Shown here piece by piece: positions 1 to 64,000 of a stretch of DNA of 64,000 nt. The notes below the pieces were generated by a model, which made no database searches, was not told the DNA's origin, and saw only the letters and a list, made by a program, of their open reading frames with translations. Position 1 is the first letter of the stretch. Each line of letters starts with the position of its first letter. This DNA is from Lentibacillus sp. JNUCC-1. Its GTDB lineage: Bacteria > Bacillota > Bacilli > Bacillales > Amphibacillaceae. Made by a program: the position numbers and the translations under genes. The stretch covers positions 310,001 through 374,000 of the forward strand of contig NZ_WHOH01000001.1 of assembly GCF_009741735.1 (NCBI RefSeq), in the 5' to 3' direction.

Positions 1-960
1 GTTCTTAAATACCTCCGAGTGACGATAGATGTCAGCAAGCGGCTGCATTCTGACGTTGCCCGCTTTGATGGGCAGCAGGCCACTGGGATAAACATCTCCA
101 GTATGAGATATAAACACAAAGCCATTACCATCATTCACGCCTTTAGGGGCACGGCCAAGACCATCGATTGATCCCGTTTTTCCTTGCATAAGGGCGTCCT
201 CATAGTAAATGCGGTCGCCGTCACTCATACCTTTATGCTCTCGCATTTTACTTTGAATGACAACCCGGCGATAATGCTGAGCTGCTGTCGTCTTAATATC
301 AAATGGGACCCGTTTGGATAATTTATAAAGCCAGCGCAAAACTTTTTCATGCTCTGCAGGAGAGATCATATCTGACTCTTTGCCACGTCCAGTCGGAACA
401 AGGAAGAACACACTCCATAATACGACCCCTAACCTTTCTACCATTTCAGCCATTTCATCCAGGTATTCATAATTATATTTCGAAATAACTGTATTAATCT
501 GGAGAGGCATGTCAAGTTCATGTAAATAACTGATTGCATTCATGGTCAGATCAAACGAACCATTGGTGCCGCGAAAATGATCATGAATCTCTGCATTGTG
601 GCCATCCACACTAAACGCCCATCTGGCAAGTCCGATGTCTTTTGCCTTCTTCATAGCTTCTTTTGTTACATTTGGTGTGGCAGATGGTGTCATGGATACA
701 CGCACACCTTTTTGAATAGCGTATTCAGCTATGTCAAACACATCTGGACGCTCGAGTGGATCACCACCGGTAAAGACAAGCATCGGGTTGTCCATCGCAT
801 AAATATCGTCAATCAATTTCTTGCCTTCTTCAAAATCCAGTTCGAGCGGATGCCGATGATACTGAGCTTCTGCCCGGCAATGCAGACATTTTAACTGACA
901 TGCTTGTGTTAATTCCCAAATCACAATAAATGGATTTTCGTTATAATCTCGTGAAAACAT
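1..960 (-). CDS. Radical SAM protein (AhbD/NirJ-like, TIGR04053-type), 3' end outside window
   Basis: The ATG at 960 follows GGAGGG and opens a frame running off the left edge, with 320 codons visible. Near the N-terminus ACQLKCLHC gives the CxxxCxxC motif that binds the radical-SAM 4Fe-4S cluster. FTGGDPLE follows as the SAM-binding glycine motif. The overall pattern resembles the heme/heme-d1 maturation branch (AhbD, NirJ) and the TIGR04053 group; the C-terminal SPASM cysteines would lie outside the window. It is divergent from the Crp/Fnr gene and has a TGTGA-N6-TCACT site upstream. The exact reaction cannot be told; a tetrapyrrole or peptide modification is inferred from family only. Confidence 0.8.
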   Translation of the reverse strand, partial: MFSRDYNENPFIVIWELTQACQLKCLHCRAEAQYHRHPLELDFEEGKKLIDDIYAMDNPMLVFTGGDPLERPDVFDIAEYAIQKGVRVSMTPSATPNVTKEAMKKAKDIGLARWAFSVDGHNAEIHDHFRGTNGSFDLTMNAISYLHELDMPLQINTVISKYNYEYLDEMAEMVERLGVVLWSVFFLVPTGRGKESDMISPAEHEKVLRWLYKLSKRVPFDIKTTAAQHYRRVVIQSKMREHKGMSDGDRIYYEDALMQGKTGSIDGLGRAPKGVNDGNGFVFISHTGDVYPSGLLPIKAGNVRMQPLADIYRHSEVFKN

Positions 961-984
961 GTAAGACCCTCCATTCAATTCGTC

Positions 985-997
985 TTACTTAATCATA
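985..997 (-). promoter_or_regulatory. Putative promoter (-10 TATGAT) of the radical SAM gene
   Basis: On the minus strand TATGAT lies at 997-992, giving an inferred start near 985. The Crp/Fnr-type palindrome at 1019-1034 is then centred at about -41.5, the usual class II activator position. Confidence 0.5.
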
Positions 998-1018
998 ACT
1001 TCCAAAAACATGGTCTGG

Positions 1019-1034
1019 TGTGACGCGCATCACT
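1019..1034. promoter_or_regulatory. Crp/Fnr-type operator between radical SAM and regulator genes
   Basis: TGTGACGCGCATCACT matches the TGTGA-N6-TCACA consensus of Bacillus Fnr and CRP-type sites at 9 of 10 half-site positions. It lies in the divergent intergenic region, 59 bp upstream of the radical SAM start codon and 165 bp upstream of the regulator start. Confidence 0.65.
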
Positions 1035-1198
1035 GAAAATCACAATGTAATAAAATTGACACAAAGAAGCATGAAGCAAGAGGTTCATACAAGCATACAA
1101 ATTTTAGCTCTTTTTTTGATTTCCACATTCATTTGATACATGGTAAGATTATAGGAGATATAGAAACTACAAGAGAGCTTATTATAGGGGGAATGAGA

Positions 1199-1893
1199 AT
1201 GGATAAAGATACTGTCAGAGCGCTCTTACAATCATTTCGAATTTTTAAAGGGTTAACGGATATTGAAATGGAGCCCATTTTAGATATTACTAAAAACCGT
1301 ACTTTTCGTTCAGGTGCACACATTTTCATGCAAGATGACCCTTTGACAAATGTCTATTTCATTCACCAGGGCAAGGTCAAAATATACCGGACAGACATTC
1401 ATGGGAAAGAACAGATTATTAATATGCTACAGCCAGGGACATGTTTCCCCATCAAGGCTTCTTCCGAAAAGACAATTATCCTGCCCACGCAGAAGTCGCT
1501 GAGGATGCCAACTTGCTTTATATCCCAATTAGCCAATTCGAAAACTTCCTCATTACACACCCCGAAATTTGTATTAAGTTGTTCAGGGTGCTGGGAGAAT
1601 TAATCGTAGACTTACAAACACGGCTTGAAGAAAAAATTCTGCATACCACAACCGAACAAATTATCAAGCTGCTCTTGCGATTGTCCCAGAGTCACGGGGA
1701 AAAACGCCCGGACGATTTAATCAGAGTTACGACGTTGTTCACAAATCGTGAACTTGCCAATATGATCGGATCAAGCCGTGAAACAGTCAGCCGTACCTTA
1801 ACCCAACTTAAGAAAAAGAAACTTATTGCTTCAGATCAAAACGGTCATATGTTAATTAATTTTGAAGAACTCCATAAGGAAATTATTATTTAA
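1199..1893 (+). CDS. Crp/Fnr family transcription regulator (frameshifted in this sequence)
   Basis: Two overlapping frames make one protein of about 231 residues. The first carries the N-terminal cNMP-type beta-roll to INMLQPG; the second resumes at MFPHQGFFRKDNYPAHAEV and carries the rest of the sensor domain, the dimerisation helix and the helix-turn-helix NRELANMIGSSRETVSRTL. One G appears missing in GGGAC near 1437-1439. The recognition helix RETVSR is typical of regulators that bind TGTGA-type sites. I see no four-cysteine Fe-S cluster motif as in Fnr, so the signal (redox, NO, metabolite) is unknown. Start ATG 1199 is chosen because GGGGG ends 7 nt upstream; ATG 1193 would be too close. 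Confidence 0.85.
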
Positions 1894-1899
1894 TAAAAC

Positions 1900-2054
1900 A
1901 AAAGCGGAAACGCCGTGGTCACCCCCGAAAATCATAAACAAGAATGTGTCGTGGCGAACTTGCCACGAAACGTTCTTGTTTATGACTCAAGGGGTAGGCG
2001 TTGGAGCTGGACGTGGCCCTTGGCAATGTTCGTTAACAGCTCGGGTATTTTATA
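1900..2054. repeat. R2 dispersed stem-loop repeat, copy 1
   Basis: This is a 155-bp imperfect palindrome following the regulator. The outer arms AAGCGGAAACGCC and GGCGTTGG enclose a long stem (AATCATAAACAAGAA with TTCTTGTTTATGACT) capped by GTGGC/GCCAC. A second copy lies at 45411-45564 with compensated differences in the stem. No coding potential was found. Confidence 0.75.
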
Positions 2055-2069
2055 GTTTGCTAAGCAATG

Positions 2070-2105
2070 AAAAAAGTGCCGATCTGTTCTGATAGGCACT
2101 TTTTG
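2070..2105. terminator. Bidirectional terminator between regulator and moaD
   Basis: AAAAGTGCC and GGCACTTTT form a stem flanked by A and T runs. It can serve the regulator on the plus strand and moaD on the minus strand. Confidence 0.75.
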
Positions 2106-2127
2106 TTATTACTTTATCAAGTTGGGC

Positions 2128-2364
2128 TCATCCTCCGCTGACTGGGGGGATGAATGCCACTGTATCATTGTCCTGAACCGTAATATTGTCGCTTGCATAC
2201 TCTTCATTAACAGCTACCATCACATGATTGATGTGATTGATGTTATACGTTGATAAAACATGATTCTTCAATTCCTCGACTGTCATCCCAGCAGCATCAA
2301 GCTCTATTTCGTGTCTCCCGACTGCCTCTTGCAAACCTGCAAAAAACAATACATTAACCATCAT
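2128..2364 (-). CDS. moaD: Molybdopterin synthase small subunit MoaD
   Basis: This 78-residue ubiquitin-fold protein ends in PPVSGG; the C-terminal Gly-Gly is thiocarboxylated and delivers sulfur to precursor Z in molybdopterin synthesis. It pairs with MoaE, encoded immediately upstream. Its start overlaps the moaE 3' end by 11 bp, and GGAGG lies 6 nt before ATG 2364, so coupled translation is likely. ATG 2361 is an alternative. Confidence 0.9.
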   Translation of the reverse strand: MMVNVLFFAGLQEAVGRHEIELDAAGMTVEELKNHVLSTYNINHINHVMVAVNEEYASDNITVQDNDTVAFIPPVSGG

Positions 2365-2827
2365 ACATCGCCTCCTCTGATGGTACGCCCTGACGATATG
2401 AAACCTGTTCCTTTTGATCACCCATCCACTTGGTGCCATCAGCCCAGTTTTCTTTTTTCCAAATAGGGACGATCTCCTTAATACGCTCGATCGCATAACT
2501 GCTGGCCTCAAATGCATCTTTCCGATGAGGTGTTGAAACAGCTATGGCGACTGCCACGTCTGAAATTTCCAGACGACCAGTACGATGGACAATCGCTGTC
2601 TGAACGTCTCCCCACCGTTCTTCAATCTCACGGCCAATCTCAGCCAGCTTCTTTTCGGCCATCGGTTTATACGCTTGGTATTCCAGGAAAAGAGTCTGTT
2701 TCCCACGGGTGAATTCCCGGACAATACCTGTAAAAACATTGACTGCACCCGCTTCAGGCCGTGTTACTTTATTGATAACATCTTGTACATCTATCGTGTC
2801 TTCAGTAATCCAAAAGTTTTTCTCCAT
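2354..2827 (-). CDS. moaE: Molybdopterin synthase catalytic subunit MoaE
   Basis: At 157 residues it has family length. VFTGIVREFTRGK near residue 31 and the later stretch HRTGRLEISDVAVAIAVS with HRKDAF are MoaE hallmarks around the active-site lysine and arginine pocket. With MoaD it converts precursor Z to molybdopterin in the cytoplasm. AAAGGAG precedes the start codon, and the gene begins 12 bp after the mobB stop. A mobB-moaE-moaD operon is therefore likely. Confidence 0.93.
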   Translation of the reverse strand: MEKNFWITEDTIDVQDVINKVTRPEAGAVNVFTGIVREFTRGKQTLFLEYQAYKPMAEKKLAEIGREIEERWGDVQTAIVHRTGRLEISDVAVAIAVSTPHRKDAFEASSYAIERIKEIVPIWKKENWADGTKWMGDQKEQVSYRQGVPSEEAMYDG

Positions 2828-2838
2828 ATGCGCTCCTT

Positions 2839-3369
2839 TTATAGCTTGAAGCGATCAAGCAGATGTGCGACAAGATCAGGAAGCACCTTATCAAGATCTT
2901 CAAGCAAAAACGTAAAAGCATGATGATCAGGCATTAAATGATGGTCTCGCAGTCCCACAGCATGAATCTGATCAATATCGTTCAATAGTCCGAAATCAGC
3001 TTCCTCTCTAAGCAGGACAATTTTGGGAAAGGAAGCATTTTTATAGCCCTCCAATATGAGAATGTCATGAGAAACAGTCTGATACATGGTTTTGATTTGT
3101 TCCCAAGTGAGCTCGGTTTTACTGGCAACCGTAAGCTGCAGTTCACCATCACCTTCCACACCGCTGATTACGGCGCCGGCCTGACGATGTTTGTCACTGT
3201 CGGTACCGCTGGCACGATCAGGTTTGCCGCCATGCCCATGATGCTTTAATGTGGCTACTTTATATCCTGCTTTGGTTAAATAAGCAACCAGTGCTGATGT
3301 AACCGTTGTTTTGCCGGAATTTTTATAGCCCACTACTTGAAAAATAGGAAAATCGTCTCTCGCACTCAT
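2839..3369 (-). CDS. mobB: Molybdopterin-guanine dinucleotide biosynthesis adaptor MobB
   Basis: The P-loop GYKNSGKTT near the N-terminus, followed by ATLKHHGHGG and the aspartate-rich GTDSDKHRQAGA, is diagnostic of the MobB GTPase that assists MobA in forming the guanine dinucleotide cofactor. With the start at ATG 3369 it is 176 residues, close to the usual size. AGAGG lies 7 nt upstream of this ATG; the in-frame ATG at 3375 is only 1 nt from the ribosome site. MobB suggests an MGD-type molybdoenzyme, such as a nitrate reductase or formate dehydrogenase, elsewhere in the genome. Confidence 0.9.
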   Translation of the reverse strand: MSARDDFPIFQVVGYKNSGKTTVTSALVAYLTKAGYKVATLKHHGHGGKPDRASGTDSDKHRQAGAVISGVEGDGELQLTVASKTELTWEQIKTMYQTVSHDILILEGYKNASFPKIVLLREEADFGLLNDIDQIHAVGLRDHHLMPDHHAFTFLLEDLDKVLPDLVAHLLDRFKL

Positions 3370-3408
3370 ACACATGCCTCTCTCACCCAAAATCGTGTGC
3401 ACATAAAT

Positions 3409-3443
3409 TAAAAAGGCTGATTCATGAATGATGAACCAGCCTT
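3409..3443 (-). terminator. Terminator after yitW
   Basis: On the minus strand AGAAGGCTGGTTCAT pairs with ATGAATCAGCCTTTTT, leaving a T run. It separates yitW transcription from mobB. Confidence 0.75.
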
Positions 3444-3452
3444 CTGTCTGCA

Positions 3453-3764
3453 TTAATCCGGAATGCCGAGTGCAATTTTGGCATATCGAGACATTTTATC
3501 CTTACCCCAAGGCGGGTTCCAGACGATATTGACTTCGATTTCTTTGATATCCGGAATGTCGGACAACGCCCGGCGTACATCCTGCTCAATATGCCCAGCG
3601 AGCGGACAACCCATGGATGTTAGTGTCATTGTCACAACACATAACCCATTCTCATCTAATTCAACATCATATATAAGGCCCAAATTGACAATGTCAATGC
3701 CAAGCTCAGGGTCAATCACATTTTCCAGTGCCCCAAGCATATTTTCCTTTAACGCTTCATCCAT
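3453..3764 (-). CDS. yitW: MIP18/DUF59 family Fe-S assembly factor (YitW-like)
   Basis: This 103-residue protein has the DUF59 signature VIDPELGIDIVNLGLIYDV and TSMGCPLAGHIEQDV with its single conserved cysteine. The family (SufT, PaaD, yeast Cia2) helps insert Fe-S clusters into target enzymes. GGGAGGTCG stands before ATG 3764, which is why this start is preferred to the upstream in-frame one. The neighbours yitV and yitU match the B. subtilis yitUVW locus. A partial Crp/Fnr-like site lies upstream at 3824-3839. Confidence 0.88.
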   Translation of the reverse strand: MDEALKENMLGALENVIDPELGIDIVNLGLIYDVELDENGLCVVTMTLTSMGCPLAGHIEQDVRRALSDIPDIKEIEVNIVWNPPWGKDKMSRYAKIALGIPD

Positions 3765-3823
3765 GTTTTCGACCTCCCTAGTCTTTCTTAACATCTATTT
3801 AAACATATTTTTTACATGTTTGA

Positions 3824-3839
3824 AATGATTTAAATCACA
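3824..3839 (-). promoter_or_regulatory. Weak Crp/Fnr-like site upstream of yitW
   Basis: Read on the minus strand this is TGTGATTTAAATCATT: one half-site is perfect and the other matches 3 of 5. A TTAAAT -10-like hexamer at 3802-3797 would put it near -41.5. It is considerably weaker than the sites at 1019 and 27657. Confidence 0.3.
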
Positions 3840-3859
3840 CTTTAGCTTTTTTACGTGTT

Positions 3860-4621
3860 TTATAAATGATTTTCAACCCACTTAACTGCTGCAAGCATCG
3901 CAAAACGGCTAACTTTGTGATCACGATCCTTCTCTTTCAGGAAATAAATCCGATCTGTATGCTTATACTGTTTAACAGCTTCTTTGTAAAAGCTGTGTGA
4001 TTGCTCAAATGGCACAACAGGGTCTTTGTCCCCGTGCCAGAAAAATACAGGGCGATCATTTAACTTCTCCATATGTCTGGACAAATCAATTTTAGTCAGC
4101 TTACTGTATACGTTTTTTATCGTTTCCTGATTTATAGCTTTGCCGCTAGTTCTTTGATATTGATCTACAAGCATATCAGCGTATTCGGTTAATTTGGGGG
4201 TCCCCATCATGACAGCCGCTGTCTTGATCCATGGGTATTGGGTTAAAGCAGCTGTGGTAGTCATGCCACCCATACTTGTTCCCCCAATGCCAATCCGGCC
4301 TTCAAGAACCAGCTCGGAATCTGACAGCCAGTCATAAATTGTTTTTACATCTGAGATATTCTCAAACACAACATCCCAAAAAGACAGTTGCATTTGCTCC
4401 ATATCAAGTCCTTCAGCTCTGTTTCCGTGATACAAGCTGTCCGGGAGTATCACCCGATAGCCTTTTTCAGCAAGTATATATGCAAGCGGCAGGTTATGTT
4501 CTTTAGCACTCGTGAATCCGTGATAATAGATAAACACGGGCAGAGGCTCATTTTGCCTGTCAGCCTGAACCACAATAAGACTTGGTATTCCTTTGATTGA
4601 TTCTGAAAAAACGCCAATCAT
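3860..4621 (-). CDS. yitV: Alpha/beta hydrolase, YitV-like esterase
   Basis: The 253-residue protein shows an alpha/beta hydrolase fold: oxyanion region YYHGFTS, nucleophile elbow GGTSMGG (serine near residue 141), acid residue in HGDKDPVVPF and histidine in DRDHKVS near the C-terminus. It has no signal peptide, so it should be cytoplasmic. The substrate is not known. It lies between yitW (same strand) and yitU (divergent), as in B. subtilis. Confidence 0.85.
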   Translation of the reverse strand: MIGVFSESIKGIPSLIVVQADRQNEPLPVFIYYHGFTSAKEHNLPLAYILAEKGYRVILPDSLYHGNRAEGLDMEQMQLSFWDVVFENISDVKTIYDWLSDSELVLEGRIGIGGTSMGGMTTTAALTQYPWIKTAAVMMGTPKLTEYADMLVDQYQRTSGKAINQETIKNVYSKLTKIDLSRHMEKLNDRPVFFWHGDKDPVVPFEQSHSFYKEAVKQYKHTDRIYFLKEKDRDHKVSRFAMLAAVKWVENHL

Positions 4622-4758
4622 GTCACATGTTCCTTTCTGTTGTAGCTGACATTATTATAGCATATTGTTTGTTTTTCCCCTTTCTAAAAGGCTTGAGGGC
4701 ATTCTTCCTTTACATCCAATGTTCCGAACTATACACTATGTGATATGAGGTGAGGCAA

Positions 4759-5598
4759 ATGAATACAAAACAGCATATTATTGCACTTGATTTGGATGGA
4801 ACTTTTTTAACAGATGATAAAAACATAAGTATCAAAAATCAAACTGTGGCCCAGAAAGCAATCGATGCCGGGCATATTGTTGTGATCGCAACCGGGCGGC
4901 CGCACCGTGCAAGTATTGATTACTACAATATGCTTCAATTAAATACACCTATGGTCAATTTTAACGGGGCGCTGATTCATCACCCACGCGACAAAAAATG
5001 GGACGCACTGCATAACCCGATGCCTGTTAGAACTGCCCGCGCGGTAGTGGAAGCTGCAAATGATTTTAATGTGCGTAACATTATTGCAGAAGTTCAGGAT
5101 CACGTTTATCTTGATCGAAGCGATGAGGCAGTGATGAACATATTTAAACAGACGCGTCAAGACAGTCCGTTTACCATAGGCAGTCTGAAAAACAATTTAA
5201 ACACCGATCCGACCTCTCTCTTGATTCATCCGAGAGAAGATCACATCAATCGTTTAAGGGCACATCTTGACGATTTTCATGCAGAAGTGATTGAGCACCG
5301 GAAATGGGGCGCTCCATGGAACATCATTGAAATTGTAAAAAAAGGCATTAATAAAGCAGTCGGACTTCATAAACTGGCTCATTATTATGATATCCCTCCC
5401 GAGCGAATTATTGCGTTTGGTGACGAGGATAATGATCTGGAAATGATTGATTATGCTGGCGTTGGAGTCGCGATGGGGAATGCTATTGACGAATTAAAAT
5501 CACTTGCCAAACATGTAACTGAAACGAATGAAGAAGACGGCGTAGGAAAATTCCTTGAAGCATATTTAAAATTGGATCTTTCCTCCCCAGCTAAATAA
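4759..5598 (+). CDS. yitU: Cof-type HAD phosphatase (YitU-like)
   Basis: HAD motif I is ALDLDGTFLTDD at the N-terminus, motif II is IATGRP, motif III is the lysine in KKGINKAVGL, and motif IV is AFGDEDNDLEM. This is a Cof/type IIB HAD phosphatase of 279 residues acting on small phosphorylated metabolites; some homologues act on FMN precursors. ATG 4759 follows AGGTGAGG with good spacing; an in-frame GTG at 4750 would extend it by three residues. Confidence 0.88.
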   Translation: MNTKQHIIALDLDGTFLTDDKNISIKNQTVAQKAIDAGHIVVIATGRPHRASIDYYNMLQLNTPMVNFNGALIHHPRDKKWDALHNPMPVRTARAVVEAANDFNVRNIIAEVQDHVYLDRSDEAVMNIFKQTRQDSPFTIGSLKNNLNTDPTSLLIHPREDHINRLRAHLDDFHAEVIEHRKWGAPWNIIEIVKKGINKAVGLHKLAHYYDIPPERIIAFGDEDNDLEMIDYAGVGVAMGNAIDELKSLAKHVTETNEEDGVGKFLEAYLKLDLSSPAK

Positions 5599-5745
5599 CC
5601 GGAAATTTCCACCCATATATTTAATTGGAGTATCCATACTAGGAGTGAGCGCAAAAAAGCGTTCACTTTTTTACTTCCGGTTATGCATCATGTTCACCTA
5701 TTACAGATGCTCTTCGTCAAGAGGATCTGCCTGGAGGAATCGCCG

Positions 5746-5895
5746 ATGGCCAAGAATAACAAGTCCAGACGATTCGTGTACCAAGGTGCTGAGGGTGTCA
5801 AACAGCATGCAGAACGATTTCCGTATCGCTCCCGCTTCTCCGATAAGGAGCGAAAGGAAGCTGAAGCTGACAACCATACGACAGGAGGGTTTTAA
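5746..5895 (+). CDS. Small basic hypothetical protein (49 aa)
   Basis: GGAGG lies 8 nt before ATG 5746. The product is 49 residues, rich in Arg, Lys, Glu and His, with no membrane segment. Its stop codon abuts the ATG of the next gene, so the two are probably co-translated. I do not recognise the family; size and composition resemble small spore-type proteins, but this is only a guess. Confidence 0.55.
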   Translation: MAKNNKSRRFVYQGAEGVKQHAERFPYRSRFSDKERKEAEADNHTTGGF

Positions 5896-6081
5896 ATGGA
5901 AAACAATTATCTCCAAAAAGCCAAGAATGCTATGAATCAGTTCATGCAAAACAATGATGAACAATCACAGCGAGCTGCTCAAAATGCCATTCAATCGGCT
6001 TATAATGAAGCCACACCTGAAGAACAACAGCAGCTGCAACAGCTTGAGCAGCAATTAAAGGAGAGCAATCAGTTAAAATAA
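5896..6081 (+). CDS. Small Gln-rich protein, DUF3813-like
   Basis: The 61-residue protein has a helical, glutamine-rich composition: LQKAKNAMNQFM, then TPEEQQQLQQLEQQL. It resembles the DUF3813 family found beside yitU-type genes in Bacillus. GGAGGG precedes the ATG, which directly follows the stop codon of the upstream small gene. Function is unknown. Confidence 0.65.
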   Translation: MENNYLQKAKNAMNQFMQNNDEQSQRAAQNAIQSAYNEATPEEQQQLQQLEQQLKESNQLK

Positions 6082-6108
6082 CCTCCCAAGTTGGAAGCTC
6101 AACCAACA

Positions 6109-6146
6109 AACGGATCGGAGCACCCCCCGTGCCCCGATCCGTTTTC
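6109..6146 (+). terminator. Terminator after the small-protein pair
   Basis: AACGGATCGG and CCGATCCGTT form a 10-bp stem followed by TTT. Confidence 0.8.
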
Positions 6147-6149
6147 CTG

Positions 6150-6633
6150 TGTCCAGTTCCCGTAAACTGCGACGTAAAAGAAATACCCATATATTTTTGT
6201 AAGAGGAACGCGATCTGCGCTGCGGACAGTCGCTTTCCGCGGACACGGCCTCAGTCTCCTCGCTCGCAAAGAACGCTCACTGCGGGGTCTTCGGACTCGT
6301 GCTATTCCCGCAGGAGTCAACTGTCCTCCGCTCCGATCACTCTATTTTCTTTAGCGGCTTGGACGGCTCTGCACACAAAAGCAAAAAGGCATGAATACTC
6401 ACACCCAGCTCGGGGAAAACACGGAGACTCCTGTGGGAGCAAAAGCCTAGATGAGACCCCGGAGCGCGCATTTGGGGAAGGAAGGCTAAGAACGCGACAT
6501 CCTGTCGCAACGCCTTCATGACCCACGTCCTGTGGGCCCGAGGCTCATCAGCGCCCACTGGACGCGGAGTGTTTTCCCCGAGCGGTTGCCAGTGGCAGTT
6601 ATTTAGAGTTTTCACTGGTTCGCAGTTTGTGTC
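6150..6633. repeat. R1 composite palindromic repeat, copy 1
   Basis: This fills the gap between the small genes and the Nfu-N gene. It has two fold-back modules: one with GAGTCAACTG and CCGCGGACACGGCC arms (module B), one with CTCGGGGAAAACAC and GTGTTTTCCCCGAG arms (module A). The right end TTCGCAGTTTGTGTC is a conserved terminal sequence; the left end is degenerate. A two-hairpin submodule (6481-6536) is embedded in module A. There is no credible ORF. Confidence 0.8.
6481..6536 (+). repeat. Two-hairpin submodule of R1 (instance i)
   Basis: The outer stem is GAAGGC/GCCTTC around inner hairpin GCGAC-ATCCT-GTCGC, followed by hairpin CCCAC-GTCCT-GTGGG. Other instances (16221-16276, 62074 onward, 62144-62199) keep the architecture with different stem sequences. 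Confidence 0.6.
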
Positions 6634-6747
6634 TATTGTGACCTAGAGGGGGTTTTATTTATGGGGTTTGTCATTTTACTTTTTTACGATGGGGATATCT
6701 GCTATGATAAGGGCAGTTGATAAAGATTCTAATTGGAGGGGATAGTG

Positions 6748-7011
6748 ATGGGTGTGCGCGCAGAGGCGACTCCGAATCCAAATGCTTTGAAATTCACAAC
6801 AGATAAGTTGATTTTTGAGGGTACGAACAGCATTTCTGTTATGCCTGGTGATACGAGTGAACATGCCATTTTAAATGATCTAATGGCACTTGACGGAGTG
6901 GATAATGTTTTCGGCTATCAGAACTTCATTACAGTGAACAAGCAGTTCGATGCTGAATGGGATGATGTTACACCTAAAGTTCAGGACGTTTTTAAAGAAC
7001 ACGGCTATTAA
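6748..7011 (+). CDS. Stand-alone Nfu/NifU N-terminal domain protein
   Basis: EATPNPNALKF at the N-terminus is the signature of the Nfu_N domain, here as an 87-residue single-domain protein. In larger Nfu proteins this domain accompanies a CxxC Fe-S scaffold domain, which is absent here. A role in Fe-S protein maturation is inferred only from the family. GGAGGGG stands 6 nt before ATG 6748. The gene is flanked by repeat R1 upstream and a strong terminator downstream. Confidence 0.85.
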   Translation: MGVRAEATPNPNALKFTTDKLIFEGTNSISVMPGDTSEHAILNDLMALDGVDNVFGYQNFITVNKQFDAEWDDVTPKVQDVFKEHGY

Positions 7012-7028
7012 TTCACACAGGTACATAG

Positions 7029-7063
7029 AAAAGCCCGCCAGCAGATATGCCGGCGGGCTTTTT
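7029..7063. terminator. Terminator after the Nfu-N gene
   Basis: AAAGCCCGCC and GGCGGGCTTTTT form a GC-rich stem with a T run. Confidence 0.85.
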
Positions 7064-7112
7064 ATTCTTTGATAATACGTCGATTTTTTCTTATTTCCTT
7101 TGATCAAGACGA

Positions 7113-7583
7113 TTAATAGCTCTGTCTGATAAAGTCAATGCCGAAATAATTTGGGTTGACTTCTTTTCCACTTTCAGTTTTCCCGTAAATCATCAGGACA
7201 GGCACCTCTTCTGTTTCTATTACATCTTGAGGCAGTGTGGTTTCAATGGTGAAAGATGTCCAATCTTCCCCTTCTAATTCAATCTTGGTTTCTTCAACAA
7301 GAACGTCTTTATGAAGAATTTGATAATAAGCTTTTTCGTTGGATGATTTTGCCTCTCCTTTAATACGTACGTTTTTCTTATCATGTATCTTGATATCAAT
7401 ATTTTTAAAGGCGATATCCATCGCTGTTTCTTCGTTCTTAGTTTCATTTGAGCCTTCGTTTAATTCTTCATTTACTTCTTGTTTAGCTTGATTGTCTGTT
7501 GTTTGCTCTGTGTTTTGGTCAGACTCAGACCCACAGCCTGCCAGAATAACCGCTGACAGCAAAATCATGATTATATATTTCAT
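7113..7583 (-). CDS. Hypothetical lipoprotein
   Basis: The 156-residue product starts with a lipoprotein signal MKYIIMILLSAVILAGCGS; LAGC is the lipobox, so it should be anchored outside the membrane through Cys16. A Glu/Asn/Thr-rich linker (residues 20-55) leads to a predicted beta-rich C-terminal domain. GGAGGA precedes the start. Family and function are not recognised. Confidence 0.75.
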   Translation of the reverse strand: MKYIIMILLSAVILAGCGSESDQNTEQTTDNQAKQEVNEELNEGSNETKNEETAMDIAFKNIDIKIHDKKNVRIKGEAKSSNEKAYYQILHKDVLVEETKIELEGEDWTSFTIETTLPQDVIETEEVPVLMIYGKTESGKEVNPNYFGIDFIRQSY

Positions 7584-7619
7584 ATCTTCTTCCTCCTGGA
7601 CAAGGGTGAAAAGGTCACT

Positions 7620-8464
7620 TTAGGCCTCACGACGGAAAAAACCGAATATCCCTGTTGTCTGTACAATATTGGCAAATGCATTTGGATCGACATCTGCTAT
7701 AATTTGTTCTAGATCATACAACTCGTATCTTGTAATGACGAGGTAAAGCATATTCTTATCTTCACCAGAATAAGCGCCTTTCGCAGGCAAGATGGTGATG
7801 CCGCGCACCATTTTATTGTGAATGGCTTGCTGAAGCTCGTTCGCTTTGTGTGTCACAATCATTGCAGTCAACTTCTCGTGACGTGTATGGAGCGCGTCGA
7901 TCACGCGTGTCGTTACGTAAAGCGTTAAGAGTGTATATAACGCGTTTTCCGGTTCATATAACACGCCAGCCATTAAAATAATAACACCATTCAGTGTTAG
8001 AAAATATGTGCCAAGCGGTTTATCATTGAGTCTTGAGAGTACCATTGCAACAATATCCATACCACCTGTTGATGCACCCCACTTCAACGTGAGTCCCACA
8101 CCAGTTCCCCAATGACACCACCAAACACGGCATTAAGAATAATGTCGTTAGACAAACTCATAACAGGCATGATTTCTAATGCTGTTGTCGTGAATATGAC
8201 TGATAAAATACTGTAGATGGTAAATCCTTTGCCTACTTTATACCAGCCTAAAATAGCAACTGGTATATTTAAAATAAACAAGATCACACCGGTACTGATT
8301 CCGATTCCGATAAAATCTTTGAACACACTCGAAATGAGCTGTGCCGCCCCTGTAAAGCCGCTGGCATAAACATTTGCGCCAATCAGGAAAAAATTAAGTG
8401 CCACAGCATTTAAAATAGCACCAAAAATTACGACTACAACCCGTCTCGCTTCAACTAAAAACAT
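7620..8464 (-). CDS. YitT/DUF2179 family membrane protein (frameshifted in this sequence)
   Basis: One ORF supplies five hydrophobic segments from MFLVEARRVVVVIFGAILN to GGVIGE; the next supplies VGLTLKWGASTGGMDI plus the soluble DUF2179 domain, which ends in FANIVQTTGIFGFFRREA. Adding one G to the GGGG run (plus-strand C8107-8110) restores GGVIGGTGVGLTLKWG, the family motif, and a 281-residue protein. The YitT family is integral membrane and of unknown function. AGGAGGT precedes ATG 8464. Confidence 0.85.
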
Positions 8465-8609
8465 ATGTTACCTCCTTGTCTGATGGTTTACTTTTATATT
8501 TTTGGAAATATTATCAAGTATACTTTGACTAACTGACCTTACCATATTAAACTATTAATAAGTTACATATACAAATCTTTGAATGAATATAAGAAATGTA
8601 GGTGAAATC

Positions 8610-9476
8610 ATGACCGTAAAAATAATGGCTGATTCTTCATGTGACCTGACAGAGCATTATTATAACGAATATGATATCGAAATGGTACCGTTAACTGTTC
8701 ACTTGAATAATAAAGAGTATCGTGACAGCATCGATATTCAGCCTAAAACAGTTTATGATGAGATGCGAGCTGGTAAAGGCACAAAAACTTCTCAAGTATC
8801 CCCACAGACCTTTAAGACCATTTTTACATCTTATGCTGAAACAAATCAACCATTAGTCTATTTAGCGTTCTCATCAGAGCTTTCAGGCACCTACCAATCT
8901 GCGGCAATGATGGCCGAAGAAGTAAAAGAAAGCTACCCAGGTGCACAAATTCACGTGATCGACACCAAGTGTGCTTCAATCGGTTACGGCCTCGTTATTT
9001 TACGGGCAGCAGAACTTGCGAAAGAAGGTGCAGATGCAGCGTCCATTATAGAGACTGCCAGCTATCATGCTGAGCATATGGAGCATATTTTCACAGTAGA
9101 TGACCTTGAGTATCTTTATAGGGGCGGCCGTGTCAGCAAAACAGCAGCATTTGTGGGTTCATTGTTAAAGATTAAACCCCTGCTCCATGTTGAAGATGGT
9201 AAATTGGTTCCACTTGAAAAAATCAGAGGACGGAAAAAAGTTCTTGGCCGGATGATTGACCTGATGGCGGCTCGTGGCGATGATTTCAGTAACCAGGTTA
9301 TTGGGATCAGCCATGGCGACGACCTCGAACGCGCTGAGCAACTTCGCGACATGATTTGTGAAAAATTCAATATCTCTCAGAAAAATGTTGTAATTGAAAT
9401 GGTTGGCGCAGTTATAGGAGCCCATTCAGGTCCAGGGACACTGGCTCTTTTCTTTCTTAATAAGCCGTATAAATAG
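8610..9476 (+). CDS. DegV family fatty-acid-binding protein
   Basis: At 288 residues it has family length. MADSSCDLT, TSQVSPQTF, the SSELSGTYQSA stretch, DTKCASIGYG and the C-terminal HSGPGTLALFF are DegV/FakB signatures; these proteins bind a fatty acid in a pocket lined by serine and threonine. FakB homologues present fatty acids to FakA kinase; whether this one does is unknown. AGGTG lies before ATG 8610; the upstream in-frame ATG 8583 lacks a ribosome site. Confidence 0.88.
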   Translation: MTVKIMADSSCDLTEHYYNEYDIEMVPLTVHLNNKEYRDSIDIQPKTVYDEMRAGKGTKTSQVSPQTFKTIFTSYAETNQPLVYLAFSSELSGTYQSAAMMAEEVKESYPGAQIHVIDTKCASIGYGLVILRAAELAKEGADAASIIETASYHAEHMEHIFTVDDLEYLYRGGRVSKTAAFVGSLLKIKPLLHVEDGKLVPLEKIRGRKKVLGRMIDLMAARGDDFSNQVIGISHGDDLERAEQLRDMICEKFNISQKNVVIEMVGAVIGAHSGPGTLALFFLNKPYK

Positions 9477-9490
9477 TTTTCAAATTAAAT

Positions 9491-9526
9491 CTCTTAGGCG
9501 CGTGTATCGCATCTAAGAGGTTTTTC
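9491..9526 (+). terminator. Terminator after the DegV gene
   Basis: CTCTTAG and CTAAGAG form the stem, followed by GTTTTTC. Confidence 0.75.
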
Positions 9527-9654
9527 TTCTTTCAGTCATATATTTGCCACAAAGTTTTTTCAGATTCGTGACAAATCTTATTCTGCATTGTGTGAGTGCT
9601 TCTCCTTCTACATACTGAGATTAGCATATATGTATAAGTTCAGGAGGTACGCTC

Positions 9655-10874
9655 ATGCGACGGACAATCGTATTGTTATCGTTCTCATTATTCCTATTAA
9701 CCGCACTAACCGGTCTGGTGATGCGGATCTTTCCTTTTACCCGTAACAACCTCATCCCATATGAGCATTTGCTGCATGGACATTCACATCTGGCGCTGAT
9801 CGGCTGGGCATTTATGGGAGTGCTCGTCGTTTTTTTCGCTATTATCTGGCGAAAGATGACCAAAAAAGAAAAGCAGCACGGCATGATCCTCATGCTCTCT
9901 TTATTCATCGTTTCTGTATCCATGTTTGCTGCTTTCCTTTACGAAGGATACGCATTGTATTCCATCGTCCTTTCAACCTTGCATATTGGAGTGGAATATT
10001 GGGCTGTCATATTCATCTATCGCAGACTTCATTATATTACCCAGGGTTCAAAAACGGCGGCATTGTATATTAAAGCCGGTCTATTCACGCTGATCATCTC
10101 ATCAGTTGGTCCGTTTATGCTTGGTGCGATTTCAGCCAATGGACTAAAAGATACTGCCTGGTTTGATATGACGATCTATTTTTATTTGCATTTTCAATAC
10201 AACGGCTGGTTATTTTTCATGCTGATCGGAATGCTTATTTTCATGCTGGTTCAGGCGAATATCACACTCAATCACACCCACCTGAGAAGAGGCTTCTGGT
10301 TCTATTTACTTGCTTTATTCCCTGGATACATTTTATCTATTTTATGGGTTGAGTCGTTACCTGGCTACAGTTATATTTTCGCCATCGCAGGCAGTATTGG
10401 ACAATGGATTGGAATTTTCCTCATCATTTGTGCCGTATCAAAAAGCTGGACACAAATAAAACAGCATTTTTCAGAAAAAGTTGTGTGGCTCCTTGGGGCA
10501 GTGCTCTTTCTTTTATTTGCTAAAAGCACCCTAGAACTCGGCCTGATGTTGCCGAATCTCGCTAATATGATTTATGAAACACGCAGCATTGTCATTGGAT
10601 ACTTGCATTTAACCCTCCTCGGTTTCGTCAGTGGTATGATTCTTGTCCTGTATGAAATTACCGGGTTATTGGATAGCCGAAGCAAAGCCATGTTAAGAGG
10701 GGTAAGTATGTTTGCCATTGGCTTGATTTTAAATGAAAGTATTTTATTCCTTCAGGGGCTGCTTGATTGGATGAATTTACCTTCCTTCCCATTTGCTAGT
10801 CATGGACTTTTGGTGGCTGCTTTAATTCTTTTGATCAGTATCATCAGCATGACTGTTTCAGTATTCACTGGTAG
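9655..10874 (+). CDS. Polytopic membrane protein with heme-copper-oxidase-like His motifs
   Basis: Roughly twelve hydrophobic helices hold histidines in HLLHGHSHLALIGW (near residue 40), YLHFQYNGW (near 180) and GYLHLTLLG (near 318), reminiscent of metal or heme ligands in heme-copper oxidase subunit I and NnrS-like proteins, but the HH and HxH set is not canonical. As given, the frame runs on into the downstream dehydrogenase gene without a stop. A sigma-B-like promoter and ribosome site for that gene lie within the run-on, so I place the natural end at TAG 10872-10874, reached if one G is restored at ACTGG (10869-10871). AGGAGGT precedes ATG 9655. Function is unknown. Confidence 0.6.
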
Positions 10875-10937
10875 ACCTGTGTTTAGAATCCAACTTGCAG
10901 ACAGATTTCATAAAGCCCTAGTAAATATTAGTGCGAC

Positions 10938-10962
10938 GTTTCACCTCCCTTTATTTGGGTAT
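10938..10962 (+). promoter_or_regulatory. Sigma-B-type promoter of the SDR gene
   Basis: GTTTCA (10938-10943), a 13-nt spacer and GGGTAT (10957-10962) closely match the sigma-B consensus GTTTAA-N12-14-GGGWAW. It lies 25 nt upstream of the SDR start codon. Confidence 0.65.
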
Positions 10963-10986
10963 AGTAAAATGAATGGAGGTATGAAT

Positions 10987-11832
10987 ATGACATCAAATAA
11001 GCAAACTCAAGATACACAACCAGGGATAGAATCACATATGCATCCTGAACCAGAATATATACGGAAATACTATAATGGCAGTGGAAAACTTATGGGTGAT
11101 GTAGCACTTGTGACTGGTGGTGACAGTGGCATTGGACGCTCTGTCAGTCTGCACTTTGCCAAAGAAGGGGCAGATGTGGCCATCGTTTATTTAAATGAAC
11201 GTGAAGATGCTGAAACAACGAAGAGGCTTATTGAACAGGAAGGTAGATCTTGTCTATTAATTGAAGGCGACATCAGCAGCCCGACATTTTGCGAGCGTGT
11301 GGTAACTGATGTCATTGAGCATTTCGGCAAACTTGAAATTCTTGTTAATAATGCCGCAGAACAACATCCCCAAGCAGATATTCTTGATATTTCAAACGAG
11401 CAACTTGAAAAGACATTTAAAACAAATGTCTTTGGAGCTTTCTATATGACAAAAGCGGCTATGCCTCATTTAAAAGAAGGCGATGCCATCATTAACACAA
11501 CGTCTGTTACAGCTTATGAAGGCAGCGAGGACCTGATCGATTATTCTGCAACAAAGGGTGCGCTTGTATCATTAACACGCTCTCTTGCTGCATCACTTGC
11601 TGAAAAAGGTATACGCGTCAATGCAGTCGCACCTGGTCCTATATGGACACCGTTAATTCCATCCACCTTTAGTGCTGAGAAAGTCAGCAACTTTGGTTCT
11701 GGAACACCGATGAAACGTCCCGGTCAACCCGCCGAACTCGCACCAGCTTATGTATATCTAGCCAGCCAAGACGCTTCTTACGTATCTGGACAAGTCATCC
11801 ACGTCAACGGCGGCATCATTCTGAACGGGTAA
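10987..11832 (+). CDS. SDR family oxidoreductase, general-stress type (YhdF/YdaD-like)
   Basis: The 281-residue product has an N-terminal extension rich in Gln/His/Pro, then the Rossmann motif TGGDSGIGR, NNAAEQHPQ, catalytic Ser in TTSVTAYEG, YSATKGA (Tyr and Lys) and the C-terminal HVNGG. This extended-N-terminus SDR type (B. subtilis YhdF, YdaD) is usually a sigma-B stress gene, and a sigma-B-like promoter is present here. GGAGGT lies 6 nt before ATG 10987. In this sequence it is fused in frame to the upstream membrane protein, probably an artefact. Confidence 0.85.
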   Translation: MTSNKQTQDTQPGIESHMHPEPEYIRKYYNGSGKLMGDVALVTGGDSGIGRSVSLHFAKEGADVAIVYLNEREDAETTKRLIEQEGRSCLLIEGDISSPTFCERVVTDVIEHFGKLEILVNNAAEQHPQADILDISNEQLEKTFKTNVFGAFYMTKAAMPHLKEGDAIINTTSVTAYEGSEDLIDYSATKGALVSLTRSLAASLAEKGIRVNAVAPGPIWTPLIPSTFSAEKVSNFGSGTPMKRPGQPAELAPAYVYLASQDASYVSGQVIHVNGGIILNG

Positions 11833-11838
11833 ATAAGT

Positions 11839-11872
11839 AAAAAAGCCACACTCAAAGAGGTGGCTTTTTTTA
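11839..11872 (+). terminator. Terminator after the SDR gene
   Basis: AAAAGCCAC and GGTGGCTTTTTT form the stem and T run. Confidence 0.8.
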
Positions 11873-12375
11873 CTAAGCTTTTTGTAAATACTATTACTAT
11901 AACCAAGGCACATTATAAGTAAACAGCGAACTAAAAAGCATAGTAGGTCAAAACCCATCAATGTATATAAGAGCACCGTGATTTGCGCTCCGGGAAGTCG
12001 CTTTCCGCGGGCACGGCCTCAGCCTCCTCGCTCGCAAAGACCGCTCACTGTGGGGTCTTCGGACTCGTGCTGTTCCCGCAGGAGTCGACTTCCCTCCGCT
12101 CCAATCACTTTATGTTAATTGAATGCTTGGACGGTCCTGTTCAAGAAAGCAAGTAAGAACGTGAACACTCTTAAGCAATTAGTAATAAGTCCATTTATAC
12201 GTATTATTCCCTATTCAGACGTAATCTCGGTTTACTTATGAGCATTTATTCCGTCTATGAGTGATTTTCAGCCCCTATATGCGCTTCAACCGTTCCGCCC
12301 AATAAAGCAAGAAAATGAACACCACTCACCTAGCTCGGGGAAAACACGGAGACTCCTGTGGGAGCAAAAGCCTAG

Positions 12376-14465
12376 GAGCCCTAGACAAAAGTATTTTTTA
12401 AAAAGCTAAAGATGGCGTTATTTAACTTTTTTATTGACATAAAATAAATCAAGAAAAAAATAGGTATGACAAATAAACATCACGATTTTAAACTTTCTGC
12501 TATTGCGACTAAACGTTCAGCACCTCCTCTCGGGCTTCTTCCATCAGGCGGGATACCGTAGGCTGTTTTCTTTCTCTTGGACCACCTGCTGATATGACAA
12601 ACTATTCAAGTAGAGCTTGACTATTTTTCGAATGTTGTGCATCACACAGTGTAATTTGAACTCACGGGAGGCATTTTTCTTCCCCCGCATATGCATCTGT
12701 TTCCAGCCATCTTGTGTTTGGATATTTCCCCACACTGGTTCTGGTACGCTTTTTCTTTGTCTTAAAATTTCCTTGCCTTTCTCACTATTGGCCTTTGCCT
12801 TCGCATCTTCACGAAGACTATCATCTTCCAAATGCCTCTCTATTCTGCGAATACCGTCTGTTGCTTTCGTACATTGCGCACTGAGAGGACATTTTTGGCA
12901 AGCTTCTAAATTACTGTACTCCCCAATTTTTCCGGACTTTTTTATTTTTTTTCTCCCCAATGTACTTCCTTCTGGACATGTGTATGTATCAGATGCCGGG
13001 TCATAATCAAATTTATCTTTTCCAAACGGACTCTTTAGCTCTGGATAGGATACATAAAAGTCGATGCCTTTATCCTTCATGAAACGAATATTCTCGGCGG
13101 AAAAAAATCCGGCATCGGCACCAGCCTGCATCCCTTCCAATGAGCCGCACATGTTTTGCGCATCAAGTAGTGTTGGCTGTAATTCAAGTTGATCAGAAGC
13201 GCTGTTGCCCGTGTGTGTACCAAGTATAATATGGGTCTTATCATCCACCCAGGCAAAATTGTTGTAACACTGCTGCACTCCATGATGTTTTGTCATCATA
13301 ATGTTAGAGTCTGCGTCCGTAAAATTGATTTGCTTTTCCGGTGGGATTTTTTTGTTCCCCTTCTCTTCTTTCCATCTTTGCTCCAGAGCTGTTTTTGCCT
13401 GCTCCATCGTGTTGAGTCGATCACTTGTGATCGCAATATCGTTTAACACATTTACCACCTGGTTAAATGTTTCAGATGGAACGTTATTCAGAAGCATAGA
13501 AGACGCTTTAACGTTTCTTCCAAATTCAAGCCCTGCGTTTTCTCAGCCTCATCAAGGTCAAGGTTGAACACTTGCTGTTCTTTTTTCCGAAGTTCTCTTT
13601 CGTGTTGTTGTCGTAAAATGTGGTTAACTAATTGGGCCTGATCATGGATACAAGCGTTTAACTTATCATCCGGTACCTGTTCCAAGCTGCTGATGTATGG
13701 CTTCATCGTTTCAAATAACGACTCAATATTAATTGATTGATTATCAATTTTCTTTGTTAGACGTTCATAACTCATCGCCTTGTGTTTAGAGGCATTAGCT
13801 TGAATCTTTGTACCATCAATATACATACGTTTCCAACCAACCAGGAATAACCCATCACAAATTCCGATGATCTGAATGAAGAGATGATCAACTTCTTCGA
13901 ATAAGGCATCAATTGTGCGTTCCACCGTTTTATAGCTGGGCATTCGCATGCCGGATAAGATCCATTGTGCGCCAATGCTGTCTTCAGCAAATTGTTGGAT
14001 TTTCTGCGCCGCATAATGACCATGATACATGGCGTAAAGTATAACTGCTGTCAATTCCCGGCGGGAATAGCGTGGAGCTCCCATAGATAGAGATGCATAG
14101 TACCTTAGATCCAGTACATTTGCTAAGTACATAAAGAAACGGGCAGCGTGTGGCTTGTGTTCAACTCTCTCCTGTAATAATTCCTCAAAAAGAACAATCT
14201 GATTTGGACAATTCGGGCTGCGATGTGCCATAAAATCTCTCCTCATTTTTTAATCCCAACAAAGAGTACCTAAAAACGATGGTTTTTTTGGGCAAAACAA
14301 GGTATAATGAACGGTATAAAGCACTCTTCGTTGGTATGTTTTTCCCAAAAAACATTGTATCATCAAAGGAGTGCTTTTTTCTATGTCCAAATCATGATAA
14401 ACACCGCACAATAATTTTAATACGTATATTAGTGAAGTTTCGCAATTTACTTCTGTCCAGGGCTC
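12376..14465 (-). mobile_element. IS1182-type insertion sequence (IS-A)
   Basis: The 2090-bp element is bounded by GAGCCCTAGACAAAAGTA on the left and the inverted match GAGCCCTGGACAGAAGTA on the right, with CTAG on each side (12372-12375, 14466-14469). It carries one transposase gene, frameshifted. A hairpin with AAAGCACTC/GAGTGCTTT (14316-14382) lies between the transposase start and the right end. The 338 bp between the transposase and IS-B otherwise hold only element ends. Confidence 0.8.
12544..14231 (-). pseudogene. IS-A transposase, IS1182 family, frameshifted
   Basis: The first part (start ATG 14231, after GAGGAGAG) carries the N-terminal DUF772-type region and the DDE motif strand YIDGTKIQANASKHKAMSY. 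The second part (to 12544) carries NFTDADSNIM, ADAGFFSAENI and the cysteine-rich LEACQKCPLSAQC region typical of IS1182 transposases. The frames break near 13500 after NLEETLKRLL. It would be about 562 residues if joined. The break may be another single-base error, so activity cannot be judged. Confidence 0.75.
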
Positions 14466-14469
14466 CTAG

Positions 14470-16186
14470 GAGTCTGTCCGACGGAATGTTATTTAAGGGG
14501 TCAGATTTAACTTTTTGAGCATATTTCTCCAAAAAAACGCTATTTTGAAATGAATAGTGTTTAAATCCAGCCTTATCCGTGCCCTTTATGATAACTTTTT
14601 CAGATTTTGGACAGACTTATCCCTTGTTTGCTTTAACACATTTTTTGGATGCTTAAGAAAATGAAGCTTCCTAAGGTTATGAGCCAACGCAAGCAGCACA
14701 AATTCACCCGAAACTTTTTCTTTTCCGCGGAGGTGAAATTGCCGAAAGCCTTGACACGCTTTCAGTTGCCCAAACACCGGCTCTACAATTGCTTTACGTT
14801 TCTTGTAAATGTCTTTCCCTTCGTCACTTTGAACTTTCGTTCTCATAGCTTCACGTATTGGATCAGCTTCTGTACGTTGTATAGTTCTTTTGCCTGTTTT
14901 AGATTTTACACACTCACTTTGAAAGGGGCAGTCTAAGCATGCTTGACCTTCATAAATCCATGTTGTAGGTCTGGTCTCATGATGGCGGTATTTAACTTTT
15001 TTAAGCACCATGTTTTGACCAATAGGGCAGATATAAGTATCTTGTTCTTGGTCATAAGTGAAATTCGACTTGTCATAAGGATTACCATTTTGTTTGCCTT
15101 CTTTGGTTGCTGCAATATAGGCATCTACTCCATAGGTTTCGGCTTGTTGAATGTTGGCTGCACTAAAATAACCGGCATCTGCTGTAACAATCTCTGGCAT
15201 GGCACCCATATTCTCCCGAATGGAGGATAAGACATTTTCAAACTGTTGTTGATCACTGGAATTATTACTCATGGCCATTCCAACGATAAAGCCACGGTCT
15301 GAATCAACTGCAACTTGTGGATTGTAGCCTTGTATCACGCCTTGTGTCCGGGTGTTCATAATTCGTGAATCATCGTCCGTAAAATTAGCCTGGTCCTTGT
15401 CAGCTGTTGCTAAAGCTGATTCAGGTTTGCGTTCTTCTAGTTTTTGTAATGCTTCCTTGATCGTTTCCAGGCGCTTTTGATGATCTTGTATACCTCGACT
15501 TGTGGGTTCCGTTTGTTCATCTTCGATGGCATCTTGCAGCTGGGCTTCGTTCAAGTGATCGGCAATAAGCTGTTCCATACGCTTAATTTCTTTTTTCATA
15601 TAGCCGCGTGTCATCGCTTTGTGCTTTGAAGCATTAGCCTTGAACTTTGAACCGTCAATGCTTACATGTGCCATGGATACATGACCTAATTCTTTAGCGA
15701 TTAGAATAACCTGACTAAATAAAGGGGCCAAATTATTTATGTTGTTTTTTCGAAAATCACTAATAGTGCGGTGATCAGGCTTCTGGCCACCGGCCAGCCA
15801 GCGAAAGGGAATGCTTTCTTGAATTGCCGTATGCAATTTACGGGATGAAAACACACCCGTTTGATAGCCATAAAAGAGAATCTTAATCAACATCTTCGGA
15901 TTTTAAGCTTCTTGACCACGATTTTTATAGTGAATTGTCATATGAGAAATATTTAGTTCATCAACAATGTCGTTAACAGTGCGAGCAAGGTGATCAGAAG
16001 GAATCAAATCCCCAAAATACGTCGGGATTAGCTCTCCTTGCTCCACTGAATAAGGCTTAAATGGTGCCATGGTGGAATGCCCCTTTCTTTTTCCGTTCAA
16101 TCTTCACTTTGTAATATTAATTATACATGAAAGTCCGGCATTCCACCCATTTATCTGGTAATACTTTCATTCCGTCGGACAGACTC
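14470..16186 (-). mobile_element. IS1182-type insertion sequence (IS-B)
   Basis: The 1717-bp element is bounded by perfect 19-bp inverted repeats, GAGTCTGTCCGACGGAATG at the left and its complement at the right, with CTAG on each side (14466-14469 and 16187-16190). Its left CTAG is also the right flank of IS-A, so the two elements are adjacent in one target. Confidence 0.88.
14586..16070 (-). pseudogene. IS-B transposase, IS1182 family, with in-frame stop
   Basis: The gene begins at ATG 16070 (MAPFKPYSVEQGELIPTYFG) and continues in the same frame to 14586, apart from a TAA at 15903-15905. Family members typically have a tyrosine or similar residue there (GxxAYxPKMLIK), so a nonsense mutation is likely. 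The remainder is intact: SIDGSKFKANASKHKAMT, NFTDDDSRIM, TADAGYFSAANI and the cysteine-rich CLDCPFQSEC. The element probably cannot transpose by itself unless translation restarts at ATG 15893. Confidence 0.85.
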
Positions 16187-16220
16187 CTAGATGAGACCCC
16201 ACAGCGCGCTAGAGGGGAAG

Positions 16221-16276
16221 GAAGGCTAAGACCGCGACGTCCTGTCGCAACGCCTTCATGACCCACATCCTGTGGG
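16221..16276 (+). repeat. Two-hairpin submodule of R1 (instance ii)
   Basis: GAAGGC/GCCTTC encloses GCGAC-GTCCT-GTCGC, followed by CCCAC-ATCCT-GTGGG. It differs from instance i only outside the stems and in the first loop base of each hairpin. Confidence 0.6.
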
Positions 16277-16420
16277 CCCGAGGCTCATCAGCGCCCACCG
16301 GACGCGGAGTGTTTTCCCCGAGCGATTGCCAGAAGCAGTCATTCAAGTTTTCATTAGTTCGCAGTTTGTGTCTACTATTCGTTATAGGGGACGACTGTAA
16401 AAGCAATGAGGAACTTCGGC

Positions 16421-18262
16421 TTATTCCAGAAATCGCAGTAAGTCACGTTGGATAAGGTGATCTGAGATGCGCAGTTCATCACGGGCTTGTTTTAAATATG
16501 GTGTGCATTTGGACTGGGAGACTTTTTTCTCCTGCTCCCTGTTATAGCATCCACGTTCAATATAAGCATAATTCTCAGTAACAAACCCACCATCGCGAAA
16601 TACAACTGGATGATCACCTGAGCGTGTCAGCAAATTGCGGCTGAGCGACATGTTGTTTCGGTCATCTACACCGAGAAGGTGCAATAGTGTCGCACGTATG
16701 TCAATCTGCCCCCCAGTTATATCAATCTCTCTCCCTTCTTGCCCTGGAACATGGATAATGAGCGGGATCCGCTGTAAAGCCAAATGATTCAGCGGCGTAT
16801 CTTTCTCATCCAGAAATTGATGAACTCCCTCTTCATATTGCTTAGAGATTCCGTAATGATCCCCATAAATAACAAAAATATTATCTTCATACATATTCGC
16901 TTCTTTCAGCAGTTCGAAAAAGCGTTTTAAAGCCTCATCCTCATATCTCACCGTTGTCATATATCTGTTTACCACTTCAAGATCCGTATTTGCTTTATCA
17001 ATGAACTGATCTTCTTCTTCAAGCAAAAATGGAAAATGGTTGGTCAACATTAGAAATTTAGCTAAATAAGGTTCGGGCAGATCTTTTAGCATTTCCATGC
17101 TCTGTTCATAAAAAGGGATATCCTTGAGTCCATAGTTAACGGAATTTTCTTCCGTCACTTTATAATCACGTTTCGAGAAAAATTCTTCATAACCAAGAGC
17201 TGTGTACATTTCTTCTCTATTCCAGAAGGTCCGGTCGTTGGCATGGAATGAATAAGCCTGATAGCCTCCAGCCTCTTGTAATATCTTGGGCAATGATTGA
17301 TAAGTATTCTTAGGATAGCGTACAAATGCCGAACCACTCGGAAGCGGGTATAGCCCTGTGGATATCATAAACTCTGCATCAGACGTTTTACCCTGAGCAG
17401 TCTGATCATATATATTACTGAAATAAAAACTATCCTCAATCAGTTCATTCATAAATGGTGTAATTGACTCTCCGTTCACGTCTTCATCAATCACAAACCC
17501 TTGAGTTGATTCGAGACTTATTATAATCACATTTTTATCTTCAGCAACCCCAAACAGATCTGTTTCCTCTTCTTCTGTCCTCGTCAATTTCTTATTAGCA
17601 GCTTTTGCTTCACCTTCATCAGCCATGGCCTTTTCGATAGGAACCTTAATGCTCGTGGCAATATTTACAAACTGATAATTGTAGAGGCCGAGTGAGGTTA
17701 CAAGTAACTCACGGTCATAGTCTACCTTCAGTAAATATGGCGTTTGCATTAAAGCCAAGGCAAATGTAATTGCGATTGTGGCAAATGCTGTAAAGGTATA
17801 ACTTTTTTTATTGGGTGTATAAAATGGTGTATGATGCTTTCGTTTGCGCTTCATCAGGTAAATAATTAAAATCAGGTCAAGCACCAGAAAAGGATCCCAC
17901 GGACTTAATAACTCGACAGTACTTGGCCCCAGGCCTCCCACATTGCTCAGCTGAAATAAAACGGGAACCGTAACAAAATCAATATAAAAACGATAATACA
18001 GCACGTTGGCATAAAGCAATCCAGTCACAATGACATATGCTGTAATCAGCAGCCATGGACGCATGAGTCTGGTAAACAAAAATGAGATTCCAACAAACAA
18101 CATAATCGTCCCAAGAGGTCCGATTATCAAAAGTACAACATCATACCATGTTGTTACAGGAGCATGAAAGGATATAAGTGTCACCAGCACTGTTTTTAAC
18201 AGCAGTGCCATTACAGTAACCCCAATAAGATGATTTGATAAATACGGTATTAACCTGTTCAT
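16421..18262 (-). CDS. LTA synthase family phosphoglycerol transferase
   Basis: This 613-residue protein has about five N-terminal membrane helices (to residue 190) and an extracellular sulfatase-fold domain. Catalytic features are SLESTQGF (metal-binding Glu), the nucleophile Thr in AQGKTSDAEF and the metal ligands in IYGDHYG. LtaS enzymes polymerise glycerol phosphate from phosphatidylglycerol on a lipid anchor. It is the third gene of an operon; its ATG overlaps the stop of the aminotransferase fusion by 4 bp, and GGGGG lies upstream. As a non-core LtaS paralogue beside lipid-type acyltransferases it may modify another acceptor; that is inference. Confidence 0.88.
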   Translation of the reverse strand: MNRLIPYLSNHLIGVTVMALLLKTVLVTLISFHAPVTTWYDVVLLIIGPLGTIMLFVGISFLFTRLMRPWLLITAYVIVTGLLYANVLYYRFYIDFVTVPVLFQLSNVGGLGPSTVELLSPWDPFLVLDLILIIYLMKRKRKHHTPFYTPNKKSYTFTAFATIAITFALALMQTPYLLKVDYDRELLVTSLGLYNYQFVNIATSIKVPIEKAMADEGEAKAANKKLTRTEEEETDLFGVAEDKNVIIISLESTQGFVIDEDVNGESITPFMNELIEDSFYFSNIYDQTAQGKTSDAEFMISTGLYPLPSGSAFVRYPKNTYQSLPKILQEAGGYQAYSFHANDRTFWNREEMYTALGYEEFFSKRDYKVTEENSVNYGLKDIPFYEQSMEMLKDLPEPYLAKFLMLTNHFPFLLEEEDQFIDKANTDLEVVNRYMTTVRYEDEALKRFFELLKEANMYEDNIFVIYGDHYGISKQYEEGVHQFLDEKDTPLNHLALQRIPLIIHVPGQEGREIDITGGQIDIRATLLHLLGVDDRNNMSLSRNLLTRSGDHPVVFRDGGFVTENYAYIERGCYNREQEKKVSQSKCTPYLKQARDELRISDHLIQRDLLRFLE

Positions 18263-19869
18263 GAAGTGCCCCCTGTCTCTCTCTTAAACCGCTTAAACTC
18301 TCTCGTAATCTCTTGAGCTGCATTGAGTGCGGAATCCTCTTTCTGTACCCCCATCAATGCCGTCTGAAACCAATTCTGCTTGAGCAGATAACCGCTCTCA
18401 TAGCTTATAAAAATACCTTTTTCTTTCAAGCAGTCACCAAACTTCCTGACTGATATATTAGCCGGAAGGGCTACTGTCACAATTCCGGGCGAATAGCTAT
18501 CGTCACCCAAAACGTCCATCCCAACGCTGTAAAACATCTCACGAATTCGATCCGCAAGTGGCTGGGGAGATTGTGGCCGATTCTCCAATGCCTGCTGAAG
18601 TGCTGCCACACTGTTAGAAGAATGCGTAAATGGAGCACTGCCTGATTGCTGATACAATCCGACATCAAGATAACGAGGAATCAACACCGATGGCTGAAAC
18701 TGCTCATAGCTGAAAACGATTGAGAGCCCAGGATATGAGGCAAGTCCTTTGCCACTGACGCCGCTCGCCAGATACACCCGACTCAAATCAACAGGAACAA
18801 CTCCAAGACTGCTGCATGCATCTACACATAACTTTACATTGTGTTCATCACAAAGCTCGCTTAGCATGTTCATATCGAACAGATAGCCTGTCGATGTTTC
18901 ACAATGAACCGTCCACAGCCACTCGATTTTATCCTCATTCTTCAATATTTCTGCGATATCCTCCCGAAAGATCGGTGTGTTCCATGGTTTTTGAATCAAG
19001 CTAAAATCAAGTCCACATCTCTTACCATGGTCTATTAACCGCTCACCAAATTCTCCGTTCACTAAAATGAGCCCTTTACCGTTCAACATGGAAAGCTGTG
19101 CAGCGACCATGTCATTAGCGTGCGAGCCAGTTCCGACAGCTACAATGGCGTGCATAGCCCCAGTCAGCTTGCGTAACTGCTGTTGCACGCCGCTCACCAT
19201 ATCTCTAAAATACTCTGAACGATGTGAGACGGCTGGTGCGTGCCAGGCCTTGGCAGCTTTATCACTGACAGGGACAGGGCCAGGCAGAAATTGATGCTGG
19301 AACGGCTGTTTGCGGCGATCCATTAATTGTTTGAATCCTTTTTTGGATGTTTCAAAGTTTTCTTTGCTTAAATACATTGGCTGATAACGGGCTCGTTTTG
19401 TTCCAACGAGAGGGCCAAACGGGCGAAAACCGATACGCTTATATAACTTTTCCTGTCGTGTCGTTCCTGAAATCAAAGCTAATGTATAGCCTTGTTCCAG
19501 ACAATACTCTATTAATTGTTCGCACAAGCCGAAAAACACGGTGCCTTTACGGTATTCCTTTTTTATGACAAGCAGCCTGATTTCACAAGGGGCTGCATTC
19601 ATCGGGATATAAGCATCAAGGTCTTCCAGTTTAGTATCCAGTGAGAACGGGCGGTTGCCTCTGACGGCAATCATTCCCACAACTTTATGTTGATCTTTGG
19701 CGATCATATATGTATTTTCCTTATGGAAGCGATCTACAAGCCTGTTATCTTCCCTCTTTTCGTGCTGAGGGATTTCGGTAACAAACGCCTCATGGTTTAA
19801 ACGGTGAATTTGTTCAAGTTCATCTGGTGTGTCAGCTGTTTTATATATGATATGGTTAAATGTCGTCAT
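18259..19869 (-). CDS. GNAT acyltransferase - class V aminotransferase fusion
   Basis: The 536-residue product has two domains. Residues 1-150 form a GNAT fold resembling FeeM/autoinducer-synthase-like N-acyltransferases (CEIRLLVIKKEYRKGTVFFG, then TLALISGTTRQEKLYKRIGF). Residues 180-530 form a class V PLP aminotransferase of the alanine-glyoxylate/serine type (FLPGPVPVS, GTGSHANDM, CVDACSSLG, and the PLP lysine in VSGKGLASYPG). The start follows AAGGAG by 7 nt and lies 4 bp after the PlsY stop; the end overlaps the LtaS-like start. The substrate is unknown; the setting suggests an N-acylated amino compound made for the envelope. Confidence 0.85.
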   Translation of the reverse strand: MTTFNHIIYKTADTPDELEQIHRLNHEAFVTEIPQHEKREDNRLVDRFHKENTYMIAKDQHKVVGMIAVRGNRPFSLDTKLEDLDAYIPMNAAPCEIRLLVIKKEYRKGTVFFGLCEQLIEYCLEQGYTLALISGTTRQEKLYKRIGFRPFGPLVGTKRARYQPMYLSKENFETSKKGFKQLMDRRKQPFQHQFLPGPVPVSDKAAKAWHAPAVSHRSEYFRDMVSGVQQQLRKLTGAMHAIVAVGTGSHANDMVAAQLSMLNGKGLILVNGEFGERLIDHGKRCGLDFSLIQKPWNTPIFREDIAEILKNEDKIEWLWTVHCETSTGYLFDMNMLSELCDEHNVKLCVDACSSLGVVPVDLSRVYLASGVSGKGLASYPGLSIVFSYEQFQPSVLIPRYLDVGLYQQSGSAPFTHSSNSVAALQQALENRPQSPQPLADRIREMFYSVGMDVLGDDSYSPGIVTVALPANISVRKFGDCLKEKGIFISYESGYLLKQNWFQTALMGVQKEDSALNAAQEITREFKRFKRETGGTS

Positions 19870-19873
19870 CCCA

Positions 19874-20412
19874 TCACTCCTTCAAATGCGCCCAGATCAC
19901 AATGATTAACATGATCATAAAGATCCCACCCTGCCACACCCCTGAAAGAAACGCAGCCGCCACCGGAACTGTTACAAGCGCAATAAGTCCAATCACAGTA
20001 AAAAGTCGTTTAACAAGCAAACCAAACAAAGAGATGATCCCAACAGGCAAAAGTACGACAGGCTCCAAAACAAGCACTGTCGCAAGATAAACAACAACAC
20101 CCTTTCCCCGCGAAATTGCAACTGTATCGGCCATATGTGTCCAATCAGCACACTGAGTCCAACCCAATAAGGGATGAGAGATGGTGCATCTTCATAGAAA
20201 AGCACAATGCTAATGGGCACAGCAGTCTTTAAAGCATCTACTGCTATAGTCATAACAAACGCTTTTGCACCATATATACGTCCAGCATTTCGTGCGCCTG
20301 CATTTGCACTGCCAAGCGTCCGGATATCTTCCTTAGCAATTGCTCTGCCAATATAGTAAGCTCCATTTACACAACCAAATAAGTAGGCCGTTACGATCAA
20401 CACTGCAGACAT
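19874..20412 (-). CDS. PlsY-like glycerol-3-phosphate acyltransferase (frameshifted in this sequence)
   Basis: The N-terminal part shows the PlsY pattern: GCVNGAYYIGR, LGSANAGARNAGRIYG and GHIWPIQLQFRG. The second frame continues KGVVVYLATVLVLEPVVLLP and three more hydrophobic helices. Restoring one G in the GGGG run (plus-strand C20106-20109) gives FRGGKGVVVY, the third conserved PlsY motif, and a 179-residue protein. PlsY transfers an acyl group from acyl phosphate to glycerol 3-phosphate in the membrane. As first gene of an operon with the fusion enzyme and LtaS-like gene, it may be a dedicated paralogue. Confidence 0.85.
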
Positions 20413-20527
20413 ATCCGGGACGCCACCTTCATTATTTTCTGGTGAATGTTCCTTATCGCCATTTTAAATTTATTCTCTAAGCAACGCAAGAACAAAACCA
20501 GAAGATGACTTTCTACATCACACAACT

Positions 20528-20557
20528 AAAAACAGCTGCCGTCTCGGGCAGCTGTTC
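20528..20557 (-). terminator. Terminator after the amylase-like gene
   Basis: On the minus strand GAACAGCTGCCC pairs with GGCAGCTGTTTTT. It separates the gene from plsY downstream. Confidence 0.8.
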
Positions 20558-20559
20558 AA

Positions 20560-22032
20560 TCAATTATTTTTCTTTGCTTTTCTCCCCATAACAATGATCC
20601 CTATCGGGAACAAGAGAAAGACGCCGCCGACAAAAAGAATAAACGGCCAGTTGAGACCAGTGTTTTCTTCTACAATATACACTTCGGCTGTCTCCCGTGG
20701 CAGGACGAGATCAAAGGCACCGTCTTCGTTTTGCCGGACTATGTTATCACCAAGTATCCCATTCAGCTGTTGTTCGTCACTCAATCCTTCTACAGAAACA
20801 ACCTGTGACTTTACATCGTTGTTCAAAGCCACATATACGGTTTGATTATCATTCGTTCGTTTATAGACACTCATCGCACCACTATCACCAACAAAAGTAA
20901 ACGCTCCATCAACCAGAACAGGAAATTGTTCTCTAATAGAAGCTATTTTTTCGTAAAAAGCCAGAGTATCTTCGTCCTGACGGTTAAACTGAACAAGTTT
21001 GGCTGTTTCCGGCCATCCGTCTCCATACATCGGGATTTCCGATCCTTGAGTGAGATTTGGGAGCCCTGGAGCGGTATATAAATATGTGAGCGCCAGTTTC
21101 CAGCTCGTCAGGTCATTGCGCCCATTTTCAGCGGTCAGCTGAGAAAAGCGCTTCGTATAAAAATCATCAGCCTGCAATAAACGCTGCTTATCCGTTGAGT
21201 CAGTTGCATCAATAACTGGAGTAAGGCTTTGCCCTGGCTCAGCCAACGCTGCTCTCAGCCGATTTTGAATATCTGGATCATCAATGACGTCTAAGTTATT
21301 GTTCTCCAAAAGCGGTGTTAGATCTGCTTCTTCATCAAGCACACTGGCGAGCAGCAAAAAAGAGTCATTCTCATTTTTAATCTGATCTGTCAATTCCTGT
21401 AAAAATTGTTGATTTGTTTGATCAGCAGCATGTAATTTGAAGCCGTCCACATCTGTATTCTGCACCCAAAACAGCGCAGCTTCCGTGATCATTTCTTTCA
21501 CCTGCTGATTTGTTTGATCCAACACAACAGCTCCTTCTTTCCATGGAGCATCTATCACAGCATTTTCCACAGTCGTTTCAGGCGACTCTTTGACCAGCGG
21601 GTGGGACTTTGCCGCATAATTCATTACGAATTCCATGATCACGTTTATATCCCTGTCATGTGCTTCATTAACAAGTGTTTTAAAATCTTCCATTGTACCG
21701 AACTGCGGCTCCACTGCCATAAAATCTTCAATCCAGTATCCGTGAAAACCTTTGTCAGCATTGGCCATTGGAGGTGATAAGACAATCGTAGTGATGCCAA
21801 GTTCTTTCAGCGCATCAAGGCGTTTAACGATGCCTTTAAAATCACCGCCATGATAGGCGAGTGGATCTGTTACGTCCACTGTCTCATCTAGACTGACATC
21901 TCCATTGTTAAATCGGTCGATCAAAATATGATATGAAATGCCTTGATCTATTGAATTTGTTTCCGCATGCACTGGCACTGACTTCATAAGCACACACGCG
22001 ACCAAAGCTGCTATCCAAAGTTGTTTTTTCAT
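20560..22032 (-). CDS. Membrane-anchored GH13 alpha-amylase-like protein lacking catalytic residues
   Basis: This 490-residue protein has a signal peptide (MKKQLWIAALVACVLMKSV), a GH13 barrel (YHILIDRFNNGD, YHGGDFKGI, HGYWIEDF) and a C-terminal membrane helix near 465-485 followed by RKAKKNN, so it should face outward. In region II, DGFKLHAAD has His where the nucleophile Asp should be; the acid/base Glu of region III is replaced in LLASVLDEE; region IV NHD is not found (DDFYTKRFSQL). It is probably a non-enzymatic glycan-binding relative. GGAGGT lies 7 nt before ATG 22032. Confidence 0.8.
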   Translation of the reverse strand: MKKQLWIAALVACVLMKSVPVHAETNSIDQGISYHILIDRFNNGDVSLDETVDVTDPLAYHGGDFKGIVKRLDALKELGITTIVLSPPMANADKGFHGYWIEDFMAVEPQFGTMEDFKTLVNEAHDRDINVIMEFVMNYAAKSHPLVKESPETTVENAVIDAPWKEGAVVLDQTNQQVKEMITEAALFWVQNTDVDGFKLHAADQTNQQFLQELTDQIKNENDSFLLLASVLDEEADLTPLLENNNLDVIDDPDIQNRLRAALAEPGQSLTPVIDATDSTDKQRLLQADDFYTKRFSQLTAENGRNDLTSWKLALTYLYTAPGLPNLTQGSEIPMYGDGWPETAKLVQFNRQDEDTLAFYEKIASIREQFPVLVDGAFTFVGDSGAMSVYKRTNDNQTVYVALNNDVKSQVVSVEGLSDEQQLNGILGDNIVRQNEDGAFDLVLPRETAEVYIVEENTGLNWPFILFVGGVFLLFPIGIIVMGRKAKKNN

Positions 22033-22065
22033 GATATGTACCTCCATTAATTAAACCGCTTCGTG

Positions 22066-22104
22066 CAAAAAACGGGTGTCTGGAAATTCTCCCCAGACAC
22101 CCGC
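22066..22104 (-). terminator. Terminator after yisL
   Basis: CGGGTGTCTGG and CCAGACACCCG form an 11-bp stem followed by TTTTTT on the minus strand. Confidence 0.85.
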
Positions 22105-22112
22105 CCGCAATC

Positions 22113-22475
22113 TTAAGCGAATCCCAACGGTAAAAAGCCAAATCCAAGCACCAATGTGATGATAAATGCGAGCACGAGCTGTACCCACCATGAACCGGCG
22201 GGTTTATCTTTAGCCGTTTTGACACCAATCATTTCTATGGCAGCGATCGCCCAGATTCCTGCTAAAAGTTTCACTATAGCAAGCATCAGCAGGTCATCTC
22301 CCATGTAATTTGCAAACAGATCTCCGCCTGAATAAAGTATGAGCAAATAATCCAGGCGCAGGATCATATGTACAATTTTCCCTGCCTTTGCCTTTCCTTG
22401 TTTATGCAACATTACAACTACAGCAAGTAAAATAAGGGCCAAAACCCAAGATGTAACATGTAAATGTGTATTCAA
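22113..22475 (-). CDS. yisL: YisL-like (UPF0344/DUF1516) membrane protein
   Basis: From TTG 22475, preceded by GGGAGG, the 120-residue protein begins NTHLHVTSWVLALILL and has four membrane helices, with the motif KIVHMILRLDYLLIL. This matches the UPF0344 family. Function is unknown. The frame is open further upstream, but the ribosome site and family start favour TTG 22475. Confidence 0.82.
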   Translation of the reverse strand: MNTHLHVTSWVLALILLAVVVMLHKQGKAKAGKIVHMILRLDYLLILYSGGDLFANYMGDDLLMLAIVKLLAGIWAIAAIEMIGVKTAKDKPAGSWWVQLVLAFIITLVLGFGFLPLGFA

Positions 22476-22638
22476 CTTTTTTTCCTCCCACTTTTTGGTG
22501 CTTGCTTGTATCATATCATGCCAGCCAAAATTTTTCACAACATACGGTTGAAGCGCCAAGCCTTTAAATTCTGTAAAAACAGAGCAATCATGATATACTG
22601 AAAGTGTTATGTATTTTTGTTAAATATGGAGGGATTGC

Positions 22639-23832
22639 ATGGTACTCAGTCAAAACATCATCGACCAAACGCAAAGATATGGTGCAAAAAACTATCACCC
22701 GCTACCTGTTGTCGTAGCTCACGCAGAGGGCGTATGGGTCGAGGATCCGGAAGGCAACCGCTATATGGATATGCTAAGTGCTTATTCTGCGGTCAACCAG
22801 GGACATCGTCACCCAAAAATTATCGAAGCATTAAAGGAACAAGCGGAAAAAGTCACATTGACCTCACGCGCTTTCCATAACGATCAACTTGGACCTTGGT
22901 ATGAGAAGATTTGTAAATTAACCAACAAAGAAATGGCTTTGCCGATGAACACAGGTGCAGAAGCTGTGGAAACAGCTATAAAAACGGCCAGACGCTGGGC
23001 GTACGATGTGAAAGGTGTCGCAGAAGATCAGGCGGAAATCATTGCGTGCGAAGGAAACTTTCACGGCCGGACCATGACAGCGGTTTCTCTTTCCTCAGAA
23101 GCAGAGTATAAACGTGGCTTCGGTCCCATGCTTCCAGGAATTAAAATTATTCCTTATGGAGACATTGATGCGCTAAAAGCAGCGATCAACGAGAACACAG
23201 CGGGCTTTCTTTTTGAACCCATTCAAGGTGAGGCAGGAATCGTTATGCCGCCTGAAGGCTTTTTGAAAGAAGCTTACGACGTTTGTCATGAAAATAACGT
23301 TCTATATATCGCCGATGAAATCCAGGCTGGCCTTGGCCGCAGTGGAAAGATGTTCGCTTGTGACTGGGAAGATGTTACACCGGATATTCTTATTCTCGGT
23401 AAAGCGCTTGGCGGAGGTGTCATGCCGATCTCATGCATTGTTGCCAACAAAGATATACTTGGCGTCTTCAACCCGGGGTCACACGGCTCCACGTTTGGCG
23501 GGAATCCGCTCGCTTGCGCTGTCTCTTCTGCAGCACTCGAGGTCATTGAAAATGAAAAGCTTGCTGATCGTTCACTTGAACTGGGGAACTACATGATGGG
23601 TGAGTTGAAGAAAATCAATAATCCTGTCATTAAAGAAGTACGAGGCAAAGGGCTGTTTATCGGTGTGGAATTGACTGAGCCTGCACGTTCGTACTGTGAA
23701 GCACTGAAAGAGAAAGGGCTCCTATGCAAAGAAACACATGAGAACGTCATCCGCTTTGCACCACCATTAACCATAAACAAAACAGATCTTGAATGGGCCA
23801 TTGACCACATTAAAGACGTATTAGCCCAATAA
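22639..23832 (+). CDS. rocD: Ornithine aminotransferase RocD
   Basis: At 397 residues it has family length. Class III aminotransferase landmarks are [41 protein letters not shown] and the PLP lysine in ILGKALGGG, followed by [12 protein letters not shown]. It converts ornithine and 2-oxoglutarate to glutamate semialdehyde and glutamate, linking arginine and proline metabolism. GGAGG lies 6 nt before the ATG, and TATACT upstream (near 22594) may be a -10. It is monocistronic, with a terminator after it. Confidence 0.93.
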
Positions 23833-23846
23833 TAACAGTAAACAAG

Positions 23847-23888
23847 CAAGAAACCACCGCGGCATGTTTTGCCATGGTGGTTTCTTTT
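23847..23888. terminator. Bidirectional terminator between rocD and the DUF1404-like gene
   Basis: GAAACCACC and GGTGGTTTC form the stem, with T runs on both strands. Confidence 0.8.
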
Positions 23889-23909
23889 CTGTTTGTAAAA
23901 AGCGTATCC

Positions 23910-24470
23910 TTATTCATAATCTGCAGGATCGATGAAAAGCATTTGTGCGAGATACACCAGTATGGCAGCGCCCATTGTAATATAGCCCCATCCCAATGTG
24001 ACCTGTTCGATCTGGAGATAGTTATTGCACAACTGCACCGGGGAAAAAATGTACAAAGCACCCATCGCAGCAAATGATACCAGAAAAAAGATAAATACCA
24101 TATTCTTCGCTGCTTTTCCCAATTTTGTCCAACTGTCACGAAGCGGAACCCCAGCCAAAAATGGTAAACTGACAAACTTAAAGATTTCCATAACAGACAG
24201 TGTTAATGCTTCGTCCATAGTCCGCGGCACCATCCAGTACAGCATAATAATTAAGAACAAAACAATGCCGGGAATGCCATTCCTGTTATACTTGGAGAAA
24301 ACGGCAGGGCATTTTTTCTGAAACCATGGGGCTATTAAAAATCCGGCAATGACAAAGAGCGGCATTTGCATATGCATATGAATGATCATAATAGATTCCA
24401 GCAATTCCGCTACTGGAGGAAGCATGAGAAACACCCACATCGCTAATCCAACTTTGACTTGTGTCATCAT
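23910..24470 (-). CDS. DUF1404-like membrane protein linked to SCO
   Basis: This 186-residue protein has about five hydrophobic helices and a His/Met-rich turn, IIHMHMQMPLFV, that could bind copper or heme. It resembles the DUF1404 family often seen near terminal oxidases. Its ATG overlaps the SCO stop by 4 bp, so it is co-translated with a copper-delivery protein. A role in oxidase assembly is inferred from position. Confidence 0.65.
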   Translation of the reverse strand: MMTQVKVGLAMWVFLMLPPVAELLESIMIIHMHMQMPLFVIAGFLIAPWFQKKCPAVFSKYNRNGIPGIVLFLIIMLYWMVPRTMDEALTLSVMEIFKFVSLPFLAGVPLRDSWTKLGKAAKNMVFIFFLVSFAAMGALYIFSPVQLCNNYLQIEQVTLGWGYITMGAAILVYLAQMLFIDPADYE

Positions 24471-25102
24471 ACATCACCACCCTTTTCCTCCAAAATAGTT
24501 CGGATGGTTTCAGCGGCAGCTTCCGGCTGTTTGTAATCCATAACATTTTCCAGACGTCCTTCAGGGTTTACCAGGTAAAAGGCTGAGTTATGAGTGAAAT
24601 TACCATTATCATCCGGTATAACGATCACACCAAAAGCATCTAAAAGACTATTAAGTTCTTCCTGATCATTAATTCTGGCCATTCGCCATGTTTCACCGTC
24701 ACTGTCAAAATAACCTCTGTACGTTGACAGAGTTTCGGGTGTATCCTGTTCGGGATCAAAACTGACACTCAAAAACACAATGTCCTCTCCCAAAACATCC
24801 TCAGGTAATGCCTGGTATACTTCAGACATGTTCATTTCAAGCTGTGGACATACATCGGTACATGCGGTATATATGAATGTAATCAGCACATATTTCCCCG
24901 CAAATTCGGAAAAAGGATAGACACGCTCTTGGCTGTCTTCCAGTGTCACTTCCGGAAACACAGGCTGACTGTCGATCAAATTGTGTTTACGCGCTGTTTC
25001 CGCTGTGAAAGCACTGAACCCGTCCGTTCCGATGAAAAACAATAAAAAACCAAACAACAGAACCAGTCCAAGCGCCACCTTACTTTCCTTTCCCTTCAAC
25101 AT
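24467..25102 (-). CDS. SCO family copper chaperone for CuA assembly
   Basis: The 211-residue product has an N-terminal membrane anchor (residues 8-28) and a thioredoxin-like outer domain. TACTDVCPQLE gives the CxxxC copper-binding motif and NFTHNSAFYLV the histidine ligand. SCO proteins deliver copper to, or reduce, the CuA centre of oxidase subunit II. AAGGAAGTGG stands before ATG 25102; an in-frame GTG lies 9 nt upstream. It follows the CuA oxidase operon after a terminator. Confidence 0.9.
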   Translation of the reverse strand: MLKGKESKVALGLVLLFGFLLFFIGTDGFSAFTAETARKHNLIDSQPVFPEVTLEDSQERVYPFSEFAGKYVLITFIYTACTDVCPQLEMNMSEVYQALPEDVLGEDIVFLSVSFDPEQDTPETLSTYRGYFDSDGETWRMARINDQEELNSLLDAFGVIVIPDDNGNFTHNSAFYLVNPEGRLENVMDYKQPEAAAETIRTILEEKGGDV

Positions 25103-25176
25103 ACCGACCACTTCCTTTATAAAAAAGCTCTAAACGTTTGAGTCAGATCTAAAATGCATAGAATTTAAAAATGATG

Positions 25177-25222
25177 AAAGAACAGCCACAGCCGGGATTG
25201 CTTGGGCTTTTGGCTGTTCTTG
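25177..25222 (-). terminator. Terminator after heme-copper subunit I
   Basis: AAGAACAGCCA and TGGCTGTTCTT pair around a long loop, separating the reductase operon from the SCO gene. Confidence 0.6.
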
Positions 25223-25232
25223 TTTTTTATGA

Positions 25233-26918
25233 TTACCAAGTTTTAAATGGTGGTGATCCTGGAGGTGCATTGCCGATAAAGTCGACGAGCGGAATCACGT
25301 AGCCCATTGCAACGACGATCAACATAATGAAGATCCAGCGTGTCCAGCGCTCTGTCCAGAATGGTGTTTTCGACGCACTTTCTTCTGGCTCTGCAATCGG
25401 GAATTCTTCTTGCCCTTTTGGCGCACGGAACATGAGGTGAAAAACAGCGTATACCTGCATGATGACACCAATGATTAACAGTGTGCCGCCAATAGCAAGG
25501 AAGATCAAATATGGATCCCAGCCTAAAGCTGTGGCATGGTCACCATACGTTGAGAATGATGTCCGTCTTGGAGAGCCCAGCAGGCCAACAAGGTGCATTG
25601 CGATTGACATCGTGGACATACCCACGGTCCAGATAATTGTCTGAATGACACCGAATTTATTCATTTTAGGTGTGAGAATCCGTCCTGACACATATGGAAC
25701 GAGCCAGTAACTCATGCCGAAGAAGGTCATAACAGCTGTCATTCCAAGTGTTAGGTGAAAGTGTCCAACAATCCACATGGTGTTATGAACGACCTGGTCC
25801 AGCTGGTTCATTGTCTGAACCACACCGCCAGCACCAGCAGGGATGAAAGCGATCATGGCAATCATTGGTGCCAAGAAACGCACGTCGCCCCAAGGCAGTT
25901 TCTTAAACCAGCCAAACAGTCCTTTAGCGCCTTTTTTGCGACCAGTTTTTTCAAACACGGAAAACATAGCATATGCAGTCATCAGTGAAGGGAAACCAAT
26001 TGCCAAACTCATGAACACGTGAAGGAATTTGACTGTTTCCGAAATGCCGGGGTCCACGATCTGGTGGTGGAAACCTCCCGGTATATTCAAGATTACAAGC
26101 AGGATTACGACAAGCCGAGTGAGTAAGTCACTGAAACGTCTCCCTCCCATAATTTTAGGTACAATAACATACCAGGCGGAGACAGCTGTTAAATACCAGA
26201 TATTTACCAAAGTGTGACCAAATGCCCAGAACAAAGTCCGGCTCAACATGACGTTGATCGTATCAACCCAGCCAAATGACCAAGGAATAATCAGACCGAT
26301 CACTTCAATGGCAACAGGCAGACTTCCGAAGAACAACAGTATAAATACACCAGTTGCAAAGAACGATAGAATCGGAATGTGTTTACCTTTATTTTGTTTG
26401 CGCCAATGAGCAACATTGATAAAGGCTCCGAATGCACACATCCAAACACCTACTACAATCAAAGCCAAGCCAACATAAAACCAGGGTGAAGCGGCCATTG
26501 GCGGATAAAAAGTATACATAACAGATGCTTCGTTCATCAGAATTGGGATAAGAGCCATGACGAACCCAACAATTTTAAGACCGAAACCGATCCAAGCCAT
26601 TGTCCGAACTTCAGCTAAAAGCCCTCCAAGAGTATGTGATAATGCAGCGTAAAAATATCCAATTGTAAAGAACGATGTAAAGACCAGTACTAAGAATAAG
26701 CCGTGTGCTGTCAAAATCTGATAATAATTCATCCAGGTTGGCAATTCCAGCAGACCTGCTCTATTCAGCCCCTGTAAAAGCCCAAGAAAACCACCGACAA
26801 GCAAAGCGAGAAAGGTTACGATAAAATAAGTTCTGGAAATACGTGCGTCTTTCTCGTTGATTCCTAATACACGATTGGTTTTTTCCATGATTGTGTTTTG
26901 CTTTAATACAGCTTCCAT
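25233..26918 (-). CDS. Heme-copper reductase subunit I, B-family (ba3 oxidase or CuA-type NO reductase)
   Basis: This 561-residue, roughly 13-helix protein carries the heme and CuB ligands: LTAHGLFL (low-spin heme), FGHTLVNIW (CuB His), GGFHHQIVDPG (two CuB His) and VGHFHLTLG (high- and low-spin heme His). In B-family oxygen reductases such as Thermus ba3 the first CuB His is followed four residues later by the cross-linked Tyr (GHPIVY); here that residue is Asn. The K-channel Tyr seven residues on is also changed (to Val). Loss of the Tyr is a feature of NO-reducing relatives such as the CuA-type NOR of Bacillus azotoformans. GGAGG precedes ATG 26918. Oxygen versus NO as substrate is not settled by sequence alone. 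Confidence 0.85.
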   Translation of the reverse strand: MEAVLKQNTIMEKTNRVLGINEKDARISRTYFIVTFLALLVGGFLGLLQGLNRAGLLELPTWMNYYQILTAHGLFLVLVFTSFFTIGYFYAALSHTLGGLLAEVRTMAWIGFGLKIVGFVMALIPILMNEASVMYTFYPPMAASPWFYVGLALIVVGVWMCAFGAFINVAHWRKQNKGKHIPILSFFATGVFILLFFGSLPVAIEVIGLIIPWSFGWVDTINVMLSRTLFWAFGHTLVNIWYLTAVSAWYVIVPKIMGGRRFSDLLTRLVVILLVILNIPGGFHHQIVDPGISETVKFLHVFMSLAIGFPSLMTAYAMFSVFEKTGRKKGAKGLFGWFKKLPWGDVRFLAPMIAMIAFIPAGAGGVVQTMNQLDQVVHNTMWIVGHFHLTLGMTAVMTFFGMSYWLVPYVSGRILTPKMNKFGVIQTIIWTVGMSTMSIAMHLVGLLGSPRRTSFSTYGDHATALGWDPYLIFLAIGGTLLIIGVIMQVYAVFHLMFRAPKGQEEFPIAEPEESASKTPFWTERWTRWIFIMLIVVAMGYVIPLVDFIGNAPPGSPPFKTW

Positions 26919-26932
26919 CTGTTCTCCCTCCT

Positions 26933-27394
26933 TTATTTCACCTTAATGGTTGTGCTCATGGCCTGGTGGCCGGCACCACAATATTCGTTACATAGAACTA
27001 GATAATCTCCCGGTTTGTCAAACTTCTGGGTAATTTTTTGAACATAACCTGGCATTACCATGGCATTAATGTTTGTACCTGCTACTTGGAACCCGTGAAC
27101 AACATCTTTTGATGTCATTGTAAAGTGAACAGTTGATCCGGCCGGAATTTCTATATCTGTTGGCGTAAAGCTGAATATTTGCAGAGTCATGACGACTTCA
27201 TATTCGTTTTCACCAATTTTTTTAACGCCGGGATTGTCAAAAGGGGCTGTTTCATCCACCTTTTCCGGATCCAGTGTTTCCTGATGACTTGGTGGCCCCA
27301 TTTCGAGTGCAAAAGCCTGATAACCGATAAAAAACATAAATCCTAATATCATAAGACTGCTCGCGATCAGCCAAAACTTTTCATAGCGATGCAT
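26933..27394 (-). CDS. CuA-containing subunit II
   Basis: The 153-residue product has one N-terminal membrane helix (residues 8-28) and a cupredoxin domain. CNEYCGAGHQAM supplies the two Cys, His and Met ligands of CuA, and DVVHGFQVAG the other His. It accepts electrons from cytochrome c or quinol and passes them to subunit I, encoded 14 bp downstream. GGAGG precedes the start. Confidence 0.92.
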   Translation of the reverse strand: MHRYEKFWLIASSLMILGFMFFIGYQAFALEMGPPSHQETLDPEKVDETAPFDNPGVKKIGENEYEVVMTLQIFSFTPTDIEIPAGSTVHFTMTSKDVVHGFQVAGTNINAMVMPGYVQKITQKFDKPGDYLVLCNEYCGAGHQAMSTTIKVK

Positions 27395-27427
27395 AAGTGC
27401 TTCCTCCTTTTTATAAGCAGATGTCTG

Positions 27428-27574
27428 TTAAACTCTCATCATATAAATGCCCCAAATCGCAAACCACAGAAGTGCAATAAAGCCACCTATAAGCAGTACT
27501 GAAACCAATGTGCCTTTCATGGAAACCTCTTCATGGTCTGTATGTGCCATCTCTGTCTTCTTTGGAGAAGTCAT
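27428..27574 (-). CDS. Small single-helix subunit IIa-like protein
   Basis: With the start at ATG 27574 (after AGGGTGAGCGGG) it is 48 residues: a polar N-terminus and one membrane helix, LVSVLLIGGFIALLWFAIWG, near residues 26-45. It is the first gene of the operon, ahead of subunits II and I, and resembles the short IIa subunit of ba3-type oxidases. Confidence 0.75.
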   Translation of the reverse strand: MTSPKKTEMAHTDHEEVSMKGTLVSVLLIGGFIALLWFAIWGIYMMRV

Positions 27575-27606
27575 CCCGCTCACCCTTTCCTTTTGTTCTT
27601 GTATAT

Positions 27607-27612
27607 AGAATA
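27607..27612 (-). promoter_or_regulatory. Putative -10 box of the CuA reductase operon
   Basis: TATTCT on the minus strand predicts a start near 27600. The two upstream palindromes are then centred at about -41.5 and -64.5. Confidence 0.45.
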
Positions 27613-27633
27613 AATGAGAGCAGTTCTCACTTA

Positions 27634-27649
27634 AGTGAAGCAAATCACG
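27634..27649 (-). promoter_or_regulatory. Crp/Fnr-type site, proximal, CuA reductase operon
   Basis: AGTGAAGCAAATCACG matches TGTGA-N6-TCACA at 8 of 10 half-site positions. Its centre is 23 bp from the perfect site. Confidence 0.55.
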
Positions 27650-27656
27650 CCCCTAG

Positions 27657-27672
27657 TGTGATTCAAATCACA
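27657..27672 (-). promoter_or_regulatory. Crp/Fnr-type operator, perfect palindrome, CuA reductase operon
   Basis: TGTGATTCAAATCACA is a perfect TGTGA-N6-TCACA site, 82 bp upstream of the first start codon. Confidence 0.8.
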
Positions 27673-27697
27673 GCCATACCATAACTAGAAAAAAAGA

Positions 27698-27747
27698 CGT
27701 AAAAAAAGAACTTCAAAACCTTGCCGTGCAAGGAATTGAAGCTCTTA
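27698..27747 (-). terminator. Terminator after addA
   Basis: On the minus strand AGAGCTTCAATTCCTTGC pairs with GCAAGGTTTTGAAGTTCT and is followed by TTTTTT. Confidence 0.85.
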
Positions 27748-27787
27748 GAACACTTGTAACAAATCCGACACAATGTGCTCTAGATAT

Positions 27788-30700
27788 TTATAATTTAAGG
27801 GTTGCAGGTGATTCTCCGCCTAAATTAAAGAAATATAAATATGTGCTGGCAACGGGGACTTGCCAAATTTGTTCGATCGCATGTCGATACAACTTAATTT
27901 GAACTTCATATCGTTTCTTAAGCTGGTTAATAACAGCATCATCCGCTTCGCCCCTAATTCGATCTGTCTTATAATCAAGCAGGATTAGGCCATCTTCTGT
28001 TGGAATCGCACAGTCAATCACACCCTGAACAAGCACCTTTTCATCTGTCTCTCCCCTCCAGTCCGCATATACATCATCTGCAGGAAGTGCGAGACTGAAT
28101 GGAATTTCACGATAGAGCTCAGAGGCATTAATCATAAGACTTGCGATATCCGTTTGAAAAAAAGATGCAATTGCTTCTGTATCAACGGTTTCCGCCTGTT
28201 TTGCGGTAAGTATTTCTTTGTGGACAAGCCCTTCTGTAAAGGCAGAAACCTCAGCTTCTGACATTTGGGCATTAAACGGAATGTGTTGCATGACAGCGTG
28301 CATGATTGTTCCTCGTTCAGCCGCTGATATGCTTTGTTCCTTTTGCATGAAATTCGGCCGCTTTACGATCGGAGCCTGAAACGATTTCACAAGGCCCTCC
28401 CCACTATATTCATCACGGATCTCACGCTGGCGCTTGATTTCTGTAACAGACTGCTTTGCCCGGCTCTCTGCTGCTTGTTTATAAGGATACACAAAATCAA
28501 GACGGCGTGTAACCTCTCCTTCAAGACTTTCGTCCAGATCCACTGGCACAGACGTCCATGCTTCGATATGAGCTTTTAAGGTGTCTGCCCCCAGCGCCCC
28601 ATCCTCATCCATGTTGGCATAATCACTTCCATGGACTATGGTTACCTCCCATTTGGATGGGTCAATTCGAATATCTTCCAGAACCGCATCCGCCATCTCT
28701 TCTGCTCTCAGAACCTCATTCATCTCATGACGTGCAAGAGCAGGCCCTACCCAATCTAAATATGAGTTAGCCTTTATGCGATAATGGGCCGGAAGCACCC
28801 ATTCACCATGTTCAATCATTTGAACCCATTTCTCTTGTTTTTTTGCGAATGAATTGACGTTACCAATCATGACGAGTTTTTCTTTCGCCCGGGTCAACGC
28901 TACATATAGGACCCGCATCTCTTCAGCAAGCATCTCGCGCTTTTTCTCCTGCTTCATGGCATGGTAATACAAAGTTGGATAAGAGATTCGCTTTTCGGGG
29001 TCAATATACCGTGTTGCGAATCCAAGATCTTTGTGCAGCAAATAACGCTGACGCAAATCAGTCATATTAAATTGTTTATCCATTCCTCCCAGAATAACCA
29101 CTGGAAATTCGAGACCTTTACTCTTATGGATCGTCATGATCCTGACAACATCCTCTTGTTCACTAAGTGCGCGGGCTGCCCCAAGGTCATCATCGCGTTC
29201 TTCCATACGCTCAATAAATCTAAGGAACCTGAATAGGCCCGAAATGCTGTGGTTTCATAACTCCTGGCCCGGTCATACAGCGCTCTGAGATTTGCTTGCC
29301 GCTGGCGTCCGCCTGGCATACCGCCAACAAAGTCGTAATAGCCTGTTTCACGATAAATTTGCCAGACCAAATCTGACAGAGCCCTTCTCTTGCCGCAAGC
29401 CGAAACCGCTCGAACAGCTCCAGAAAGCGTTCTACTTTTTGAAGTGTTTCTCCTGATGACGTCGTACGCATATAAGCTTTTAGCGCATCATAATACGTGC
29501 CGCGCCGATCAGCCAAACGGATTTGTGTCAATGCTTCTTCATTCAGACCGACAATCGGCGACCGCAGAACAGATGCAAGCGGAATATCCTGCCGCGGGTT
29601 ATCAATGACTTTCAGCGTATTTAGAAGAATCTTCACTTCAATGGCCGCAAAATATCCTGTGGATAACTCAGCATACACCGGAATTCCCTGTTTCTTCAAT
29701 TCATCTACAATGGTAGGTGCCCAGCTCATGCCTCGTTGCAAGATTACGATGTCACGGAATTGCAGATCCCGTTGTTTGCCGGTCGCCTTATCGACAACTT
29801 GCATCGGCTTGGCTTCTTTTTGTCCGATCCATGTTTTAATTTTGTCTGCATAGGCGCGGGCTTCAAGCTCGGCCTTCTCTAGATCAAGATAGTCTTCATC
29901 CCCGTCCTGCGCATCAGTTTCATATTCATCAGAGGCTTCTCGATCAATAAGAATGAGCTCAGGATCAGGTGCAGAAGCAGGCATTTCATCGTATGACATG
30001 TTTCCATAGATCAGTTCTGCTGCTTCGTCATACACCATATCTCCAAGATCTTCGTCCAAAATTTGTCTGAAGATATAGTTAGCACCTGACAGCACTTCCT
30101 TTCTGCTGCGAAAATTACGCGCAAGGTCAATTCTTTCACCTGGCTCACGGTCTTTGGCAAAGCGTTTATATTTGTCCAGAAACAAAGATGGTTCGGCATG
30201 TCGGAACCCATATATGCTTTGCTTCACATCCCCAACCATAAATCGGTTCCCCGCTCCCTCTTCATCGCTCACCAGCTGCAGAATCGTCTCTTGAACCAAG
30301 TTTGTATCCTGATATTCGTCGACAAGAACCTCACTGAATTGTTTCTTCAGCTGTTTCGCAACACTTGAGGCCTGTACTGAGCCATCTGGTGCGATATCTT
30401 CAATGAGAATCTGCAGACAAAAATGTTCCAGATCTGAAAAATCCACAACACCGCTTTCCTGTTTTTTCTTAGAAAAGCTGATCTTAAACGCTTTGACCAA
30501 ATTGGTCAACTGTCTGATCACAGGCGCAAGTTCCTGCATATCGGCAACATGACCCTCGAGGTTACGGCTGAACCATTCGCCCTTCATATCGTTCCAGCGT
30601 TTTTTATAGCCGTCGCGCAGTTTCTTCACACGCTCTTTTATGTCCTCGCTGCCATCAGATTTTTTACGTGACAATGCTGCAAATTTGCTCTCAGTCATAA

Positions 30701-31526
30701 AGGTCTGCAGCTGATTCCAATCATCAGATAGCTTTAACGCTTCGTCTACCATGGCAAAGTCCCGATCAATCGCTTCCGCGTAGGGATAAGGACCATCCGG
30801 CAATTGGGTCATCTGATGGGCCAAATTCATTTCTGAACGAATTGCTGTCAGTTCACTTTGAACCTCACGCCTGATAATTTCAAGCCATCCCAGGTTTTCT
30901 TCGCTCCAATCATCCGAAATTTCATAAACTGAAGCAAGCTGATCAAGCCAAGCTTCAGGCTGTGGATGCTGCATAGCGAATGTATACACCTTCAAAATCA
31001 GATCCTCTATATCCACATCACTTCTGTCACTTGAAAATCGATCCACCACTGCAAAAAAGCTTCTCTGGTCCGCACCTTCCTGTCCATACCAGTTCTCTAG
31101 CAGATCGTCCAGAACATCCTGTTTCATTAAATCCGCTTCCATATCATTAGCGATGCGAAACGCTGGATCAATATCAAGGACGTAAGCATATTGTTTAATC
31201 ACATCAAGGCAAAACGAATGCAAAGTTGAAATCGATGCACGCTGCAAAAGAGACAGCTGTTTTTTCAAATGATTGGACTCGGGATTATCCGCAAGCGCTT
31301 TTTCCAGTGCTTCACCAACCCGGTTGCGCATTTCCTGAGCGGCAGCATTTGTGAATGTTACTACAAGCAAGCTGTCTATATCCACCGGATTGTCAGTACG
31401 GACCAGCTTTTGAATGATCCGCTCCACCAATACAGCCGTCTTTCCTGAGCCGGCAGCAGCAGCGACCAGCACATCGCGTCCAGCTGTATAAATCGCCCTT
31501 TCTTGTTCTGTTGTCCATTTTACCAT
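27788..31526 (-). CDS. addA: AddA, ATP-dependent helicase/nuclease subunit A (two frameshifts in this sequence)
   Basis: Three ORF pieces make a 1246-residue UvrD-type helicase plus nuclease. Motifs: Walker [16 protein letters not shown], motif [10 protein letters not shown], motif V/VI region [16 protein letters not shown], and a RecB-type nuclease site [21 protein letters not shown]. Adding one G at plus-strand C29392-29394 gives [15 protein letters not shown]; adding one at C29238-29240 gives [16 protein letters not shown], as in known AddA. It repairs double-strand breaks with AddB and recognises Chi. Its start overlaps the addB 3' end by 7 bp, with AAGGAGG upstream. Confidence 0.92.
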
Positions 31527-34500
31527 TGTGTTTCCTCCTTGCTCCGGCGCAACTCTTCCATAACGTCTTCATCACTCATTGATTTCAGTTTTCGGTATTG
31601 ATTGTCTTCAAGCGCCGTATCGAATTGACAAACTGAGAGAAACGGGCAATAGGTGCATGGAATATGCTGCTTTTGTAAATAAGGATTCAAATCCACATGT
31701 CCCGATGTCATATCAAGGCCTGCTGTCTGCATAAGCTGATGAATATGCGCCTGCAGAGCGTTGAATGTTCCTTGGTCAGCAATCTTTGAATCATTGTAAA
31801 AGCCGCCATTTTTCCTGACGCCGGCCGGCACGATCTGACTGCGCCCGGAACTGAGGGACGTGTCCATCATCTGCACAATCGATTCATCAGCGAGCAGCAT
31901 CCCCTGCATTTTATACTGTTTGAAAATCTCTTCAACAAGCTGATCCTCCGGCATGTTGCTATTCCGATTAATCAGCGGGTTGTGCACGTGAAAATATAAG
32001 ACGCCACCCGGGGTCGCCTGCTTGCCGAGCCATGTCTCTGAATGGGTTAGAATCACATCAAGATAGGCAAGCATTTGCAGCGCAAGGCCGTAATATACAT
32101 CAATAAGGCTTAATCCCTTGGCACTTGATTTATAATCGATAATCCGCAAATACAACTGCTCGTTGCGCACAGCTTGATCCACCCGGTCGATTCGTCCACG
32201 CAGCATAAGGTTGTAGCCATTTGCAAGCGGAAGTGTAAGTGCCGGCAGCGTTTCGTTTTTCCCTGTTCCGAATCCAAGTTCCAGACCGACTGGTGAAAAG
32301 TCGCTGTACCGTGCTTGTTCACTCAGTACATACGTTGCGCGCGCAATCACTTCACGCAATTTCTTTTGAATATATAAGTACCGGTTTGAACTATGCAAAA
32401 TTTGATGCTGCAGAACAGGCGCAAGTTCATTGACGGCTCTGTCCGCATATTGGTCTGTCTCGTTCTTGGAGAGATCTGCGAAATGGCGCCCTTCCCCTTG
32501 CACCCATTCTGTGATCTGCTTCAATGCTTCGTGGAAGAGTTGTCCAATATCTGGTGCGTCCAATTTATATGTCTTTCTCTCCTCAAGCCCGAGACTGTAT
32601 TTGGCGAAGTGCTGATAGGAACAGCTGTAATAGGTCTCGAGCCGGGAAACACTTGCTTTCACGGTTTTGTCATATAACTTCTCAGTTGTGTCTTCTGACA
32701 GATTCACAGGGGTGTTATGGTAATATAAACTTTGCAAAATGCGATACGTACTTTCATTCTTTTTCGTATGGGCAATATACCAATTAAGCACATGCCACCA
32801 GATCGACTGGACCGGGTAGCCTTTCCGATAACGTGCAAGCTGGGATGTAAGTGCCGCCCGGGTTCTTAGGGGTGTGGTAATGAATCGGTTGGCTTCCAGC
32901 AATTCATCTGGATCCTGCAAAAGCAGATGCTCAGTCAAAGATGGAAACAGACTCTCCAGCCGGCTAATGAGTGGTGATGGCATTTTCGACTTGCCTTCTT
33001 CATCACTTAATGGATAACTCACCCATAAATGATCACGGGCTAAGGTGAGTGCGGTATACATGAAAAACCAATCATCAAGCAACTCCCGGCGTCCGGCGTC
33101 TGCCAGTTCAAATCCGTTGTCACGCAACAGCTCACGTTCTTCCTCATTGATCATCCCGTCTATCGGCGGTTTCATTGGCCAGATCCCGTCGTTTACCCCG
33201 AGTAAAAAGGCACACTGAATATGACTTAGACGAGAACGGTCCACGGTACCGACAATGACGTGGTCCATACTTGGAGGCACATGGGCAAACGTGAGCGTTT
33301 CAAGCCCGGACTCAATCGTTTTTTTGAAAACTGCGAGCGACATAGGTTCGTTTCCCGCCGTCTCAACCAACTCCTCAAGCAGCTGGATCAAGGCTTGCCA
33401 TACTTGCTCCTGTTCGCGGCCTCTTTCAATTTTCCCCTCTTCATCATAAAATGTACGCATCGCTTCCAGTTGTGCTGGGACCCCGAGATGCTCAAGCAAT
33501 AAAAATAATTCTTCACAAAATGCCCTTACTGTAGTCGCTTGGCGCATATTGTGATCGAAATCAGCCAAGCCCTGAGCCACCTGACGTCTGTACGCATTAA
33601 TGTTCTCTTGCGTTTCTTTCTCCTGATCTGTTTGGGAGGCGTCCTCAAATCCACGAAACCGCTGGAATACCCAGTCCTCATCACTAAGCCAGCGTCCTCG
33701 TGACTTCACGCCATATTCAAGCACATAATTTTCAAGTTCATCAATGGCGTCCGGCGTCAATGGCGCGCTAGAATCTGTTGCAGGAATAAAACCGGTTTTC
33801 AGCACACGAAACACAGCATCATATCGCCAGTTCCCCTCAATAACGTCTAATGACGATCGGAGCATTTCGATCAGCGGGTGATTGAGCATTGACCGCTTTT
33901 CATCAATAAACACCGGGATATCATGATCATTAAAAACCGTGGCAATCAGATCATGATACACATCCGCCTGTCTCATCAAAATAGCAATATCACGATAACG
34001 ATACCCCTCATCCCGTACGAGTCTGATTATTTCTTGGGCCGCACCTTCAACTTCCGCCCTCGGATGAACAGCTTCAGCAATTTGAATCGGCACCTCGGCT
34101 TTTTCATAAGGAACTGGCGGTCTTACATCAAATTGGGTCTCAAGATGAGCAAAAGCTGGTCTGTCTTTGAAGCGTCCCTGATCGGCAGGCAACACATCAT
34201 CTTCTTCTATCGGAAGGCCATTTTCACGGGCTATGTTTTTCAATGCCTGACAAGTCGTTTTTGTCCGGAAAAACAGATCCAGCTCCTGAACGGCATATGT
34301 TGGCACCTCATCGCTTGTCAGAGCAATCGTCACCCGGCGGCATGTCTTAAGAAGTTGTTCAATAACAAACAACTCCTTTGGCGAAAAACTGTGAAAACCA
34401 GCCAGGTAAATCTCTGCATCCTGAAACATGTTTGTCTGAGGGATTTTTTCTGCAAGTATTTGCAGTTGGTCTTCCCCATCCATATACTGACCCTGCAACA

Positions 34501-35028
34501 GATCTGTGAACTTATCATAAATGTAGACCAGATCTTCAAGCTTATCAGTCAGTACCTGTTCAGATGTATATTTGTGCTGGAAGCGCGCCATCTCATCGAT
34601 CTGACTTTTCAGCATTTCTGGCGTAATTAAATACCGTTTAAATTCTGTCATCATCGCTTCCAGACGCTCGAGAAATCCTTGTTTTTCCTTCGCCTTCTGA
34701 AAAACATTCCATTCGTCTTGCCTTTCCTCCATAATTTTTCTAAGCATCATTTGCACACCAATGGAGCTGATAAACTGACGTGTTCCTCCCCCGCTTCCTG
34801 AAGCACACGCCAGGCCAACCTGGAAAAACTCATCACCTGTGCCCGTATACTCCCCGGAACATCATGAGGATGAAACAGACTGTATTCTTCCTGAAAAGTC
34901 ATTTGATCTGGCACAATATAAAAAATTGCCGAGCCTTGTGGTTTGGCAACAACTTGTTCTTTGATTTCATCTCGGATCGCTTGACTCTTATCAGTCCCGG
35001 CTCCCCCAAGCAATACACGCAATCCCAC
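31520..35028 (-). CDS. addB: AddB, helicase/nuclease subunit B (frameshifted in this sequence)
   Basis: Two pieces make about 1169 residues. The N-terminus has a P-loop-like GGAGTDKS and PDQMTFQEEYSLF. The long second part ends with a RecB-like nuclease (RIDRVDQA, IIDYKSSAKG) and the four-cysteine Fe-S clasp: one Cys in YYSCSYQHF, three in CTYCPFLSVC. Adding one G to plus-strand C34788-34792 gives QEAGGGTRQFISSIGVQMM and joins the frames. The start is taken as GTG 35028 because GAGGGG lies 7 nt upstream; ATG 35043 is also in frame. Confidence 0.9.
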
Positions 35029-35061
35029 AGCACTTCCCCTCATCTTGGCGTTAAAATCTTT

Positions 35062-35110
35062 TAAAAAAACGTGTTCGTCTTTTCATTTTATCAAAGACGA
35101 ACACGTTTAT
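35062..35110 (-). terminator. Terminator between yhjE and addB
   Basis: AAACGTGTTCGTC and GACGAACACGTTT form a 13-bp stem; on the minus strand it is followed by a T run. Confidence 0.8.
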
Positions 35111-35136
35111 ATAGCAGATTGATATATAAAATAAGC

Positions 35137-35786
35137 TTATTCTTCTCTTTGTTCACGCTCATCAAGAGCACCACGGCGCTGCAGCCTTTTCTCAATAAAC
35201 TTTCCAACTACCCAAAACAGCAAAATACAAACAGCCACAACGATTGTCCGCACTGGATTTTCCGCAAACGAAAGAATGCTCGATCCAATGTAGGCAATCG
35301 AAAAAATCATCACTGACTTTCCAAGTAACACAGCCAGTATAAACTGTTGGGTGCTGATCTTCGACAATCCTGATACCACGTTAATAACAGATGAAGGTGA
35401 AAACGGAAAACACATCAGTAAAAATAAAGCACCAAATCCATGTCGCTCCAGCCATTTGGTGACCGTTGTAACTTGTTTATTTCTCCGGATTGCCTTGAAC
35501 AGACGCTTGTCCCCAGCTTTTGAACTAACAGGAAGACGCCAATTGCCCCACCACTCGCGCCAATCCAAGACCACAAAAATCCTTTAACAAGCCCATATGC
35601 GGCTCCGTTGGCAATAACAAACACGACAAGTGGCAAAAACGGTAAAAAAGCTTCTATTAATGGCAGCAGAATCCCAGGCAGCGGCCCGAGGCTTTCATAA
35701 TCATTCAACAATTGAAAGATGTATTCATCCAATTCATCGTTCTCGTACATAAACTTCAGGTTTGTGATGATGTTCATAACAGGCAT
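35137..35786 (-). CDS. yhjE: TVP38/DedA-family membrane protein YhjE (frameshifted in this sequence)
   Basis: The first frame has the SNARE-associated/VTT domain start (PLPGILLPLIEAFLPFLPLV, FLWSWIGASGGAIGVFLL), the second FLLMCFPFSPSSVINVVSGLS and two further helices. Adding one G to plus-strand C35511-35514 gives VQKLGDKRLFKAIRR and a 216-residue protein. The position between addB and yhjD matches the yhjDE-addBA order. The family may scramble or transport lipids; the specific role is unknown. Start ATG 35786 lies 10 nt after GAGGAG; ATG 35777 is an alternative. Confidence 0.85.
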
Positions 35787-35997
35787 GCAGCAAATTCTCC
35801 TCATTCAGACGACATACATTACTTGTCAAACTCTACTATACAACGTTTTAATGCGTTTTTCCATTATGTATAGTCTTAGCAAGTTCAGCCTCTTTCTTTC
35901 ATTTCCATAATTTTTTATGCTAAACGGTTTATTTTTTTTTATTTTAACATATAATAGAGTAAAGAACACTTGTTCCTGTCCCGAGGAGGGGTATCTA

Positions 35998-36387
35998 ATG
36001 AGTTACTTGAACAAAGAAGAATTGCAAATTGCTTCACGCTTTCTCTTTTTATCAATGGCCGTGGTCGTGGTTGAACAAGACGCAAAACGGATCCGTCAGG
36101 GCAATTTTAAAATTAAAGAACCATATACAGAACTTCTGGGCAAAATGGCAACTATCGCCAAAAATGAACGGCGCACCTTACGGAAAAAAATGCAGCAGCA
36201 AGAAATTGAGGTCGTCACCCTAAACCAAAACGAAACTTTTTCATCTTACTTGTTTTTGTGTAAAGGACGAGAAGAACAACGTAACTACTTTAATCCGGCG
36301 ATTCGCAAAAAAGTGGAGGCCATTGTGCGTGAGCTCATGTCAGCGGCTTTGGCACCTTCCCGGGATTATGCTTCTGCAAAAGCTTAA
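35998..36387 (+). CDS. yhjD: YhjD-like conserved protein
   Basis: GAGGAGGGG precedes ATG 35998. The 129-residue product (SYLNKEELQIASRFLFLSMAVVV, KNERRTLRKKM) is conserved next to yhjE in Bacillus, but I know no function. The TATAAT near 35951 is a plausible -10. Its 3' end overlaps the convergent comK gene by 53 bp. Confidence 0.75.
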   Translation: MSYLNKEELQIASRFLFLSMAVVVVEQDAKRIRQGNFKIKEPYTELLGKMATIAKNERRTLRKKMQQQEIEVVTLNQNETFSSYLFLCKGREEQRNYFNPAIRKKVEAIVRELMSAALAPSRDYASAKA

Positions 36388-36862
36388 TCCGATGGTCCAA
36401 TAAATAACGGAATTGCGCTGTGCGTTGAATTTGATTCAGCATAGAGCCGAATGACACATCGATTACAACTTTCTTGCCATTCTTAAAGTAGATTTCCGTC
36501 TGGTTTTTGCCTGCTTGGAAAATGTCATCAATATGGGAATGAGCGATCCAGGAGCATTGGCGGTGTGCAGGTGAGGCTGTCGGGAAGAAATACATGCCGC
36601 TTATGGGATCAATGGATATAGGGGCCTTGTGTGTAATACCGCATATGTCTTTGGTACCGTCCTGACGACCGCGCAGACTGGCTCCAAAGAAGCGGCATGC
36701 CTCATCAATGATCTTGCTGGGTGTCTGTTTTACGACATACTCGTCTTGTTCTTCCATTACAAAAGTCTGCGTCTTTCCGAACTGATCTTGATTCGCAATA
36801 ACAGCCAATGTCAGAGGTGAAATTTCATGCGAGGGCATTGTTGTGTGATAGTGTTCCAACAT
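36335..36862 (-). CDS. comK: Competence transcription factor ComK
   Basis: The 175-residue protein has the ComK pattern: ISPLTLAVIANQDQ near the N-terminus, SLRGRQDGTKDICGI, PISIDPISGMYFFPTASP and the strongly conserved CSWIAHSHI. ComK activates DNA-uptake genes by binding paired AAAA-N5-TTTT boxes; one such box is upstream at 36944-36957. The start is placed at ATG 36862 by family length; an in-frame extension upstream lacks a good ribosome site. The 3' end overlaps yhjD in convergent orientation. Confidence 0.92.
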   Translation of the reverse strand: MLEHYHTTMPSHEISPLTLAVIANQDQFGKTQTFVMEEQDEYVVKQTPSKIIDEACRFFGASLRGRQDGTKDICGITHKAPISIDPISGMYFFPTASPAHRQCSWIAHSHIDDIFQAGKNQTEIYFKNGKKVVIDVSFGSMLNQIQRTAQFRYLLDHRIKLLQKHNPGKVPKPLT

Positions 36863-36943
36863 GAATGAATCATTCCCTTCAATATTGGAAAGAAAAAAGA
36901 GGCTTCTTAAATAATTTAGCAAATTTTTACACAAAAATACAGC

Positions 36944-36957
36944 AAAAACTGATTTTT
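36944..36957 (-). promoter_or_regulatory. ComK-box-like site upstream of comK
   Basis: AAAACTGATTTTT contains AAAA-N5-TTTT in two registers. A second perfect box at 8, 18 or 31 bp, as in known K-boxes, was not found, only partial ones. Confidence 0.4.
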
Positions 36958-37034
36958 AGACAAAAGTTCACAAATTGTTCACAATTACACTCCCCAGCAC
37001 CTGATCTCTCTTTCATATAACTTAGCCTTCCAAG

Positions 37035-37501
37035 GACACAATTTAAGTAAACTGCGAACTAACTAAGTAGATTTTATGACTGCCACTGGCAACCGCTCGG
37101 GGAAAACACTCCGCGTCCAGTGGGCGCTGATGAGCCTCCTCGCGCTACGCGCTGTGGGGTCTCATCTAGGCTTTTGCTCCCACGGGAGTCTCCGTGTTTT
37201 CCCCGAGCTGGGTATGAGAGGTTATTCTCTTACTCATATGAGAGTAGAACCGTCCAAGCCACTTAATAACATAGAGTGATTGGAGCGGAGGGAAGTCGAC
37301 TCCTGCGGGAACAGCACGAATCCGAAGACCCCACAGCGGTGGTCTTTCCGCAAGGAGGCTGAGGCCGTGCCCGCGGAAAGCGACTTCACGCAGCGCAAAT
37401 CACGATACTCTCATTGTGGTGGTTAGTGTCCTTCTCGTTAAGTAAGTGAGGTTTCTTCTAAAATATTTGATTCGAGTTTTCATTAGTTCGCAGTTTGTGT
37501 C
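37035..37501. repeat. R1 composite repeat, copy 3
   Basis: A complete copy in the comK-nitroreductase gap: left end GACACAATTTAAGTAAACTG, module A (CTCGGGGAAAACAC to GTGTTTTCCCCGAG), short spacer, module B (GGAGCGGAGGGAAGTCGACT to the CCGCGGAAAGCGACTTC side) and right end TTCGCAGTTTGTGTC. Orientation is opposite to copies 1, 2 and 4. From 37502 to 37710 there is no convincing gene: a minus-strand ribosome site at 37703-37709 leads only to a 13-codon frame or a frame running into the repeat. Confidence 0.8.
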
Positions 37502-37711
37502 GATTGTTTGTTGGATGAGGGGACAGTTGTTTTTAAAAGATGTTTTCTTGTTTGGGTGTTTTAGGTTTTGGGGTTTTGTTGTCGGGTTGGTGTTGTATTT
37601 CTTTATTCGGTATTGCAGTTGGTGAGCCTGTGCATGGAAATCTGGATTTATGCAGTAAACGTTGATAATTCTTCTGGTACATGAGCCATGTCCCACACCT
37701 CCTATCAAAAT

Positions 37712-37734
37712 AGGCCCGGTATTATACCGGGCCT
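37712..37734 (-). terminator. Terminator after the nitroreductase gene
   Basis: AGGCCCGGTAT and ATACCGGGCCT form an 11-bp stem; the T run is weak. Confidence 0.65.
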
Positions 37735-37769
37735 TACTTGAAGTATGACGACAAAACGTATTTTTCAAC

Positions 37770-38440
37770 TTATGCCCAGTGGACCACGTCTTCTGAAGAC
37801 TGACGGGCCTTTTCTCTAGGCGGATCTTCTTTTCGATAACCGAAAGCTGCCATGACAGATACACCAAAGGCGTCTTTATCCAACACGCCTTCCTGTTGCA
37901 ACAAGTCTTCCACAGCTTCCCGGTCAAACCCTTCCATCGGAGTGGAATCTATTCCGCTCAAAGCGGCCGCAGTAGCATGTTGCCAAGCGCAATATAAGTT
38001 TGTTTAGAGGCCCAATCAAAAAGCGTGCGGTCATTATCGAGAATCTTATTGAGCTCCTGAAAACTCTTGAAGCTCCCGACGGCACGGTCAATAATGTCTT
38101 TGGGCATCTTCTGCACATGTGTCATTTGGTTCAACATATGTTCCGAGTCATAACGTAGGTTTTTCCGGGCCAAGAGAATGACAAAATGAGATGCAGTTCT
38201 TAATTTTTCTGCTGCACCTGGTGCAACTGGCAACAGTTTTTGGCGAAGTTCAGGGTTTTGCACAACTAAGAACTGCCATGGCTCACTTCCAAGCGAACTG
38301 GGCGACAGTCGCCCGGCTTCTAAAATAAAATCAAAATCCTCATTTGAAATCTGTCGGGTGTCATCATATACTTTCGTGGCGTGACGAAAATGATAAGCTG
38401 CCAAGATGTCTTCTCTATTGATGTTTGCTTGCTTTAGCAT
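37770..38440 (-). CDS. Nitroreductase-family NAD(P)H oxidoreductase (frameshifted in this sequence)
   Basis: Two pieces give 223 residues with the FMN-binding nitroreductase pattern: FRHATKVYDD, AGRLSPSSLGSEPWQFLVV near the N-terminus, and the C-terminal VSVMAAFGYRKEDP. The join is at NMLL/AALSGIDSTPMEGF; one base, most simply a G, is missing at CTGCGG (plus-strand 37968-37972). It resembles YfkO/NfsB-type enzymes that reduce nitro or quinone compounds. It starts 24 bp downstream of the lplJ stop, so co-transcription is not excluded. AAGGATG precedes the ATG. Confidence 0.85.
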
Positions 38441-38463
38441 GTTTGGTTCATCCTTTTCAAATA

Positions 38464-39459
38464 TTAATAAATCAAGTTGATAAATTGTTCTTTTGTGATC
38501 TTCCCTAGGTAATAAGACACATCAATGTCTTCAAGGGCCGCTTCAATCGCCTGGCGTTCATGACGTGCTCCTGTCAGTCTGTCCTCAAGTACATGAACAT
38601 CTCCAAGTCCGAAGAAGTCCCCATAGATTGTACAATTTTCAATGATGCCTTTTTTAACGTCGAGGCGCACATCTAAAAGACCGGAGTCGAATTTATGCGA
38701 GTGTTTCACGTTAAATGAAGGTGACTTCCCGAAATTCCAGTCCCAGTTATTGTAGCGCTCTGCTGAAATTTGGTGGACGTTCTCCCAATCCTTATCTGTT
38801 AATTCATAACGGGGAACATCCTTTACGTCTTCAACGTCGAAAATATAGCGCAAGATCATATTCTTGAACTCATCCATTGTCATCTTGGCTTCAAGAAATT
38901 CAGAGATATTAGCGACACGACTGCGGATTGACTTAATCCCTTTTGATGTGATTTTGGCTTTATTGACGTTAAGTGCAGATACGACGTGCTCAATCTCGGA
39001 ATCGAACATTAATGTGCCGTGGCTGAACATACGACCTTTCTTTGAGAACTGAGCATTACCTGAAATCTTGCGTCCATCTGCCAAAAGATCATTACGTCCC
39101 TCAAGCTTGGCCGGCACTCCAATTTGATTGAGCGCTTCAACGACAGGTTTCGTGAACTTTTCGAAGTTATGAAAGCTTTCTCCGTCGTCTTTTGTGATAA
39201 AGCTGAAATTTAAATTGCCTTCATCATGATAAACCGCTCCGCCGCCAGACAGACGCCGAACAACTTTAATACCATTTTCTTCAACATAGTCCGTATTGAT
39301 CTCTTCAACCGTATTTTGATTACGGCCGATGATAATCGATGGCTTATTGATGTAGAATAAAAGGTATGTATCTTCTTCACCGAAATTCTCCAGTACGTAT
39401 TCTTCCAGAGCCAAATTAATGGTTGGATCTGTAATCCCTTTGTTATCAATAAATTTCAC
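38464..39459 (-). CDS. lplJ: Lipoate-protein ligase LplJ
   Basis: The 331-residue enzyme has the ligase signatures RRLSGGGAVYHDEGNLNFSFI and KGRMFSHGTLMFDS, a C-terminal accessory domain, and the lipoyl-AMP-binding lysine in KISGNAQF. It activates lipoate with ATP and attaches it to E2 and GcvH proteins. GGGAGGG lies 7 nt before a GTG start. In B. subtilis lplJ adjoins yhfI, as here. Confidence 0.92.
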   Translation of the reverse strand: MKFIDNKGITDPTINLALEEYVLENFGEEDTYLLFYINKPSIIIGRNQNTVEEINTDYVEENGIKVVRRLSGGGAVYHDEGNLNFSFITKDDGESFHNFEKFTKPVVEALNQIGVPAKLEGRNDLLADGRKISGNAQFSKKGRMFSHGTLMFDSEIEHVVSALNVNKAKITSKGIKSIRSRVANISEFLEAKMTMDEFKNMILRYIFDVEDVKDVPRYELTDKDWENVHQISAERYNNWDWNFGKSPSFNVKHSHKFDSGLLDVRLDVKKGIIENCTIYGDFFGLGDVHVLEDRLTGARHERQAIEAALEDIDVSYYLGKITKEQFINLIY

Positions 39460-39543
39460 AAGTGTGCCCTCCCTTTTTAATTACCATCTAACAGTTTAAT
39501 GGATCGCTTGTTTTTGTTCAACTTGCAGGCTTGTCCACTAACT

Positions 39544-40269
39544 TCACCATGTAAAATTTTCATGCGCCAGATGTATTTTTCCAGTAAAGTGTTCTGTCGC
39601 TTCTTCAACCAACTGTTGACGGAGCCCGTACTGAGGTAAATGACTTAAAAGCAATTCCTTCGCTCCAGCTGCTTGGGCCAATCGTCCTCCTTCTGCACTG
39701 GTCATATGGCCAGCATCTCCTCCACTTTGGTGGGCATAAAAATTGCAGTCAACCACAAGGAGGTCAGCGTTCCGTGCAAAATCAATCCAAGTATCCTGAT
39801 AAGCAGTATCTGCTGTATATACAATGGTTTGATCACCGTCCGTAATACGCATTCCGTAACAAGGCACAGGGTGCTTAGTTTTTAAAAATGTGATTCGAAA
39901 CGGCCCAATCACCAGCTCCTCTTCAGGGAAATAAGGGACCCCCTTTGTCATACGGTGTGTCAACGCATCAAATCCAGTGCTGTCTTCCTGATGTCCGTAT
40001 ATCGGAAGCACTTTAACACCGTCTTCAATAAAAGATCTGACGAGCTGAGCGTATTGCAACACACCTATATCAGCTACATGGTCGTGGTGGTAATGTGACA
40101 GGATCACTGCATCCAATTCGGACAATGGTTTGATTGTTTGCAGACGGGATAGTGCCCCGCTCCCTGCATCCACCAACAACGTGAAACCATCTTTTTCTAA
40201 GAGGTATGCTGAGGTCGCGCTACCCGGGGCAGGATAACCGCCCCAAAATCCGACAACTGTCCATTTCAT
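39544..40269 (-). CDS. yhfI: MBL-fold metallohydrolase YhfI
   Basis: The 241-residue protein has the metallo-beta-lactamase metal motif SHYHHDHVADIG, metal ligands in DTAY and GHMTSAEGGRLA, and SHLPQYG near the C-terminus, similar to RNase Z-like phosphodiesterases. The substrate is unknown. AGGAG precedes ATG 40269. It is divergent from yhfH and upstream of lplJ, as in B. subtilis. Confidence 0.85.
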   Translation of the reverse strand: MKWTVVGFWGGYPAPGSATSAYLLEKDGFTLLVDAGSGALSRLQTIKPLSELDAVILSHYHHDHVADIGVLQYAQLVRSFIEDGVKVLPIYGHQEDSTGFDALTHRMTKGVPYFPEEELVIGPFRITFLKTKHPVPCYGMRITDGDQTIVYTADTAYQDTWIDFARNADLLVVDCNFYAHQSGGDAGHMTSAEGGRLAQAAGAKELLLSHLPQYGLRQQLVEEATEHFTGKIHLAHENFTW

Positions 40270-40372
40270 TGTAAATCACTCCTATTTCTCTATTTTGTTG
40301 TAACACACCGTTAATTATTATCATACTGTTATAATACAACGACACGCATTTATTCAAGGAGGTTTCCCTTTT

Positions 40373-40501
40373 ATGATGAACGTTCTGGAGTTTTTTCGCA
40401 ACTTGCCAAGAAAAAAGTGTCACATATGCCAAAATGCCATCCACGAAAAAGCCGATTGCTACGGCAACATCTGCGACGAATGCGACCACCCCGCACACTA
40501 A
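40373..40501 (+). CDS. yhfH: YhfH-type zinc-ribbon miniprotein (42 aa)
   Basis: AAGGAGGT precedes ATG ATG at 40373. The short product begins MMNVLEFFRNLPRKK and has CHIC, one isolated Cys and CDEC, enough for a zinc knuckle. This matches the YhfH family next to yhfI. ATG 40376 is the alternative start. A role is not known. Confidence 0.8.
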   Translation: MMNVLEFFRNLPRKKCHICQNAIHEKADCYGNICDECDHPAH

Positions 40502-40510
40502 AAACACCCC

Positions 40511-40535
40511 AAAAGGAGCTGCCCCCAGCTCCTTT
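40511..40535 (+). terminator. Terminator after yhfH
   Basis: AAAGGAGCTG and CAGCTCCTTT form a 10-bp stem. Confidence 0.7.
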
Positions 40536-40569
40536 CAACACCTACCCCCACAAATCCCCCACTTCCTAA

Positions 40570-41123
40570 GACACAATTTAAATAAACTGCGAACTAACTA
40601 GACAGATCTAATGACTGCCACTAAGCACTCCATATGTTTAAACGAGCACCGTGATTTCCGCTGCAGGAAGTCGCTTTCCGCGGGCACGGCCTCAGCCTCC
40701 TCGCTCGCAAAGACCGCTCGCTGTGGGGTCTTCGGACTCGTGCTGTTCCCGCAGGAGTCGACTTCCCTCCGCTCCAATCACTTCATGTTAATTAGGTGCT
40801 TGGATGTTTTGCTCAAGAAATTAAGAGTGAACGTAAACTTTTCTTGAGCAGCTAATGCTAACTCAACTTTAAGGTGATTTCCGATTGATGCTCAGTCCAT
40901 TTAACCTTCAATCCCTCTGCTTATAAAATCGAGAAAGAAGGTAAACACACCTCTCCAAGCTCGGGGAAAACACGGAGACTCCTGTGGGAGGAAAAGCCTC
41001 GGTGAGACCCCGGAGGTCGATAGACCGAGGAGGCTCAGCAGCGCCCACTGGACGCGGAGTGTTTTCCCCGAGCGGTTGCCAGAAGCAGTCATTCCAAGTT
41101 TTTACTAGTTCGCAGTTTGTGTC
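40570..41123. repeat. R1 composite repeat, copy 4
   Basis: Left end GACACAATTTAAATAAACTG, module B, a medium spacer (about 40790-40960), module A and right end TTCGCAGTTTGTGTC. Its module A loop has TCGATAGACCGAGGAGGC in place of the two-hairpin submodule. It fills the gap between yhfH and pepF; no gene is seen. Confidence 0.8.
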
Positions 41124-41252
41124 TATATCATAATTGTCTAGGAAATGAAAAATGTTGGTTATATTGATTGAAAAATTTTATCATTGCTGTTATTTTTAAT
41201 TTATGTCTTTGTTTAGGGACACGAAACTTTGATGAGAAAAGGGGTATTGTTG

Positions 41253-43046
41253 ATGACGCAACGTTTAACACGGGATCAGGTACCGGTTGAGCACACTTGG
41301 GATTTAACAGATCTATTCCAAACACATACGGATTGGGAGAAAGAACTTGAGGCATTGCAAAAGGATGTCACGACTGTCACACAATTCAAAGGAAAACTCG
41401 GTGAATCAGCTCAGACACTGCTCGAGGCGCTCCAAGCACTGGAAGCCTATCAAAAGCGGTTAATCCGTGTTGGCACCTATGCGAATTTAATTTCCAGTGC
41501 TGATGGTTCTGATTCCGAAAACCAAGCAGCCGCTGCTAAAGTTGGTGCAGCCATGGCCCAAATCAGCGCCAAGCTGTCATTTTTCAATTCAGAATTGTTA
41601 ACGGTTCCGGCTGATACGCTTGAAACTTACATTAAAGAAAAGCCAGAGCTGGATACTTACAAAAAGATGCTTGATGATGTGATGGAAATGAAACCATACA
41701 CATTGGCTCCAGACATTGAAGAAACACTTGCTGCACTCGGTGAAGTACACGATGCACCGTTTATGATTTATGAGCGCAGCAAAGCATCTGACATGGTCTT
41801 TGACCCTATTACAGATGCTGAAGGCAATCAACTGCCGATGTCTGAAACGCTGTATGAAGATCGGTATGAAATGTCACCAAGTACAGAAGAACGCCGGAAC
41901 GCATATGATTCTTTTATCAAAACACTGAATCAATATAAACACACATATGCAGCCACTTATGCAACAGAAGTAAACAAGCAGGTTACAATGGCTAAGCTGC
42001 GCGGTTATAAGTCTGCAACAGAAATGCTTTTACATCCACAGCAAGTGACTGAGGAAATGTATCATAACCAACTTGATGTCATTCAGAAAGAACTGGCTCC
42101 GCATATGCGCCGTTACGCGAAGTTGGTGAAAGAGGACTATGGACTCGATGAGTTGCGGTTTTGCGACTTAAAAGCCCCGCTTGATCCAGAGTTTAATCCA
42201 TCTACAACATACGAGGAAGCCAAAACCATGATCCTTGAAGCCCTCAAAGTCATGGGGCCTGAGTACAGTGACATCATGGAACAAGGTCTCTCAAACCGTT
42301 GGGTTGATTTGGCTGATAACGTCGGTAAGCAGAGTGGTGCTTTCTGCGCGAGTCCATACGGCGTACACCCATATATTTTAATCACATGGACCGACATGAT
42401 GCGCGGTACATTTACATTGGCTCATGAACTTGGTCATGCTGGACATTTTTATTTGGCCGGCAAAAACCAAGAGCTCGTTAACACGCGTCCATCGACGTAT
42501 TTCGTAGAAGCGCCATCTACAATGAACGAGCTTTTACTAGCAGACCATCTTATGGAGAAAACCGATGACCCTCGCATGAAGCGCTGGGTGGTGAGCCAGC
42601 TGCTCGGTACCTATTACCATAACTTTGTAACGCACTTGCTTGAAGGTGAATTCCAGCGTCGTGTTTATGCACTGGCAGAAGCTGGCACCCCTCTTACAGC
42701 TGACGTATTGTGTCAGCAAAAGAAAGAGGTCATCGAAAACTTCTGGGGAGATGCGGTTACCATTGACGACGGTGCAGGCCTCACTTGGATGCGTCAGCCG
42801 CATTATTACATGGGTCTATATCCATACACGTATTCCGCTGGTCTGACAGTTTCCACCGCCATGGCACAAAAAATTAAAAAAGAAGGCACCCCCGCTGTGG
42901 AACAATGGCTCGATGTTCTCCGCACCGGCGGAAAGTTAAAGCCGCTCGACCTAATTAAGAAAACAGGCATTGATATGTCCAAGCCAGATGCCATCAAAGA
43001 AGCTGTATCCTATGTTGGCTCTCTCATCGATCAATTGGAAAAATAA
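41253..43046 (+). CDS. pepF: Oligoendopeptidase F
   Basis: The 597-residue M3-family peptidase has the zinc site LAHELGHAGHF (HEXXH) near residue 390 and the downstream EAPSTMNELLL, plus YSAGLTVSTAMAQ near the end. It is cytoplasmic and degrades short peptides. AAGGGG lies 8 nt before ATG 41253; upstream in-frame starts lack such spacing. A terminator follows. Confidence 0.93.
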   Translation: MTQRLTRDQVPVEHTWDLTDLFQTHTDWEKELEALQKDVTTVTQFKGKLGESAQTLLEALQALEAYQKRLIRVGTYANLISSADGSDSENQAAAAKVGAAMAQISAKLSFFNSELLTVPADTLETYIKEKPELDTYKKMLDDVMEMKPYTLAPDIEETLAALGEVHDAPFMIYERSKASDMVFDPITDAEGNQLPMSETLYEDRYEMSPSTEERRNAYDSFIKTLNQYKHTYAATYATEVNKQVTMAKLRGYKSATEMLLHPQQVTEEMYHNQLDVIQKELAPHMRRYAKLVKEDYGLDELRFCDLKAPLDPEFNPSTTYEEAKTMILEALKVMGPEYSDIMEQGLSNRWVDLADNVGKQSGAFCASPYGVHPYILITWTDMMRGTFTLAHELGHAGHFYLAGKNQELVNTRPSTYFVEAPSTMNELLLADHLMEKTDDPRMKRWVVSQLLGTYYHNFVTHLLEGEFQRRVYALAEAGTPLTADVLCQQKKEVIENFWGDAVTIDDGAGLTWMRQPHYYMGLYPYTYSAGLTVSTAMAQKIKKEGTPAVEQWLDVLRTGGKLKPLDLIKKTGIDMSKPDAIKEAVSYVGSLIDQLEK

Positions 43047-43054
43047 CTCAAATA

Positions 43055-43089
43055 AGAGACCGTGTCTTTAACCCAAAGACACGGTCTCT
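43055..43089. terminator. Bidirectional terminator between pepF and the GGDEF-EAL gene
   Basis: AGAGACCGTGTCTTT and AAAGACACGGTCTCT form a perfect 15-bp stem. Confidence 0.85.
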
Positions 43090-43098
43090 GCTTGTTGT

Positions 43099-45336
43099 TC
43101 AAGTAAATCTTTTTTCAATTTGATCAGGAGGCATCGGCTTTCCGAATAGGTAGCCTTGACCAATGAGATTATTGTCTGAATTAAGTGAACGGACTTGTGT
43201 TTCTTGTTCAATTCCCTCAACAACAACTCCCAAATTCAAATTCTCTCCGATATCAATCATGGATTTTACAAGAGAATATCTTTTTGAAGAGGATAGGTCA
43301 TCTATAAAAGCTTTATCGATTTTAATTGTATCGATTGGCAGACTCTCCAGGATGAATAAAGATGAATAACCTGTTCCGAAATCATCAATCGCCACTTTGA
43401 CACCTAACCCATGTAATTGATTAAGGATGTTCCTGGATGCACTTAATGACTGCATAATACTCTCTGTAATCTCAATTTCAAGGTACATTGGATTTAAACC
43501 GGTTTTCTTTAAAATCCTGTCGAGACTTTTCACAAAGTTACTATGCTGAAACTGCCGTACAGAAACATTGACTGAAACGCACATCTCGGGATAACCAGCC
43601 TCTTGCCACGCCTTGTTTTGTCTGCAGACTTCCTCAAGGGCCCATTCGCCAATCGGAATAATCTGACCGGTTTCTTCAGCAACAGGGATAAATTCACCTG
43701 GTGATACGGATCCCAGTTCCGGGTGTTCCCACCGCATGAGAGCTTCCATCCCGATCATTTGTCTTGTATCCAAGATGACCTTAGGTTGGTACACCATACG
43801 AAGTCTGTTATGAGCAATTGCCTGCCCAAGACCGGATTCGATTTTAAATTTACGAATATGGGCCTGCTGAAGCTGTTCATTATAGATGTGTATATGATTG
43901 CCCTCATCCCTTTTTGCAGCAAACATCGCCGCGTCAGCTTGTTTCAACAATGTTTCACTTGTACGGCCATGTTCCGGGTATACACTGACTCCGATGCTTG
44001 GCACAACTGAAATTTCATATTCCTTTACAGTGATGGGCTCCACAAAACGGGCCATAATCTTTTGGGCTACCTGGAGGCAATACTGTTTTGTTCCGTTTGG
44101 AAGTATCGTTACAAACTCATCCCCGCCAAAACGATATAATCTATCGTCTTCACCGAGGCTCTGCTCAATCCGTTGGGCAACATTGTTTAACAACACATCT
44201 CCCATATCATGGCCCAAAGAATCATTGACGTCCTTAAACCTGTCCAAATCAATCATAAAAATACAGACGTTTAAGTCCAGTCGATAGGCTCTCTCCATAT
44301 AAAATTCCATGTCATATTGGAATCGGTTGCGGTTGTTTAGCGATGTTAAAGGATCTTGGAATGCTTTCGCACGATATTCTTTAATGAGATCACGATTTTG
44401 TTTAATCACAAGCATCTGTCTGATCATAATTAGGATAAAAACAATACCAAGACCGACTCCGAGTGCGCTTGTGTGCAATTCGTTTTCATAAATATAAAAA
44501 GCAAGAAGGCCAAAAACGGCCACATATGGCAAAAGTGTATCTTTATCGTGAAAATATTGGGGTGGTTGCCATTCATTGGAGACCTTCAGTTTTTTATAGC
44601 AAAGCCCGGCATAACCAATTAACAAAATTGAAAGCACCCAGAGCGGATCGAGCATACTCCCTGAATCGTATAGATTGTAGGTATTCAACGAGACATAAAC
44701 AGAATCAGGTACAAATTGCACCACAATAGCACATACATAAACGTAAAACCATGTCTTCCTATCCTTTGGAGAAGTAAGATGAAAGATATGGATTAATGCA
44801 AATACTAACGCCAAATCTAAAATTGGATGCGCAACTTGAAGAATTTCATAAACAAGAGAATCATCTGACCAAGTGAACAACGGTTGTATCAAATAATGGA
44901 TCGTAATAGCTGCAGCAGCTGTCATGAAGATGGCAATATTAAAGTAAAACCGATTTTTTGTTGTGTTTCTTTGTAAAATGTAAAGTAAGTATAGTAAGCC
45001 TCCAAGAAAAAAAGTCGGTGCCAACAACCAAGTCACATGAGCCATCCCGGGATAATAATCAATTTTGTACATGACCTGCCATGAAAGCCACGCAATATTT
45101 GAAATCGAATAGGCAATAACACCCCATAACGTCCAGCGCCAGAAAATATGTTCAATTCGCTTTCTTGACGATCGATAAGCACCCCATACCCACTGAAGCG
45201 CGAGCAGTCCTCCTGCAATAGGAAACATAGAAGCGGTAAATTGACGTAGAATTGTTTCTCCGCTAAATATAATTGTTGCGATATAGTAAACAATCATAAA
45301 AAAAACGATCATCCATCTCGCTTGTAACAACCCCAT
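43099..45336 (-). CDS. Membrane GGDEF-EAL c-di-GMP protein
   Basis: The 745-residue product has about nine N-terminal membrane helices (residues 5-310), then a GGDEF domain (DPLTSLNNRNRF, RFGGDEFV near 413) and an EAL domain (GMEALMRWEHP, ESIMQ, DDFGTGYSS, EGIEQ, QGYLFGKP). Both active-site motifs are intact, so both cyclase and phosphodiesterase activity are possible. The inhibitory RxxD site five residues before GGDEF is absent (GEDD there). The membrane part probably senses an unknown signal. Confidence 0.9.
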   Translation of the reverse strand: MGLLQARWMIVFFMIVYYIATIIFSGETILRQFTASMFPIAGGLLALQWVWGAYRSSRKRIEHIFWRWTLWGVIAYSISNIAWLSWQVMYKIDYYPGMAHVTWLLAPTFFLGGLLYLLYILQRNTTKNRFYFNIAIFMTAAAAITIHYLIQPLFTWSDDSLVYEILQVAHPILDLALVFALIHIFHLTSPKDRKTWFYVYVCAIVVQFVPDSVYVSLNTYNLYDSGSMLDPLWVLSILLIGYAGLCYKKLKVSNEWQPPQYFHDKDTLLPYVAVFGLLAFYIYENELHTSALGVGLGIVFILIMIRQMLVIKQNRDLIKEYRAKAFQDPLTSLNNRNRFQYDMEFYMERAYRLDLNVCIFMIDLDRFKDVNDSLGHDMGDVLLNNVAQRIEQSLGEDDRLYRFGGDEFVTILPNGTKQYCLQVAQKIMARFVEPITVKEYEISVVPSIGVSVYPEHGRTSETLLKQADAAMFAAKRDEGNHIHIYNEQLQQAHIRKFKIESGLGQAIAHNRLRMVYQPKVILDTRQMIGMEALMRWEHPELGSVSPGEFIPVAEETGQIIPIGEWALEEVCRQNKAWQEAGYPEMCVSVNVSVRQFQHSNFVKSLDRILKKTGLNPMYLEIEITESIMQSLSASRNILNQLHGLGVKVAIDDFGTGYSSLFILESLPIDTIKIDKAFIDDLSSSKRYSLVKSMIDIGENLNLGVVVEGIEQETQVRSLNSDNNLIGQGYLFGKPMPPDQIEKRFT

Positions 45337-45410
45337 AAAAACCCTCTCTTCAAACCGCGTATTACTTAACTTTTCCCGTATTTCTTAAATACAATCCACA
45401 AAAAGTGAAC

Positions 45411-45564
45411 AAAAGCGGAAACGCCTTGGTCATCCTCGAAAATCATAAGCAAGAACGTGTAGTGCCGGTCTGGCCACGTAACGTTATTGCTTATGACTCG
45501 AGGGGATAGGCGTTGGGCTGGACGTGGCCCTTGCCAATGGATATTAACTGCTCGGATATTTTAT
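45411..45564. repeat. R2 dispersed stem-loop repeat, copy 2
   Basis: Same architecture as 1900-2054. The stem reads AATCATAAGCAA with TTGCTTATGACT, an A-T to G-C pair exchange relative to copy 1. It lies between the GGDEF-EAL promoter region and the hemY terminator; nothing else is seen in this 290-bp gap. Confidence 0.75.
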
Positions 45565-45578
45565 TTCTAAGCAACAAA

Positions 45579-45619
45579 ATAGCTCCAGGCACGCTTTAAA
45601 ACGTATCCTGGAGCTTTTT
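45579..45619 (-). terminator. Terminator after hemY
   Basis: AGCTCCAGG and CCTGGAGCT form the stem, with ACG/CGT inside it. Confidence 0.75.
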
Positions 45620-45627
45620 CAGATGTA

Positions 45628-47028
45628 CTAACGCAAGAAGTCCAGCACACGCTGAGCAGCTGCTTCTCCTTGGGCAATGCAATCCGGCACACCGATGCCT
45701 TCATATGAACTGCCAGCAAGCATCACGCCTGGCAGCTTGACTTCCATTTGTTCGCGGACGCCCTCCAGCCGTTCCTTATGTCCGACTGTATATTGCGGCA
45801 TCGCATTTTTCCAGCGGGTGATCACTGAAAATTCAGGATCGGCTTTAATATCCATCGTTTTATTCAGGTCCTTCATAACAATGTCAATGATTTCTTCATC
45901 TGACAAGTCCACAGCCTGCTGATCATCTGGCCGCCCCACATAGCAACGGACAAGCGCTTTTCCGTCTGGAGCAGCGTGCGGCCATTTTTTATGTGTCCAT
46001 GTGACTGCGGTGATACGGTAGTCACTATTGCGGGAAATAACAAATCCAGTGCCGTCAATGTCCTGCTTAATGTCTGACTCATCAAATGCTAAAGCAACAT
46101 TGGCAACAGATGTGGATGGCACATCGTTAAACGCTTTGAAAAAATCATACTGACTGAATACATTCGGCAAGGTATAATGTGGGCTTGCCATAACAACAGC
46201 GTCTGCTTTTAACACCTCAGCGTTGTCGAGCAGAATATGATAGCCATAAGGCTTCTTTTCGATATGATCTACCGCTGTATCCGTAAATGGAATCTCATCA
46301 CCTAACGCTTCAACGAGCCTTTCAATCATAGACTCCAAGCCGCCTTTGAACGAAAAGAACATACCTGGTTTCTTTCCTTTGCTTTTCTTTCGTTTCGGCA
46401 TCGTCTTCTGAAGCCCTTTAATCAAGCTGCCATATTCCTGTTCCAACTTATAGAAGTTCGGAAACGTCGCCATGAGGCTCATCTTGTCAATATCTCCGGC
46501 ATAAATACCGGAAAGTAGCGGTTCAACAAGGCTTTCAACAAGCTCATCTCCAAAACGATGTCTGAAAAAGCCACCCAGTGACTGGTCTGTCTGAGGTTTT
46601 GATTTCGGTTTAACCAGATCCATTCCAGCTTTCAGTTTACCGCGCTTGGAGAATATACCTGAAAACAGAAACGGCTTTATTTGTGTCGGAATCCCCATAA
46701 ATGCACCTTGTGGCATTTTATGCAGTTGATCATGAGTCATAATATAGGACTGTCCTGTGCCGTTACGCACCAATTCGTTTTCCATGCCAAGTGCTTCAGC
46801 GAGCTTAACCGCTGGCTGTTTACGAGCAAGAAAGGAATCAGGACCGCGTTCAATTGTGAAGCCATCACGTCTGAGTGTGCGAATTTTGCCCCCAAAACGG
46901 GAGCTTGCTTCTACAAGTTTCACATCGTAAGGCAGTGATGCTGTTTCAATATGCTGTTTTAAATAATAAGCAGTCGTGAGCCCTGTAATGCCTCCACCGA
47001 CGATAACAATTTGCTTGTGTTGTGTCAT
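45628..47028 (-). CDS. hemY: Protoporphyrinogen/coproporphyrinogen oxidase HemY
   Basis: The FAD-binding motif VGGGITGLTTAYYL opens the 466-residue protein; RFGGKIRTLRRDGFTIERGPDSF and the C-terminal SYEGIGVPDCIAQGEAA are HemY signatures. In Firmicutes it oxidises coproporphyrinogen III to coproporphyrin III. It is the last gene of hemEHY. ATG 47028 overlaps the hemH stop by one base; a GTG at 47031 has slightly better spacing to GAGG and is an alternative start. Confidence 0.92.
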   Translation of the reverse strand: MTQHKQIVIVGGGITGLTTAYYLKQHIETASLPYDVKLVEASSRFGGKIRTLRRDGFTIERGPDSFLARKQPAVKLAEALGMENELVRNGTGQSYIMTHDQLHKMPQGAFMGIPTQIKPFLFSGIFSKRGKLKAGMDLVKPKSKPQTDQSLGGFFRHRFGDELVESLVEPLLSGIYAGDIDKMSLMATFPNFYKLEQEYGSLIKGLQKTMPKRKKSKGKKPGMFFSFKGGLESMIERLVEALGDEIPFTDTAVDHIEKKPYGYHILLDNAEVLKADAVVMASPHYTLPNVFSQYDFFKAFNDVPSTSVANVALAFDESDIKQDIDGTGFVISRNSDYRITAVTWTHKKWPHAAPDGKALVRCYVGRPDDQQAVDLSDEEIIDIVMKDLNKTMDIKADPEFSVITRWKNAMPQYTVGHKERLEGVREQMEVKLPGVMLAGSSYEGIGVPDCIAQGEAAAQRVLDFLR

Positions 47029-47966
47029 CACACATCAAGCCTCAGTTTATTCATGACAACCTCTGCCAAGGTGTTAATAAATTGGGGTTTGCTATTGGGC
47101 ATTTCAGGCCGGTAATAGCTTGCTCCAATGTCATCACATACTACTTTGCACTCATAATCGTTGTCATAGAGCACTTCCAAGTGATCAGCAACAAAGCCAA
47201 CAGGCGCATAAACAAAAGTGGTATAGCCTTTATGTTCAAATAAATCACGGGTTAAATCCTGCACGTCTGGTCCAATCCATGGATCAGGTGTATTCCCTTC
47301 GCTTTGCCAACCGATTTCATAGTCCGTAATGCCAGTAGCTTCGGAAATAAGCCGAGCTGTTTCATTAAGCTGTTCAGGGTAGGGGTCTCCACCTGCGAGA
47401 ATTTTCTCAGGAAGACTATGAGCAGATACAACCAGAACGGCTTTTTCACGTTCTGCGTCGGTCATTTTGGCATAGGTATCGTTGATTGCATCAGCCCAAT
47501 ATTTAATAAAGCCTGGAGCATCATACCAGCTTTCAACAGATTGAATGGCTAGTCCGCCATGTTCTTCCGCGGCCTCATTGGCGCGTTGGTTATAAGATTT
47601 CACGCTGAACGTGGAATAATGCGGTGCCAGCACAATGGATACAGCTTCTTTAATGCCATCTTTAGCCATTTCTGCTACGGCGTCTTCTATAAAAGGCTCA
47701 ATATGCTTCAAGCCGATATAAGCTTTGAATTCATACGTATCCTGAATCTCATTTAACCTGTTTTCAAGCGCTTCTGTTTGTTGTTTCGTGATTTTCGCAA
47801 GGGGCGAAATGCCGCCGATTGCTTTATAGCGTTCTGTCAGATCATCCAATGCTTCTTTGGACGGTTTGCGGCCGTGACGGATATGTGTGTAATAGCGTTC
47901 AATATCTTCTTCTTTGTATGGAGTCCCATAGGCCATAACAAGCAGTCCGATTTTCTTTTTTTCCAT
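47028..47966 (-). CDS. hemH: Ferrochelatase (coproporphyrin ferrochelatase) HemH
   Basis: The 312-residue product starts [20 protein letters not shown] and contains the catalytic region [12 protein letters not shown] (His) and [19 protein letters not shown]; the latter is the family signature. It inserts iron into coproporphyrin III in the Gram-positive pathway. AGAGGTG lies 6 nt before ATG 47966. Confidence 0.93.
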
Positions 47967-48020
47967 GTTCAACACCTCTTCAATAAAATTTCAAAAGAGC
48001 ATGTAGCTCGCCATAATACA

Positions 48021-49064
48021 TTATCTTGCGCTATAACTGTGAATCAGATCGGTCAACTTCTTAAGTGTTTCAGGTTTAATGTCAGGTGTCACCCCATGTC
48101 CCAAGTTAAAGACATGGTGCCCGTCATTCTTGGATTCATCAAGTATTTTTTTAGTCCGAGCTTCAATGGTTTCCCAGTCGGAAAGTAAAATTGCGGGATC
48201 AAGATTGCCTTGCAGCACTTTCGTGATTCCCATATCCCGCGCTTCTTTAATCGATGTACGCCAGTCGAGACCAAGTACATCAATTGGCAAATCATTAAAT
48301 TCAAGCAACAAATGATTAGCACCAACACCGAACAGAACAAACGGGATCTCCTCATTTTTTTGGAGTTCCGAGAAGATATGGGTCATCACAGGCTTAATAA
48401 ATGTGCGGTAGTCTGTAGCATTCAGAGTTCCGACCCAAGAATCGAATATCTGAATCGCCCGTGCCCCAGCATCAATTTGTGCCTGTACATAGGCAACGGT
48501 CATATCAGCTAACTTGTCCATTAATCCAAACCATACATCAGGCTGGCGGTACATAAACGCTTTTGTCTTAGCGTAGGTCTTGGATGGTCCGCCTTCTATC
48601 ATATAGCTTGCCAATGTGAATGGTGCTCCGCTGAAACCGATCAGTGGCACCGACAATTGTTCTTTAGTCAATAAGCGAATCGTATCCAGTACATACGGGA
48701 TATCTTTCTCCGGATTGATTGTCCCGAGCCTCTCAATATCTTCCATTGTTTCAACCGGATTATGTATAACTGGGCCAATTCCGGACTTGATCTCCACATC
48801 GATCCCAAGCGCTGGCAACGGTGACATGATGTCTTTATACAAGATCGCAGCATCAACGTTATATTGCTCTACCGGCAAACGTGTCACATATGCACAAGTC
48901 TCAGGACGGTGTGTTATTTCAAAAAGTGAATACTGCTCTTTCAATTTCCGGTATTCCGGCTGTGACCGTCCAGCTTGCCGCATAAACCATGTCGGCGTGT
49001 AATTGGTTGTTTCTCCTTTATACGCTTTAATAATCGTATCGTTAAACTGCTTCGCCACATTCAT
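48021..49064 (-). CDS. hemE: Uroporphyrinogen decarboxylase HemE
   Basis: The 347-residue protein has the substrate-site motif [16 protein letters not shown] near the N-terminus and [19 protein letters not shown] in the middle, with [12 protein letters not shown] near the end. It decarboxylates uroporphyrinogen III to coproporphyrinogen III. The start is uncertain between ATG 49064 and GTG 49058; GGTGG lies 6 nt from the GTG. It heads hemEHY, 54 bp before hemH. Confidence 0.92.
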
Positions 49065-49180
49065 CCACCCTTTTAATCTATTTCCAATCATAATCTTCCC
49101 TTGTCTACTATAAAACGTTAATTACCTTCTGTATAGCTGAAAGGCTTTATTGTCATCAATTTGTCTAAAATGTCGTTGCT

Positions 49181-51375
49181 TTATCGACCTTGGTAAAAGT
49201 CAAATAGTGATCGCGATACAGCTTCTGAAGGCTTTCCTTCTTCGTTTGTCTGCGGATTGTACGGCACAACATAATAAGAAACCTGACTAAACAATGACAG
49301 ACGCTTAATTGTGTATGAATGTTGCCCTGTCACTTCTCCGATCTGTTCAACTTCTCCCTCTTCACTTTTATAAATTCGATACACGATTCGATCGTCTGTG
49401 CCTCCCTCCCAAATCAGCTCTCCTTGAACCAAGGAGAGGCCACCAAACTGATAATTCAATTCAATTTGCGTGATATCTGCCAGTTCAACCGGTTCTTCAA
49501 GTTTTTCCACGTCGGAAGGTTTCGTAAAAGATGCACTGAGAGATTGCTGCTGATCAAGGTCACTTAGAATAGCTTTGGTTAAGCGTGTCGCATACGGGCT
49601 CCCACCGGTGAGGTAATGGGTTTCATCGGAGTGGTCGAATCCCATCCAGGTTCCGACCACATAATCTGGCGTGTAGCCCACAAACCATGCATCTTTATAG
49701 CCTTTATTAGCACGAGGATGCTGAGTAGACCCCGTCTTACCTGCTAATGCTTTATCATAATCACCAGGCTGCCCAGTTCCTTCCTTAACTGCTGTTGTCA
49801 ACATCTCAGTCATATACCAGGCAACTTGCGGAGAAAACACTTCCTTTTCTTCAAGATCTGCCTCAACAATTTTCTCATCGTCTTGATCATATATATTTAA
49901 AATCGTATAAGGCGTTATCACTTCCCCCCGTGTGCAAACGTTCTGAAGCCTTTGACCATATCGATTGGAGTCACTCCTTTTGAAAGGCCGCCTAACGCGA
50001 CGTTCAACCCCTCATCAGGAACATCAATCGACATTTTTTGCAAGTAGTCTTTGGCGTACGGAAGTCCGATTTCATTTAGTAACCAGACAGAAGCTGTGTT
50101 TTTGGATTCCACAAGCGCTTTATAAAGTGATATAGTGCCTTCATATTGGTCATCATGATTTCTAACTTCATAATCTGCTACCGCTGCCTGCTCGTCTGTC
50201 AGTATAGAATAAGGCTCAAACGTCTCTGTCATCAAAGCTGGACCGTATACTGCGAGCGGTTTAAACGCTGAGCCCGGCTGCCGTTTCACTGTCAGACGAT
50301 TCAAATCTCCTGTTTCAAAAGCGCGTCCCCCAAGCGCTGCAACGATAGCACCTGAGTCCTGCTCCATTAACACAAACGCCCCTTCTGCCCCTTCAGTATT
50401 ACCCGGGAAATACGCATCCTCTTGCATAAGTTTATAGGCAGTTTCTTGGGCAGCTGGCTCAAGAGCGGTAACGACGTGGTAGCCGCCGCGTTTAAGCTCG
50501 TCAATGCTTAGATGGTATAGTTCTGCCGCTTCTTTCATCGCAAGATCTATATAACTCTCAACCCAAGGCCTCGATTCTTTTTTTAAGACCTCTAAACCAA
50601 GCGTTTTACCCTGTGCACGCAGTTTTTCCTCGGTTAATAAGTAACCTGCCTCAGTCATTGCATTTAGTACAACATTCCGCCTTGCTAATGCTTTGTCGGG
50701 ATGCTGAACCGGTGAATAGCCATTTGGAGCTTTGGCAAGGCCTGCAAGCATTGCCCCCTCAGAGAGCGTCAGTTCATTGATATGTTTTGAGAAAAAGGTT
50801 TGAGCAGCCATTTCTACGCCATAAACACCTTGTCCGAAATAGATTTCATTCAAATACAGTGCTAATATTTCATCTTTCGTATGTGTCCGTTCCAAATAAA
50901 TGGCAGCCATAGCCTCCTTGGTTTTGCGGAGCCATGTTTTATCATGTGACAAGAAAAGATTCTTGGCAAGTTGCTGGGTAATGGTGCTGCCGCCCTCTAC
51001 TTTATCCATCGCCAGAATGTCTTTATAAACTGCCCTTGCGATCGCTTTAATATCAACACCGGAATGTTTGCGAAAACGTCTGTCTTCAATTGCAATAAAA
51101 GCTTCCTGCACATGTGCCGGGATGTCATCAATTGTTACTGGTATACGATTTTCTGTATATACACGTCCAATTTCCTCACCATCTGCCGTTTCAATAATTG
51201 TGGCAGCATCAGGTATCAAAGCATCATCATCAACAACCCATCTGCCTCCATACAATATAACAGCATATCCAATTAAACCCAGGAGAATGAGACACGTCAT
51301 CAGCCAACCTGAAAGTTTTAACATGCGCTTAGGTGTCATTGGTCGTTTTTTGTTTTCTTTTGTACGTTTTTTCAT
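49181..51375 (-). CDS. pbpF: Class A penicillin-binding protein, PbpF-like (frameshifted in this sequence)
   Basis: After a membrane anchor (residues 20-45) come the glycosyltransferase motifs (EDRRFRKHSGVD, GGSTITQQLAKNLF) and the transpeptidase motifs SAFK, SKN and KTGST, then a C-terminal fibronectin-III-like domain (about residues 620-720). Adding one G to plus-strand C49925-49930 joins FAHGG to EVITPYTI and gives about 731 residues. It polymerises and cross-links peptidoglycan at the outer membrane face. Position upstream of hemEHY matches B. subtilis pbpF. GGTGG precedes ATG 51375. Confidence 0.9.
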
Positions 51376-51567
51376 AAAGGCCACCATTCCTGAATACGTT
51401 CATACGTTCCAGTATACGACAAAAACTGCAAGGGTGAAAGTTTGACATTCATCCGTAAAGGGGACAATTGTAAGAGGCATCTATTTGACTAACCTGGCAC
51501 AATAAGAGGTACAATGAAATTAGAGGAACATTGATGGTTATAATAGAAAACAGAGGAGATGAAGTAA

Positions 51568-52074
51568 ATGCATGCCTATATGACAAATGGCACACTCGAT
51601 TTCTTATTGAATCTAATAGATCAGCACCCAGAACATCATTTTTATTATATGGAAAATAATAAAAATGTCACCGTTTATTATGAGTCCGAAGATAAAAGTG
51701 TGTTCGAATCAGGCAGAGACTATGAAATTATAGCTGAAGAGGGAACATTGAAGAAACAAGGATATGTTGTGATGAATAACATTCCGGTTACTGAAGAAGG
51801 TCGACCAATTTTTGAAGATCGGTTTAAGAAAAATAAAAAACGTATGGAAGGCGTACCGGGATTTTCTGCTTTCAGACTTCTGCGGCCTGACAAAGGACGT
51901 ACGTATGTTGTGCTGACACAGTGGTCAAGTGAAACGGACTTTGAGAACTGGAAAACATCTGATCACTTCTCCGCTGCGCATGCTGATCAGGGCACAAAAC
52001 ATCCAGCCTACTTCGCAGATCGCCCATTCCAGACCCACTACCACATGATCGATCCAGACGAAGTACAAGACTAA
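51568..52074 (+). CDS. hmoB: Heme-degrading monooxygenase HmoB-like (YhgC)
   Basis: The 168-residue protein has a divergent N-terminal half and a C-terminal antibiotic-biosynthesis-monooxygenase (ABM) domain: FEDRFKKNKKRMEGVPGF, VVLTQWSSETDFENW, HFSAAH. This is the IsdG/HmoB arrangement, which opens heme to release iron. It lies divergent from pbpF, next to the heme biosynthesis genes, as in B. subtilis. AGAGGAG precedes the ATG with wide spacing. Confidence 0.85.
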   Translation: MHAYMTNGTLDFLLNLIDQHPEHHFYYMENNKNVTVYYESEDKSVFESGRDYEIIAEEGTLKKQGYVVMNNIPVTEEGRPIFEDRFKKNKKRMEGVPGFSAFRLLRPDKGRTYVVLTQWSSETDFENWKTSDHFSAAHADQGTKHPAYFADRPFQTHYHMIDPDEVQD

Positions 52075-52098
52075 CCCAGCAACATACTCAACATTTTC

Positions 52099-52135
52099 CG
52101 TAGACTGCGAACTAACTAGGATTCGGGTTTGTGTT
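52099..52135. repeat. R1 terminal remnant (copy 5)
   Basis: ACTGCGAACTAACTAG followed after a few bases by GGTTTGTGTT looks like the two R1 ends brought together without the modules. It may be a deletion footprint. Confidence 0.4.
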
Positions 52136-52152
52136 AAATATGTACGAATAAA

Positions 52153-52190
52153 AGAAACGCTGACTGGAATCAATCAGTCAGCGGTTCCTT
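52153..52190. terminator. Bidirectional terminator between hmoB and the thioredoxin-like gene
   Basis: CGCTGACTG and CAGTCAGCG form the stem, extended by GAAA/TTCC, with T runs on both strands. Confidence 0.8.
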
Positions 52191-52192
52191 TT

Positions 52193-52660
52193 TTATTCAT
52201 CATCTAATACATATTCATTAAAGAAGTTGCGGAATTCGTCTTTTGAATGTTCTCCAACAAGGCGACCAACTTCTTTTCCGTCTTCATAATGAATTAATGT
52301 TGGCGTGTATTGGATGGCTTTGTTTTCAAATTCCAGCAGGTTAAACTTCTTCACATCCACATCCATCTCCTCTGTCACATCAACAAGTACAGGAGTAGTT
52401 TTTATACAGAAAGAGCATTTTGGGCTGTAGTAGTAAACTGTAATATCTTCTTCATTTGCCAGCTTCTCATCAAGTTCTGAGGGAATAATCTGATTGTCAT
52501 AATTAGGATCATCGAGCTGGTCAATAGTAGCCGGATCCAATTTATCTTTTCCAAAAGGATTATCTTCAGATGCTGATCTGTCCCTATAGTCTACAACAAA
52601 GTATAAAGCTGCAAATAATAGTGCGATGATAACGAGAATAACGAGCATTTTATTTTTCAT
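52193..52660 (-). CDS. Membrane-anchored thioredoxin-like protein, BdbA-like
   Basis: The 155-residue product has one N-terminal membrane anchor (residues 4-24) and an outer thioredoxin fold with CSFC near residue 80 and the cis-Pro stretch YTPTLIHYEDG. It overlaps the bdbC 3' end by 11 bp, so it is the probable thiol partner of that DsbB-like protein. GGAGGAC precedes the ATG. Confidence 0.82.
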   Translation of the reverse strand: MKNKMLVILVIIALLFAALYFVVDYRDRSASEDNPFGKDKLDPATIDQLDDPNYDNQIIPSELDEKLANEEDITVYYYSPKCSFCIKTTPVLVDVTEEMDVDVKKFNLLEFENKAIQYTPTLIHYEDGKEVGRLVGEHSKDEFRNFFNEYVLDDE

Positions 52661-53084
52661 AACTTATGTCCTCCTTGAAACCTCTGATGAGCAGAATATG
52701 CCCAATAATAATGACAATAAATGCGATTCCGGCCATAAATGGTATTGTAATAAATCCTAAATAATTCACATATGTACCACTGCATGAAACGGTCCCGCAG
52801 GCATCTCCTGCCGCCTGAAAGAAAGGTATCTTCTGTGTTAAATAATGAAATACAGATACCATGAGCCCAAGTACACTTAATATAAGTCCTGAGGGGGCAA
52901 ATCTGATATCCTTCTTCCATGCGGAGACACCGTAGATCACAACAAGCGGGTACATGAATATACGCTGAACCCAGCACAGTTCACACGGGACAAACCCTAC
53001 CGCTTCAGAGTAAAACAAACTGCCCGCGCTCGCAATCAGAGCTTGAACCCATATCGCCAGCAATATTGTATCCTGCTTGGCCAT
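52650..53084 (-). CDS. bdbC: DsbB-family disulfide oxidoreductase BdbC
   Basis: This is a four-helix membrane protein of 144 residues with the redox pair CELC in the first outer loop and a second pair of cysteines (DACGTVSC) in the other loop. It reoxidises a thiol oxidase such as BdbD or the thioredoxin-like protein encoded downstream, passing electrons to quinone. In B. subtilis BdbC is needed for competence pilin folding. AGGAG lies 8 nt before ATG 53084. Confidence 0.9.
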   Translation of the reverse strand: MAKQDTILLAIWVQALIASAGSLFYSEAVGFVPCELCWVQRIFMYPLVVIYGVSAWKKDIRFAPSGLILSVLGLMVSVFHYLTQKIPFFQAAGDACGTVSCSGTYVNYLGFITIPFMAGIAFIVIIIGHILLIRGFKEDISYEK

Positions 53085-53157
53085 GCCATTCACTCCTCTT
53101 TGTTCAGTTGTATTATACTAGGATCTCTTCCAAAAAACAAAGCTGAGCTATGGTCTG

Positions 53158-53787
53158 CTATTGAAGCAATTGTTTTTTGTGAACATACACCGCTGCCTGA
53201 GTGCGGTCACTCAGTTCAAGCTTGGATAAAATATTACTTACGTGCGTTTTCACCGTTTTGATGCCAATATAAAGGTGATCGCCAATTTCTTTGTTGGTCA
53301 TACCCTCACCGATCAGAAGCAAGACTTCCAGCTCTCGTTGTGTCAGTTCCTCATGAAGCTGTTTCGCTTGATCACGGTATTTTGTCATCATTTTACCAGC
53401 TACTTTTGGTTCAATAACCGTCTCCCCTCTTGCCGCTTTTTTTACCGCTTCGGCAATGTCTGCGGCAGAAGACGTTTTTAACATGTAACTGAAAGCACCT
53501 GCTTCGATTGCCGGAAACACTTGATCGTCATCATAAAAACTTGTAAGTATAATAATTTTACATGTGCTATTATATGCCATGACCTCTGCAGTTGCCTCAA
53601 TTCCGTCTCCGTCTTCCATCATTAAATCCATAAGCACAACATCAGGTTTTTCTTTAATAATGAGAGCGGCTCCTTCTCTGCCACTGGAAGCCTGACCAAC
53701 TACATCTATTTCCTCCTCTGTCTGTAAATAAGCAATAAGACCTTTTCTTACAATATCATGATCATCAACAACCACCAATCGGATCAT
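53158..53787 (-). CDS. liaR: Response regulator LiaR
   Basis: The 209-residue NarL-type regulator has receiver residues VVDDHD, the phosphorylated Asp in DVVLMDLMM and the Lys in MLKTS, then the LuxR-type HTH LTQRELEVLLLIGEGMTNKE. ATG 53787 is preceded by GGAGGGG. It is the last gene of liaF-liaS-liaR, 30 bp after liaS. LiaR controls the envelope-stress response to lipid II inhibitors. Confidence 0.88.
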   Translation of the reverse strand: MIRLVVVDDHDIVRKGLIAYLQTEEEIDVVGQASSGREGAALIIKEKPDVVLMDLMMEDGDGIEATAEVMAYNSTCKIIILTSFYDDDQVFPAIEAGAFSYMLKTSSAADIAEAVKKAARGETVIEPKVAGKMMTKYRDQAKQLHEELTQRELEVLLLIGEGMTNKEIGDHLYIGIKTVKTHVSNILSKLELSDRTQAAVYVHKKQLLQ

Positions 53788-53816
53788 CTGTATCTCTCCC
53801 CTCCACAAATGGTTCG

Positions 53817-54884
53817 CTAATCCTCTTTACCCTCGTTAAGCACGGATGATTTTGGAATGCGTATATCAATATAGGTTCCTTCACCCTTACTTGAACGGAC
53901 ATTTAATGTTCCTCCGACCTCACCTATTCGTTCTTTCATTGTCTTAAGGCCATAAGATGTTTTGCGCGTACTGTCTTCGCGAACGTTAAAACCATCTCCG
54001 TCATCAGCTATATGGACATAAACCTCACGTTGGCGGTTTTCAATCACTACTTTAGCATTGGATGCGTTTGCATGGCGAAGTATGTTGGACAACGCCTCCT
54101 GAATAATGCGAAACAAATGCTCCTCGGTTGATTCAGGCAAGCCGAGGTCTTCTTCAATTTTCAGATGAAAATTGATATAACATTTCTGCTTTAACTCCTC
54201 AACCAGTTTGTGAATACCAACTGGAAGTGGATCACCTGACAAATAAACCGGACGCAAATGGAGGAGTAAAGCGCGCATTTCAGTTTGAGCCTGTTGGCCG
54301 GCCGCCGTTACTTCCTCTAATTGTGATTTTGCCATGTCCGGATGACGGTCAAATTGTTTCAAGGCTGCTTCTGACATCATTGTCAAGGCAAATAACTGCT
54401 GACTGACGGCATCGTGCAGATCTCTGGCCAATCGTTGCCGTTCTTCAATCACCGCTGCTTTATGTGCCGACTTAGTGAATTCCGCATTTTCATCAGCAAG
54501 ACGTTGCAATGATTCCACTTGCTGCTGAAATTTCCCACCAAGTTCATTCAATTCAAGACTCAATCGAGCCAGCTCATTATTTTCCTTGGAATATATAGAC
54601 GATTCATAATTCCCGTTAGCAAACTGTGTCACAAGCACTGAAATACCATCAATTTGCATCTTTAAATATCCACCTGCCCTATACCCAGAATAAATGGCAA
54701 CAATCAGCCCAATTAAGGTATAAGCCAGTATAAAACTAAAAATCCCGGTTGCCGTGAGCCAGTTCGGATCAAAGAGTACATGCACGGTCAGAAAAAAGGC
54801 CAATAGTATAACCGTTACCATAAACAGTGTATACAGATGTGAACGAATATAACTGAATCGAATACTGCTAAACCAATTCTTCAT
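53817..54884 (-). CDS. liaS: Sensor histidine kinase LiaS
   Basis: The 355-residue protein has two membrane helices with a very short outer loop (residues 15-70), a HAMP-like linker, the HisKA_3 phosphoacceptor ERQRLARDLHDAVSQQLFAL and the ATPase motifs EALSNILRHANA, DDGDGF and GLKTMKERIGEVGG. It is an intramembrane-sensing kinase that phosphorylates LiaR and is held in check by LiaF. GGGGGT lies before ATG 54884, right after the liaF stop. Confidence 0.9.
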   Translation of the reverse strand: MKNWFSSIRFSYIRSHLYTLFMVTVILLAFFLTVHVLFDPNWLTATGIFSFILAYTLIGLIVAIYSGYRAGGYLKMQIDGISVLVTQFANGNYESSIYSKENNELARLSLELNELGGKFQQQVESLQRLADENAEFTKSAHKAAVIEERQRLARDLHDAVSQQLFALTMMSEAALKQFDRHPDMAKSQLEEVTAAGQQAQTEMRALLLHLRPVYLSGDPLPVGIHKLVEELKQKCYINFHLKIEEDLGLPESTEEHLFRIIQEALSNILRHANASNAKVVIENRQREVYVHIADDGDGFNVREDSTRKTSYGLKTMKERIGEVGGTLNVRSSKGEGTYIDIRIPKSSVLNEGKED

Positions 54885-54895
54885 GGTTTACCCCC

Positions 54896-55663
54896 TTAGA
54901 CCCGGTCAACACGGATAGATCCGGCTTTCATTCTCAAATGCATACCAAGCTTGCGTGTGGCATCTGCATAATCAGGTGATTCGAAAAACAGTGAACGATT
55001 AATGCCATCCAAAGCCTCCCCAAACACAATCAATTCGCCTGCTTTAACACTGGCATCGACTCGACACGGAACGTCCTTTGGAAGCAAGATTTGAATCTCC
55101 CCTGCCCAGTTATTTATCCTGATTGGAATTTCCTCTTCCGGTATAAACGCTTTCGCAATGTTAATGTAGTAATCGCCAACCGCATCACGATAATCAATCG
55201 GTGTCAATGTCCAATTTTCCTCATTAAAAGAGTGATCCCCTATGGAAAACCGGCTGCTTTTTCGATGGCGGTGAAACACTTTCTTCTCTCCATTCTCAGT
55301 GTAAACAAACGTGCGTCCCTTTTTTTTCCATGGCCATCCAATCATGGAAAACCCGATGTAAATAATAAGTAACGGCCATAATTTCAGCATATCTTCAAAC
55401 CCAAATGCAATTACATCAAACCTGTCCAATAACAATAATATTCCCACCAGCAAAAACAACGACCCGAAAATCCAGCTGCCACCTTTATTGCGTAGGCCAT
55501 TGATCAGCCATTTCAAGCCAAAGACAACAAACAAAACCGGATAAAAGTGATGCCAAATCGTTTTAAAGTCGAACTGAATGACTCCAACATTTGCCAGTAC
55601 AAGCAAAACACCAAACGTAATTAATGTAATAGCCACCAGGTTCGTTAAAAATCGTCCTCTCAC
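54896..55663 (-). CDS. liaF: LiaF, membrane inhibitor of LiaRS
   Basis: The 255-residue product has four N-terminal membrane helices (FLTNLVAITLITFGVLLVLA, then three more to residue 125) and a C-terminal domain with repeated beta strands (INNWAGEIQILLPKDVPCRV, FESPDYADATRKLGMHLR). This is the LiaF layout. GTG 55663 follows AAGGGTGG; longer in-frame starts lie just upstream. Confidence 0.88.
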   Translation of the reverse strand: MRGRFLTNLVAITLITFGVLLVLANVGVIQFDFKTIWHHFYPVLFVVFGLKWLINGLRNKGGSWIFGSLFLLVGILLLLDRFDVIAFGFEDMLKLWPLLIIYIGFSMIGWPWKKKGRTFVYTENGEKKVFHRHRKSSRFSIGDHSFNEENWTLTPIDYRDAVGDYYINIAKAFIPEEEIPIRINNWAGEIQILLPKDVPCRVDASVKAGELIVFGEALDGINRSLFFESPDYADATRKLGMHLRMKAGSIRVDRV

Positions 55664-55738
55664 ATTCCCCACCCTTTCCAACGCTTAACATAAACTCTGC
55701 TTTCATTATATATGACCTCCGGCACGTGTGAAACAACC

Positions 55739-55772
55739 CTCAGTCTCTTTTTATCTCCGTCTTAAGACTGAG
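55739..55772 (-). terminator. Possible terminator at the end of the PAP2 gene
   Basis: CTCAGTCT and AGACTGAG pair around an 18-nt loop and overlap the PAP2 stop codon. The T run is weak. Confidence 0.35.
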
Positions 55773-56397
55773 TTCTTCTTTCTTCGATATGTTCATATAA
55801 GTGCGTGAGGCCGAGAAAGATTAGATAGCCGAATACAAACCCTGCTGCAACATCCGTCAGATAATGGACATTAATAAAATAACGGCTGATGCCAATCAGG
55901 CCAATCAATAAGACAAATGTAACTTGAACAGCGATCGCAGTCGTTTTCGTCTGTATTTTTCTAGCGATAAAATACATCAGCAATCCATATGCCACGAGGG
56001 AGATCATAGCGTGTCCCGATGGAAAGCTAAACCCCTCCGCATTAGCTGCTTCCAAAATACTTGGGCGTTCTCTTTGAACTAGATGTTTAATGCCTTTATT
56101 GGTGAGGTTGGCTAAAAGTGTGCCCCCGGCAAAGAAGATAGGCTGAATCCAATCGCGGTACATAAATACAAGGAAGATAGCCATGACAATTGTAAACGGA
56201 AACATAAAAAAATAGGAACCAAAGTTTGTCATAAAACGAAAAAATGAATATACAGGTGTCGATGCAACAACCTCTACTGGTCCGCGTGTCCATTGATCTA
56301 TAAATGGCACTTGGTCTGAGACGAGCTCCGCTATCCATATCCCTGAAAGAATCAGCACAGGAATGAGTAAGAACCATCTCATTTGTGTACGTTTCAT
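55762..56397 (-). CDS. PAP2 family lipid phosphatase (PgpB-like)
   Basis: The 211-residue, six-helix protein has the three PAP2 motifs: KHLVQRERP, PSGHAM and SRYFINVHYLTDVAAG. Such enzymes dephosphorylate phosphatidylglycerophosphate, undecaprenyl pyrophosphate or similar lipids at the membrane. The exact substrate is not known. GGAGG precedes the ATG. Confidence 0.88.
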   Translation of the reverse strand: MKRTQMRWFLLIPVLILSGIWIAELVSDQVPFIDQWTRGPVEVVASTPVYSFFRFMTNFGSYFFMFPFTIVMAIFLVFMYRDWIQPIFFAGGTLLANLTNKGIKHLVQRERPSILEAANAEGFSFPSGHAMISLVAYGLLMYFIARKIQTKTTAIAVQVTFVLLIGLIGISRYFINVHYLTDVAAGFVFGYLIFLGLTHLYEHIEERRTQS

Positions 56398-56447
56398 TCA
56401 GCATTCCTCCTGAAAGTAATCTCTTTCCATCATACCGCATCCACGTG

Positions 56448-56472
56448 TTTTAAAACACATTTTTCGGGGAAC
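56448..56472 (+). promoter_or_regulatory. Sigma-B-like promoter of the ferritin-like gene
   Basis: GTTTTA (56448-56453), a 13-nt gap and GGGAAC (56467-56472) resemble a sigma-B promoter, with one mismatch in each half. Confidence 0.4.
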
Positions 56473-56518
56473 ATATCTTAGTAGAACAAAACAATGATTA
56501 AAAAGGTGTGATATTAAG

Positions 56519-56956
56519 ATGGACAAACAAATGGAAGAACTCATTGAAGGTTTGAATGAAGATTTAAGCGGTGAGTATGGTGCAGCCATACAATACACAT
56601 ACAGTGCCGCTGTGGTATCCGGATTATACCGGTCTGCGTTAAAACCATTTTTCGAGGATGAAGTTTCTGATGAACTCGGACATGCGCTTTATCTGTCCGA
56701 AAAAATCAAATCACTTGGCGGCACCCCAACAACAACTGCTGCCCAACCACCGCAAGTAACAGAGGTAAAAGACTTGCTTGAGGAAGTCATGAAGGCTGAA
56801 AAAGCAACGATCGAACGGTATGAGAAACGCAAACAGCAAGCTGAAGCACTTAAATTGACAGAGCTCGTTGTTAAACTGGAAGATATCATTGCAGATGAAA
56901 CCCACCATAAAGAAGAAATGCAACGCCTGCTCGACGATCCAAGAATCAGCGGCTAA
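56519..56956 (+). CDS. Ferritin-like diiron-carboxylate protein
   Basis: This 145-residue four-helix-bundle protein has two ExxH-type motifs, EVSDELGHALYL and ADETHHKEEM, with upstream SGEYGAAIQY, fitting a bacterioferritin/Dps-like iron site. AAGGTGTGATATTAAG precedes the ATG. Iron storage or oxidative stress protection is the family role. A sigma-B-like promoter is upstream and a terminator downstream. Confidence 0.8.
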   Translation: MDKQMEELIEGLNEDLSGEYGAAIQYTYSAAVVSGLYRSALKPFFEDEVSDELGHALYLSEKIKSLGGTPTTTAAQPPQVTEVKDLLEEVMKAEKATIERYEKRKQQAEALKLTELVVKLEDIIADETHHKEEMQRLLDDPRISG

Positions 56957-56973
56957 ACACAATACCAATCTCC

Positions 56974-57006
56974 AAAGCCTGCGCGACACAGTCGACGCAG
57001 GCTTTT
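56974..57006 (+). terminator. Terminator after the ferritin-like gene
   Basis: AAAGCCTGCG and CGCAGGCTTT form a stem followed by TT. Confidence 0.8.
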
Positions 57007-57042
57007 TCACTCAAAAACCCACCCCTTTCCCCTGATCTATAA

Positions 57043-58027
57043 GACACAATCGACCCAAACTGCGAACTAACTTATGACTGCCACTGGCAACCGCTCGGGG
57101 GAAACACTCCGCGTCCAGTGGGCGCTGATGAGCCTCCTCGCGCTGCGCGCTGTGGGGTCTCATCTAGGCTTTTTCTCCCACAGTCAACCATGTATCGCGA
57201 AAAGCGCTATACACCACAAGGGGATGAAAATAGATGTAGGGTGGCGATACTAGTGCTACGGCTGGATGAGGAAGGTCGATACTCCTTGGTGCCTTAGAGC
57301 CCTACCCGCAGTCTGACTCCTTCGACCACGGCGCATCACTTATTGTTGCTCCCATTCGGGAAGCACTCATGGTAGATTAACCCTATTCTGGTTGTTGCGC
57401 CAGCCTTAATAAATAACGGATGCCGTATGTCTTAGGAAGGAGATCAAGAACACATTATCTTACTAACCTAAATGCACCAATACAGCGACGCTCTCATCTT
57501 AGTTTTTTTAAAAAACATGAGCTGCGTCTACTTAAATATTGTCTTTTTGCGATTCTTAAGAGATTTAATTTTCATGGTAGGAGTCTCCGTGTTTCCCCCG
57601 AGCTAGGTGAGTGGTGTTCATTTCTTCTTGCTTTATTGGGCGGAACGGTTGAAGCGCATATAGGGGCTGAAAATCACTCATAAACGGAATAAATGTTCAT
57701 AAGTAAACCAAGATTACGTCTGAATTGGGAATAATACGTATGAATGGACTTAGTACTAATTACTTAAGAGTTTTCTCGTTTTTACTTGTTTTCTTGAATA
57801 GGATCGTCCAAGCATTCAATTAACATAGAGTGATTGGAGCTCCGGGAAGTCGACTCCTGCGGGAACAGCACGAGTCCGAAGACCCCACAGTGAGCGGTTT
57901 TTGCGAGCGAGGAGGCTGAGGCCGTGCCCGCGGAAAGCGACTTCCCGGAGCGCAAATCACGGTGCTCGTTTAACATATAGAGGCAGTCATAAAATCTGCC
58001 TGGTTAGTTCGCAGTTTACTTAATTTC
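57043..58027. repeat. R1 composite repeat, copy 6, with an inserted block
   Basis: The left end is GACACAATCGACCCAAACTG, then half of module A, an inserted block (57182-57579), the rest of module A, the long spacer seen inverted in copy 2, module B and right end TTAGTTCGCAGTTTACTTAA. This fills the gap between the ferritin-like and M20 genes. No gene is seen. Confidence 0.78.
57182..57579. mobile_element. Non-coding 398-bp insertion inside R1 copy 6
   Basis: Other copies read CTCCCACGGGAGTCTCC; here the sequence is split after CTCCCAC and resumes at GGAGTCTCC. The inserted block has short inverted ends (ACCATG near the left, CATGGT near the right) and no ORF of note. It could be a MITE or an internally deleted insertion sequence. 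The family is not recognised. Confidence 0.45.
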
Positions 58028-58117
58028 TGTTGTATGTATCTTTTTCATATTCTAAACTGTCAAGACAAAGTGGTTGTTGCGTGTTATAATGTTGGAAAAT
58101 CAGTTGGGGGATGTATG

Positions 58118-59287
58118 ATGTTGCAGGGAATTTTTAAAGAGATTGAAGCGATGTATCCGGAAATGGTTGAGCGGCGCAGATACTTGCACCAGCATCCGGA
58201 ATTGTCTTTTCAAGAAACAAAAACAGCAGCTTATATTGCTGCGTTCTATGAAGAGCTTGGCCTTCCGTATGAAACTCATGTGGGAGGAAATGGTGTGATT
58301 GCGCGGCTCAAAGGCGGCAAACCAGGAAAAACAATTGCATTAAGGGCAGATTTTGATGCGCTTCCCATTCAAGACGAAAAAGATGTACCGTACAAATCAA
58401 CTGTCGATGGTGTTATGCACGCTTGTGGGCATGACGGCCATACATCTACATTGCTTGCACTCGCGAAAGTCATGACAGCTCATAAAGAAGATTTGCCAGG
58501 CACAATTGTATTCTTACATCAACATGCGGAGGAATATGCGCCCGGTGGAGCAAAGCCAATTGTAGAATCTGGTGCACTTGATGATGTAGATGCTGTGTTT
58601 GGAACACACCTCTGGGCCACAACGCCGCTCGGTGTACTCGAAACCTCAAAAGACGTATTCATGGCAGGTGCAGACCGGTTTGAAATTACAGTTCAAGGAC
58701 AGGGCGGACATGGCGCATATCCTCACGAAACCAAAGATGCAATAGTAATTGGGACCGAGCTTATTACACAGCTACAGCATATTGTCAGCAGACGTCTGGA
58801 TCCTTTGGAAACAGCTGTAGTGACCGTGGGGCAATTTGAAGCAGGAGATGCCTTTAATATCATTGCCGATAAAGCACGTATTGTCGGAACAGTTAGGTAC
58901 CTAAATCCTGACGTACAGGCGCTTGTCATAGATGAAATGGAAAAAATCACTAAGGGGCTCAGCACAACACATAATGCCGAATGTACATTGGATTACTTCA
59001 AGGGCTATCCCCCGCTCGTAAATAACGCAGATGAAGCTGAGCTTGTTCTCGAATCAAGTAAAAACATTGCAGAAATTCACACGCGTAATGAAGTACGCCC
59101 GGTTATGGGTGGCGAAGATTTCGCCTATTACGTCATGGAAAAACCAGGAGCATACTTCTTTACAGGCGCCCTACTTGAAGGAAATGAATATCCGCATCAT
59201 CATCCTAGATTCAACTTTGATGAACGCGCCATGCCCATCGCTGCAAAAACGCTTATCAGTGCCTATTTTGCTTATCAGAATAAATAA
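58118..59287 (+). CDS. M20 family amidohydrolase (YhaA/AmhX-like)
   Basis: The 389-residue metallopeptidase has HPELSFQE, LRADFDALPI, HACGHDGHTS (zinc ligands) and HQHAEEYAPGGAKP, with the dimerisation domain at about 180-290 and MGGEDFAYY near the end. Members deacylate or deaminate amino-acid conjugates; the substrate is unknown. GGGGG lies 7 nt before ATG 58118. It is convergent with ecsAB, where B. subtilis has yhaA. Confidence 0.88.
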   Translation: MLQGIFKEIEAMYPEMVERRRYLHQHPELSFQETKTAAYIAAFYEELGLPYETHVGGNGVIARLKGGKPGKTIALRADFDALPIQDEKDVPYKSTVDGVMHACGHDGHTSTLLALAKVMTAHKEDLPGTIVFLHQHAEEYAPGGAKPIVESGALDDVDAVFGTHLWATTPLGVLETSKDVFMAGADRFEITVQGQGGHGAYPHETKDAIVIGTELITQLQHIVSRRLDPLETAVVTVGQFEAGDAFNIIADKARIVGTVRYLNPDVQALVIDEMEKITKGLSTTHNAECTLDYFKGYPPLVNNADEAELVLESSKNIAEIHTRNEVRPVMGGEDFAYYVMEKPGAYFFTGALLEGNEYPHHHPRFNFDERAMPIAAKTLISAYFAYQNK

Positions 59288-59292
59288 TGCAC

Positions 59293-59322
59293 AGAACCCT
59301 CCAGGACAATCTGGAGGGTTCT
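59293..59322. terminator. Bidirectional terminator between M20 gene and ecsB
   Basis: AGAACCCTCCAG and CTGGAGGGTTCT form a perfect 12-bp stem. Confidence 0.85.
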
Positions 59323-59327
59323 CTTAA

Positions 59328-60545
59328 TTAGGCATACATTTTTTTGCGGACATAACCTTCGTTAAATAAGACATTAAACCCAATTCCAACCCCTAACACA
59401 CTTAAAGCTGTCAGCCAGTCGCCACTGCTGCTGATTAAAGCTGCAATGACCAGCAGCACCGTCTGTAAATAAGCCAGCTTTCTTAAAAGTCTGAGGAGTG
59501 CGCGGCTGCGAAGTTCAGTCCGAACAGGGTACAAATCCAGCCACATAACAGTTCTATGGTGATGGAATAAGGTCATCATTTGAAAACCGCTTAAATAAAG
59601 AAACAATAGGGTAAAAATAATCTTCATCCATATATTTGGGACCGCCCAGACGGCAACCCCTCCTATAATAACAAGCCGCAAATACATCCAAAAATAATCG
59701 CTTCTCACAAACGTCAGACGGTATAAATAATCATACGTCTGATCTTGCCCCCATGAAACTTTTGCAGCAAAACGTGCCACCCACCGTCTTTTTTTAATGC
59801 GGGTTTTCAAATGTGGCACATCAGTAAACATGTTGGCCAAACGGTAAAAAGCTTGCATTCGCATCTGGTCTTTTTCAAGAAGTATGTCCCAAGCAACACC
59901 AGCTTGCCGGCTCGAGACACGCCAATCATAAAGAAAGACAATCATAAAAAGCAAAGTCGATACACCAGCAAGCAGCACATTGCCATCAATAAGAAAATAA
60001 AAGATTGCAATACCAAGGATCAGTCTTGCAACAGTGTCAATTCTCCGCACGCTGACATCGCGTATCTTTAGCATCCACCAGTTGGCTAGCAAATTCCAGC
60101 CTTTAAAAATAAGCAGCACAACCACGATCAATAAATACATCTTCGTGCCACGTTCAGGATAAGTGTGGAAATATAGCGGTCCAAGCGCTGCTGCCGCAAT
60201 CAAAACAAGATAAAGCTGGATCACAAAGCTATAGATAAGACTGTTACGAAAATAAGGTCCCATCAAGTGCTCGACTGGTGTCAAGAAAACAAGATCAGGT
60301 TCTTTCAAAAGTGTCTGCACAGGGCTTAGAGAGGCCACTATCCCAAATACAAGCCCCAACACCCAAGCTGTAGGAAAATCTTCAGGTAGGTTACTCAGCC
60401 ACTGCTGATAGTAAAAGGCAAGAGCCGCAACAAAAAACAGCATCGCAAACACAATATGCTCATTAAGTATGTACCGTAAATAACGATTGATTTCTTTCAA
60501 ATGACCTGAAAAACGTTTTTTAAAAAAATCATGTGCATCAAACAT
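59328..60545 (-). CDS. ecsB: ABC transporter membrane protein EcsB
   Basis: The 405-residue protein has several membrane helices (about eight) and typical EcsB stretches: FAMLFFVAALAFYYQQWLS, FLTPVEHLMGPYFR and FHHHRTVMWLDLYPVR. It pairs with the EcsA ATPase; Ecs affects secretion, competence and intramembrane proteolysis. Its start overlaps the ecsA 3' end by 8 bp. Confidence 0.9.
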   Translation of the reverse strand: MFDAHDFFKKRFSGHLKEINRYLRYILNEHIVFAMLFFVAALAFYYQQWLSNLPEDFPTAWVLGLVFGIVASLSPVQTLLKEPDLVFLTPVEHLMGPYFRNSLIYSFVIQLYLVLIAAAALGPLYFHTYPERGTKMYLLIVVVLLIFKGWNLLANWWMLKIRDVSVRRIDTVARLILGIAIFYFLIDGNVLLAGVSTLLFMIVFLYDWRVSSRQAGVAWDILLEKDQMRMQAFYRLANMFTDVPHLKTRIKKRRWVARFAAKVSWGQDQTYDYLYRLTFVRSDYFWMYLRLVIIGGVAVWAVPNIWMKIIFTLLFLYLSGFQMMTLFHHHRTVMWLDLYPVRTELRSRALLRLLRKLAYLQTVLLVIAALISSSGDWLTALSVLGVGIGFNVLFNEGYVRKKMYA

Positions 60546-61281
60546 GGCTATCTTCCTTTGTCAGCTGCACATATAAATCATCAAGTGAAGCACCAGGCAT
60601 ATGAAAATCAGAACGTAACTTCTCCATCGTTCCAATCGCTTTAACCGATCCTTCATGCAGAATCACAAATCGATCACAATATTTTTCTGCTGTCGCCAAA
60701 ATATGGGTGGACATCAGCACTCCAGCTCCTTGTTCCTTCATTTGATCCATCATTTCCAAATAAGATTGTATCCCAAGTGGATCTAGACCAACAAAAGGCT
60801 CGTCCACAACATATAAATCAGGCTGAATCAAAAAAGCACACATGATCATGACTTTTTGCCTCATCCCTTTAGAAAAATGAACCGGAAACCACTTAAGCCG
60901 TTTCTCCATATGAAATTCCTTTAATAGTGGTGGCAACCTTTTTTCGAAATCAGCTTCTGACACGTTATATGCCATTGCGGTTAGTTTCAAATGCTCATAT
61001 AAAGTCATCTCATCATACAGAATGGGCATTTCCGGTATGTAAGCCATATGCTGCCGATAGGATTCAGGGTGGTCTTTAAACGTTTGCCCCTTTACTTCAA
61101 TGGTTCCTCTCTTTGCCTCCATCATCCCAATAACATGTTTGATGGTTGTGCTTTTACCTGCCCCGTTCAAACCGATTAAACCAATGATCTCACCAGGGTA
61201 TATTTGAAAGGAAATACCGTGCAAAACGTCTTTATGTGTGTATCCCCCGTGTAATTGCTTAACATTCAAAAGCGGCTCCAC
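60538..61281 (-). CDS. ecsA: ABC transporter ATPase EcsA
   Basis: The 247-residue ATPase has Walker A GLNGAGKSTT, a signature helix FSKGMRQKV, Walker B DLYVVDEPFVGLDP and the H-loop STHILATAEKYCD. GTG 61281, giving MEPLLNVKQLHGGYT, follows GGGGG by 7 nt and fits the family start better than the longer frame. Its location next to hit is as in B. subtilis. There is no gene between this start and the RNA candidate at 61425. Confidence 0.92.
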   Translation of the reverse strand: MEPLLNVKQLHGGYTHKDVLHGISFQIYPGEIIGLIGLNGAGKSTTIKHVIGMMEAKRGTIEVKGQTFKDHPESYRQHMAYIPEMPILYDEMTLYEHLKLTAMAYNVSEADFEKRLPPLLKEFHMEKRLKWFPVHFSKGMRQKVMIMCAFLIQPDLYVVDEPFVGLDPLGIQSYLEMMDQMKEQGAGVLMSTHILATAEKYCDRFVILHEGSVKAIGTMEKLRSDFHMPGASLDDLYVQLTKEDSHV

Positions 61282-61424
61282 AATGCGTCCCCCAATCTTA
61301 TTCCTTTGAATCAAATCTTATCACGTTATTTAATATATGCCAAAATATATCAATTCATTAATCGCATATATCAAAGCACCTTTGTTCATCTAAAATTTTT
61401 TTGTTATTCGTGTATAAAAGAAAC

Positions 61425-61749
61425 ACCTTCAGTCCACAATAGGTATTGAAGACGGAGGATGAGTTGCACAGCATCACCAACCATGACTTGTGGTCAACCA
61501 CAAAATGAGGTGTTTGCGATCGACAATTCAATGATATAACCATTTTGCCAGTACCCATCTCCCGCAAGAGATCACTGGTAAAAGGTGCACGTAGGCAAGT
61601 CCGTTAAAAAGCTTAATGGTGTAAAACCAAGCACGCGATTTAACAATTTGTTTACCGGTCCCCGACATTGGATACTGTAGACAGCATTCATCCTCTTTCT
61701 TCACCCAGCAGGCTGGTCCGCCTAAAACCCGGATCAGCCTGTTTTTTTT
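61425..61749 (+). ncRNA. Candidate structured RNA between ecsA and hit
   Basis: The segment has a possible -10 TATAAA (61413-61418), ends in a strong terminator, and folds locally: closing pairing GAGGATGA (61455-61462) with TCATCCTC (61688-61695), a hairpin with CACC/GGTG, CAT/ATG and TTGTGG/CCACAA (61475-61512), and a hairpin with CCAGT/ACTGG and ATCTC/GAGAT (61548-61578). Reading frames here are short and not protein-like. No -35 box is convincing. I do not recognise a known RNA family. Confidence 0.4.
61709..61749 (+). terminator. Rho-independent terminator, plus strand
   Basis: CAGGCTGGTCCG pairs with CGGATCAGCCTG and is followed by TTTTTTTT. No protein gene on the plus strand precedes it, which supports a non-coding transcript. 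Confidence 0.8.
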
Positions 61750-61760
61750 AATACATACTA

Positions 61761-62365
61761 GACACAAACTTCGAACCAGAGAAAGCCTGAAATGACTGCC
61801 TCTGGCAACCGCTCGGGGAAAACACTCCGCGTCCAGTGGGCGCTGCTGAGCCTCCTCGGTCTATCGACCTCCGGGGTCTCACCGAGGCTTCTCCTCCCAC
61901 GGGAGTCTCCGTGTTTTCCCCGAGCTTGGTTAGAGCGTGTTAATGTCCCATATTAATACGTGTGCAGAACCGTCCAAGCCGCTGAATTACATAGAGAGAT
62001 TGGAGCGGAGGGAAGTCGACTCCTGCTGGAACAGCACGAGTCCGAAGACCCCACAGTGAGCATATTAAGGATCGTCGACTAAGACCGTCCTTTGCGGACA
62101 ACGTCGACATACCCCTTGCCGGGGCAAGGAGGCGTCAGGGGATGTTCGATTAAAACCGGCGCGTCCTGCGCCAACATCGAACGACCTGCGTCCTGCAGGC
62201 CCCTTGGCAAAGAAGACACTGTGAAAGTGGTTTTCTTGAACAGATGTCGCACTTGAGCTGTTATAAAGTTAAAGCGACTTCCCGGAGCGCAAATCACGGT
62301 GCTCTTATATACATTGATGGGTTTTGACCTACTATGCTTTTTAGTTCGCAATTTACTTAAACTCT
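61761..62365. repeat. R1 composite repeat, copy 7
   Basis: The left end is GACACAAACTTCGAACCAG, then module A (loop with TCGATAGACC as in copy 4), spacer and the first arm of module B; module B is interrupted at about 62062-62268 by two tandem two-hairpin submodules. The right end TTAGTTCGCAATTTACTTAA matches the left end of copy 2. It fills the gap before hit; no gene is seen. Confidence 0.78.
62074..62199 (+). repeat. Two-hairpin submodules of R1 (instances iii and iv)
   Basis: Instance iii has outer stem GTCGAC/GTCGAC and inner GTCC-TTTGC-GGAC. Instance iv has outer GTTCGAT/ATCGAAC, inner GGCGC-GTCCT-GCGCC and second hairpin CCTGC-GTCCT-GCAGG. All keep TAAGACC or TAAAACC on the 5' side and AAC on the 3' side of the inner hairpin. 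Confidence 0.6.
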
Positions 62366-62482
62366 GACTAAGCTGTTTGTTGGTGATGATATGTATATCT
62401 GGGTTTGAAGTGTTGGCTTTACATATGGGTGTGTTCATCGCTACAATAGAAGCATCAAATTGTATACAAGGAGTCGATGTAA

Positions 62483-62908
62483 ATGAGTCATGAAGATTGT
62501 ATCTTTTGTAAAATCATTGATCAGGAACTGCCTTCTGCCAAGGTGTATGAAGACGAGCATGTGTATGCTTTTTTAGACCTCAGTCAGGTTACAAAGGGAC
62601 ACACACTTGTTATTCCAAAGACGCATACGAAGGATATTTATAATACTTCTGACGATGTAGCTGCTGAACTTTTTGCACGTGTGCCTAAGATTGCGCGGGC
62701 CATTAAAGAGACTTATAAGCCCGATGGTATCAATTTACTGAATAACAACGAAAAAGCTGCTGGACAAGCTGTATTCCATTACCACATCCATATATTGCCC
62801 AGATATGGCACAGCCGATGGCTTCCAACCGAGCTGGGTTACACACGAGGATGACTATACACAACAAGACCTTCAGCAAATCGCAGCAGAAATCAACAAGC
62901 ATATTTAA
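62483..62908 (+). CDS. hit: HIT family nucleotide hydrolase
   Basis: The 141-residue protein has CIFCKIIDQELPSAKVYEDE at the N-terminus and the histidine triad HYHIHILPR near residue 100. HIT proteins hydrolyse nucleoside phosphoramidates or dinucleotides. AAGGAG stands before the ATG with somewhat wide spacing. It lies divergent from ecsAB and upstream of trpP. Confidence 0.9.
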   Translation: MSHEDCIFCKIIDQELPSAKVYEDEHVYAFLDLSQVTKGHTLVIPKTHTKDIYNTSDDVAAELFARVPKIARAIKETYKPDGINLLNNNEKAAGQAVFHYHIHILPRYGTADGFQPSWVTHEDDYTQQDLQQIAAEINKHI

Positions 62909-62944
62909 TTCAAACTGATACTTTTTTTTATTAGAAAAGTCTGC

Positions 62945-62950
62945 TATAAT
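62945..62950 (+). promoter_or_regulatory. -10 box of trpP
   Basis: TATAAT at 62945-62950 gives a start near 62957; the -35 region is T-rich and weak. Confidence 0.5.
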
Positions 62951-62975
62951 GAAATCAGTTTCCGCAACTGACGAT

Positions 62976-63032
62976 GAGCGTACAGTTGGGAGATAAAATC
63001 ATTAGCCGAGCTTTAGCTTGAGCAGAGGAGAG
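62976..63032 (+). promoter_or_regulatory. TRAP-binding-type NAG repeat overlapping the trpP ribosome site
   Basis: GAG or TAG triplets occur at 63003, 63008, 63014, 63020, 63025 and 63030, spaced by 2-3 nt, with weaker ones upstream (62976, 62983 CAG, 62990). In B. subtilis, tryptophan-bound TRAP (MtrB) binds such repeats over the trpP ribosome site and blocks translation. The last triplets cover the GAGGAGAGG ribosome site here. Confidence 0.75.
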
Positions 63033-63038
63033 GTATAA

Positions 63039-63557
63039 ATGAATATTAGGATTTTGATTGTCATGTCGCTGTTGGTCAGTATGGGAGCCGTACTGCACGC
63101 CGTTGCACCGCCAATTCTGTTTGGAATGAGACCGGATATGCTTCTGGCAATGATGTTTTTGGGGATTATGATATTTCCAAAAGCAAAGTATGTGGTGCTC
63201 CTGTCTATCGTTACTGGCATTATGTCTGCTTTAACCACAACAGTGCCAGGTGGAGAAATCTCCAACTTAATTGATAAACCAATTACAGCCTTTGTGTTTT
63301 TTGGTTTGTTTTTACTGGTACGAAATAAGATTAACGGCCATATCAGTGCACCTGTTCTAACGGCTTTGGGAACCATTGTCAGCGGATCGATCTTTCTCTC
63401 AGTAGCATTATTTATTGTTGGATTGATGGAAGGCGCATTTATTCCCATGTTTGCAACTGTAGTCTTACCAGCTGCAGTGGTGAATACAATCGTAATGGCG
63501 GTCATCTATCCAGTTGTGCAAGGCATTCTGAAACGGCAGCCAATACCCGTTTCCTGA
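63039..63557 (+). CDS. trpP: Tryptophan transporter TrpP
   Basis: The 172-residue, five-helix membrane protein matches TrpP (YhaG): PILFGMRPDMLLAMMFLGI, FPKAKYVVLLSIVTGIMSAL and TTVPGGEISNLIDKPITAF. It imports tryptophan. The TRAP-type triplets in its leader support the assignment. GAGGAGAGG precedes ATG 63039. Confidence 0.88.
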   Translation: MNIRILIVMSLLVSMGAVLHAVAPPILFGMRPDMLLAMMFLGIMIFPKAKYVVLLSIVTGIMSALTTTVPGGEISNLIDKPITAFVFFGLFLLVRNKINGHISAPVLTALGTIVSGSIFLSVALFIVGLMEGAFIPMFATVVLPAAVVNTIVMAVIYPVVQGILKRQPIPVS

Positions 63558-63575
63558 CAGTAACAAACAATACAC

Positions 63576-63613
63576 AAATCCTCTGGCACGGCTTTTGTCA
63601 GAGGATTTTTTTA
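63576..63613 (+). terminator. Terminator after trpP
   Basis: AAATCCTCTG and CAGAGGATTTTTTT form the stem and T run. Confidence 0.85.
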
Positions 63614-63692
63614 ACCATTTATGACAATGTTTATTGGTAGGTACTAACGAGGTACACACATATATAACCAAAATGAAGGAGTGTGCAAGAAT

Positions 63693-64000
63693 ATGGCAAA
63701 AAGCAAATCAATCTTACTGGGTTTTTTAATAGGCGGAACCGTTAGTGCTGCTGCAACACTATTAATGACCCCCTCTTCAGGAAGAGACTTGCGCATAAGA
63801 GCAAAAGAGCAAGGCACTGACCTAAAAGAGCTCATGTTAAAACTAAAAGAAGATAGCGTTCGTCTGAAACAGCAAATCTCTGACACTTCAAAAGAAGGCG
63901 TTACACTCATTAAAAATCTTACTAATGAAATGAAAGAATCCATTGAGGAATGGAAAACAGCCGTTGAACCCCATCAGGAAAATATTCAGGAATACTTAAA
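63693..64000 (+). CDS. yhaH: YtxH-domain protein YhaH-like, 3' end outside window
   Basis: From ATG 63693, with AAGGAG upstream, 102 codons are visible. The N-terminus SILLGFLIGGTVSAAATLL followed by MTPSSGRDLR is the YtxH signature: one membrane helix and then a charged helical tail (ELMLKLKEDSVRLKQQ). It lies downstream of trpP, as yhaH does in B. subtilis. Function is unknown; homologues are general stress or envelope proteins. Confidence 0.8.
   Translation, partial: MAKSKSILLGFLIGGTVSAAATLLMTPSSGRDLRIRAKEQGTDLKELMLKLKEDSVRLKQQISDTSKEGVTLIKNLTNEMKESIEEWKTAVEPHQENIQEYL

Follow-up and report, generated by a model that had tools for sequence, protein, structure and literature searches.

A five-gene operon of Lentibacillus sp. 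JNUCC-1 very probably encoding a CuA-type nitric oxide reductase (bNOR), with a conserved Fnr-type site upstream

The window analysed here is a stretch of 64,000 nucleotides (64 kb) from Lentibacillus sp. JNUCC-1. On its minus strand, at 23910-27574, lies an operon of five genes, which encode a small peptide, subunit II and subunit I of a heme-copper enzyme, an SCO/SenC protein and a membrane protein. The features are as follows, in the direction of transcription.

27657..27672, minus strand: TGTGA-N6-TCACA palindrome of the Fnr/Crp type, 82 bases upstream of the small-peptide gene
27634..27649, minus strand: second, weaker site with two mismatches, alone not beyond chance
27428..27574, minus strand: cbaC-like small membrane peptide, 48 aa, assigned by a place and size like those of cbaC1
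26933..27394, minus strand: cbaB, subunit II, 153 aa, CuA electron entry (PDB match to ba3 subunit II, E 1.6e-33)
25233..26918, minus strand: cbaA, subunit I, 561 aa, the catalytic subunit, assigned by the COX1 and ba3 matches, residues and tree; a low-spin heme, a high-spin heme and CuB are assigned to it as cofactors
24467..25111, minus strand: senC/SCO copper chaperone, 214 aa, GTG start (Pfam SCO1-SenC, E 2.5e-22)
23910..24470, minus strand: cbaD-like membrane protein, 186 aa, assigned by downstream conservation and by a place and size like those of cbaD1

The original prediction had been limited to 25233..27574. The two subunits within that span stand, but the span itself was too short: because the SCO/SenC gene, the 186-aa protein and the separate small-peptide gene all belong to the unit, it is now drawn as 23910-27574. 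Spacing and conservation suggest that all five genes would be carried on one transcript.

Subunit I matches Pfam COX1 with an E value of 6.8e-82, and its best solved relative in a PDB search was the Thermus thermophilus ba3 oxidase (E 3.5e-98). No NCBIfam model scored above its cut-off for subunit I; the weak oxidase matches lay far under cut-off, and the enzyme could not be named from them. Alignment with the Thermus enzyme recovered all six ligand histidines, namely H72, H386, H388, H235, H284 and H285 of the window protein, which correspond in this order to Thermus H72, H384, H386, H233, H282 and H283. The complete set of heme and CuB histidines claimed earlier was thus confirmed. Asn239 falls in the column of the cross-linking Tyr237 of Thermus ba3, again as predicted, and Asn was also found there in all 80 named relatives that were fetched, a count that is not circular, because peptide patterns from other parts of the protein had served to fetch these loci and in each of them the Asn motif was seen in the ORF covering the match. 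Throughout the heme-copper superfamily, this Tyr has an established role in O2 splitting. Val246 falls in the column of Thermus Tyr244, in line with the predicted change of a K-channel Tyr to Val, and Thermus Y248, S309 and T312 are all retained; we take these residues to be members of the K-path under their usual Thermus numbering.

The CuA site of subunit II is complete (H100, C135, E137, C139, H143 and M146). Strict CuA patterns undercounted this site among the relatives (0, then 66 of 80), and the alignment recovered the ligands in all 81 subunits II, i.e., the window and 80 of 80 relatives, which bears out the full CuA site that had been read from the window. Glu5 of subunit II is aligned with the K-path entry Glu of Thermus ba3, presumably Glu15(II), and the position is Glu in the window and all 80 relatives. 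A subunit II gene was present in each of the 75 relatives with enough sequence. Downstream, SCO and CbaD-like genes were found in 78 of the 79 relatives with enough sequence, the sole exception being L048, where neither was seen. The CbaD-like protein has no match in Pfam or NCBIfam, and the same is true of the first 38 aa of the small membrane peptide. A loose finder reported a short hydrophobic ORF in 73 of 75 relative loci, several of them evidently in the wrong frame, and the assignment of the small peptide is therefore based on its place and size in the window.

Comparison of the aligned rows parted two kinds of subunit I, and the Asn-bearing rows are called bNOR here. All 110 distinct bNOR rows, chosen by their active-site pattern, have Asn at the Tyr237 column together with the six ligand His. 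Their Tyr244 column holds Val, Ile, Thr or Leu, and Tyr in none. Meanwhile, the ba3-type rows carry Tyr at both columns in 26 of 26 cases, likewise with all six ligand His; these rows were chosen by the Tyr pattern, which was matched by every one of the 20 genes that had been fetched by place from same-family genomes. The Thermus 234 column is Thr in all 110 bNOR rows versus Pro or Ala in ba3, and F187, T236, Y242, N278, G281, M303 and S304 are further window positions that part the two kinds well. The 110 bNOR rows comprise the window, 80 named relatives (the best 80 of 330 confirmed by scan) and 29 of 31 rows from same-family genomes, identical rows having been removed.

A survey of 120 same-family genomes, the window's own included, gave a full-length match at an identity of at least 64% in 45 of them. 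The active site was read in 32 of these 45 matches (the window and 31 others), and it contained Asn in all. Below 64%, the matches fall to 45-52% identity, and all 20 that were fetched carry Tyr. The sole other same-genus genome among the 120 had no match to subunit I.

The original prediction had proposed a tree as its check. A quick maximum-likelihood tree was computed from 86 of 154 distinct rows, with the bNOR rows thinned and SH-aLRT as the only support measure; B. bataviensis cbaA1 was taken in as the published member, and B. azotoformans itself was left out. The 44 bNOR rows, window included, form one clade with a support of 100, which also includes the gene of Neobacillus (Bacillus) bataviensis LMG 21833 (L007). 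Joined by 22 Tyr-type ba3 rows (20 of them from same-family genomes, one the genome's own and one from a plasmid of Geobacillus stearothermophilus), these 44 rows make up a 66-row group, also supported at 100, in which the Tyr-type rows of Bacilli are the neighbours of bNOR. This group stands apart from the ba3 oxidases of Thermus, Deinococcus and haloarchaea in a tree whose long outer branches are unsurely placed according to the program's warning; the bNOR clade is independent of them. A separate deep clade, again with a support of 100, is formed by 11 sNOR-type rows, the genome's own copy and that of Ruegeria pomeroyi among them. The window protein hence shares an Asn clade with B. bataviensis cbaA1, stands apart from both the Tyr-type ba3 oxidases and sNOR, and is not among oxygen reductases that also bear Asn, the place that had been named as speaking against the prediction: all 26 ba3-type rows have Tyr. 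As Tyr is present in the rows nearest to bNOR, and sNOR is distant in the tree, the Asn of bNOR and that of sNOR were probably gained separately.

Two rows, L177 and L176, were kept out of the tree, the former because the wrong ORF had been chosen and the latter because it is without the expected H-F-H motif. When L177 was re-read from its annotated coordinates, Tyr was found at the catalytic place. L176 (1321-3006, Thermus thermophilus plasmid, annotated as cytochrome oxidase) has Gln at the catalytic Tyr and Lys at the aligned His388 heme-ligand place. The same substitution, Gln for the catalytic Tyr as in eNOR, was also observed in L181 (1195-2925, Thermomicrobium roseum), another gene annotated as cytochrome oxidase. 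It should be further pointed out that L030, a 7,986-base bNOR contig labelled Pseudomonas sp. ISL-84, is near-identical to Cytobacillus genes in the tree, and that this label is probably a mislabel or contamination. In Mesobacillus maritimus (L074), an sNOR-type gene (2038-3522, minus strand) and a bNOR subunit I gene (4983-6683, plus strand) lie about 1.5 kb apart.

Within the 64 kb, TGTGA-N6-TCACA has a single exact match, at 27657-27672, and palindromes of this type are, as we presume, the Fnr site of Bacilli. Crp/Fnr-type sites in the plural had been predicted before the operon, and besides the exact one there is a two-mismatch site at 27634-27649. The motif in the form [T/A]GTGA-N6-TCAC[A/T] was found in 59 of the 75 relatives whose upstream sequence was long enough, a figure that expresses conservation and is not a p-value, as related species are not independent. 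The second, two-mismatch site is not beyond chance; with two mismatches allowed, 32 matches were counted in the window against a mean of 36.7 in shuffles, so this site means little alone. In those 59 relatives, the motif precedes the subunit II start, as estimated, by 224-268 bases, and on the same measure the far end of the exact palindrome in the window lies 278 bases before that start. The other 16 of the 75 relatives were without an Fnr-type site in the stretch searched. As controls, a stretch of equal length within subunit I and another further upstream both gave 0 of 75, and shuffled sequences contained a mean of 0.1 sites and at most 1.

From this motif only, we infer control of the operon by Fnr. 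HcpR, a regulator of the CRP/FNR family, has the same form of site, similar to the E. coli CRP consensus, according to the available part of PMC1274295. The word Fnr does not occur in the available text of the qCuANOR paper (PMC3475470). Elsewhere in the window, a Crp/Fnr-family regulator is encoded at 1133-1893 (plus strand) in two overlapping frames; a one-mismatch Fnr-type palindrome lies upstream of it at 1019-1034, and it adjoins MoaD-, MoaE- and MobB-like molybdenum cofactor genes, named by reading.

The genome around the window was then considered. A PF00115 search gave six places, window gene included. The others are aa3-type quinol oxidase-like and caa3-like genes (names by reading), a Tyr-type ba3 gene at C3:1287543-1289173, in two frames, and a second Asn-type heme-copper gene of the sNOR kind at C3:134936-136237 (L004), with its own CuA subunit. 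No qNOR was among the six places, the sensitivity of PF00115 to qNOR being assumed. The sixth place, under the PF00115 cut-off, is a COX1-like piece at C1:1427281-1427541 (L169 2264-2674), a short membrane protein with a 137-aa open frame. narG scored over its cut-off at C1:522857-526518 and reads in two frames, and a nirK-like gene under cut-off at C3:622242-623056 reads in two pieces. nosZ was not found: its model gave four matches in the genome, all under cut-off and confined to the CuA-type domain at the C-terminal end of the model, and these four lie at the subunit II genes beside heme-copper genes. An Fnr-type regulator with a C-terminal CxxCxxxxC adjoins nar, and we take this tail to be the mark of Bacillus Fnr.

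Since narG and the nirK-like gene both read in two frames in this assembly, NO production by the strain itself is not certain. The several two-frame respiratory genes in this 3-contig assembly suggest decay or base errors. If they are whole in life, nitrate would, on the genes found, be reduced to N2O and no further. Because the genome holds sNOR-type and Tyr-type ba3 paralogues, bNOR need not be the main NO sink.

Taken together, the operon is very probably a CuA-type nitric oxide reductase of Bacilli (qCuANOR or CuANOR, now bNOR), as judged from its sequence. The tree and the five-gene order thus support the candidate CuA-type NO reductase of the original prediction and place it in the CuANOR/bNOR family. 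Its NO reduction, type of heme, electron donors and electrogenicity would carry over by analogy with the enzyme of B. azotoformans. Electrons from a membrane cytochrome c, or perhaps menaquinol, would arrive at CuA of subunit II and go via heme b of subunit I to the heme b3-CuB site, where 2 NO + 2 e- + 2 H+ -> N2O + H2O would take place. The site would suit NO chemistry because Asn replaces the Tyr that would cross-link the CuB His and help to split O2. The protons would probably be of cytoplasmic origin and travel along the lower part of the former K-path (Glu5 of subunit II, Tyr250, Thr314 and Ser311), and with this cytoplasmic uptake the reaction would help to make the membrane potential. 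SCO/SenC would load the copper, and Fnr would switch the operon on when oxygen is short.

That the enzyme is instead a ba3-type oxygen reductase working without the cross-linked Tyr is highly improbable. Its ligands and CuA subunit are common to ba3 oxidases, and its identity to the Tyr-type ba3 genes found in same-family genomes is 45-52%, but the two Tyr of all 26 ba3 rows are replaced by Asn and by residues other than Tyr in all 110 bNOR rows, a ba3 gene of the Tyr type, albeit one in two frames in this assembly, is already present in the genome, and the family has a purified NO-reducing member in the available text of PMC3475470 and PMC5826923. Still less probable is membership of the sNOR family. 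All 11 sNOR rows do have Asn at the Tyr237 place, and PMC3475470 labels the type I cluster 'qCuANOR, sNOR' in the part available; however, those rows lack Ser309 and form a deep clade that excludes the window protein, which is 30% identical to the genome's own sNOR, over residues 219-505. This distinction is partly a matter of naming, and as PMC11388526 says 'formerly CuANOR' in its available part, type I would be the bNOR of that paper.

A third alternative is compatible with the family and concerns the role only: bNOR might mainly detoxify NO from other organisms or from low-oxygen nitrate ammonification, rather than serve denitrification. The two-frame reading of narG and of the nirK-like gene in this assembly and the failure to find nosZ in the genome fit such a role, and NO reduction in microoxic settings has been suggested in the available text of PMC11388526. 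We regard it as possible but rather unlikely, given that the Fnr-type site, the electrogenic chemistry of the family and the nar and nirK genes of the strain are in keeping with a respiratory function. For the respiratory bNOR, we tentatively propose, with confidence a little short of even, a wider picture. The bNOR operon of Bacilli may belong to the core of the Fnr regulon, switched on by oxygen shortage through a box whose distance hardly varies; as neither qNOR nor nosZ was found in this strain, bNOR and sNOR may here be the sole heme-copper NO reductases, with bNOR an energy-conserving, N2O-releasing respiratory enzyme whose Asn arose separately from that of sNOR. The conserved Fnr-type site gives a testable claim on when the enzyme is made, and the locus adds a well-placed bNOR case and a list of residues that part bNOR from ba3 oxidases. 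The original prediction expected automatic annotation to call the enzyme a ba3 oxygen reductase, which is one of its less firm points. According to the available part of PMC11388526, bNOR bears the KEGG label coxA, and because such genes are readily labelled cytochrome oxidases, the N2O-forming capacity of Gram-positives is undercounted.

Among known systems, eNOR is a B-family NO reductase in which the Tyr is also replaced, by Gln versus Asn in the window, and Glu at this place marks cNOR and qNOR in a table (both from the available text of PMC8756737). Identity with eNOR was ruled out by Asn239 instead of Gln, and with qNOR or cNOR by Asn239 instead of Glu. The ba3 oxygen reductases (Thermus thermophilus, Geobacillus b(o/a)3 and the genome's own) share the ligand His, CuA, the entry Glu, Tyr248, Thr312 and Ser309 with the window enzyme, but bear Tyr237 and Tyr244, which are absent from bNOR. 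sNOR, as in Ruegeria pomeroyi and the genome's own copy, shares the B-family frame, a CuA subunit and Asn at the Tyr237 place; it differs in the loss of Ser309, a shorter subunit I and its separate deep clade. The genome's own sNOR operon has a CbaD-like partner with 86 of 184 residues identical to that of the window; an SCO gene is present in the Ruegeria sNOR operon, but none was seen near the genome's own sNOR (plus strand, 3.8 kb). The available part of PMC3475470 describes subunit II of sNOR (qCuANOR type II) as two-helix.

bNOR has to date been found in Bacillota only, in 123 of 433 Bacillota genomes carrying Nor or Nos, as stated in the available text of PMC11388526. The B. bataviensis cluster, of qCuANOR type I, is given at contig02 43748-47384 by PMC3475470 in its available part, and L007 (contig range 40070-51737) spans it at the place of cbaA1, whose product is 77% identical to the window subunit I. 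A ctaB gene lies beside that cluster, whereas none was seen beside the window operon among neighbouring ORFs named by reading.

The closest likeness is to B. azotoformans, whose purified qCuANOR was tied to the cluster cbaC1-cbaB1-cbaA1-senC1-cbaD1 (138, 462, 1707, 636 and 570 bp) in 2012 (PMC3475470, available text). The window genes have the same order, with 147, 462, 1686, 645 and 561 bp, and a small peptide of 48 aa compared with the 46 aa of cbaC1. The Tyr-to-Asn change was already pointed out in that enzyme (PMC3475470), and the window enzyme resembles it in this change, in a CuA subunit II of 462 bp and in its SCO and CbaD partners. The B. azotoformans enzyme reduces NO to N2O with cytochrome c551 as donor (PMC3475470, PMC5826923), its NO reduction is electrogenic, and its K-path analogue has been conserved in many features (available part of PMC5826923). 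As gene order, Tyr-to-Asn change and enzyme properties are already published, the window operon is an ordinary member of a described family.
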